A program made the position numbers and the translations under genes. A stretch of 34,630 nt of DNA from contig CALVDT010000028.1 of assembly GCA_944326385.1 (NCBI GenBank), forward strand, positions 1 through 34,630, given 5' to 3'. This DNA comes from an uncultured Bacteroidales bacterium. Its GTDB lineage: Bacteria; Bacteroidota; Bacteroidia; Bacteroidales; UBA932. A model generated the notes under the pieces. The model saw only the letters and a list, made by a program, of their open reading frames with translations, was not told the origin of the DNA and searched no databases. Positions 1 to 34,630 of the stretch are shown here, piece after piece. Position 1 is the first letter of the stretch; every line of letters begins with the position of its first letter.

Positions 1-79
1 TATTCTTGACCTCGTAAGTCTCAAAATGTCCTTGAGCCTTGGCGTTTTTCTGACGCCATATTCTTAAAGTAAAATCCAT
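1..79 (-). CDS. sdhB: Succinate dehydrogenase/fumarate reductase iron-sulfur subunit (N-terminal fragment)
   Basis: Only the first 26 or so codons lie in the window; the gene runs off the left edge. The minus strand reads MDFTLRIWRQKNAKAQGHFE and continues with TYEVKN, which is the usual opening of the Bacteroidota SdhB/FrdB iron-sulfur subunit (an N-terminal 2Fe-2S ferredoxin domain would follow outside the window). The ATG is six bases after the flavoprotein stop codon, so the two are almost certainly co-transcribed and translated together. The protein would carry electrons between the flavoprotein and the membrane quinone site. The assignment rests mainly on the neighbour and the conserved start; no cluster-binding cysteines are visible in the fragment. 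Confidence 0.85.
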   Translation of the reverse strand, partial: MDFTLRIWRQKNAKAQGHFETYEVKN

Positions 80-85
80 TTCAAC

Positions 86-2032
86 TTAGTCTTTATAGTT
101 TCTGGTAGCTATCTTGATATTCTCGTACTTGAGAGGCTCCTTGTGAAGCTCAGGCTCCTTGTCCTCCCCTTTGTACTCCCAAGCAGCGACATACATGAAG
201 TTATCGTCGTCACGCTTGGTCTCTCCGTCCTCGGTCTGCATCTCTTCACGGAAATGACCGCCGCAGGACTCTTTCCTGTTGAGAGCGTCACGTGCCATAA
301 GTTCACCGATTTCAAGGAAATCAGCTAATCTGAGAGCTTTCTCGAGCTCCTGGTTGAAGTTATCCTTGTCACCTGCGACATAAACATCTGACCAGAATTC
401 CTTGCGGAGATCCTGAATAAGTCCGATAGCTTTTTTGAGACCGGCTTCATTACGTGCCATGCCCACATACTCCCACATGATATGACCGAGTTTCTTATGT
501 ATCTCGTCAACAGTGTGTTTTCCTTTTACGGACATGAGTCTGTCAATCTTGGCTCTTACGGCCTTTTCAGCCTCGTCGAATTCAGGAGCATTGATGTCTG
601 TCTTCGGCTTGAGAATCTGACCGGCAAGATAGTCACCGATAGTGTAAGGAAGGATGAAGTAACCGTCGGCAAGACCCTGCATGAGCGCAGAAGCACCCAG
701 ACGGTTGCCTCCATGGTCACTGAAATTTGCCTCCCCTATTGCATAAAGACCCGGTATTGTGGTCTGAAGATTATAGTCCACCCAGATTCCACCCATTGTA
801 TAATGTATGGCCGGATATATCATCATAGGTTCCTTGTAAGGGTTGGTTGCGGTAATCTTCTCGTACATCTGGAACAGGTTGCCGTATCTTTCGCGGATCT
901 TGTCCTCTCTGAGCCTCTTTATGGCTGTGCTGAAATCAAGGAACACCGCAAGACCTGTCTCGTTCACTCCGAAACCTGCGTCGCATCTTTCCTTTGCGGC
1001 ACGGGAAGCCACGTCACGCGGAACAAGATTCCCGAAGGCCGGGTAACGGCGCTCGAGATAGTAATCCCTGTCCTCTTCCGGAATATCGGTAGGCTTTATC
1101 TGTTTCTTGCGCAGCTTCTCGACATCTTCCTTCTTCTTCGGCACCCAGATACGGCCGTCGTTTCTCAAGGACTCCGACATGAGTGTCAGCTTCGACTGCT
1201 GGTCGCCATGTACCGGAATACAGGTAGGATGTATCTGTGCAAAGCAAGGGTTAGCGAAGAAAGCGCCTTTCTTATAGCACTGCCATGCGGCGGAACCGTT
1301 GCTGTTCATTGCATTGGTGGAAAGGAAGTAAGTATTTCCGTATCCGCCGGATGCAATCACTACTGCATGTGCGCCGAAACGTTCAATTTCACCTGTTACA
1401 AGATTCCTTGCTATGATTCCCTTGGCCTCACCGTTGATAAGAACAAGGTCAAGCATTTCATGACGAGGATAGCTTTTTACGGTACCTGCGGCAATCTGGC
1501 GGTTCAATGCAGCGTATGCTCCGAGAAGCAGCTGCTGTCCGGTTTGTCCTCTGGCATAGAAAGTACGGCTCACCTGAGCTCCTCCGAACGAACGGTTGGA
1601 AAGAAGTCCGCCGTATTCACGGGCAAACGGAACGCCTTGAGCCACACACTGGTCAATGATATTTCCGCTCACTTCTGCAAGTCGGTAGACATTTGCCTCT
1701 CGGCTACGGTAGTCACCTCCCTTGATTGTCTCGTAGAAAAGACGATAGACGGAGTCATTGTCGTTCTGGTAGTTCTTTGCCGCATTGATACCGCCCTGTG
1801 CTGCTATGGAGTGGGCTCGGCGTGGAGAGTCGCTTATGCAGAAAATCTTCACGTTGTAACCGAGTTCTCCGAGAGAAGCAGCTGCTGACGCACCTCCCAA
1901 TCCGGTTCCGATGACGATGATCTCGAGTTTCCTTTTGTTGCCGGGGTTGACAACCCGAAGCTGAGACTTATGCTTTGTCCATTTCTCAGACAAAGGACCC
2001 TCAGGAATCTTAGAAATTAGTTTTTCGGCCAT
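86..2032 (-). CDS. sdhA: Succinate dehydrogenase/fumarate reductase flavoprotein subunit
   Basis: A 648-residue flavoprotein that interconverts succinate and fumarate at the cytoplasmic face of the membrane; in anaerobic Bacteroidales it normally works as fumarate reductase (frdA). The Rossmann FAD motif GTGLGG is at residues 42-47. The [10 protein letters not shown] segment (His74) is the site of covalent FAD attachment in this family. PRDVASR supplies the catalytic arginine region, and [12 protein letters not shown] lies near the second FAD-contact region. Length is normal for the Bacteroidota type. The start [10 protein letters not shown] follows a good promoter match at 2060-2090. The gene is followed by sdhB after six bases. 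The usual cytochrome b gene (sdhC) is not directly upstream, where a secreted hydrolase lies instead. A long open frame on the opposite strand (482-1888) is a shadow. Confidence 0.96.
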
Positions 2033-2059
2033 TTTATATCATTTATTGGAATTTCGCCA

Positions 2060-2090
2060 CAATTTTAATGATTTTTGGGCAATTCTGCAA
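2060..2090 (-). promoter_or_regulatory. Probable promoter of sdhAB
   Basis: Read on the minus strand, TTGC (2087-2090) is followed after 19 bases by TAAAATTG (2060-2067). This fits the Bacteroidota pattern of a -33 TTTG-like box and a -7 TAnnTTTG box with one mismatch in each. It lies 27 bases before the sdhA ATG and after the stop of the upstream hydrolase, suggesting that sdhA is the first gene of its transcript. Inferred from motif and spacing only. Confidence 0.45.
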
Positions 2091-2125
2091 TTAATATAAT
2101 CATTAATACCGCTATCCTGCAGACA

Positions 2126-3382
2126 TTATTGCCAAAGACTGATATAATCATCGAAAGCAGCAAGATAAATACGCGGAAATTCTGTTGACACGCTGTCGTA
2201 AGCGGCAAGGAAATCATCTTCGGAAATGACATCGGAGCAAAAGTCTGAGTAAAGAGGAGCGAAGGCACCGAGTATCTCCTTTTCGGCACGACGGCAGCAG
2301 ACGATGGTGGAAGGACGGGAAGAGGTACTTCCGAGGATATGGTTCAGGTTGACATACCTGCCTCCATTGCTGATACCATCCATATCGAAGACGAATTTCA
2401 TTTTAAGCATCATGGAAAAAGCGCAGAAGGAAAATATATCACCATCAGGCAAGGACTTCATGAACGGAGGTACATGATCTTCTGCAGAAACAGGTATCGG
2501 AACCATGACAGAGACTGCCGGATAACCTAAGGCAGTCCATATTATTATTTCAGAAGGGTCGCCACCGTCAGGAACTCCACGGATCACGACAGAAGCCGAT
2601 GTGGAATATCTGGGAATGAAATCCATATCTGGAAAATATCCTGTGGTCCGAGACAGAAATCCGGCAGCGTTGCGGGTAAGATCTATCCCGAGCACATCAT
2701 GCCTGTAAGAACGGGAAAGGCTATCCATGATATCCAGAGGAGTGATACAGGACAATTCTCCCCTGCTGTCCATCTCATGGAACATCGCGTCGGCTGTAAT
2801 CCATCTTTCGACCCCTTTCCATCTTGAAGGGTCCCCGGAAACCGAAAAGTTAGTAACTGTAAGGAAACCGTTTTCGGATACATTCACATCCCTCTTGTAA
2901 TATGAGTGATTCCCTGTTTCATACCATGCCGCACCGCCATGGGCATCAATGCATCCGAAGTTGGCCTCTATACCGAGCGGCCTTGGAAGCGTATCGAGAA
3001 AATGCTCGAAATCAGCCAGAGTGGCGCAGATTTCCAATGCCCTGTACATGAGTAGCCCCTCACGGTCCATCCGGGAAGCAGGGACATCATCGTTCTTAAG
3101 ACAGTAGGAAGCCGTATTCATTATGGAAAAACCGGCTGTATTCGCACCTATCCAGACCTCTTTCCCCGGAGAACCGGAATTCACCAGGCCGGTAAAGGAA
3201 TATTTTTCACCCTTGAAATGACGAACGCTGTTGTCAAGATGGTCAGTGTCGCGGTTCTTCCACATCAGAGGACGTCCGTCCGCGGTCTTGCTTCCGGAAA
3301 TTATGACTGCGGTACAGGCATCCGCCACTGACGGAGCAAACGTCAGCACCAGAACCGCGATATATTTCCATATTCCGATCAT
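2126..3382 (-). CDS. Secreted Ntn-hydrolase, C45/linear-amide (choloylglycine hydrolase-like) family
   Basis: 418 residues. The N-terminus is a signal peptide (MIGIWKYIAVLVLTFAPSVADA) ending just before Cys23. The sequence CTAVIISGSKTADGRPLMWKNRDTD has the pattern of Ntn-hydrolases in which a cysteine freed by processing is the nucleophile: Cys at the new N-terminus, a dG.pl..rN.D loop, then asparagine-rich strands (GANTAGFSIMNTASY). Families with this pattern include acyl-CoA:6-APA acyltransferase (C45), dipeptidase C69 and bile-salt hydrolases; the substrate is an amide but cannot be named from sequence. The protein is expected in the periplasm or at the surface. It begins 15 bases after the ruvB stop, so it is probably read from the ruvB transcript, an odd pairing with no clear functional link. 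Confidence 0.75.
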   Translation of the reverse strand: MIGIWKYIAVLVLTFAPSVADACTAVIISGSKTADGRPLMWKNRDTDHLDNSVRHFKGEKYSFTGLVNSGSPGKEVWIGANTAGFSIMNTASYCLKNDDVPASRMDREGLLMYRALEICATLADFEHFLDTLPRPLGIEANFGCIDAHGGAAWYETGNHSYYKRDVNVSENGFLTVTNFSVSGDPSRWKGVERWITADAMFHEMDSRGELSCITPLDIMDSLSRSYRHDVLGIDLTRNAAGFLSRTTGYFPDMDFIPRYSTSASVVIRGVPDGGDPSEIIIWTALGYPAVSVMVPIPVSAEDHVPPFMKSLPDGDIFSFCAFSMMLKMKFVFDMDGISNGGRYVNLNHILGSTSSRPSTIVCCRRAEKEILGAFAPLYSDFCSDVISEDDFLAAYDSVSTEFPRIYLAAFDDYISLWQ

Positions 3383-3397
3383 ACCTGAACAGACAAA

Positions 3398-4423
3398 TCA
3401 GAACAATGTCGCCTCCCCGCCATCAGTCAACATGTCCATACCGAGATGCCTGTAAGCCAGCTCCGTCACTTCCCTGCCCCTCGGTGTGCGGACGATGAAG
3501 CCTTCCTTGATAAGGAAAGGTTCATAGACCTCCTCAAGAGTCCCCTGATCCTCGCCTATTGCCGTGGCTATGGTGTTCGCACCTACAGGACCTCCTTTGA
3601 ACTTGGTTATTATGGTCCTCAATATCTTGTTGTCCACGGAATCGAGTCCACGCTTGTCAATATTAAGAGCATCAAGCGCATAACGGGCAATTTCAAGATC
3701 TATATGCCCGTTCCCCATCACCTGTGCGAAATCACGCACGCGTCTCAGAAGCGAATTAGCTATACGAGGTGTACCCCTGCTCCGGAGAGCCACTTCACGG
3801 GCGGCATCATCATCGATCCCCACATCGAGAATCGATGCACTTCTGCGTACAATGTGCATCAGATCCGACGTATCATAATATTCAAGGGCGAACTTGATCC
3901 CGAACCTGGCCCTCAGCGGTGAGGTAAGGAGTCCGCTTCTGGTCGTAGCCCCGACAAGAGTGAACGGATTGAGGGAAATCCTGACTGAGCGGGCGCCAGG
4001 TCCCTTATCGATCATTATATCTATGACAAAATCCTCCATCGCCGAGTAAAGATACTCCTCCACCACCGGGGAAAGACGGTGTATCTCGTCGATGAAAAGC
4101 ACATCCCCCTCATCGAGAGATGTCAGCAGTCCGGCAAGATCCCCCGGCTTGTCAAGGACCGGACCGGAAGTCACTTTCAGATCGGCTCCGAGCTCATTTG
4201 CTATTATATGGGCCAGAGTAGTCTTCCCGAGCCCGGGAGGACCATGGAAAAGCACATGGTCGAGAGACTCCCCTCTCATCTTTGCAGCCTTGACGAAAAT
4301 CTTCAGATTGGCTATGATCTTGTCTTGTCCGGAAAAATCCCCGAGGGCCTGCGGCCTTATCATCCTGTCGAAGTCCTTGTCCTTCCCGGATTCCGGATCA
4401 TGAGGGTTGAAACGCTCGTCCAT
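3398..4423 (-). CDS. ruvB: Holliday junction branch-migration ATPase RuvB
   Basis: The motor of the RuvAB complex, which drives branch migration of Holliday junctions during recombination and fork repair in the cytoplasm. Counting from an upstream ATG at 4435, Walker [11 protein letters not shown] is at residues 64-73 and Walker B DEIH at 116-119. [19 protein letters not shown] holds sensor 1, [18 protein letters not shown] is the sensor-2 helix, and the winged-helix domain ends in the family hallmark [15 protein letters not shown]. Five in-frame codons (MMIMM) open the frame at 4435. I place the start at the last ATG (4423, MDERFNP), because a perfect -7 box sits at 4446-4453 and transcription would then begin only a few bases before 4435. 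The start is therefore uncertain by 12 bases. The gene is divergent from mfd and followed closely by the C45-type hydrolase. Confidence 0.97.
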
Positions 4424-4445
4424 CATTATCATCAAAAAATTTTTA

Positions 4446-4453
4446 CAAATATA
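4446..4453 (-). promoter_or_regulatory. Likely -7 box of the ruvB promoter
   Basis: On the minus strand the sequence is TATATTTG, a perfect TAnnTTTG match. No clear TTTG box is present at the expected 19-21 bases upstream. It lies only 22 bases before the favoured ruvB ATG (4423), implying a very short leader. Confidence 0.45.
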
Positions 4454-4634
4454 GTTTTTTAAATAGAATGTAGTTGATTATACCTGTGTCGATATGTTGA
4501 TAACCTGAATACATGCATTGACAATCAATATGTTGGGGCTTTGATTTATCGACATTTCCCCTGTATCCGGCTATCGGGATCTCATGTAAAAGTCGTGCGT
4601 TTTTCTTTTGGAAATTTAAAATTAATCCTGCTTA

Positions 4635-4667
4635 TTGTTTTTTTTCGGATTTTATAATTTATTTTTG
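4635..4667 (+). promoter_or_regulatory. Probable promoter of mfd
   Basis: TTGT at 4635-4638 is followed after 21 bases by TATTTTTG at 4660-4667, a perfect -7 TAnnTTTG match. A start near 4673 would give a leader of about 80 bases that contains three of the DnaA-box-like 9-mers (4696-4737). Confidence 0.45.
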
Positions 4668-4752
4668 GAATTCTTTCCACCGTGGTTTGTACATTTTATC
4701 TACATCCCAAGGCGGGGATATCAACATGTTTTCAACAAGTGAAGCACGATAA

Positions 4753-7700
4753 ATGTCAATAAACAGCAGATCTACAGAATTACTGAAAGAAAAGATTGAG
4801 TCTTCGGAGGAAGTGTGCTGCTCCGGACTTTTCCTGTCTGCAAGATGGTTCGTATTTTCATCGGTCGCGAAGTCCGGGATGCATCTCATAGTGCTCCCTG
4901 ACAAGGAATCTGCCGAATACTGCGCCTCCGACCTCTATGGTCTTATAGACGGTGACAGGGTGTTCTTCCTGCCTGATACGGGACGGAAGATAGAAAGGAG
5001 CAACTACAAGGCTTCCCTTGAGGTCCAGAGGACTTCCGCTATCGGCAGGATACTCCAAGGCAGCGGCGGAGACCTCACCGTAATAGTCACTTATCCGTCT
5101 GCCCTGGAAGAGAAGGTGCCCTCGGCAGACAAGGTCGGTTCCTTTGTGATAACCCTGAGGAAGGGCGAGGAGACCGATTATGACGGATTGTGCAGCAGGC
5201 TTGCGTCCGAAGGATTCGTGAGAGTGGATTTCGTTTCGGAACCGGGGCAGTTTGCAGTCCGCGGCGGGATACTGGATGTCTTTTCCTATTCCTTCAACAA
5301 TCCTTTCAGGATTTCCTTCTTCGGAAACGAGGTGGATAATATCAGCATATTCAACTGCAACACGCAGCTGTCCGAGGAAACTGCCGACAAGGTCGATATC
5401 TACCCTGAAATAGTATCCTGCGAGGATGAAGGAAGGGCTGTATATGAATTGATGGAGAAGGAGGCGGTGGTGTGGCTGGATTCTTCCGACATGTACAAGG
5501 ATGAGGAGTTCTTCAATGGGCTTTCAGGATTCAGACGTGTATTCATGGACACTCCCCTTTCCATGCAGGATTCCGATCCGGTGAAATTCGACATATCTCC
5601 GCAGCCTGTATTCAACAAGAATTTCGAACTGCTTGTGGAGGATATAAGAAAACGGACAGAGGAAGGATGGAAGGTGCTTATATTCGGGGAGAAGCAGTCC
5701 CAGCTGGACAGGCTTCGCTCCATATTGTCGCAGTATGGCGGGCTTATACCCGAATTCCGTCCCGGCAAGACAATACATAACGGCTTCATTGACAATCAGG
5801 ACCGGATATGCTGCTATTCCGACCATGAGATTTTCGACCGTTTCCACAGGGTCACCATAAGAAGAAGTGTCGAGAAAAGCGAACAGCTTACGGTAAATGA
5901 CCTCACTTCCTTCAATATAGGCGACTATATCGTCCATATAGATCATGGAGTAGGGATATTCGGAGGGCTGGTACGGATAAAGGATGACAAAGGAAGAATG
6001 CACGAAGTGGTGAAACTCATTTACAAGGACAATGATACCGTACTTGTGTCCGTGCATTCCCTGCATAAGATATCGCGCTACAGATCCAAGGATTCCGAAC
6101 CGCCGAAAATCAACAAGCTCGGATCGAAAGCATGGCAGAATCTGAAGAACAGCACCAAGAAGAAAGTCAAGGATATAGCCAAGGAGCTCATTCAGCTTTA
6201 TGCTAAAAGAAAGAGTGTAAAGGGCTTCGCTTTCTCCCCTGATTCATATATGCAGGAGGAGCTTGAGTCGTCTTTCATGTACGAGGATACTCCTGACCAG
6301 GAGAAAGCCGTCAAGGCAGTGAAGATGGACATGGAAGCCGATTGCCCTATGGACAGGCTGGTATGCGGTGATGTGGGATTCGGCAAGACGGAAGTGGCTG
6401 TAAGGGCTGCCTTCAAAGCTGTGGCGGACAGCAAACAGGTGGCTGTGCTTGTACCGACTACGATATTGGCACTTCAGCACTATAATACCTTCAGGAACAG
6501 GCTTAAGGATTTTCCGTGCAACATAGATTTCGTGAGCCGTCTGAGGACAGCCAAGGAAATATCGGACATACAGAAAAGACTTGAGTCGGGAAAGATAGAT
6601 ATCATTATCGGCACCCATAAGCTGATAGGCAAAGGATTTGTCTTCAAGGATCTCGGACTTCTTATCATAGATGAGGAGCAGAAATTCGGCGTGAGTGCCA
6701 AGGAGAAGCTCCGCCAGCTGAAGGCGTCAGTGGATACTCTTACTCTTACCGCCACGCCTATTCCGAGGACTTTGCAGTTTTCCCTTCTCGGAGCCAGGGA
6801 TCTGTCCATAATCAATACTCCTCCGCCGAACCGCATACCTGTGCAGACCGAAATAATGCTTTTCGACCATGATGAGATAAAACGTATCATAGATTATGAG
6901 CTGGACAGAGGCGGCCAGGTGTTCTTTGTACATAACAGGGTGGAAGAGCTCCAGTCGATACATGACATCCTTCACAGGATAGAACCGGACATGAAGATTT
7001 GCGTAGCCCACGGACAGATGGAATCCAAGGATCTGGAGAACAGGATACTTGACTTCATGGCGGGGGATTACGACATGCTGCTGTGCACGACCATCATAGA
7101 GAACGGTCTCGACATACCGAATGCCAATACCATAATAATAAACCAGGCCCAGAATATAGGATTGAGTGATCTCCATCAGCTCAGAGGAAGGGTCGGGCGC
7201 TCCAACAGACGGGCATTCTGCTATCTTATAGTCCCTCCGCTTGTGTCCATAACCGATGATGCAAGAAGGAGACTGAAGGCCATTGAGGCTTTTTCCGATC
7301 TCGGAAGCGGGTTCAATATCGCCATGCAGGACCTTGATATCAGAGGTGCAGGAAACCTGCTCGGAGCAGAACAGAGCGGATTCATATCCGATATGGGACT
7401 GGAGACATACCAGAAGATTCTAGCGGAAGCCATGGAGGAGCTCGGTGTCGAGACAGGGGCATCGTCCGGAAGGTCGGATGAGTCATACGTGGCCGATTGT
7501 ACCATAGAGACGGATCAGCTTGCCCTTATACCTGACAGCTACATAGACATGACTGCAGAAAAGATCCGGATTTACAAGGAGCTTGATTCCATGTCGGATG
7601 ACAAGACGCTCGATATATACAGGAGCAGGCTTGAAGACAGGTTCGGGAAGATACCGGCCGAGCTTGACAGGCTTTTTGACATAGTCAGGATCAGGCAGAT

Positions 7701-7935
7701 CGGGCAGAAGCTCGGGTTCGAGAAGATAATAATCAAGAACGGGGTGATGATATGTTTCTTCATATCGAATCCCCTGTCCGGATACTATCGTACGGACAAG
7801 TTCTCTTCCATACTTCAGAGTATAAACAGCAATGCATCCCTGTTTGAATTGAAGCAGAATGACAGTAAGCTCAGGATATTCGTGAGAAACGTAGGGGCTT
7901 TGTCGAAGGCATATTCCATTTTGAAGAAATTATAG
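4753..7935 (+). CDS. mfd: Transcription-repair coupling factor Mfd
   Basis: A 1060-residue DNA translocase that removes RNA polymerase stalled at lesions and recruits nucleotide-excision repair. Visible in order are an N-terminal UvrB-like region (GGILDVFSY), a CarD-like RNA-polymerase-interaction domain near residues 392-405 (YIVHIDHGVGIF), the RecG-like helicase with Walker A GDVGFGKTE near 539-547, the DEEQ box near 640-643, LTATPIPRTLQ, QLRGRVGRS, the TRG motif DIRGAGNLLG near 862, and the C-terminal D7 domain. It is somewhat shorter than the E. coli protein (1148). It is the first gene of a plus-strand run; coaX follows after 39 bases. A stretch of Ts upstream and a perfect -7 box at 4660-4667 support the start at MSINSRSTE. 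Confidence 0.97.
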   Translation: MSINSRSTELLKEKIESSEEVCCSGLFLSARWFVFSSVAKSGMHLIVLPDKESAEYCASDLYGLIDGDRVFFLPDTGRKIERSNYKASLEVQRTSAIGRILQGSGGDLTVIVTYPSALEEKVPSADKVGSFVITLRKGEETDYDGLCSRLASEGFVRVDFVSEPGQFAVRGGILDVFSYSFNNPFRISFFGNEVDNISIFNCNTQLSEETADKVDIYPEIVSCEDEGRAVYELMEKEAVVWLDSSDMYKDEEFFNGLSGFRRVFMDTPLSMQDSDPVKFDISPQPVFNKNFELLVEDIRKRTEEGWKVLIFGEKQSQLDRLRSILSQYGGLIPEFRPGKTIHNGFIDNQDRICCYSDHEIFDRFHRVTIRRSVEKSEQLTVNDLTSFNIGDYIVHIDHGVGIFGGLVRIKDDKGRMHEVVKLIYKDNDTVLVSVHSLHKISRYRSKDSEPPKINKLGSKAWQNLKNSTKKKVKDIAKELIQLYAKRKSVKGFAFSPDSYMQEELESSFMYEDTPDQEKAVKAVKMDMEADCPMDRLVCGDVGFGKTEVAVRAAFKAVADSKQVAVLVPTTILALQHYNTFRNRLKDFPCNIDFVSRLRTAKEISDIQKRLESGKIDIIIGTHKLIGKGFVFKDLGLLIIDEEQKFGVSAKEKLRQLKASVDTLTLTATPIPRTLQFSLLGARDLSIINTPPPNRIPVQTEIMLFDHDEIKRIIDYELDRGGQVFFVHNRVEELQSIHDILHRIEPDMKICVAHGQMESKDLENRILDFMAGDYDMLLCTTIIENGLDIPNANTIIINQAQNIGLSDLHQLRGRVGRSNRRAFCYLIVPPLVSITDDARRRLKAIEAFSDLGSGFNIAMQDLDIRGAGNLLGAEQSGFISDMGLETYQKILAEAMEELGVETGASSGRSDESYVADCTIETDQLALIPDSYIDMTAEKIRIYKELDSMSDDKTLDIYRSRLEDRFGKIPAELDRLFDIVRIRQIGQKLGFEKIIIKNGVMICFFISNPLSGYYRTDKFSSILQSINSNASLFELKQNDSKLRIFVRNVGALSKAYSILKKL

Positions 7936-7974
7936 ATAAATTTACCGCTTGTCATTTTATACGTTTTTTAAGAT

Positions 7975-8715
7975 ATGGCCAATCTTGTAGTTGACATAGG
8001 TTCCACTGCCCTGAAGGCTGCGTGGACCACAGGATTCAAGGCAGTTTCGGGCTGCGCAGTCAATCTGGGGAAGACTTTCCGCTACCAGGGTGAGATGATG
8101 GTGGATTTCATCCTTTCCCTGACGGCAAAGGAGAGACCTGACGTACTTGTGATATCCTCCCTGAAGGATATATCTTCTCTTGACAGGGAAAGGCTCGGGA
8201 GGGAATCCGGCAGGCTGGTGGTCATAGACAGGAAGAACAGCTGGATTTATGCTGAAAAGGAAGTACCTTCATACCTTTCGCCGGACCGTCTGGCTGCCGT
8301 TGTCGCCGCAAGACATCTTTTCGGCGGAAAGGGCTGTACGATATTCGATTTCGGGACCACTCTCACCATAGATTTCCTCGATGAAAACGGAAGATATTCC
8401 GGAGGAAACATATCACCGGGATGCCGTACCAGATTCAAGTCGTTGAACAGGTATTCGAAGAATCTGCCTCTTCTTGACACTCCTGATGTGGCGGATACAT
8501 TGGGAGATTCCCTCGTATCTTCCGTCGAATCCGGTGTAATCACCGGCATCATGTTCGAAATCCAGGGATATTTTGACATTGCACCTGCAAATATCATCAT
8601 TTTTACGGGTGGAGATGCAATTTATTTTGCAAAACGAGTTAAAAAACCCATCTTTGTAATTTGTAATTTAGTTTTGACGGGATTAGCAATAGTGGCCGCT
8701 GAATATGTCGATTAG
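7975..8715 (+). CDS. coaX: Type III pantothenate kinase
   Basis: A 246-residue cytoplasmic enzyme that phosphorylates pantothenate in the first step of coenzyme A synthesis. The acetate/sugar-kinase-like fold motifs are visible: DIGSTALK at the N-terminus (the DxGNT/S phosphate loop), LSPDRLAAVVAA (the DR segment), IFDFGTTLTIDF (the second DxGT loop) and GGNISPGCRTRFKSLNRYSKNLP (the GG.I.PG motif). Type III enzymes need a monovalent cation and are not feedback-inhibited by CoA; this is family knowledge, not seen here. The final codons overlap the start of the next gene by 11 bases, so translational coupling is likely. Confidence 0.93.
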   Translation: MANLVVDIGSTALKAAWTTGFKAVSGCAVNLGKTFRYQGEMMVDFILSLTAKERPDVLVISSLKDISSLDRERLGRESGRLVVIDRKNSWIYAEKEVPSYLSPDRLAAVVAARHLFGGKGCTIFDFGTTLTIDFLDENGRYSGGNISPGCRTRFKSLNRYSKNLPLLDTPDVADTLGDSLVSSVESGVITGIMFEIQGYFDIAPANIIIFTGGDAIYFAKRVKKPIFVICNLVLTGLAIVAAEYVD

Positions 8716-10024
8716 ATTTAAAGCAATAATAGTATCAGTTTTTCTGATCTGTGTCTGTGCCGTGCCTGCTTTCAGCCAGAGTGGCGGATCGTACGGGGCG
8801 TATTCACCATATTCTGTGTTCGGTCTTGGTGAACTTTCACGTCAGGGTACAGCATATAACAAGAGCATGGGAGGGACAGGTATTGCATCGAACAACAAGA
8901 GATTCCTCAATATCATGAACCCTGCAGCCGTGACCGCCAGGGACAGCAGTTCCTTCATGGCCGACTTCGGACTCGAACAGAAAAACACCATATTCCGCCA
9001 GAATGATCTGAGGTCAGGAAACAATGTTTTCAACATGTATGATTTCGTGATCAGCTTCCCGATCTACAGGTCGTCTGCAATGATGCTTGGAATCACACCT
9101 TTCAGTGATGTAGGATACGATATAAAACTGAAACAGACAGATCCTGACATCATAGGGAATACGGGTAACATAACCTATAACACCTTTGGTGAAGGAAGCG
9201 TCTACCAGCTTTTCATAGGCGGCGGTGTGAATTTCTGGAAGCGGCTTTCCATAGGCGCGGAAGCCATTTATTATTTCGGCAATCTTGACAAGGTATACAA
9301 TCAGGATTTCAGCAATTCTTCGTATGCATCGCTGAACAGCGGATACAGCCTGCTTGTAAGGGGCTTCACCGGTAAATTCGGACTGCAGTACCAGCAACCG
9401 CTCGGAAATGACCTTTTCATGGTTTTCGGGGCTACATACAGGCTTGGTACCGGACTGAAAGGACGGACTATTTATTACGAGAACAAGAATACATCCGAAA
9501 TAGTGGACACTCTGGTGTACAGTGAATCCCTTAACAGGGATACCGACATGAAGATAGCCGGAGAACTCGGAGTGGGAATTTCGGTGAAGAAGGGTGACAA
9601 GTGGAGCGCTGAACTGAACTATATCAGATCCGACTGGAGCGACAGCGGAATGGACAGATATGACGGATATAATGTAAACGGAGTATCCTCTTTCAGCACA
9701 AGCGTATCGCAGTCTTTCCGGGCAGGTTTCGAGATTGTGCCTAACAGGAATGATATAAGATATTATCTGCGCAGATGTTCCTACAGGGTGGGGGCATATT
9801 ACGAGCAGGCGTATTACAAGCTTGACGGCAACACGGTGAATTCGATGGGCATCACCCTTGGTGTGACCTTGCCTGTCTTCAGGTGGTATAACGGTCTTAC
9901 GTTGGGAGTGGATTTCGGACAAAGGGGAAGTCTGAAGACCAATATGGTAAGGGAAAGGTACGTCTCTTTTGTCGTAGGCTTCAATATTTTCGATATCTGG
10001 TTCCAGAAACCAAGATATAATTAA
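8705..10024 (+). CDS. Outer-membrane beta-barrel protein (FadL/PorV-like)
   Basis: 439 residues with a clear signal peptide (MSIRFKAIIVSVFLICVCAVPAFSQ). The mature protein starts with GGSYGAYSPYSVFGLGELSRQGTAYN and MGGTGIASNNKRFLNIMNPAAV; the MGGtgiA...NPA pattern is typical of FadL/PorV-like Bacteroidota barrels. The rest alternates aromatic amphipathic strands (SIGAEAIYYFGN, AGFEIVPNR, VSFVVGFNIFDIWF), as expected of a barrel of about 14 strands. The ligand is unknown. The gene overlaps coaX by 11 bases and precedes the TPR protein and lptC, an order I recall from other Bacteroidales, so a role in envelope assembly or lipid handling is a reasonable but unproven inference. Confidence 0.8.
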   Translation: MSIRFKAIIVSVFLICVCAVPAFSQSGGSYGAYSPYSVFGLGELSRQGTAYNKSMGGTGIASNNKRFLNIMNPAAVTARDSSSFMADFGLEQKNTIFRQNDLRSGNNVFNMYDFVISFPIYRSSAMMLGITPFSDVGYDIKLKQTDPDIIGNTGNITYNTFGEGSVYQLFIGGGVNFWKRLSIGAEAIYYFGNLDKVYNQDFSNSSYASLNSGYSLLVRGFTGKFGLQYQQPLGNDLFMVFGATYRLGTGLKGRTIYYENKNTSEIVDTLVYSESLNRDTDMKIAGELGVGISVKKGDKWSAELNYIRSDWSDSGMDRYDGYNVNGVSSFSTSVSQSFRAGFEIVPNRNDIRYYLRRCSYRVGAYYEQAYYKLDGNTVNSMGITLGVTLPVFRWYNGLTLGVDFGQRGSLKTNMVRERYVSFVVGFNIFDIWFQKPRYN

Positions 10025-10067
10025 CTGATATTGGCTGGATTATTGCTTGTTAAGAAATAAAACCTAT

Positions 10068-11387
10068 ATGAATATGAAAAAGAACCTCCTTTTTGTCATT
10101 TCTGCCTTTTTCATGCTGGCAGGCACCTGTGTGGTTTCGGCACAGGGAAAATACGGTGCAGACAGCGCTGAGTGTATAAAATATCTGTCTTATTACAACG
10201 AATACTACAAGCAGAAGAACTACGATGACGCCCTTCCGAACTGGAGAAAGGCTTATTCGCTTTGTCCTCCTACTGCGAACCAGACCATGCTTATAAACGG
10301 CACTGCTCTCTACAGGCGTCTTATAAATGCTAACAGGAACAATGTCATCTATGTCGAGTCTCTTATCGACACTCTTATGACACTCCATGATACCAGGGCG
10401 CAATATTATCCTAAATATGCCGTAACCGCCCTGAACAACAAAGGTCTCGACATGATAAATTATATCAAGGACGATCCTCAGAGACTTTATGACGAGTTCA
10501 AGGTGATAATATACAAGAACCAGGCTGCCGTAAAGCCGCAGATTCTTCTTTTCCAGCTCAATACGGCATGCCAGCTTTATCAGAACGGTTCAGTCATGCC
10601 TGAAGATGTCATCGCTACCTACAACAATGTGATGGAACTTCTCGACCAGATGAAGCAGACTCCTGACATAGAGAAGATAAGGACAGACTGTGAAAGTATC
10701 TTCATCGCCAGCAATGTGGCAAGCTGCGATAATCTCATTACTCTGTTCACACCGAGACTCGAGGCGGCGCCCGATGATCTTCAGCTCGCTTCGAATATTG
10801 TCAAGATGCTGTCTTCCACAGAAGGTTGTACCGACAATGATCTTTTCATGAAAGCCGCCAATACCATGCACAGGCTTGACCCTTCATATACTTCGGCATA
10901 CTTCCTTTACAGGCTCTATTCATCTGAGGGAGATTATGACAATGCCATCAAGTTCATTGATGAAGCCATATCTTACCCTGAATCTGACAATGCGCAGGAT
11001 GCCCAGTACTATTTTGAGGCGGCAGCCTTCAGCTTCAAGAGCGGAAAGAACTCCACGGCATTCAATTATGCACTCAAGGCAGCCGAGCTTGACCCTGCAC
11101 TTGAAGGGAAAGCCTACATGCTGATAGGTACAATATGGGGTTCCCAGGTATGCCCTGGAAACGAAATAGAGAGAAGGGCTCCATACTGGGTTGCAGTTGA
11201 TTATCTTGTAAAGGCAAGAAATGCTGATCCTTCGCTTGCAGAGGAAGTGAACGGACTTATATCCCAGTACAGACAGTATTACCCTCAGACGGCAGAGGCC
11301 TTCATGTACAACTACACTGACGGTGACTCCTACACCGTATCATGCGGCGGTATGAGGGCAGTGACTACAGTCAAGACACAGCAGTAA
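10068..11387 (+). CDS. Secreted tetratricopeptide-repeat protein
   Basis: About 439 residues from MNMKKNLLFVISAFFMLAGTCVVSAQ, a good signal peptide; an upstream in-frame TTG at 10047 would put charged residues before the signal and is not preferred. The ATG at 10074 is an alternative. The body is alpha-helical with TPR-like units: YYKQKNYDDALPNWRKAYSLCP near the start, YRLYSSEGDYDNAIKFIDEAISYP and FKSGKNSTAFNYALKAAELDPAL near the end. TPR solenoids bind protein partners, here presumably in the periplasm. It lies between the barrel protein and lptC with short gaps (43 and 6 bases), so it is probably in the same operon. The partner is unknown. Confidence 0.8.
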   Translation: MNMKKNLLFVISAFFMLAGTCVVSAQGKYGADSAECIKYLSYYNEYYKQKNYDDALPNWRKAYSLCPPTANQTMLINGTALYRRLINANRNNVIYVESLIDTLMTLHDTRAQYYPKYAVTALNNKGLDMINYIKDDPQRLYDEFKVIIYKNQAAVKPQILLFQLNTACQLYQNGSVMPEDVIATYNNVMELLDQMKQTPDIEKIRTDCESIFIASNVASCDNLITLFTPRLEAAPDDLQLASNIVKMLSSTEGCTDNDLFMKAANTMHRLDPSYTSAYFLYRLYSSEGDYDNAIKFIDEAISYPESDNAQDAQYYFEAAAFSFKSGKNSTAFNYALKAAELDPALEGKAYMLIGTIWGSQVCPGNEIERRAPYWVAVDYLVKARNADPSLAEEVNGLISQYRQYYPQTAEAFMYNYTDGDSYTVSCGGMRAVTTVKTQQ

Positions 11388-11393
11388 TCTCAC

Positions 11394-12044
11394 GTGATAT
11401 TGTCACAGGAAATACTGGACAGGTCTTTTATTGCGGTAACCGGGAATCTTTTCCTGGTCGCCGCTTTCCTTTTATCTTCATGCGGAAGGAGCGATCTCGG
11501 TAAAGCAGAGAAACTGGATCTGGATTCCACGCCTGTACAGACTGTGGACAACATGTTTGTGGTGCAGTCAGAGAACGGCATACTCCAGATGAGGATGGAA
11601 GCCGATATCATGGAGCGTTACCAGAATGATTCCATGTCATATGAACTTTTCCCTGAGGGTCTTTCCGTTTTCGGATACAATGAGGAAGGGCTTCTTGAGA
11701 CTGAAATCACGGCGGACAACGGAAGGCATGTGAAAATGGAGAAGGACGACAGCGAGACATGGGAGGCGTATGGCAATGTGGTCGTGAAGAACATAATCAA
11801 CCAGGAAGTCATGGAGACCGATACCCTTTACTGGGACAGGAAGAACGAGAAGATCTTCACGGACTGTTATGTGAAGCTTTATTCACCTGACGGATTCATG
11901 CAGGGATACGGCATGGAATCTGACCAGAGAGCCAGGAATTCCATTATCCTTCAGCCTTTCGACAGTTATGGCGTGATTGTCCATGACAGTACCGAGGTAA
12001 GGATAGATTCTGTCAATTTTATAGGCCCTTTGATAAAAAAATAG
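11394..12044 (+). CDS. lptC: LPS-export periplasmic lipoprotein LptC
   Basis: 216 residues. A hydrophobic leader ends in the lipobox LLSSC (SFIAVTGNLFLVAAFLLSSCGRSD), so the protein is a lipoprotein, unlike the membrane-anchored E. coli LptC. The body carries the LptC/OstA jellyroll pattern: VQSENGILQMRMEADIMERY, GYNEEGLLETEITADNGRHVKMEKDDSETWEAYGNVVV and METDTLYWDRKNEKIFTDCYVKLYSPDGFMQGYGMESD. It would pass lipopolysaccharide from the inner-membrane LptFG transporter towards the LptA bridge. The start is a GTG at 11394, six bases after the TPR gene stop; a TTG at 11400 is possible. In many Bacteroidales a CorC/hemolysin-like gene follows lptC; here ppiD follows directly. Confidence 0.85.
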   Translation: MILSQEILDRSFIAVTGNLFLVAAFLLSSCGRSDLGKAEKLDLDSTPVQTVDNMFVVQSENGILQMRMEADIMERYQNDSMSYELFPEGLSVFGYNEEGLLETEITADNGRHVKMEKDDSETWEAYGNVVVKNIINQEVMETDTLYWDRKNEKIFTDCYVKLYSPDGFMQGYGMESDQRARNSIILQPFDSYGVIVHDSTEVRIDSVNFIGPLIKK

Positions 12045-12066
12045 TCAAAGATTCAACTAAAATTGT

Positions 12067-12074
12067 TATCTTCG
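12067..12074 (+). promoter_or_regulatory. Possible -7 box before ppiD
   Basis: TATCTTCG matches TAnnTTTG at seven of eight positions and lies in the 78-bp gap between lptC and ppiD. No convincing -33 box is seen at the right spacing, so this is weak; read-through from the lptC transcript is an alternative. Confidence 0.25.
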
Positions 12075-12122
12075 CGCTCCATAACACTTTAAAGGAAAAA
12101 TAATTTAAAATTTAATGATAAA

Positions 12123-14219
12123 ATGGCTGTTCTTGAAAAAATCCGTGTAAAGTTCGGCATATTGATTTCCGTTGTGATAGCATTGGCATTGCTTTCATTC
12201 ATCATAGATCCGAACACCGTAAGTCAGGTAGCCTCATCGATGTCTGAAAAATATCGTGTAGGCAAGATCAACGGTAATTCCGTCTCATATCAGGACTTTG
12301 ACAATGAGTTGAATTACCAGAACCGCATTTTCGAGTATATGTACAGGAGAAATGCCAATACCGACCAGGAAATGCAGTATGTCAGGGATATGGCCTGGAA
12401 GACTTTCGTAGACAGGTACATGTTCCTTGCAAATGCCAGGAAGGCAGGTATACAGGTAGGGGAGTCCGAGCTTGTGGATCTCACGTCCGGAGATATGGTA
12501 TCGCCTGTAATCTCGCAGATATTCGTGGACGAGAGCGGGGCTTTTTCAAAGGAAATGCTAAGCAGCTATCTCCAGAATATGAAGTATGACCAGACAGGCC
12601 AGGCTGAAATGTTCTGGAAGTATCTTCAGAACACTGTAGCCACCGACCAGTATTATTCGAAGTACAACAGCCTGTTTACAGCATCCAATTTCATCAATCC
12701 GCTCATGATGACAAACGAGATAGCTGACAACAACAATTCGGCAAATGTCGAGTTTGTCATGCTTCCTTACGGTTATCAGAAAGATACTGCCATCGTAGTG
12801 TCGGATTCCGAGATAAGGGAGTACTACAGGGCGCACAAGCACCTGTACAGACAGAATGCCAGCAGGGATATAGAGTATGTGGTCTTTGAAGTGAAGCCTT
12901 CACAGACTGATATCGCAGATGTCAGGGAAGAGGTGGTAGGAGTCTATGACGAGTTCGCGTCCGCAGAGAATGTCAAGAATTTCCTCATGAAGAACTCTGA
13001 CAGACAGTATGTGGACGAATGGTACAAGAATGGAGAACTGAACACTGTGTCTTCGGATGTAAATGCCTTCGTATTCGACAATTCCACCAGAAAAGGTGAT
13101 GTATCCGATGTCATCACCAAAGGCAATACATTCTATGTAGCCAAGGTAATGGATTCTGCCATGGTCCCTGATTCGGTATTCGTAAAGGGAATCCTTCTCC
13201 AGGGTGTCCAGACGGATCTTGCAGACAGCCTTCTCAATGTCATCCGTACAGGCAAGGATAATTTCGGGAATGTCGCTGCACAGTACTCGGCCTTCCATAA
13301 TCCTCAGGCTGCCGAGACCGGTGATTATGGCTGGATGACCAAGAATACGATGTTCCCTGGTATGGAGTCGGTATTCACGGCCAAAGTCAACGACCTGTAT
13401 ATCATAGATACCCAGTATGGAAAGCATATTGTGAAGGTTACAGACAGGACCAGTCCTGTATTGAAGAAAAAGGTCGCAATACTTGAAAAGGAAGTTCTTC
13501 CGAGCGGCAATACAGTCAACGAGTATTATGTCCAGGCAAACGAACTTGCCACAAAGGCAGACGGGAAATATGACAACCTCAAGAAGGTGGCTGATGAAGA
13601 AGGTCTTGTGCTTCTTTCAAGAAACTATCTCCGTGAAGGTGAGGAGAACATAGGTTCCATAGATGACAGGACAAAGGAGATTTCGAAATGGGCATTCGAA
13701 GCCAAGGAGGGCAAAGTCTCCAATGTACTCAATATCAACAATGATTATTACGTTGTAGCGGCTCTGAAGAAGATACACAAGAAAGGCTATACACCTGTAA
13801 ATGAAGTAGCTTCAAGCATCAATTCGATACTGTACAGCCAGAAGCTCGGAGAGAAGAAGGCTGCCGAAGTAGCTGAAAAGATAGCAGGACTTGATTCCAT
13901 GCAGGCCATAGCCGATACGCTTGATACTACCGTAAGCACCCGTGAAGGTATTTCCTTCTCTTCGTACATGAGCCAGGGTCTTGATCCGGTATTCATAGGC
14001 GCTGTTTCCGTGGCTCCTGAAGGTGTGATATCGGCACCGCTTGCAGGCTCTGTAGGAGTATATGTCTACAAGGTGCTTTCACATGATACAGGGTCTTCAT
14101 TTACGGAGGATGATGTGAAGAGCCGTGCTGCCCAGATGGCTTATTACAGCAGCCAGTCATTGCTTCCTGTCATGATGCAGGATGCGGATGTTGAAGACAA
14201 CAGGGCAAGATTCTTCTAA
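12123..14219 (+). CDS. ppiD: PpiD-like periplasmic folding chaperone (SurA-N plus parvulin-like domain)
   Basis: 698 residues anchored by one N-terminal membrane helix (KFGILISVVIALALLSFIIDP, residues 10-30). A SurA_N-like region follows (YRVGKINGNSVSYQDFDNELNYQNRIFEYM and ARKAGIQVGESEL). A parvulin-like domain lies near residues 350-450 (FGNVAAQYSAFHNPQAAETGDYGWMTKNTMFPGMESVF, then YGKHIVKVTDR). The first parvulin strand normally reads RHI; here it is VKGILLQ, so prolyl-isomerase activity may be absent, as is reported for PpiD of E. coli. The C-terminal third resembles a second, more degenerate parvulin unit. The protein would help outer-membrane proteins fold after export. The gene ends in a strong terminator. 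Confidence 0.85.
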   Translation: MAVLEKIRVKFGILISVVIALALLSFIIDPNTVSQVASSMSEKYRVGKINGNSVSYQDFDNELNYQNRIFEYMYRRNANTDQEMQYVRDMAWKTFVDRYMFLANARKAGIQVGESELVDLTSGDMVSPVISQIFVDESGAFSKEMLSSYLQNMKYDQTGQAEMFWKYLQNTVATDQYYSKYNSLFTASNFINPLMMTNEIADNNNSANVEFVMLPYGYQKDTAIVVSDSEIREYYRAHKHLYRQNASRDIEYVVFEVKPSQTDIADVREEVVGVYDEFASAENVKNFLMKNSDRQYVDEWYKNGELNTVSSDVNAFVFDNSTRKGDVSDVITKGNTFYVAKVMDSAMVPDSVFVKGILLQGVQTDLADSLLNVIRTGKDNFGNVAAQYSAFHNPQAAETGDYGWMTKNTMFPGMESVFTAKVNDLYIIDTQYGKHIVKVTDRTSPVLKKKVAILEKEVLPSGNTVNEYYVQANELATKADGKYDNLKKVADEEGLVLLSRNYLREGEENIGSIDDRTKEISKWAFEAKEGKVSNVLNINNDYYVVAALKKIHKKGYTPVNEVASSINSILYSQKLGEKKAAEVAEKIAGLDSMQAIADTLDTTVSTREGISFSSYMSQGLDPVFIGAVSVAPEGVISAPLAGSVGVYVYKVLSHDTGSSFTEDDVKSRAAQMAYYSSQSLLPVMMQDADVEDNRARFF

Positions 14220-14227
14220 AATGCAAT

Positions 14228-14264
14228 AAAAAAACGGATTCGATTCAGTTCGGATCCGTTTTTT
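14228..14264 (+). terminator. Rho-independent terminator after ppiD
   Basis: The arms AACGGATTCGA and TCGGATCCGTT pair over 11 bases with one G-U, flanked by six As on the left and six Ts on the right, so it could work in both directions. It starts nine bases after the ppiD stop codon. Confidence 0.9.
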
Positions 14265-14276
14265 CTTTAACGTCAT

Positions 14277-14542
14277 TTCGACGAATTTATGTTGTTCAGT
14301 ACCAGGAAATTCGTCGAACAGTCGTTAAGGATTTCTTCGAAATCCATTTAATTGTCTTAAACCCCAGTCGCTGTAGCGACAGCCCCTTTTCAAGGGGCGC
14401 CACCCCCATTTACCCCCTCGCTGGGGGCTCGTCGCAGAACCTCGTCCTGCTCCTTCAGAGGTAATTCGATGTCTTTCAATAAATTGAAATTCATCGAACT
14501 CACGTTATTTATACAGTCATCGGTATTGTCCTGGCAATGCCG
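14277..14542. repeat. Intergenic stem-loop array (REP/BIME-like mosaic)
   Basis: The spacer between convergent ppiD and ychF holds consecutive inverted repeats. TTCGACGAATTT at 14277-14288 pairs perfectly with 14307-14318. GGATTTCTTCGAAATCC is at 14329-14345. GTCGCTGTAGCGAC is at 14367-14380. GCCCCTT (14382-14388) pairs with AAGGGGC (14392-14398). CCCCC (14413-14417) pairs with GGGGG (14423-14427). A long hairpin spans 14465-14498, with stems TTCGATG/CATCGAA and TTTCAAT/ATTGAAA. CGGTATTG/CAATGCCG is at 14521-14542. No frame of coding character crosses it. It resembles clustered extragenic palindromes; whether it is repeated elsewhere in the genome cannot be seen here. Confidence 0.6.
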
Positions 14543-14551
14543 GAGGACTGT

Positions 14552-15655
14552 TCAGACGTTGAAAAGGAAGTGCATGATATCTCCGTCCTGCACGACATAG
14601 TCTTTCCCCTCGATTCCGAGTTTGCCGGCGGCCCTGCAGGCTGCTTCCGATTTCAGTTCGATGAAGTCATCGTATTTTATCACTTCGGCACGGATGAAGC
14701 CTTTCTCGAAGTCTGTATGGATGACTCCGGCTGCTTTCGGGGCCTTATCTCCCTTGTTTATGGTCCACGCGCGGCATTCATCGGGTCCTGCCGTGAAGAA
14801 AGTCTGGAGATTCAGCAGCGAGTAGGCACTTTGGATGAGTCTGACCACTCCGGATTCCTTCATGCCCATCTCTTCTATGAACATCTGTCTCTCCTCATAG
14901 CTTTCCAGTTCGGCGATGTCGGACTCTATCTTGGCGGCTATCACGAGTATTTCCGCATTCTCATCCTTGACAGCATCACGCACCTTGTCCACATAACCGT
15001 TTCCTGTAGCGGCAGATGCCTCGTCCACATTGCAGACATACATTACAGGCTTGTTCGTAAGCAGAAACAGATCTCTGGCCAGCTGTTGGTCTTCCGGATT
15101 GTCGAATTTCACTGTCCTGCAGCTCTTGCCTTCGAGAAGAGTCTCCTTGTATTTCGTCAGTATGGCGCAAAGCCTCTTGGCGCTTTTGTCCCCGCCTGCC
15201 TGGGCCTGCTTCTGTACTTTGGCAAGTCTGTTCTCGACTGTCTCGAGATCCTTCAGCTGCAGTTCCAGATCTATCACTTCCTTGTCCCTTACAGGGTCGA
15301 TGCTCCCGTCTACATGCACTATGTTGGGATCATCGAAACATCTCAACACATGAAGTATAGCATCGGTTTCCCTGATGTTGGCAAGGAACTGGTTACCGAG
15401 ACCTTCACCTTTGCTGGCACCTTTCACCAGTCCTGCTATATCGACTATTTCCACTGTCGCAGGGACTACACGTTTCGGCTTGCATATCTTTTCCAGTTCT
15501 TCAAGACGTCTGTCAGGTACTATGGTGGAACCTACATTAGGTTCTATGGTACAGAACGGGAAGTTGGCGCTCTGGGCTTTCCCTGAGCTGATACAGTTGA
15601 ACAAGGTGGATTTACCGACATTTGGAAGTCCTACTATTCCACATTTCAATGACAT
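14552..15655 (-). CDS. ychF: Ribosome-associated ATPase/GTPase YchF (OLA1 family)
   Basis: 367 residues, the standard length. The P-loop GLPNVGKST is at residues 9-17. The switch region has DIAGLVKGASKGEGLGNQFLANIRE, with the G3 motif DIAG. The G4 motif is NVDE, matching the relaxed NxxE of YchF/OLA1 proteins that prefer ATP. A coiled-coil insertion (KEVIDLELQLKDLETVENRLAKVQKQA) and the C-terminal TGS domain (FFTAGPDECRAWTINKGDKAPKAAGVIHTDFEKGFIRAEVI) complete the family layout. It binds ribosomes and is linked to stress responses. It stands alone on the minus strand between two plus-strand units. Its promoter is at 15719-15749. The long open frame on the opposite strand (14537-15586) is a shadow. 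Confidence 0.97.
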   Translation of the reverse strand: MSLKCGIVGLPNVGKSTLFNCISSGKAQSANFPFCTIEPNVGSTIVPDRRLEELEKICKPKRVVPATVEIVDIAGLVKGASKGEGLGNQFLANIRETDAILHVLRCFDDPNIVHVDGSIDPVRDKEVIDLELQLKDLETVENRLAKVQKQAQAGGDKSAKRLCAILTKYKETLLEGKSCRTVKFDNPEDQQLARDLFLLTNKPVMYVCNVDEASAATGNGYVDKVRDAVKDENAEILVIAAKIESDIAELESYEERQMFIEEMGMKESGVVRLIQSAYSLLNLQTFFTAGPDECRAWTINKGDKAPKAAGVIHTDFEKGFIRAEVIKYDDFIELKSEAACRAAGKLGIEGKDYVVQDGDIMHFLFNV

Positions 15656-15718
15656 ATTCCTGTGTATTTAAGTCGGTTGATGACAAAAAATTAAACAGCT
15701 TCCAAACGAAGCAGGCAG

Positions 15719-15749
15719 CAAATTTAGAAACAGTTTTGAAATTTTGAAA
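15719..15749 (-). promoter_or_regulatory. Probable promoter of ychF
   Basis: On the minus strand TTTC (15746-15749) is followed after 19 bases by TAAATTTG (15719-15726), a perfect -7 match. The spacer carries the element TTCAAAACTGTTTCT, which recurs before the genes at 24986 and 30325. A small hairpin GCTTC/GAAGC (15698-15712) lies in the leader. Confidence 0.6.
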
Positions 15750-15855
15750 AAATTTCTTTTTCAAGCAGTTTTCAAGGACAGGAATTTCTTTTTCTTAATG
15801 TTTTCCGGAAAATTTCTGATGACATTTGCCTGAGGAAAACAGATTATGTGCTGAC

Positions 15856-16839
15856 ATGGAGCTTTTAATATGCATGATGCTTTTCATTCATTCCTTCATT
15901 CTTCCTGCGGAGGAAGAAGACAAGGATATGCTGTTGGCGGCATTCTGGAATCTTGAGAATTTCTTTGACTGGAAGGATGGGGGATACAGCGATTCAGACC
16001 GTGATTTCAGCGCTTCAGGAGACCGTTGCTGGACGAAAAGCAGATATTGGAGGAAATGTCATGGCGTGGCCAAGACGATTCTCTGGATGAAAGACCGGTA
16101 CGGCAGACTTCCTGATGTGGCTGGCTTTGCGGAAGTGGAGAACAGGGGAGTGCTGGGATGCGTGACGGAAGGTACACTTCTGAGAAAATATGACTACAGC
16201 CAGATACATCAGGATTCTCCCGACCGGAGAGGGATAGATGTCGCACTCATATACAGGACAGGCATTTTCGACCTTGTATCATTCAGGAGTTTTCCGGTTA
16301 CTGAAGATATGGAGGGGGAAAGCATGGCCACAAGGGATATTCTCCACGTGTGCCTGGAAAGGAAGGGGAATGACGGAAAAAGGTATCATTTTCTTGTCAA
16401 CCACCATCCGTCCAAATACGGGGGAACAAGGGAATCGGGGAAGAAACGCCGGGCTGTGATGTCCAGGATGATCGGAATATGCGATTCACTGATCAGGGAA
16501 GGGGAAAGCAACATAATCTGCATGGGAGACTTCAACGATTCCCCGGACGGTGATGCATTTTCTCTTGCAGAGCCTCTCCTTGAGAACACAGGCATGGCTC
16601 TTCACCGTAAAGGAAAGGGGACGATAAGATTTTCCGGTAAATGGGAGCTGATAGACATGTTCCTTGTAAGCAGGGATGTGTCCGACAGGGTGGAGATGGA
16701 GATATGTGCACCGGGTTTCCTGCTTGTCAGGGATTCGGGGCATCCTGGCCTGAAGCCGTTCAGAACATACACCGGACCGGTATATTCCGGTGGTATCAGT
16801 GATCATCTCCCGATAATATTGAAGATATGTCCCGGTTGA
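15856..16839 (+). CDS. Secreted endonuclease/exonuclease/phosphatase-fold protein
   Basis: About 327 residues from MELLICMMLFIHSFILPAEEE, which looks like a short signal peptide; a TTG start 30 bases upstream is possible but would place polar residues before it. The EEP (DNase I-like) catalytic landmarks are visible: FWNLENFFDW (Asn), GFAEVENRGVLG (the metal-binding Glu), VNHHPSKYGGTRESGKKRRAVM (His), CMGDFNDSPDGDAF (the GDFN motif) and GGISDHLPIIL (the SDH motif). The fold cleaves phosphodiesters in nucleic acids or phosphoesters in lipids. Export suggests an extracytoplasmic role such as nuclease scavenging, but the substrate is not known. It lies 100 bases upstream of galK, which has its own promoter. 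Confidence 0.85.
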   Translation: MELLICMMLFIHSFILPAEEEDKDMLLAAFWNLENFFDWKDGGYSDSDRDFSASGDRCWTKSRYWRKCHGVAKTILWMKDRYGRLPDVAGFAEVENRGVLGCVTEGTLLRKYDYSQIHQDSPDRRGIDVALIYRTGIFDLVSFRSFPVTEDMEGESMATRDILHVCLERKGNDGKRYHFLVNHHPSKYGGTRESGKKRRAVMSRMIGICDSLIREGESNIICMGDFNDSPDGDAFSLAEPLLENTGMALHRKGKGTIRFSGKWELIDMFLVSRDVSDRVEMEICAPGFLLVRDSGHPGLKPFRTYTGPVYSGGISDHLPIILKICPG

Positions 16840-16864
16840 AGATGATTCACGGGTATCAATTTCC

Positions 16865-16895
16865 ATTGGATTGTCGATTTAATTTCATAAATTTG
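16865..16895 (+). promoter_or_regulatory. galK: Probable promoter of galK
   Basis: ATTG at 16865-16868 is followed after 19 bases by TAAATTTG at 16888-16895, a perfect -7 match. The segment TTAATTTCATAAATTTG (16879-16895) is 16/17 identical to 30231-30247 before galM, suggesting shared control of the two galactose genes. Confidence 0.6.
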
Positions 16896-16939
16896 AAGAA
16901 TATGTTTCAATTGTTTGAATTTTATCACAATTTATCGTC

Positions 16940-18085
16940 ATGAAAACTAAAATAGCAGAGAAATTCAAGACTCTTTTCGGAGAGGAAGGAGACTTTTTCG
17001 CTTCGGCGGGCAGAATCAACCTTATCGGTGAACACACAGACTATAATGGAGGTTTCGTCTTCCCCGGTGCCGTAGACAAGGGGATAATGGCAGAAATCAA
17101 GCTTAACGGAACCGAGAAAGTCCGTGTCTTCGCCCTGGATATTGATGAATATGTGGAGTTCGGCCTGAATGAAGAGGATGCTCCCGTGCAAAGCTGGGCC
17201 AGATATGTGTTCGGAGTATGCCGTGAAATCATAAAGAGGGGAGGCCATATTTCCGGATTCAATGCAGTATTTGCAGGAGATGTACCTCTCGGTGCCGGCA
17301 TGTCATCTTCAGCTGCTCTCGAAAGCACATTTGCCTTCGCCTTGAATTATCTGTTTGATCTCGGCATAGACAAATTCGAACTTGCAAGGATAGGACAGTC
17401 TACAGAGCACAATTACTGCGGAGTGAAATGCGGTATCATGGACCAGTTCGCTTCAGTCTTCGGAAAAGCGGGAAATCTCATGAGACTCGACTGCAAGACC
17501 ATGGAATACAAATATTATCCGTTCCATCCGGAAGGATACAAGCTGGTGCTTCTTGATTCCGCGGTGAAACATGAACTGGCTTCGTCCGCCTATAACAAGA
17601 GGCGCGAATCCTGCGAAAGGGCTGCCGCCGCCATAAGGAAGAACCATCCTGAGGTGGAGTTCCTGAGAGATGCCAGAATGGAATGGCTGGAGGAAGTCAA
17701 GGCTGACATTACAGAGGAGGATTACATGCGTGCAGAGTATGTGATAGATGAAGTGCAGAGAGTCCTGGATGTATGCGACGCCTTGGAGAGAGATGACTAT
17801 GAGACTGTCGGCCAGAAGATGTATGAGACCCATTACGGGATGAGCAAGCTTTATGAAGTAAGCTGCGAGGAACTGGATTTCCTGAACGATGTGGCTAAAA
17901 AGTGCGGAGTTACAGGTTCACGCGTCATGGGAGGCGGCTTCGGCGGATGTACCATCAATCTCGTAAAGAATGAATTGTATGATCATTTCATTTCCGAGGC
18001 TGTGGATTCCTACACAAAGAAATTCGGCCATGCTCCAAAGGTTTATGATGTGGTCATTAGCGATGGAGCACGGAAATTGCAGTAA
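16940..18085 (+). CDS. galK: Galactokinase
   Basis: A 381-residue GHMP kinase that phosphorylates alpha-D-galactose to galactose 1-phosphate, the entry step of the Leloir pathway in the cytoplasm. The galactokinase signature GRINLIGEHTDYNGG is at residues 24-38, the GHMP ATP loop PLGAGMSSSAALE at about 115-127, CGIMDQFASVFG contains the catalytic Asp, and the C-terminal GSRVMGGGFGGCTINLV is near residue 330. Length matches the family. It has its own promoter and ends in a perfect-stem terminator, so it is monocistronic. The transferase and epimerase (galT, galE) are not in the window; galM and a probable alpha-galactosidase lie 7-13 kb to the right. Confidence 0.97.
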   Translation: MKTKIAEKFKTLFGEEGDFFASAGRINLIGEHTDYNGGFVFPGAVDKGIMAEIKLNGTEKVRVFALDIDEYVEFGLNEEDAPVQSWARYVFGVCREIIKRGGHISGFNAVFAGDVPLGAGMSSSAALESTFAFALNYLFDLGIDKFELARIGQSTEHNYCGVKCGIMDQFASVFGKAGNLMRLDCKTMEYKYYPFHPEGYKLVLLDSAVKHELASSAYNKRRESCERAAAAIRKNHPEVEFLRDARMEWLEEVKADITEEDYMRAEYVIDEVQRVLDVCDALERDDYETVGQKMYETHYGMSKLYEVSCEELDFLNDVAKKCGVTGSRVMGGGFGGCTINLVKNELYDHFISEAVDSYTKKFGHAPKVYDVVISDGARKLQ

Positions 18086-18140
18086 ACGGGGATAGTGCAG
18101 TGATGCACGTTTCATAACACACATTTTCACACACACATCC

Positions 18141-18178
18141 GGTCGCGACTGATTTCTGTGGTCAGTCGCGACCTTTTT
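18141..18178 (+). terminator. Rho-independent terminator after galK
   Basis: GGTCGCGACTGA (18141-18152) and TCAGTCGCGACC (18162-18173) form a perfect 12-bp stem with a nine-base loop, followed by TTTTT. It lies 55 bases beyond the galK stop codon. Confidence 0.93.
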
Positions 18179-18199
18179 ACGTGTATGAAGCGGGGTGCC

Positions 18200-18859
18200 T
18201 TATTTCATGATGGAAAGTATCCAGTCCCGGTCGATTCTTGAGAACCTGTCCTTGTCCGGTATGATATCCGGATTCCTGCTGATTATGCCGAGTGAATCTT
18301 CATAGACATTGTACCCGATATTCAGGCTCATCATCTGGCCTTCACGTGGATAGATGAAGACGATAGCCTTGCCGTCTTCAGTCTCTTCAAGCCTGTGGAA
18401 ATGGAAAGGGACGGAGGATGCCGGTGCAGCTTCTGATCTGTCCTTTGCCGTCAGTTCCATTTTTGTCACGTATTTGCACATCTCTACAGCCATATCATCA
18501 AGACCGGCATCGAAAATCAGGATTTTCTCCATCAATGCACCGACATCGCTTACCATTCTGAGCCTGTATCCTCCCATGGCTTTGGTATGATTGGCTATTG
18601 CCTGCATCTGCGACTCGGGAAGATCTCCGGAAGGCATGAGCCATATCATTGTCTTTCCTGCAGGGTCGTGATACAAGGTCTCGTATTTCGCCAGATTCGC
18701 CTGATGGCAATGCGGACATTCCCAGATGAAAAGCGAGCCGTCCCTGAGCCTGTCTTTCAGTTCGGGATTTTCAGCGGTATTTATGCTTTTGTAGATGGTT
18801 ATCCTGGTCTTCTCTCCGCATTTGCAGCATGGAGCCAGCGCTTCAGCTATGATGGACAT
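18200..18859 (-). CDS. CpXC-domain (zinc-ribbon-like) protein of unknown function
   Basis: 219 residues, no signal peptide or membrane helix. The N-terminal third carries two cysteine pairs, APCCKCGEKTRITIY and FIWECPHCHQANLAKYETLYHD, matching the CpXC domain, in which two C-P-x-C or similar knuckles probably bind zinc. The remainder (GYRLRMVSDVGALMEKILIFDAGLDDMAVEMCKYV and a C-terminal beta-rich part) is seen in other CpXC proteins, for which no function is established. The gene lies 63 bases downstream of the tandem barrel genes on the same strand and may be on their transcript; nothing in the sequence otherwise links their functions. Confidence 0.7.
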   Translation of the reverse strand: MSIIAEALAPCCKCGEKTRITIYKSINTAENPELKDRLRDGSLFIWECPHCHQANLAKYETLYHDPAGKTMIWLMPSGDLPESQMQAIANHTKAMGGYRLRMVSDVGALMEKILIFDAGLDDMAVEMCKYVTKMELTAKDRSEAAPASSVPFHFHRLEETEDGKAIVFIYPREGQMMSLNIGYNVYEDSLGIISRNPDIIPDKDRFSRIDRDWILSIMK

Positions 18860-18922
18860 ATACAGTAGGTTTTTGATTCAACATGCAAATCTAACTGATT
18901 TTCCGGAAATCCGGCACACAGG

Positions 18923-21895
18923 TCAGAAGCTTATCTTTATGACAGGCTTTATCGAATGACTGATGACCCTGGAGCCGTTCTCGTTCATCATGGAGAACAA
19001 TGTACCGAAATTATAGGAATAATCCACCCCGAGTTCCACAGGTATGGCCCAGACAAGACGTCCGAACTGGAATGTCACGGAAGAACCGGCAGAGCACAGA
19101 TGCCGCTGCGGGTATCTGGAATATCCGTAGTCGAAATGTGGAGTTATGACCATCCTGTTCAGGTAGAGGAGCGGCGTGATGTTGATATCTCCGAGATGGA
19201 TCGGTATCGCATAATCGAAAGAGGCAAGGGCGGCGAATGTAGGACTGTACAGATCTCTCACCATGGTGCCTTCGAGCCCGCGCGGAAGAATCGCATAAGC
19301 CGGGTTGAAAATCCCTTTGTCAAGCAGCATCTGTGTCGTGACAGCTATTTTCCCTCCCTGGCCAGAACATATCCCCGGAAAATATCCGTACATATGGAAA
19401 TACCATGAACCTCCCAGCTTTATGGCCGGCAGTCTGCTGCTTCCGGCTGCGTACGACATCCTTATACCGGTCTCTGCGCCTATGCCGTATCTCGGGAAGA
19501 TTTCGGATTTCGCCATGTCACGGAGCAGCCAGAATTGTGCAGATGTTGTGACGGAATGGTTCAGCAGTCCGTTATACCTGCTGTTGTCTATTTCCCATGA
19601 TACCTGTGGCAGAAAATTCAATGTCCTGCCTCCGGTTTCCTTTGAGAGAGGGACATAAATATCGAGTTTCCCTGCCAAGGACGGCCCTTTGTGCGGCGCC
19701 CTTGTGACCGTACCGTCTTCAGCCAGAGTATAGTTCCATGACAGCCTGTCGTTTATGAAGAAACTGCCTTCTATTACGGGATACCATCCTGCGTATGTGA
19801 AACTCAGGTGTCCGCCGTGGACCCGGCCGGAACCGTCAGGATCAGGCCGCCAGCAGTAGCCGGCATTGCCGTAGGCTGTACCGAGAACGTTCTGCGACAG
19901 GACAGTAGCCCCGATTGAGACGTAATCATACAGTTTCTCTCCCTTAATTTCGGAAAGCCGCTCCATATTGCAGTATAACGGAGCCCATGAATGAAGCCTG
20001 AGCAGGTGCAGCCCCTTCCTGTATCTCCGGGGTGCGGATATTTCCACGTTTGCGATATCCGTATCTTCACTGAATGCCAGTCTTTCCTGCTGGACAAGCT
20101 CCTTTTCCACTTCCGATTTCCTTATAGACCCGAATGATGCGGGAATATGGAAAAGACCGGAAGAATCCGTTTCACGCAGATCGTATCCGAGATGGTCAAG
20201 CCGGCTGAAATACAGTTTTTTCCCTGAACCGTCGAAAACAAAATCCCTGGCTCCGTATTTTTCTGATACAAGCCGGAATGCTTCATATCCGTCACCTTTG
20301 TTTTCAAGCTGGTACAGATCAAAGACTCCGGATGCATCGGAAGAGAAGACGATCAGGCTGTCCCTGGTCCCGAGATTCCTTATGGTACATCTTGCAGGAC
20401 CGAGGATTTCCTGCCACGACAAGATGCCTGTATCTTTGTCAGCCACAGCCTTGTAGATGGAGCTTCCGAGATCCGAGACGCCAGAGACATACAGCCCGTC
20501 CTCTCCCCATGTGCATTCAGTGAAAAGCACTCCGTCTTCCGGGAATGGCAGTATATCCATTCCGGTTCCTGTCCAGGCATCGAGTATTATCACTGAAGTC
20601 TTGTCAGGTTCAGGGCCGTAGATTGCGGCTATCCTGGCTCCGTCGGGAGAGACACATGGATTGAACGCATTTATCTTCGAGGTCAATGTCCGGATCTTGC
20701 CTGAAGCCGTATCGTAATACCGGATGATGTTTGTCTGCCTCTGCTTCCATCGCCAGTCGCTGTCAATCTCGCTCCAGTAAAGGCGACCGGCGGTTTCCGA
20801 CCAGACCAACCTGCCGCAGCTTTCCGGGAATGAGGATATCCTTTCAATATCCTTGTCTGGAGATATCCTTACCAGGCAGGCGCTTTTATCCATTGTTTCC
20901 AGAACGGAGAACAATGTCCCGTCGGGCAGGACAGCGGTAGAAGACCAGCTGGAATATTTCCCGTCCTTCCGCGGAAAGACCGGAGAAGAGACAGTAAACG
21001 GGGCCCTTAGCTGCTGCTCGGCTGAATATAAGTCCCTGTGATAGTCCACGATTTTCCTGAATGTCTTCCTGTGCAGATTTCCTCCTGTAATGCGTTTGTT
21101 AAGCGAAGACCCATAGAAGATATCGTACGGGCGTCGGCTGATATGGGTAAGATAATCTGCGGTGTAGTCAGGTTTGTCGTACATGGTCCGGATGCCGCTG
21201 AGGATCATATAGCCGAAAGCGTCGAGATCGGGAGTATGGTTCCTGTACGAGCCTATGGCCCAGCGGTCCCATTTGTAGCCTCGGACATCTCCGGCATCGA
21301 ACGCGGCCATGTAATAATTCAGGAATTCCCCATAGCGGCCATATCCTGCCGGGACAAGAGATGAGGCAGCGACCGCGGCATCTCCTTCCAGCATCCATCT
21401 TTCAGGGTAAAGACCAAGAACCGCGGCAGGGAAGAATTCACCGAGTATCCAGGTAAATGGCTTGAATACATTCGATCTGGCAGCCTGAAAATGGGTGGCT
21501 TTCCTTGACAGGTTCACAACGGCAAGTTCCGATACCGGTCTGGAAAAATTCAGATGTCCCTGAGGCAGGACAGGCAGGTCTATCCTGGACGGAAACCGGG
21601 AGATACTGAAATTCCAGGCTGCGTTTTCCGGATGCAGCACCACCGGTATCCTTGTCGGCATGAAGCCCGAAGTCCCGGATATGGCTTTGCCGTAATGTCC
21701 GAAAAGCCTGGCATAATCCGTCGCAAGACTGTCATAGCCTTCCGGATAGATGATCGTGAAACCTGCGGCACGTATGCTGTTCCATCTGATATAGGACGGA
21801 TCCTGCAGGGTCTGGCTCAGCTGTGCATTGATAATCTGTGGGCACAGCAGAGCCGTCAGGGCAAGCAGAAGTTTATTTTTGACAGCAGTTCTCAT
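18923..21895 (-). CDS. Gluzincin-like/TolB-propeller/barrel protein, protease motif degenerate (paralogue B)
   Basis: About 990 residues from MRTAVKNKLLLALTALLCPQ, a signal peptide ending at INAQ. I place the start at 21895, 13 bases after the upstream stop; an ATG at 21919 overlaps that stop and would extend the leader. The N-terminal domain aligns along its length with paralogue A (PERWMLEGDAAVAAS against PDKWLLEGDAVVAET; AFGYMILSGIRTMYDKPDYT against AFGYMTISGIRYLYDVPDFT). However, where A has HESRH this protein reads NLSRK (residues 128-132), so zinc binding should be lost although Glu170 remains. A TolB-like propeller follows (FNPCVSPDGARIAAIYGPE, VFSSDASGVFDLYQLE). The linker RYRKGLHLLRLHSWAPLY leads into an aromatic beta-strand region ending in phenylalanine (PVIKISF), typical of outer-membrane barrels. 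No function is known. Confidence 0.7.
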   Translation of the reverse strand: MRTAVKNKLLLALTALLCPQIINAQLSQTLQDPSYIRWNSIRAAGFTIIYPEGYDSLATDYARLFGHYGKAISGTSGFMPTRIPVVLHPENAAWNFSISRFPSRIDLPVLPQGHLNFSRPVSELAVVNLSRKATHFQAARSNVFKPFTWILGEFFPAAVLGLYPERWMLEGDAAVAASSLVPAGYGRYGEFLNYYMAAFDAGDVRGYKWDRWAIGSYRNHTPDLDAFGYMILSGIRTMYDKPDYTADYLTHISRRPYDIFYGSSLNKRITGGNLHRKTFRKIVDYHRDLYSAEQQLRAPFTVSSPVFPRKDGKYSSWSSTAVLPDGTLFSVLETMDKSACLVRISPDKDIERISSFPESCGRLVWSETAGRLYWSEIDSDWRWKQRQTNIIRYYDTASGKIRTLTSKINAFNPCVSPDGARIAAIYGPEPDKTSVIILDAWTGTGMDILPFPEDGVLFTECTWGEDGLYVSGVSDLGSSIYKAVADKDTGILSWQEILGPARCTIRNLGTRDSLIVFSSDASGVFDLYQLENKGDGYEAFRLVSEKYGARDFVFDGSGKKLYFSRLDHLGYDLRETDSSGLFHIPASFGSIRKSEVEKELVQQERLAFSEDTDIANVEISAPRRYRKGLHLLRLHSWAPLYCNMERLSEIKGEKLYDYVSIGATVLSQNVLGTAYGNAGYCWRPDPDGSGRVHGGHLSFTYAGWYPVIEGSFFINDRLSWNYTLAEDGTVTRAPHKGPSLAGKLDIYVPLSKETGGRTLNFLPQVSWEIDNSRYNGLLNHSVTTSAQFWLLRDMAKSEIFPRYGIGAETGIRMSYAAGSSRLPAIKLGGSWYFHMYGYFPGICSGQGGKIAVTTQMLLDKGIFNPAYAILPRGLEGTMVRDLYSPTFAALASFDYAIPIHLGDINITPLLYLNRMVITPHFDYGYSRYPQRHLCSAGSSVTFQFGRLVWAIPVELGVDYSYNFGTLFSMMNENGSRVISHSIKPVIKISF

Positions 21896-21908
21896 GTCGC
21901 CCGGTCCC

Positions 21909-24900
21909 TCAGAAATCAATGCTGAATACAGGGCCGATGTAGTGTCTGCCCGGTTTTATTCCCTCCCGGCTCAGAGACTTGAATGAAGGCCCACCATTGT
22001 ATGAGTATGTGATTCCGAACGAGGCAGGGAACTGGAGTCCGATGAAATTCCCGAATTCCATCTCGATGGTGGCTCCTGCCGAGAACAACTGCATATCGTC
22101 ATTGAATGAATAATCGAAATGTGGTGTGATGATACCTCTTGACACATAGAACAGATTGCCTATATGGAAATCTCCCAGCGGGAACGGCATGGCGTAATCC
22201 GCCGAAAGCCGAATGCCTGACTTTGTGGCTGCAATCAGTTCGGAAAGTCTGCCGTAAGAGGAAAGGCCGCGCGGAAGAGTATTGATACCGGACATGAGGG
22301 GAGTCTCTTTTCCTATTCTCTGCCTGAGAGTTACAGTCAGCTTCAGACCCTGGTTGCCATGGATTCCCGGGACATATCCGTAAGCGTGCAGGTAAGCGGA
22401 CGGAGCGATCACACTGCCGGTTCCGGGATATACCGTGGCTCCGGCTTCTACACCAAAACCCAATTCAGGATATACATCCGCATGGGCTGCCGGAATCATC
22501 ATATAGTATCTTGCAGCTGCGGTCAGGGACTGGTACGGGACAGTCCAGCCGCCGGTGTTTCCGTATTTGGTGTACTTCATCTTCCTGGCTTCATGGTCAT
22601 ATGATGTAAGTACACGGTATTTCCATGTATTGACCCGGTCGTTGCTGATATTGTATGTTACCTGCGGGACAAGCCCTCTTGACCAGCCTCCGGAGGAGAA
22701 ATTGAAAGGTATATAGACCGAAACGGCGCCGGAAACCAACGGCATGTCCCCGTATCTGTATGCATATTGTTCCATGACCGGACCGCCGACAACCAGCGAG
22801 ACGTCAGAGCCTTCCAGAGTCCTTGCCGCCCTGTCATTGATATCCAGTCTGGCTTCTATTACAGGATACAGGCCTGACCATGTGAATTTCAGATGGGCGG
22901 AGTGTCTCCATTTTCCGGAAGTAACGGGATCCTGATGGGCAGAATAGCCGACGAATCCAGTGAAAGTCCCGAGATGGTTCTGGAAAAGAGCCGTGGCACC
23001 GAGGGATGCATAGCTGTAGTAGGTCTCGTAGCTGCCGCTGCTGATATTGTCATAATCGAAATACAGAGGAGCCCATGAATGCAGGTTGAAAAGATGAGGG
23101 AATTTCCTGTACCGTTCCGGTTCTGAAATGCCGATGGTGTCACTGTCCGGGATTCCGGCATTTCCCGCAATCCTCTTTTCCTGCCTGCTCAGGGAATCGG
23201 CCACCACGTACCTGTATCTTATGTTGAAGTCCACTTTCCGGTGAAGCAGGGAGTCCGCCTTTATCATGACCACAGGTGATCCTGTCCTGTCTCTGGTCGA
23301 GCATATCAGGTATTCGCTGTCATCGGTGAATGTATAGTCCGAACATCCGTACCGGGTCGAGGTCTCCTGCCATACTTCCCCGGTATGCGGGTCCATGGTG
23401 TATATCTCATTTGTGCCTGTCCTGTCTGACGTGAACATCAGATACCGTCCTTCAGCGGAAAAGTTGAAGAACATGACAGGTGACGGAGCCAGGGTCTCTT
23501 TCCAGATGTATTTCCGATCGACATGCCTGTCGGGACGGCTGATTTCCAGATGATAGATACCGATACCTGCAGATGACAGGGCCGTGCCGTATATGGTGTC
23601 GTCCAGCCACGCTGTCTCGATAAGCTGGAGAGAATCGGGCAGGGAGAAAGAGACTTCCTTTTCCCCGCTCTGTCCGTCGAGAATGCACAGATGCGAACGT
23701 CCGTCATCAGAGTATTCAGTCACGGCGATATGGCTGTCAGAAGGGGACGGAGTCGGATTGAAAAGCCTGCCTTCCCTGGTGAGAGTCCTTTTTCTTCCTG
23801 TCTTCAGGTCAAGATAACGTATGGCAGAGTCATATTTCAGCGACCATCTCGAATCAGGCAAAGTCTCGCTCCAGAATATCTTCCCGAGGGGTTCCGACCA
23901 ATACAGCATGCCTGCATGGCTGCCGAATGACGAGATTGTCTCTTCCTTTCCGTCCTCGTTTATCCTTACCAGCTTCCGGCTCTTGTTGAAGCTTTCCTTC
24001 AATGAATACAGGTCTCCGTCTGCAATAAGATTCTCTTCATACTCGGTAAATACCTTTGCCGGAGCTGAAACCTGCCTGTATGGCAGAAACGGAGCCCTTT
24101 CCTTCATGTCCTCAGTCCAGATGCCGTGGTACAGCTCCATGGATCCGGAGACGAGCTCCCTGAATTTCCTGCCTGTAAGTCTTTTGCTGACAGTGTTTCT
24201 TGCCACTATATCATACGGCCGTACGGCATAATGGGTAAGGAGCTGCCCGGTGAAATCGGGCACATCGTAAAGATATCTTATCCCGCTGATGGTCATGTAT
24301 CCGAATGCATAATGGTCAGGTGTGTAATGCCAGTATGAACCATAAGCCCATCTGTCTGCATTCCTGAAATCCCCGCTATCGAATGCTATGCGGTAATAGT
24401 TCATGAAATCGCTGACCCTGCCCCTTCCTGATCCGGACAATGCAGTTTCAGCCACCACCGCATCCCCTTCCAGAAGCCATTTGTCGGGATAAATGCCGGC
24501 CAATGCCCCATTGAACATCTCACCGAATATATAATAGAACGGCCTGAAGCAATGGCTGAGTCCGAATTGCATCTGTGCCGTGTGTCTGGATTCGTGTATG
24601 GCAAGCATTGTAGCCCATGGAAGCGGTTCAGGGGCATAACCTGCAGGACTGGTGTAGAAATCCATCCTTTTCGGAGCCCAGGCTACCGAGCCGTTGGACA
24701 TGGCACTGTACGGATGCAGGATTACCGGCATTCTGGTCCTGGTCATCTGTCCCGGAGCAAAGCCTGCGCTCCTCGACACGGCAGATCTGTATCTTTCAAG
24801 TTCCAGAGCATAGCTTCTGGCCGTGGAGTCGAGGCCGGAAGGGTATATGACCTTGTAATAAGGACTTTCAATATATGACCATCTTACGGATGCAGGGTCG

Positions 24901-24986
24901 TCCCCGCCCAGGAAGAACTGGGCAGACACTGTCTGTGCCGTCAGGAACAGGACAGCTGCGGTTATGATGTGTCTGATCACTTTCAT
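21909..24986 (-). CDS. Outer-membrane gluzincin-like/TolB-propeller/barrel protein with intact HExxH (paralogue A)
   Basis: 1025 residues. Signal peptide MKVIRHIITAAVLFLTAQTVSAQ. Residues about 30-290 form a metallopeptidase-like domain: HESRH at 131-135 supplies the HExxH zinc motif and LLEGDA (Glu173) the downstream glutamate expected of gluzincins, about 38 residues later. Residues about 310-600 show repeated propeller strands (LFNPTPSPSDSHIAVTEYSDDGRS, MFTSDRTGTNEIYTMDPHTGEV, DDSEYLICSTRDRTG). After the linker RYRKFPHLFNLHSWAPLY (residues 625-642) comes a barrel-like region ending in phenylalanine (GPVFSIDF), the usual outer-membrane assembly signal. I infer an outer-membrane protein with a periplasmic or surface protease and propeller. 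The substrate is unknown. The gene heads a unit with paralogue B and possibly the CpXC gene. Confidence 0.72.
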   Translation of the reverse strand: MKVIRHIITAAVLFLTAQTVSAQFFLGGDDPASVRWSYIESPYYKVIYPSGLDSTARSYALELERYRSAVSRSAGFAPGQMTRTRMPVILHPYSAMSNGSVAWAPKRMDFYTSPAGYAPEPLPWATMLAIHESRHTAQMQFGLSHCFRPFYYIFGEMFNGALAGIYPDKWLLEGDAVVAETALSGSGRGRVSDFMNYYRIAFDSGDFRNADRWAYGSYWHYTPDHYAFGYMTISGIRYLYDVPDFTGQLLTHYAVRPYDIVARNTVSKRLTGRKFRELVSGSMELYHGIWTEDMKERAPFLPYRQVSAPAKVFTEYEENLIADGDLYSLKESFNKSRKLVRINEDGKEETISSFGSHAGMLYWSEPLGKIFWSETLPDSRWSLKYDSAIRYLDLKTGRKRTLTREGRLFNPTPSPSDSHIAVTEYSDDGRSHLCILDGQSGEKEVSFSLPDSLQLIETAWLDDTIYGTALSSAGIGIYHLEISRPDRHVDRKYIWKETLAPSPVMFFNFSAEGRYLMFTSDRTGTNEIYTMDPHTGEVWQETSTRYGCSDYTFTDDSEYLICSTRDRTGSPVVMIKADSLLHRKVDFNIRYRYVVADSLSRQEKRIAGNAGIPDSDTIGISEPERYRKFPHLFNLHSWAPLYFDYDNISSGSYETYYSYASLGATALFQNHLGTFTGFVGYSAHQDPVTSGKWRHSAHLKFTWSGLYPVIEARLDINDRAARTLEGSDVSLVVGGPVMEQYAYRYGDMPLVSGAVSVYIPFNFSSGGWSRGLVPQVTYNISNDRVNTWKYRVLTSYDHEARKMKYTKYGNTGGWTVPYQSLTAAARYYMMIPAAHADVYPELGFGVEAGATVYPGTGSVIAPSAYLHAYGYVPGIHGNQGLKLTVTLRQRIGKETPLMSGINTLPRGLSSYGRLSELIAATKSGIRLSADYAMPFPLGDFHIGNLFYVSRGIITPHFDYSFNDDMQLFSAGATIEMEFGNFIGLQFPASFGITYSYNGGPSFKSLSREGIKPGRHYIGPVFSIDF

Positions 24987-25024
24987 TTACAGGTGGTTTA
25001 CGGCGGAACCGCTGCAATATCCTG

Positions 25025-25047
25025 CAAAATTAAGAAACTGTTTTGAA
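25025..25047 (-). promoter_or_regulatory. Probable promoter element of the tandem paralogue genes
   Basis: On the minus strand TAATTTTG (25025-25032) is a perfect -7 TAnnTTTG match. It is preceded by TTCAAAACAGTTTCT; the 22-bp segment 25026-25047 matches 30217-30238 before galM at 21 positions and the ychF promoter at 19. No TTTG is found at the expected -33 position. Confidence 0.55.
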
Positions 25048-25054
25048 TTTTTGT

Positions 25055-25071
25055 ATCATAAGTTTTATGAT
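25055..25071. promoter_or_regulatory. Palindrome in the divergent promoter region (possible operator)
   Basis: ATCATAA and TTATGAT form a perfect 7-bp inverted repeat with a three-base centre, midway between the two divergent promoters (25025-25047 and 25091-25122). A dimeric regulator could bind here and affect both directions. This is inferred from symmetry and position only. Confidence 0.3.
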
Positions 25072-25090
25072 GTTTTATGGTGGGATTTTG

Positions 25091-25122
25091 TTTGTCCTGC
25101 ATTGATATAATGTGTATATTTA
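25091..25122 (+). promoter_or_regulatory. Probable promoter of the GH97 gene
   Basis: TTTG at 25091-25094, a 20-base spacer, then TATATTTA at 25115-25122 (seven of eight to TAnnTTTG). The ATG is 24 bases further on. Both boxes and the spacing fit the Bacteroidota consensus. Confidence 0.6.
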
Positions 25123-25146
25123 ACGGATATTTCAAATAAGATTGTT

Positions 25147-27171
25147 ATGGAACTGAAAAATCTGGCTGTCATTGCCGCTGTCCTGCTGCCGGTCTGCTGT
25201 GCGGCAGCTGCCGTGAAACATTATGAAGTAGCATCTCCTGACGGGGCTTTGGCATTGAGGGTTGATGTCGGGGAGAAGATTACCTGGTCGCTTTCCCATG
25301 ACGGAGATGAACTTATTGTGGAATCCCCGGTGTCGATGACCCTCGAAGACGGGAGTTCGTATGGAATACAGCCCGGCCGTGCAGCATGCAGGAAGGTTTC
25401 CGTGGACCGGACGATAGAGGCATCGTTTTATAAGAAAGCCGAAATCAGGGATTGCTTCAATGAAATGACATTGAACTTCAAAAGTTTCAGTTTGATTTTC
25501 AGGGCATATGACGAAGGTGTTGCCTACAGATTCGTATCGAAGTCGAAAACCCCGTTCAAGGTGGTTTCTGAAGAAGCGGAATTCGTTTTTCCTCAGGATG
25601 CCAAGGCATATATCCCGTATGTGTTAAAGGCTGGCACAGGTGACGATGTTTTCGAACCACAGTTTTTCAATTCATTCGAGAACACTTATGAGTATTCCGA
25701 GCTTTCCGGATGGGAGACAGGAAGACTTGCCTTCCTTCCGCTTGTAGTGGAGGCTGCCGGAGGGAGGAAGATCTGTATCACGGAAGCCGATCTGCAGAAT
25801 TATCCCGGGATGTATCTGTACAATTCCGATGGAAATTCGACATTGGAGGGCGTTTTCGCGGCAGTCCCTGACAAGATTGAACAAGGCGGGCACAATATGC
25901 TGCAAGGCGTGGTTAAGTCACGCAAGCCGTATATTGCCGAGTGCGGGCCAGGAGAAGTCTTCCCATGGCGAGTCGTTGTCGTATCGGAAGAAGACAAGGA
26001 ACTGGCGGATAACGATATGGTATACAAACTGGCCGAGCCTGCCGACCCAGACATCGACTTCAGCTGGGTGAAACCGGGGAAAGTGGCGTGGGAATGGTGG
26101 AATGACTGGAATCTGTATGGTGAAGATGTTGATTTCAGGACCGGGATCAACAATCCTACGTACAAATACTACATAGACTTTGCATCTGAACACGGCATCG
26201 AATACGTGATACTGGACGAGGGGTGGGCAGTGAACCTGCAGGCCGATCTCATGCAGGTTGTTCCGGAGATTGACCTGCAGGAGCTGGTAGACTACGGCAA
26301 GGAGCGCAACGTAGGGATAATCCTCTGGGCCGGTTACCTGGCATTCGACAGGGATCTTGAGGATGTGTGCAGATATTTCTCGGATATGGGAGTGAAAGGC
26401 TTCAAGGTCGATTTCATGGACCGTGACGACCAGTTGATGGTACGGTTCCACAGCAGAGCTGCGGAGGTCGCCGCCAGATATCATCTCATGCTGGACTATC
26501 ACGGGACTTACAAGCCGACCGGTCTTCACAGGACGTGGCCGAATGTGGTGAACTACGAGGGCGTACATGGTCTGGAGCAGATGAAGTGGTCACCGGTCGG
26601 AGAAGACCAGGTGACATATGATGTCACGATTCCGTTCATCAGGATGGTTGCCGGCCCGATGGACTATACGCAGGGAGCGATGCGGAATGCATCGAAGGCA
26701 AACTACTATCCTGTAAACAACGAGCCAATGAGCCAGGGCACGAGATGCCGCCAGCTTGCGGAATACGTGGTGTTCGAATCCCCTGTGAATATGCTGTGCG
26801 ACTCGCCGTCGAATTACAAGGCCGAGCCGGAATGTACGGAATTCATCGCGGGAGTGCCTGAAGTTTGGGATGAGACGATAGCGTTGGACGGGAAAATCGC
26901 CGAATACGTGGTGATTGCCCGCCGCAAGGGCGATACATGGTACGTCGGCGGCATGACGGACTGGAATGCACGTACACTTACCATCGACTTGTCGTTTCTC
27001 GGAGAAGGACAGTATTCGATGGAGCTTTACAGGGACGGTGCCAATGCCGACCGTGCAGCCCGCGACTATCGGAAGGAAACGATACCTGTCCCTTCGGATC
27101 TGAAACTGACTGTCAGCATGGCTCCGGGCGGAGGTTTCGCTGCGAAAATCACCGCCGACAAGACAATTTAG
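25147..27171 (+). CDS. Glycoside hydrolase family 97, probable retaining alpha-galactosidase
   Basis: 674 residues with a signal peptide (MELKNLAVIAAVLLPVCCAAAA), so exported to the periplasm. The GH97 layout is complete: an N-terminal beta-sandwich (SPDGALALRVDVGEKITWSLSHDG), the (beta/alpha)8 barrel (KVAWEWWNDWNLYGED, YVILDEGWAVNLQADLMQV, GIILWAGYLAFDRDL) and a C-terminal beta domain. Residues GFKVDFMDRDDQ contain Asp422 at the place where retaining GH97 alpha-galactosidases have their nucleophile; inverting SusB-type alpha-glucosidases lack this Asp. NYEGVHGLEQMKW (Glu471, Glu477) holds the acid/base and calcium-ligand region. I therefore favour alpha-galactosidase. galM downstream and galK upstream would process the galactose released. 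It is divergent from the tandem barrel genes. Confidence 0.88.
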   Translation: MELKNLAVIAAVLLPVCCAAAAVKHYEVASPDGALALRVDVGEKITWSLSHDGDELIVESPVSMTLEDGSSYGIQPGRAACRKVSVDRTIEASFYKKAEIRDCFNEMTLNFKSFSLIFRAYDEGVAYRFVSKSKTPFKVVSEEAEFVFPQDAKAYIPYVLKAGTGDDVFEPQFFNSFENTYEYSELSGWETGRLAFLPLVVEAAGGRKICITEADLQNYPGMYLYNSDGNSTLEGVFAAVPDKIEQGGHNMLQGVVKSRKPYIAECGPGEVFPWRVVVVSEEDKELADNDMVYKLAEPADPDIDFSWVKPGKVAWEWWNDWNLYGEDVDFRTGINNPTYKYYIDFASEHGIEYVILDEGWAVNLQADLMQVVPEIDLQELVDYGKERNVGIILWAGYLAFDRDLEDVCRYFSDMGVKGFKVDFMDRDDQLMVRFHSRAAEVAARYHLMLDYHGTYKPTGLHRTWPNVVNYEGVHGLEQMKWSPVGEDQVTYDVTIPFIRMVAGPMDYTQGAMRNASKANYYPVNNEPMSQGTRCRQLAEYVVFESPVNMLCDSPSNYKAEPECTEFIAGVPEVWDETIALDGKIAEYVVIARRKGDTWYVGGMTDWNARTLTIDLSFLGEGQYSMELYRDGANADRAARDYRKETIPVPSDLKLTVSMAPGGGFAAKITADKTI

Positions 27172-27389
27172 CAGCGCATTCCGGGATTGAAAATATTGTC
27201 GGTACTTCGGAATCGCAGACAAGATATTCCCAATTGAGGGATACTGTTTATGTGTCTATATCTGCGCGTACCGATTCTGATATTCGTGTGGTGGATATTA
27301 GGTTTTGTAAAGGGCGCGTCATCCTATAAGTTCAGAGGGAGAATAATGCCTTTGTAATATCGATTATTCGGCACACAGACGATTTGATG

Positions 27390-27421
27390 CACCGGACGGT
27401 GCGGATGTTCCCGGTGTTTTT
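27390..27421 (+). terminator. Weak terminator candidate in the GH97-Na/Pi spacer
   Basis: CACCGG (27390-27395) can pair with CCGGTG (27411-27416), followed by TTTTT. A competing hairpin GCACCG/CGGTGC (27389-27402) uses the same left arm. The site is 219 bases beyond the GH97 stop. The remainder of the 338-bp spacer 27172-27509 shows no gene I can support. Confidence 0.4.
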
Positions 27422-27466
27422 ACGGATGTTAAGGAAATAATGGCAAAAAATTAAAATTTTTTTGTG

Positions 27467-27474
27467 TATTTTTG
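27467..27474 (+). promoter_or_regulatory. Likely -7 box of the Na/Pi cotransporter promoter
   Basis: TATTTTTG is a perfect TAnnTTTG match 35 bases before the ATG at 27510. The upstream region is A/T-rich but lacks a clear TTTG at 19-21 bases. Confidence 0.45.
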
Positions 27475-27509
27475 CCGGAACTTTGGTTTTGCAACTATAA
27501 CCTTGACAT

Positions 27510-29252
27510 ATGCAGATATTTCTTCAGATCTTCACCCTTCTGGGTGCGCTGGGCATGTTCCTTTACGGAATGACCCTCATGAGCGAAGGATTGCAGAAAG
27601 CGGCGGGAGACAGGCTGAGGTCATTTCTGGCCTCGATGACATCCACACCGTTCAAACAGGTGCTGACAGGTCTTGGCATTACTGCGATCATACAGTCTTC
27701 GAGTGCGACTACTGTGATGGTAGTCAGTTTCGTGAACGCAGGACTCCTTTCACTTGCGAATGCCATCGGTGTGATAATGGGGGCCAATATCGGTACTACT
27801 GTCACCGCCTGGCTCATTTCCATCCTTGGGTTCAAGGTGGACATATCGGTACTTTCCATACCATTGATGGCTATAGGCTTTGTATTTTTCGTAGCCAAGA
27901 AAAGCAAGAACAAGAGCATAGGTGAGTTCATCATCGGTTTTGCCCTGCTGTTCCTAGGACTGAGTTTCCTCAAGAATTCAGTGCCTGATCTCAGCCAGGC
28001 TCCGGATGTACTGTCGTTTCTGCAGCACTGGGCCGGTTTCGGATATGGTTCAGTATTGATTTTCGTCCTCATAGGAACATTGCTCACCATAGTCCTCCAG
28101 TCATCGAGCGCGACAATGGCATTGACCCTGGTCATGGTGAATGCAGGCTGGATTCCTTTCGACATAGCTACGGCCATGGTGCTGGGAGAGAATATCGGAA
28201 CCACCATTACGGCGAATATAGCTGCGGCCGTGGCGAACGTATCGGCCAAAAGGGCGGCAAGAGCCCATACGGTCTTCAACGTCTTCGGAGTCATCTGGGT
28301 GCTGATACTTTACAGGCCGTTCCTGAAGCTTATTGGAATCATAGTGGAGGCGATGGGATATCCGAATCCTATGACGTCAAGCTTTGCTGATGCCCAGCAG
28401 GGGACAGCGGAATATGCGGCTCTCCAGACATCGGCTCTCTATGGGGTTTCGATGCTGCATACCTTGTTCAATACGATAAATACCTGTATCCTGATATGGT
28501 TTGTACCGGTAATCGAGAAGATCGTCACATGGATGGTCAAGAGTCCGGAAGGCGACGAGGAGACTTTCAGGCTCAGGTTCATACAGGGAGGTCCGCTCAG
28601 CACTGCGGAACTTTCGCTTGACGAAGCAAAGCAGGAGATAGTCCATTTCGCTGAAGTGTGCCATAAGGGATTCGCTTATGTACGGCAGGCCATAAACGAG
28701 ACGGACAAGGACAAATTCGAGGAACTGAACCAGAAACTCGTTAAATACGAGGAGATCACTGACAGGATAGAGTTCGAGATAGCCTCATATCTGAATGAAG
28801 TCTCCAAATCGGAGATAAGCGAGGAGTCCGGAGCCAGGATAAAGGCCATGTACAAGATCATAGGCGAAATGGAAAGTCTCGGGGACTCGGGTGAAGCCAT
28901 AGCCAGGATGCTGCAGCGGAAGAATGTCCATGGCAAGATGTTCGACGAGGCCATGCTCCGCCGCCTGAACAAGATGATGGATCTGGTGGACGATGCATAC
29001 CTGGCCATGATCAGCAATCTGAAGAAGAAGTATTCCGAACTGAACGACATATCCAATGCCACTGACTCTGAAATCCAGATCAATGAATACAGGAATGCCC
29101 TGAGGGAAGAGCACATCGTCAATCTCGAAAGCAACAGCTACAATTACCAGACAGGGGTATTCTACATGGATATCATTTCGGAACTCGAGAAGATGGGAGA
29201 CTTCATGATCAACATCTCCCAGGCGGAATTTGCAATAGCGGAAGAAAAATGA
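27510..29252 (+). CDS. Na+/phosphate cotransporter family protein with PhoU-like C-terminal domain
   Basis: 580 residues. The membrane part (about residues 1-330) has two inverted repeats, each with the NaPi-II hallmark QSSSAT: QSSSATT at 62-68 and QSSSATM at 197-203. Each is followed by a GANIGTT or GENIGTT loop (91-97, 226-232). The C-terminal 220 residues are helical and charged (GFAYVRQAINETDKDKFEELNQKLVKYEEITDRIEFEIASYL), matching the PhoU-like extension seen in bacterial NptA/YjbB-type proteins. The likely role is sodium-coupled movement of phosphate across the inner membrane; direction and anion are not certain. Its last four bases overlap the next gene (ATGA), so translational coupling is expected. 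Confidence 0.9.
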   Translation: MQIFLQIFTLLGALGMFLYGMTLMSEGLQKAAGDRLRSFLASMTSTPFKQVLTGLGITAIIQSSSATTVMVVSFVNAGLLSLANAIGVIMGANIGTTVTAWLISILGFKVDISVLSIPLMAIGFVFFVAKKSKNKSIGEFIIGFALLFLGLSFLKNSVPDLSQAPDVLSFLQHWAGFGYGSVLIFVLIGTLLTIVLQSSSATMALTLVMVNAGWIPFDIATAMVLGENIGTTITANIAAAVANVSAKRAARAHTVFNVFGVIWVLILYRPFLKLIGIIVEAMGYPNPMTSSFADAQQGTAEYAALQTSALYGVSMLHTLFNTINTCILIWFVPVIEKIVTWMVKSPEGDEETFRLRFIQGGPLSTAELSLDEAKQEIVHFAEVCHKGFAYVRQAINETDKDKFEELNQKLVKYEEITDRIEFEIASYLNEVSKSEISEESGARIKAMYKIIGEMESLGDSGEAIARMLQRKNVHGKMFDEAMLRRLNKMMDLVDDAYLAMISNLKKKYSELNDISNATDSEIQINEYRNALREEHIVNLESNSYNYQTGVFYMDIISELEKMGDFMINISQAEFAIAEEK

Positions 29253-30208
29253 ACATAAGATTCATTACAGCATTATGCGTCATCGTGTCGGTGGTCTCCT
29301 GTGGACAACGGCACGATGATGCTTTTCAGCCGAGACCGTTTCCGAATGTGGCGGTTCCGGTCATGATTACCGGAAAGGAAGAGTCGGTATCATTCCTGGC
29401 AGAACATTTCTGGGATGAATTCACTGATACCTCAGTGGTGTTTCCGTCGGATTCGGTGCTTGTGAACGGCGTAAGGAAGACGGATGTCGAGCAGGCGTAC
29501 GCGAATTATGCCGCTGTCCTCGGCATGGCTTCCTTCGATGAGGCGGTCAGGTCCGTGGGTCTTCTGTTCGACAGGATTTCCGCAATGGAAAGCAAGGACA
29601 CTTCATCGAATGTGTTCGAAACCCTGACAGTCTTTACACAGAGATATCTCTATGATCCGAATTCGCCATACAGGAATGAGGATCTTTACTATCCGTTTGT
29701 CAAGGGTCTCTCTGAGAGCAGTTTTGTACCTGATGAAATGAAACCGGCGTACGGCTATGATGCAAGGATGTGTGCCTTGAACAGGATAGGGACGAAGGCG
29801 GCGGACTTCTCCTTCTGCGACAAAGACGGCAGGAGGTATTCCCTTTACGGGATAAAGGCAGAATATATCATCCTCTTCTTCAGCAATCCCGGCTGTACGG
29901 CCTGCAAGGAAATAATCGATGTCCTGGATTCGGATCCGGCGGTGGCGGACATGATCAGGACAGGCAAGCTTGCAGTGCTCAATATCTACATAGATTCGGA
30001 CCTTACGGAATGGTACAAGTACATGCCGGTTTATCCGGACAGCTGGTATAACGGCTATGATCCCGATGCCGTGATAAGGACCGATGTCCTGTACAATGTC
30101 AGGGCAATACCGTCGCTTTATCTTCTTGACAGGGACAAGACGGTCCTGATGAAAGATGCTCCGCAGGAAGTGCTTTTCCGCTGGCTTGACAGTCTTGAAA
30201 ATTTATGA
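29249..30208 (+). CDS. Thioredoxin-fold lipoprotein (DUF5106-like)
   Basis: 319 residues. The leader MNIRFITALCVIVSVVSCG ends in a lipobox with Cys18, so the mature protein is a lipoprotein. The middle (residues 45-165) resembles DUF5106 (FLAEHFWDEFTDTSVVFPSDSVLVN). The C-terminal part (180-319) is a thioredoxin fold with the active-site motif NPGCTACKE (Cys216, Cys219), a downstream VRAIPSLYLLDRDK carrying the expected cis-proline, and a final helix. Such proteins are thought to act as periplasmic thiol reductases or oxidases; the substrate is unknown. The gene overlaps the Na/Pi cotransporter by four bases, so they share a transcript, but no functional link is obvious. Confidence 0.85.
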   Translation: MNIRFITALCVIVSVVSCGQRHDDAFQPRPFPNVAVPVMITGKEESVSFLAEHFWDEFTDTSVVFPSDSVLVNGVRKTDVEQAYANYAAVLGMASFDEAVRSVGLLFDRISAMESKDTSSNVFETLTVFTQRYLYDPNSPYRNEDLYYPFVKGLSESSFVPDEMKPAYGYDARMCALNRIGTKAADFSFCDKDGRRYSLYGIKAEYIILFFSNPGCTACKEIIDVLDSDPAVADMIRTGKLAVLNIYIDSDLTEWYKYMPVYPDSWYNGYDPDAVIRTDVLYNVRAIPSLYLLDRDKTVLMKDAPQEVLFRWLDSLENL

Positions 30209-30216
30209 TATAAAAT

Positions 30217-30247
30217 TTCAAAACAGATTCTTAATTTTATAAATTTG
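30217..30247 (+). promoter_or_regulatory. galM: Probable promoter region of galM
   Basis: TAAATTTG at 30240-30247 is a perfect -7 match, and TAATTTTA at 30232-30239 is a second near match. The segment 30217-30238 repeats the element found before the gene at 24986 (21/22). 30231-30247 matches the galK promoter at 16/17 bases. Confidence 0.55.
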
Positions 30248-30253
30248 TTGATT

Positions 30254-30293
30254 CGACTTTGAGAAGTCGTTCGGATTTTTGAAAACGGCTTCT
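30254..30293 (+). promoter_or_regulatory. Alternative hairpins in the galM leader
   Basis: CGACTT/AAGTCG (30254-30269) forms a 6-bp hairpin. AGAAGTCGTT (30262-30271) can instead pair with AACGGCTTCT (30284-30293) over ten bases with one G-U. The two structures share 30262-30269 and cannot coexist. They lie between the predicted start of transcription and the ATG at 30325. No known riboswitch is recognised. Confidence 0.3.
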
Positions 30294-30324
30294 GAATTTG
30301 TTTTACGTCCAAAACCTGAATACA

Positions 30325-31377
30325 ATGAAGATAGAAAAGAAAATCTGGGGGAAGACCCCTTGTGGAAAGGAAATTCACAAGTATACCATTACAAATGCTT
30401 CGGGAGCATACGTGGAACTTTCAGAGGTGGGGGCGGGAATAGTGGCTGTCGTCGTGCCTGACAAGGACGGGAAGCTGGCGGATGTTGCGCTCGGTTATAA
30501 AGACCCGTTGAGCTATTTCGGTGACGGGCCTTGTGCCGGAAAAGTCCCTGGTAGATTTGCCAACAGGATAGCGAAGGGACGTTTCACTCTGGACGGGAAA
30601 GAGTATGAACTGCCTGTGAACAACGGACCTAATCATCTCCATGGCGGTCCGGAAGGTTTCCAGGATCAGGTCTGGGAAAGCCGCGAGAAAGACGGGGGAG
30701 TGGAGTTCTTGTATTACTCACAGGACGGTGAGATGGGATATCCAGGAGCATTGAAAGCCGTAGCCAGATACGAGTGGTCGGACGAGAATGAGCTGACGCT
30801 CATACTGACGGCGGAATCGGACGCCCCGACTGTGGTGAATCTGACCAATCACGCGTATTTCAATCTGAACGGTGAAGGAAACGGGGACATTCTCGGCCAT
30901 GAACTTCTGCTCAACGCCTCCGAATATCTCCCTACGGACGATACCCTTATCCCTCTTGGGAACAGCGAGGATGTGGCCGGGACTCCTATGGATTTCGTTA
31001 ATCCGAAGCCTATAGGCCGGGATATAAATGCTGATTATCCGGCCCTGAAATACGGTAAAGGCTATGACAGCTGCTGGATTATCGACGGCAGTGCGGAAGA
31101 GTCGGTACGGTTTGCCGCCGAACTTTATGCTCCGGAAAGCGGCAGGGTGCTCCAGGTCTATACTACCCAGCCCGGAGTTCAGGTCTATACAGGAAACTGG
31201 CTGGCCGGCTGCCCTGAAGGCAAATGCGGCAGAAGCTACAATGACTATGAAGGCGTAGCCATAGAGTGCCAGAGATTCCCGGATACCCCGAACAAGCCGG
31301 ACTATCCTTCCGCAGTCCTGCGTCCGGGTGAATTCTACCACGAAGCCATAGTGTTCTCCTTCGGTGTCCGCAAATAA
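30325..31377 (+). CDS. galM: Aldose 1-epimerase (galactose mutarotase)
   Basis: 350 residues from [10 protein letters not shown]; an in-frame TTG 27 bases upstream is less likely. The enzyme interconverts alpha and beta anomers of galactose or glucose and supplies alpha-galactose to galactokinase. Family landmarks are [25 protein letters not shown] (sugar-contacting His), [14 protein letters not shown] (catalytic His), the Asp of YDSCWII, and the C-terminal [10 protein letters not shown] with the catalytic Glu. No signal peptide is seen, so it acts in the cytoplasm. The promoter resembles that of galK. thyA follows after 32 bases, so the two may share a transcript. Confidence 0.94.
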
Positions 31378-31409
31378 CATGTCCTGACAGTTTTCCAGAA
31401 GATTCCTTT

Positions 31410-32204
31410 ATGAAACAGTATCTTGACCTGCTGAGACATATCCGCGAGAACGGTACTATGAAACATGACCGCACCGGAGTAGGGACGCAGAGCATTTTCG
31501 GCTATCAGATGAGATTTGACCTGAGCCAGGGCTTTCCTCTTCTCACTACAAAGAAAGTCCATCTCAAATCCATCATATACGAGCTCCTGTGGTTCATCTC
31601 CGGTGATACCAACATTAAATACCTGAAAGACCACGGTGTCTCCATCTGGGATGAATGGGCAGATGAAAACGGAGATCTCGGCCCGGGTCACGGACATTAG
31701 TGGTGCGGCTGGCCGACCCCTGACGGCGGTACCATAGACCAGCTTTCGAATGTGATAGAGACCCTGAAGCATAATCCTGATTCACGTCGTATGATAGTGT
31801 CTGCATGGAATGTGGCAGAAGTCGACAAGATGGCTCTTCCTCCATGCCATACCATGTTCCAGTTCTATGTGGCTGACGGCAGGCTTTCCTGCCAGCTTTA
31901 CCAGCGCAGCGCCGATGTGTTTCTCGGAGTGCCTTTCAATATCGCGTCATACGCTTTGCTGACCATGATGATAGCCCAGGTATGCGGATATAAGCCTGGA
32001 GAATTCATCCATACGACCGGTGATACACATATTTACAAAAATCATTTCGATCAGGTGGCGCTCCAGCTTTCGCGTGAGCCTCGACCTTTGCCTGTGATGA
32101 AGATAAATCCGGAAAAGAAGGATATCTTCTCTTTCGAATATGAGGATTTCAGGTTGGAGGGGTATGAGCCGTGGCCTGCTATTAAGGCACCGGTCGCCGT
32201 ATAG
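31410..32204 (+). pseudogene. thyA: Thymidylate synthase interrupted by an in-frame amber codon
   Basis: Read through, this frame has 264 codons, the same length as E. coli ThyA, and is conserved throughout: [37 protein letters not shown] (catalytic Cys at codon 146), [23 protein letters not shown], and the C-terminal IKAPVAV. Codon 97 (31698-31700) is TAG where the family has Gln in GPVYGxQWR. The flanking residues are also abnormal: GPGHGH before it (Gly-His instead of Val-Tyr) and WCG after it (Cys instead of Arg). No frameshift is needed elsewhere. As read, only a 96-residue fragment is made from the ATG. TAG is the normal stop of several neighbours, including this gene, so recoding is unlikely. 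A sequencing or assembly error is a real alternative. The enzyme would make dTMP from dUMP; folA lies downstream. Confidence 0.85.
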
Positions 32205-32207
32205 CCG

Positions 32208-32409
32208 AGGCGCCAGAACGGGCGCATTGCGGTGTTGCCGGCGGGATTCGGGCTCAGTCATTTACGGGAGTAAACTCCTGTCGCCCTCACCCTTGGCGCC
32301 TTGCACTGCACCCGTTCTGACGCCCCGGTGTGGAGAAGTTAGTTCTGACGCATCCGGGCGGAGAATATAAAGATAGCGGGCGCATTGCGGTGTTGAGAAT
32401 ATAAAGATA
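32208..32409. repeat. Repeat mosaic between thyA and folA
   Basis: A GC-rich spacer with several repeats. Imperfect inverted arms lie at 32209-32222 and 32311-32324 (13/14, extending with a few mismatches to about 22 bp). CGGGCGCATTGCGGTGTTG occurs exactly twice (32219-32237, 32377-32395). GTTCTGACGC occurs twice (32314-32323, 32342-32351). GAGAATATAAAGATA occurs twice, 34 bases apart (32361-32375, 32395-32409). A hairpin around GGAGT/ACTCC lies near 32266-32277. No transposase or coding frame is present. It may be a small non-autonomous or REP-type element. Confidence 0.6.
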
Positions 32410-32413
32410 ACGT

Positions 32414-32962
32414 ATGAAGAAGTATATAATAGCGGCGGTGGCGGATAACTGGGCCATAGGCAGGGGAAATGCCCTGCTTTGGCATATTTCCGGGGATATG
32501 AAATATTTCCGGCAGGTCACTACGGGCAGCCCGGTCATTATGGGCAGGAAGACTTTCGAGTCCATCGGCAGACCTCTGCCGAAGCGTCGGAACATAGTCA
32601 TTTCGCGGTCTGCCGGGAGCATTGACGGAGTGGAGGTTGCCAGGTCTCTGGAGGAGGCGTTCGCATTGGCCGGAGGCTGTGGCGAAGAACAGTCATTGGC
32701 CGGAGGCCATAGAAACAGTCGGACATTGACAGCAGGTCCTGAAAAATGCTTTGTGATAGGCGGCGGAGAGGTTTACAGGCAGGCTATGGGCATGGCTGAC
32801 GGGCTGTTTGTCACAGAGGTGCATTGCGAGGTGGCTGATGCCGACACTTTTTTTCCTGAGATTTCCCCTGAAACATGGAAAGAGGTGTCGCGGTCGGAGC
32901 GTATGAAGGATGAGGAGTCGGGGCTGGAGTATGAATTCGTAGTTTACGAAAGATGTAGCTGA
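32414..32962 (+). CDS. folA: Dihydrofolate reductase with a repeat-derived insertion
   Basis: 182 residues. The enzyme reduces dihydrofolate to tetrahydrofolate using NADPH and regenerates the cofactor oxidised by ThyA. The family motifs are clear: AVADNWAIGRGNALLWHISGDMKYFRQVTTG (Asp of the substrate site), VIMGRKTFESIGRPLPKRRNIVISR (cofactor site), and CFVIGGGEVYRQAM. Between ARSLEEAFA and EKCFVIGG is an extra stretch of about 20 residues (LAGGCGEEQSLAGGHRNSRTLTAGP). It is encoded by a 30-bp period repeat starting at 32664, 32694 and 32724; the 14-mer CATTGGCCGGAGGC is identical in the first two copies. Length is therefore greater than the usual 160 or so. The insert lies in a surface loop before the strand leading to the IGGG motif and may be tolerated. 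Confidence 0.93.
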   Translation: MKKYIIAAVADNWAIGRGNALLWHISGDMKYFRQVTTGSPVIMGRKTFESIGRPLPKRRNIVISRSAGSIDGVEVARSLEEAFALAGGCGEEQSLAGGHRNSRTLTAGPEKCFVIGGGEVYRQAMGMADGLFVTEVHCEVADADTFFPEISPETWKEVSRSERMKDEESGLEYEFVVYERCS

Positions 32963-32970
32963 TATATTTG
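32963..32970 (+). promoter_or_regulatory. Possible -7 box of the symporter gene
   Basis: TATATTTG is a perfect TAnnTTTG match directly after the folA stop, 19 bases before the symporter ATG. The -33 region falls inside folA and lacks TTTG, so co-transcription with folA is equally possible. Confidence 0.35.
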
Positions 32971-32988
32971 AAATTAAACGGACTTGAC

Positions 32989-34335
32989 ATGGAAAGGGAA
33001 AATTTCGGAAGCCGCTTCGGCGTTCTCGTAGCGATGGCCGGTTCTGCCATAGGACTTGGGAATCTGTGGAGGTTTCCGTATCTGGTAGGCTCTTACGGAG
33101 GAGCGGCATTCATCTTCGTGTATATTTTCTGTGTGTTCCTGCTTTGTCTGCCGATTTTCATTTCGGAGGTCACGGTAGGGCGCAGAAGTCATTCGAATGC
33201 ATTCGGTGCCTTCAAGAAACTGGCTCCCGGGACGAAGTGGAAGTGGCTCGGGGCAGTGTCTGTGGTGACTCCTGTCATCGTAGTGTCTTACTACAGCGTG
33301 GTAGGCGGCTGGTCCGTGGAGTATTTCCTGAAGGCTGTGACTCTGGAGTTCACTACCGGAATGTCCCAGTCTGAGATGGGAATGATGTTCGGCAAATTCA
33401 TTTCATCAGTGTGGTCTCCGCTGATAGGGCATACTATTTTCCTGCTGCTGACTGCGTTTATTATCATAGCAGGGGTGAAGAGCGGAATAGAGAAGTTCGG
33501 AAAGATCATGATGCCTCTGCTGTTCGTGCTGATCATCGTCATAGCTGTGAGGGCTTCTACTCTGCCTGGAGCAGGGGAAGGGCTGAAATATCTGTTCCAG
33601 CCTGATTTCTCGAAGATAGATGCGTCAGTTTGTGCTGCGGCTCTCGGACAGGCGTTTTTCTCGCTTTCTCTCGGTGTGGGCACTATCCTGACGTACGGCT
33701 CTTATGTGAAGAAGGATGAAAATATCATCGCTTCATCGACTTATACTGCATCAGCGGACTTTATTTTCGCCTTGCTTGCGAGCTGTGCCATCATGCCTGC
33801 CGTTTTCGCTTTCGGCCTGAATCCGCAGGAAGGGCCGGGTCTGGTTTTCGAGACACTGCCGTTTATTTTCGCGAATATGCCTCTCGGATGGCTGGTGGCT
33901 ATCCTGTTTTTCCTGGCGTTGATAGTGGCTGCCCTGACTTCGTCCATTTCCCTGTATGAAGTGGGCGTGGCTTATCTGGTGGAGGAAAAGAAGTATTCCC
34001 GCCGCGGTGCATCCATCCTGATATTCACCATCGCGTGGGTGCTGGGCTGCCTGTGCTCCCTGTCATTCGGACCGCTGGCCGACCTGAAGATTTTCGGGCA
34101 GACCATATTCAATCTGTTCGACAAGGTGTCGGCGAACATCCTTATGCCTGTCGGAGGTCTGCTTCTGGTGATTTTCGTGGGCTGGGTGATGAAGAGGACG
34201 GACGTGATAGACGAGATGACGAACGGAGGCCGGCTGAAAGGGAATCTGTGGATTTCAGGCTTCGTGTATTTCTTGATACGCTACATCTGTCCGCTGGCCG
34301 TCATCACCGTATTCCTGTCGGCACTGATATTTTAG
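32989..34335 (+). CDS. Sodium-dependent neurotransmitter-symporter (SLC6) family transporter
   Basis: 448 residues from MERENFGSRFG; a TTG 21 bases upstream lies within the possible promoter box and is not preferred. The protein begins with the family signature GVLVAMAGSAIGLGNLWRFPYLVGSYGGAAF, in which TM1 is unwound around the sodium and substrate sites. Around eleven to twelve hydrophobic segments follow, including VSYYSVVGGWSVEYFL (TM3), AALGQAFFSLSLGVGTILTYGSY (TM6) and LAALIVAALTSSISLYEVGVAYLVEE-like TM8 with the Thr-Ser-Ser sodium-site residues. The length resembles short bacterial members such as Tyt1 and MhsT, which carry amino acids. It probably imports a neutral or aromatic amino acid with sodium across the inner membrane. 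Its neighbours do not narrow the substrate. Confidence 0.93.
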   Translation: MERENFGSRFGVLVAMAGSAIGLGNLWRFPYLVGSYGGAAFIFVYIFCVFLLCLPIFISEVTVGRRSHSNAFGAFKKLAPGTKWKWLGAVSVVTPVIVVSYYSVVGGWSVEYFLKAVTLEFTTGMSQSEMGMMFGKFISSVWSPLIGHTIFLLLTAFIIIAGVKSGIEKFGKIMMPLLFVLIIVIAVRASTLPGAGEGLKYLFQPDFSKIDASVCAAALGQAFFSLSLGVGTILTYGSYVKKDENIIASSTYTASADFIFALLASCAIMPAVFAFGLNPQEGPGLVFETLPFIFANMPLGWLVAILFFLALIVAALTSSISLYEVGVAYLVEEKKYSRRGASILIFTIAWVLGCLCSLSFGPLADLKIFGQTIFNLFDKVSANILMPVGGLLLVIFVGWVMKRTDVIDEMTNGGRLKGNLWISGFVYFLIRYICPLAVITVFLSALIF

Positions 34336-34405
34336 GCTTTTTCTGCCGGTCTTGATTATGTAGGAGCTGTTCAGTTTCCGGCCTGCAGGATGAAAATATC
34401 TAATT

Positions 34406-34439
34406 TTTGCCGGTATCGGCAAGAAAATGCTTATATTTA
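34406..34439 (+). promoter_or_regulatory. Promoter with an overlapping palindrome before the terminal HTH gene
   Basis: TTTG (34406-34409) and TATATTTA (34432-34439, seven of eight) are separated by 22 bases. Starting within the -33 box, TTGCCGGTATCGGCAA (34407-34422) is a near-perfect 16-bp palindrome with arms TTGCCG/CGGCAA. A repressor bound here would block the promoter; autoregulation by the downstream HTH protein is one possibility. Confidence 0.4.
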
Positions 34440-34458
34440 CGGAAAGTCTGATGATTTT

Positions 34459-34630
34459 ATGCCGGAAACAAAAGAATTTGTCTCAGTACGTGAATATGCG
34501 GAGGCTCATGGGATTTCCGAACGTACAGTCCGAAATTATTGCGCTCTTGGCAAGATACCCGGAGTGTATTTGACGGGCAAGACATGGAATATCCCTGCGG
34601 ATGCCTCCATTCCATCGCGCAAGAATGCGA
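34459..34630 (+). CDS. Helix-turn-helix (MerR/excisionase-like) protein, N-terminal fragment
   Basis: The frame runs off the right edge after about 57 codons. It starts MPETKEFVSVREYAEAHGIS and continues ERTVRNYCALGKIPGVYLTGKTWNIPADASIPSRKN. This is the compact winged-HTH pattern seen at the N-terminus of many small DNA-binding proteins and of some Fic-domain proteins: VREYAEAHGISERTVRNYC is the helix-turn-helix and GKTWNIPADA the wing. What follows outside the window decides whether this is a stand-alone regulator or the DNA-binding head of a Fic or similar protein. A second ATG at 34451 is in another frame and gives no recognisable protein. A promoter with a palindrome lies just upstream. 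Confidence 0.7.
   Translation, partial: MPETKEFVSVREYAEAHGISERTVRNYCALGKIPGVYLTGKTWNIPADASIPSRKNA

Follow-up and report, generated by a model that had tools for sequence, protein, structure and literature searches.

Tandem paralogues with a predicted gluzincin-propeller-barrel plan in Bacteroidales, one of which has lost the zinc-site motif

Two adjacent genes, A and B, in the window (the whole 34,630 nt stretch of DNA analysed) encode paralogues with the same predicted three-part plan. A carries the zinc-site motif of a gluzincin-type metallopeptidase, and this motif is lost from every B sequence read. B is kept by purifying selection and is interpreted here as a pseudopeptidase retained for its barrel and propeller, which would assist A in the periplasmic upkeep of outer-membrane proteins (rough probability 0.5). 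B occurs in some Cryptobacteroides-group gut bacteria. Of the two proteins B is the unusual one; the architecture of A is known in kind. Coordinates are given in Table 1.

Table 1. Features of the A and B locus, with positions in the window
Feature	Position	Strand	Remarks
CpXC-domain gene	18200..18859	-	Pfam PF14353, E-value = 6.7e-35
gene B	18923..21895	-	990 aa from ATG 21895; putative pseudopeptidase paralogue of A
B C-terminal barrel	18932..19996	-	residues 642-996 in model; 16 strands by authors' count
B Glu178 (EGDA)	21386..21388	-	
B His143	21491..21493	-	
B degenerate motif NLSRK	21500..21514	-	ORF residues 136-140, aligned with HESRH; in predicted helix 129-148
gene A	21909..24986	-	1025 aa; predicted barrel-anchored gluzincin-type metallopeptidase; relatives across genus and phylum
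A C-terminal barrel, Omp85-like	21918..23084	-	16 strands by authors' count in model
A LPRGL motif (904-908)	22263..22277	-	loop between model strands 11 and 12
A TolB-like beta-propeller	23232..24089	-	residues about 300-585
A N-terminal gluzincin-like domain	24087..24914	-	residues 25-300; from profile-profile comparison
A Glu173 (EGDA), predicted third zinc ligand	24468..24470	-	in predicted helix 169-183
A zinc-site motif HESRH (131-135)	24582..24596	-	in predicted helix 124-143

A BLASTP comparison of A and B shows 361/1047 identical positions (34%, E-value = 0.0) over nearly the whole length, which bears out a preliminary description of this DNA as holding two adjacent three-part paralogues of about 1000 residues. 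AlphaFold2 models of A (pLDDT 88.3, pTM 0.86) and of B (pLDDT 86.8, pTM 0.85) display a gluzincin-like domain, followed by a propeller of the six-bladed TolB type and a 16-strand barrel; the metallopeptidase-motif helices and the C-terminal barrel, for which the preliminary description had proposed structure prediction, are present in both. Pfam and NCBIfam scans of A and B gave weak propeller matches only. The ORF finder places B at 18923-21919 on the minus strand, with 998 aa from TTG 21919. The start is most likely the ATG at 21895, 13 nt past the A stop, and the TTG is the ORF finder's start only; read from this ATG, B begins with a signal peptide whose end is at INA/Q. The sequence HSWAPLY, described at first as a linker motif shared by the two proteins, is indeed found in both at the propeller-barrel junction. 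It is one form of a signature found across the family, its His being present in 99/99 non-B rows of the family alignment, and so does not mark the pair.

As modelled, A has an HExxH helix and a Glu in a downstream helix, the arrangement expected of a gluzincin (Peptidase MA-like) enzyme. The HExxH is found in 98 of the 99 non-B rows (97 HExRH and one HEYYH), where the A of the window is counted twice and the single row that misses the motif is a partial one; the third-ligand Glu is likewise in 98/99. One family member (L225) has its HExxH behind a long N-terminal extension. None of the 13 B sequences, i.e. 12 full rows and the N-terminal piece from genome G202, shows HExxH, and all 12 full rows read N/S/Y-L/M/T-S-R-K/Q/R at this place; a copy of the window's B (L002) was left out of the motif counts. 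The contrast first noticed in the window, HESRH and Glu173 in A against NLSRK at the aligned place in B, is therefore beyond chance (98/99 vs 0/12). The further claim that B keeps the EGDA glutamate holds for the B of the window and of G254, but the other 10 of the 12 B rows have lost it to S, A, K, D, N or H. The Arg of the active-site helix (Arg139) is kept in 12/12 B rows. Judged by its residues, B is not an active gluzincin, as the combination of HExxH and Glu is absent.

A profile search of the N-terminal domain, which the preliminary description had proposed, points to a gluzincin-like domain. The family profile (44 rows) compared with 21 Peptidase_MA_2 members in a single hhalign comparison gave a probability of 96.3 and an E-value of 1.5e-9, and the alignment pairs HExRH with HELVH and EGDA with EG.AE. 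The likeness to 20 M1 members is weaker (probability 36.6, E-value = 3.7e-4, also a single comparison), and the galactokinase control gave no match (probability 0.1). Searched as single sequences, the domains gave weak matches to two HExxH families, DUF2268 (5/44) and flagellinolysin (10/44); other weak matches were to non-peptidase families. Pfam Peptidase_MA_2 (PF13485) has no match in A or B at an E-value up to 1 and none in genome G000. Since the profile E-value is 1.5e-9 and there is no Pfam match above the cut-off, A appears to be a divergent relative of Peptidase_MA_2 rather than a member. The N-domain profile matched no PDB sequence up to an E-value of 10. Structure searches with the whole models showed no Omp85, gluzincin or BepA chain among the best 50 each, but the propeller fills these lists, so that the N-domain and barrel are barely tested and the result excludes nothing.

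The barrel resembles Omp85 as judged by profile comparison, more weakly than the N-domain resembles Peptidase_MA_2. The barrel profile scored 25.3 against Omp85 (E-value = 8.7e-5), compared to 2.3 for the FadL control and 5.9 when reversed; the highest score among 100 block-shuffled decoys was 15.4. In hhalign's own run the match is weak (E-value = 0.0088, probability 4.6), and FadL, the control, comes near it (E-value = 0.038, probability 1.4). Pfam Omp85 (PF01103) does not match A or B at an E-value up to 1; genome G000 has two PF01103 matches, on contigs C78 and C53, and none on C28. The sequence LPRG[LF] is kept in 12/12 B rows, also between model strands 11 and 12. We take the LPRGL of A to correspond in position to the L6 motif of Omp85, L6 presumably lying between strands 11 and 12. 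A VRGF/Y motif has been described for L6 of Omp85 proteins (PMC12611786). Judged by secondary structure, no POTRA domain is apparent in either model.

The preliminary description knew of no described system of this design, and for the architecture of A this does not stand. A WD40-Omp85 subfamily is already in print, reportedly in a 2014 study by Heinz and Lithgow. In this subfamily a beta-propeller most like TolB precedes an Omp85-type barrel, as in A and B, and the subfamily is absent from the list of POTRA-predicted clusters in the same paper (PMC4104836). Unlike A and B, the subfamily as characterised there has neither a gluzincin domain nor an inactive tandem copy named (PMC4104836), and unlike the subfamily, A and B lack a Pfam Omp85 match. 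Closer to A are proteins from other classes of the phylum, mostly of about 1000-1280 aa, that display Peptidase_MA_2 (PF13485), PD40 and Omp85 (PF01103), i.e. the domain order of A, together with HExxH...EG.A as in A; in L300 all three Pfam domains are found in one protein. L299 and L300 also resemble the A family in an RG motif that lies some 120 residues before the C-terminal end, although for L299 the Pfam results conflict (Omp85 at 48.7 bits in the ORF scan, none in the whole-protein scan at an E-value up to 0.01). The A family differs from these proteins in its HExRHxxQ and EGDA motifs and in giving no Pfam match at these domains. A is thus a diverged version of an architecture already known.

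B orthologues were found in 13 of the 400 genomes searched in the genus. In all 13 B adjoins A (in 11 cases with both genes complete on a single contig, in 2 at contig ends), in agreement with the active/pseudo-enzyme pair first proposed. The gap between the A stop and the B ATG is 2-22 nt in 10/11 pairs, which suggests co-expression. A-type genes are near universal in the genus (186/200 genomes match P0001, and 78/79 of the better genomes), and adjacency therefore says little on dependence. A is found without B in the other genomes searched and also in three members of the B-bearing clade (G127, G134 and G390); thus A does not need B. The CpXC-domain gene is often a neighbour, 3′ of A, or of B where B exists. 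In the phylum, the family profile matches 161/296 genomes, many of the listed places matching only in the propeller.

Purifying selection keeps B. Of 18 estimates of its dN/dS, the 15 unsaturated ones (dS 1.0 to 2.4) range from 0.055 to 0.169; the other three, with dS > 7, are saturated and were not used. Unlinked genes and a relaxed B, which had been named as grounds for giving up the pair, are thus not what is seen overall, the B of G202 alone being damaged. Across six genome pairs, which share genomes, N-domain dN/dS is higher in B than in A in 6/6 and barrel dN/dS is lower in B in 6/6. Mean identities (55 pairs, 11 genomes) are 0.827 for A and 0.676 for B in the N-domain, and 0.689 and 0.703, respectively, in the barrel. 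In a tree with an outgroup (four fragments and two window duplicates left out), B falls outside the A rows of the genus. In trees without an outgroup B is placed beside G126/G392/G325/G124 with the whole protein and the barrel, and beside the A clade and G076 with the N-domain. AU tests disfavour a single group formed by B and the A clade (p = 0.0086; 0.0071, 0.0499, 0.0347), a result qualified by the long stem of B, for which the tree program warns of long-branch pull. Distances among A sequences correlate with those among B sequences (r = 0.73), but this was rejected as a sign of interaction, since shared ancestry explains it.

In the proposed explanation, A would be embedded in the outer membrane by its Omp85-like barrel, which would carry the propeller and a gluzincin-like, zinc-dependent peptidase domain, most likely on the periplasmic side. 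An Omp85-like barrel, if that is what A has, would suggest that these domains lie in the periplasm rather than at the surface. The propeller alone is no proof of this, as the six-bladed propeller BamI lies on the external side of a BAM complex from Bacteroidota (PMC12578637). A may cut misassembled or maturing outer-membrane proteins, in the manner of a tethered BepA-type quality control. BepA itself belongs to family M48 and has TPRs and no barrel. By its description it is a periplasmic Zn-metallopeptidase that acts on LptD at BAM, and the likeness to A would be that of a periplasmic zinc peptidase in outer-membrane protein quality control (PMC8423444). B would stem from an A-type gene duplicated in tandem, would have lost HExxH before its clade diversified and the third ligand later in most lineages, and since then selection would have acted mainly on its barrel and propeller. 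B is most likely a non-catalytic partner, which may bind or hold substrate or pair with A, while A cuts.

B could also work independently of A, as a neofunctionalised Omp85-like insertase, translocon or anchor without proteolysis that shares with A only origin and operon position, a reading less probable than partnership but a serious one. Its barrel is constrained as much as that of A or more and keeps LPRG throughout, A-type genes manage without B in other genomes, and at 48 columns the 11 A sequences share one residue and the 11 B sequences another. Against this, B adjoins A wherever B was found, and the short gaps suggest that the two are expressed together.

A stronger form of partnership, which is rather doubtful, would make A and B in the B-bearing clade an obligate two-barrel outer-membrane machine, B receiving or gating substrate and A cutting it. 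The M16 peptidases, in which a comparable division is seen, have HXXEH and a clam-shell fold, and no propeller or barrel. M16B heterodimers of an active and an inactive subunit include MPP alpha/beta, TTHA1264/1265 and SPH2681/2682; the homologous catalytic and motif-less subunits act together and the TTHA genes are neighbours (PMC12731061). As A has HESRH in place of HXXEH, the likeness to A and B concerns the way of working only; the same split of labour might here be built on membrane-embedded Omp85-type proteins.

If A and B do pair, they would form a dead/active peptidase heteromer on Omp85-like barrels, for which the literature searched gave no recognised precedent. The outer-membrane assembly system of Bacteroidota is unusual, and gluzincin-propeller-barrel proteins are unmentioned in the parts of two accounts of it that were consulted (PMC12611786, PMC12578637). 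The BAM subunits of Bacteroidota and PG1058 of the T9SS were considered as identities of A and B and rejected, being different proteins by description. The natural active/inactive pair provides a built-in control, and the features conserved in B after loss of the zinc site (barrel and helix Arg) point to a role of the family other than catalysis.

It is unlikely that the barrels of A and B deliver their N-terminal domains to the cell surface and that A cuts extracellular protein there. Such delivery would follow PlpD, which is of type Vd. PlpD-type patatin-Omp85 proteins also have a hydrolase N-terminal to an Omp85 barrel, and the passenger crosses the membrane and is released outside (PMC4104836); the outer-face propeller of BamI would fit as well. 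The enzyme of PlpD is a different one, however, and PlpD has a POTRA domain, which is not apparent in the A and B models, and the propeller here is like that of TolB, which is periplasmic (PMC4104836).

Still less probable is that the former active-site helix of B has gained another catalytic or ligand site, formed from Arg139 and a new His143. The latter position is His in 12/12 B rows and Gln in 99/99 non-B rows. But no known catalytic signature results, the 48 columns mentioned above differ likewise, and conservation around the helix is lower in B (21/60 invariant columns at 121-180, vs 43/60 in A). That B is a decaying pseudogene is hardly credible: the B of G202 is interrupted by an in-frame stop and split over two frames, and B is missing in three clade members, but the frame is open and full-length in 12/13 genomes, and dN/dS is far under 1 for every domain in every pair tested.

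Both open reading frames reported in the preliminary description are present in the window, and A and B are paralogues that align over almost their whole length with 34% identity. A displays HESRH at positions 131–135 together with Glu173, and B shows NLSRK at the position aligned to the A motif, both as had been described. The claim that B keeps the EGDA glutamate stands for the genome of the window, but 10 of 12 full B sequences have another residue at this third ligand (A position 173), and besides the window only genome G254 retains it. Both N-termini, as read from the sequence, carry a signal-peptide-like stretch ending before Gln (VSA/QFF in A, INA/QLS in B), a pattern reported for Bacteroidetes signal peptidase I substrates (PMC5837995). 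The most likely start of B is an ATG located 13 nt past the A stop codon.

Coordinates of features in the window and in loci of other genomes
Feature	Location	Position	Strand	Remark
A	window	21909-24986	-	1025 aa
B	window	18923-21919	-	directly downstream of A
Most likely B start codon	window	21895	-	ATG
B-specific His codon	window	21491-21493	-	A position 138
CpXC gene	window	18200-18859	-	downstream of B
GH97 gene	window	25147-27171	+	NCBIfam NF053844
Galactokinase gene	window	16940-18085
SurA/PpiD-like gene	window	12123-14216		four genes beyond CpXC
Second A-type gene	L079	14823-17927		HEGRH
Second A-type gene	L080	14576-17686		HEGRH
B-CpXC ORF block	L066	7508-9029		290/117/148 aa
B-CpXC ORF block	L113	4514-6035		290/117/148 aa

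None of the 12 full B sequences keeps either His or the catalytic Glu of the motif; they have N, S or Y at A position 131, L, M or T at 132 and K, Q or R at 135. The N-terminal piece of B in genome G202 has also lost the motif (YTSRR). The Ser-Arg of the motif and GDA are retained in B. At A position 138, on the zinc-motif helix, Gln is found in 99/99 non-B rows and His in 12/12 B rows, a B-specific change, and a new site at this His is possible. The residue lies one helical turn from the retained Arg.

Outside B the zinc site is retained. HExxH with EG[DE]A is found in 98 of 99 non-B rows, and the remaining row is incomplete; alignments A3 (74 rows) and A5 (44 rows) show HExRH and EGDA without variation; and in another locus set of 89 ORFs, HExxH is present in all 80 non-B members, the remaining nine being B. 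A is matched in 50/61 genomes (that of the window included), the B sequence, mostly via A, in 186/200 genomes of the genus, and the family profile in 161/296 phylum genomes (E = 1e-10), with many of the places listed matching in the propeller only. In genomes G003 and G173 a further A-type gene lies ~6 kb away from the first one, in opposite orientation and on a long branch; it is a separate extra copy with the zinc motif retained.

The two ends of both proteins go unnamed in Pfam and NCBIfam. When 44 N-domains drawn from the window, the order and the phylum are combined into a profile, it matches an alignment of 21 Peptidase_MA_2 members over 218 columns (hhalign probability 96.3, E = 1.5e-9), with HExRH on HELVH and WF.EGDA on WF.EG.AE; a galactokinase control gives no match (probability 0.1). 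The match to Peptidase_M1 is weak (E = 3.7e-4, probability 37). For the barrel, a profile of 47 sequences matches Omp85 barrels with a score of 25.3 (E = 8.7e-5, probability 32). The FadL control scores 2.3 and the reversed profile 5.9, and none of 100 block-shuffled decoys exceeds 15.4. However, untrimmed alignments give just E = 0.0088 (probability 4.6), near the FadL control (E = 0.038, probability 1.4), and the relation to Omp85 is therefore suggestive.

In a Pfam scan (E up to 0.01) of nine long proteins taken from elsewhere in the phylum, PD40 is matched by all nine and Peptidase_MA_2 by six, of which four exceed its cut-off; L300 alone additionally matches Omp85 over the cut-off. Several open reading frames contain both PF13485 and PF01103 (G434:C73, G439:C9, G429:C23, G436:C11 and G424:C10, genome and contig), and a subfamily combining Omp85 with a WD40-type propeller has been published (PMC4104836). 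Therefore the predicted gluzincin-propeller-barrel architecture is known in kind, and the A family, by sequence comparison, is a diverged relative. Peptidase_MA_2 matches occur in 35/61 phylum genomes, with multiple matches per genome, most of them in ORFs of ~950–1280 aa and some with Omp85 at the opposite end; they make up a large family.

B orthologues with at least 57% identity are found in 13/400 genomes of the genus at a cut-off of E = 1e-100, which heavily broken copies would escape; the next best match is an A-type protein (38%). The adjacency of the two genes is borne out, with complete, co-oriented A and B adjoining on one contig in 11 of the 13 genomes. At contig ends, G407 shows the A C-terminus directly upstream of B, and G202 the B N-terminus directly downstream of A. 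The distance from the A stop to the likely B ATG is 2–22 nt in 10/11 pairs; G138 shows no ATG within the first 60 codons scanned. Twelve B rows form a single clade in the tree. In some B-less genomes (e.g. G013 and G134) A and the CpXC gene adjoin directly; where B is present it lies between the two, and so looks like a product of tandem duplication. Within the A clade of the tree, 3 of 15 members (G127, G134 and G390) display neither B nor a remnant (tblastn, E = 1e-3, 16–18 kb), implying either a loss of B in these genomes or a branching-off before its gain. G202 and G407 share a block of ORFs of equal lengths, compared by length alone, between B and CpXC. An A-type C-terminal fragment ~2.5 kb from B in G202 suggests local rearrangement.

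Codon-model estimates were made pairwise for three domains in six pairs of genomes, some genomes recurring in more than one pair; dN/dS is 0.036–0.166 for A (18 estimates) and 0.055–0.169 for B (the 15 of 18 not saturated). B is above A in the N-domain and below A in the barrel in 6/6 pairs each. Mean identities over 55 pairs of 11 genomes are, for A and B, 0.827 and 0.676 (N-domain), 0.683 and 0.549 (propeller) and 0.689 and 0.703 (barrel). Thus, judging from these estimates, B has dropped the extra constraint on its peptidase domain and retained that on the barrel. One damaged B, that of G202, is present.

The pseudopeptidase pair A and B is real and conserved, and its architectural theme is already known. 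The analysis establishes the homology, the predicted architecture, the motif loss, the adjacency and the selection; any further step towards a mechanism is inferred. An Omp85-like barrel would place the N-terminal domains in the periplasm. In the favored reading, A is tethered by its barrel and acts there as a peptidase in the quality control or maturation of outer-membrane proteins, and B, a relative that does not cut, holds or receives substrate, perhaps paired with A. However, BamI shows that the propeller of a Bacteroidota protein is able to stand outside (PMC12578637), which counts against an easy conclusion of periplasmic N-domains.

A SurA/PpiD-like gene recurs in the neighborhood; it is compatible with a role in outer-membrane upkeep and is no proof of one. 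The gene adjoining A, divergent from it, is annotated as a GH97 retaining alpha-galactosidase, and the window also contains a galactokinase gene. The GH97 gene is listed in no locus of the 48 compared, some of which stop short of that place, and it therefore looks inserted in the lineage of the window.
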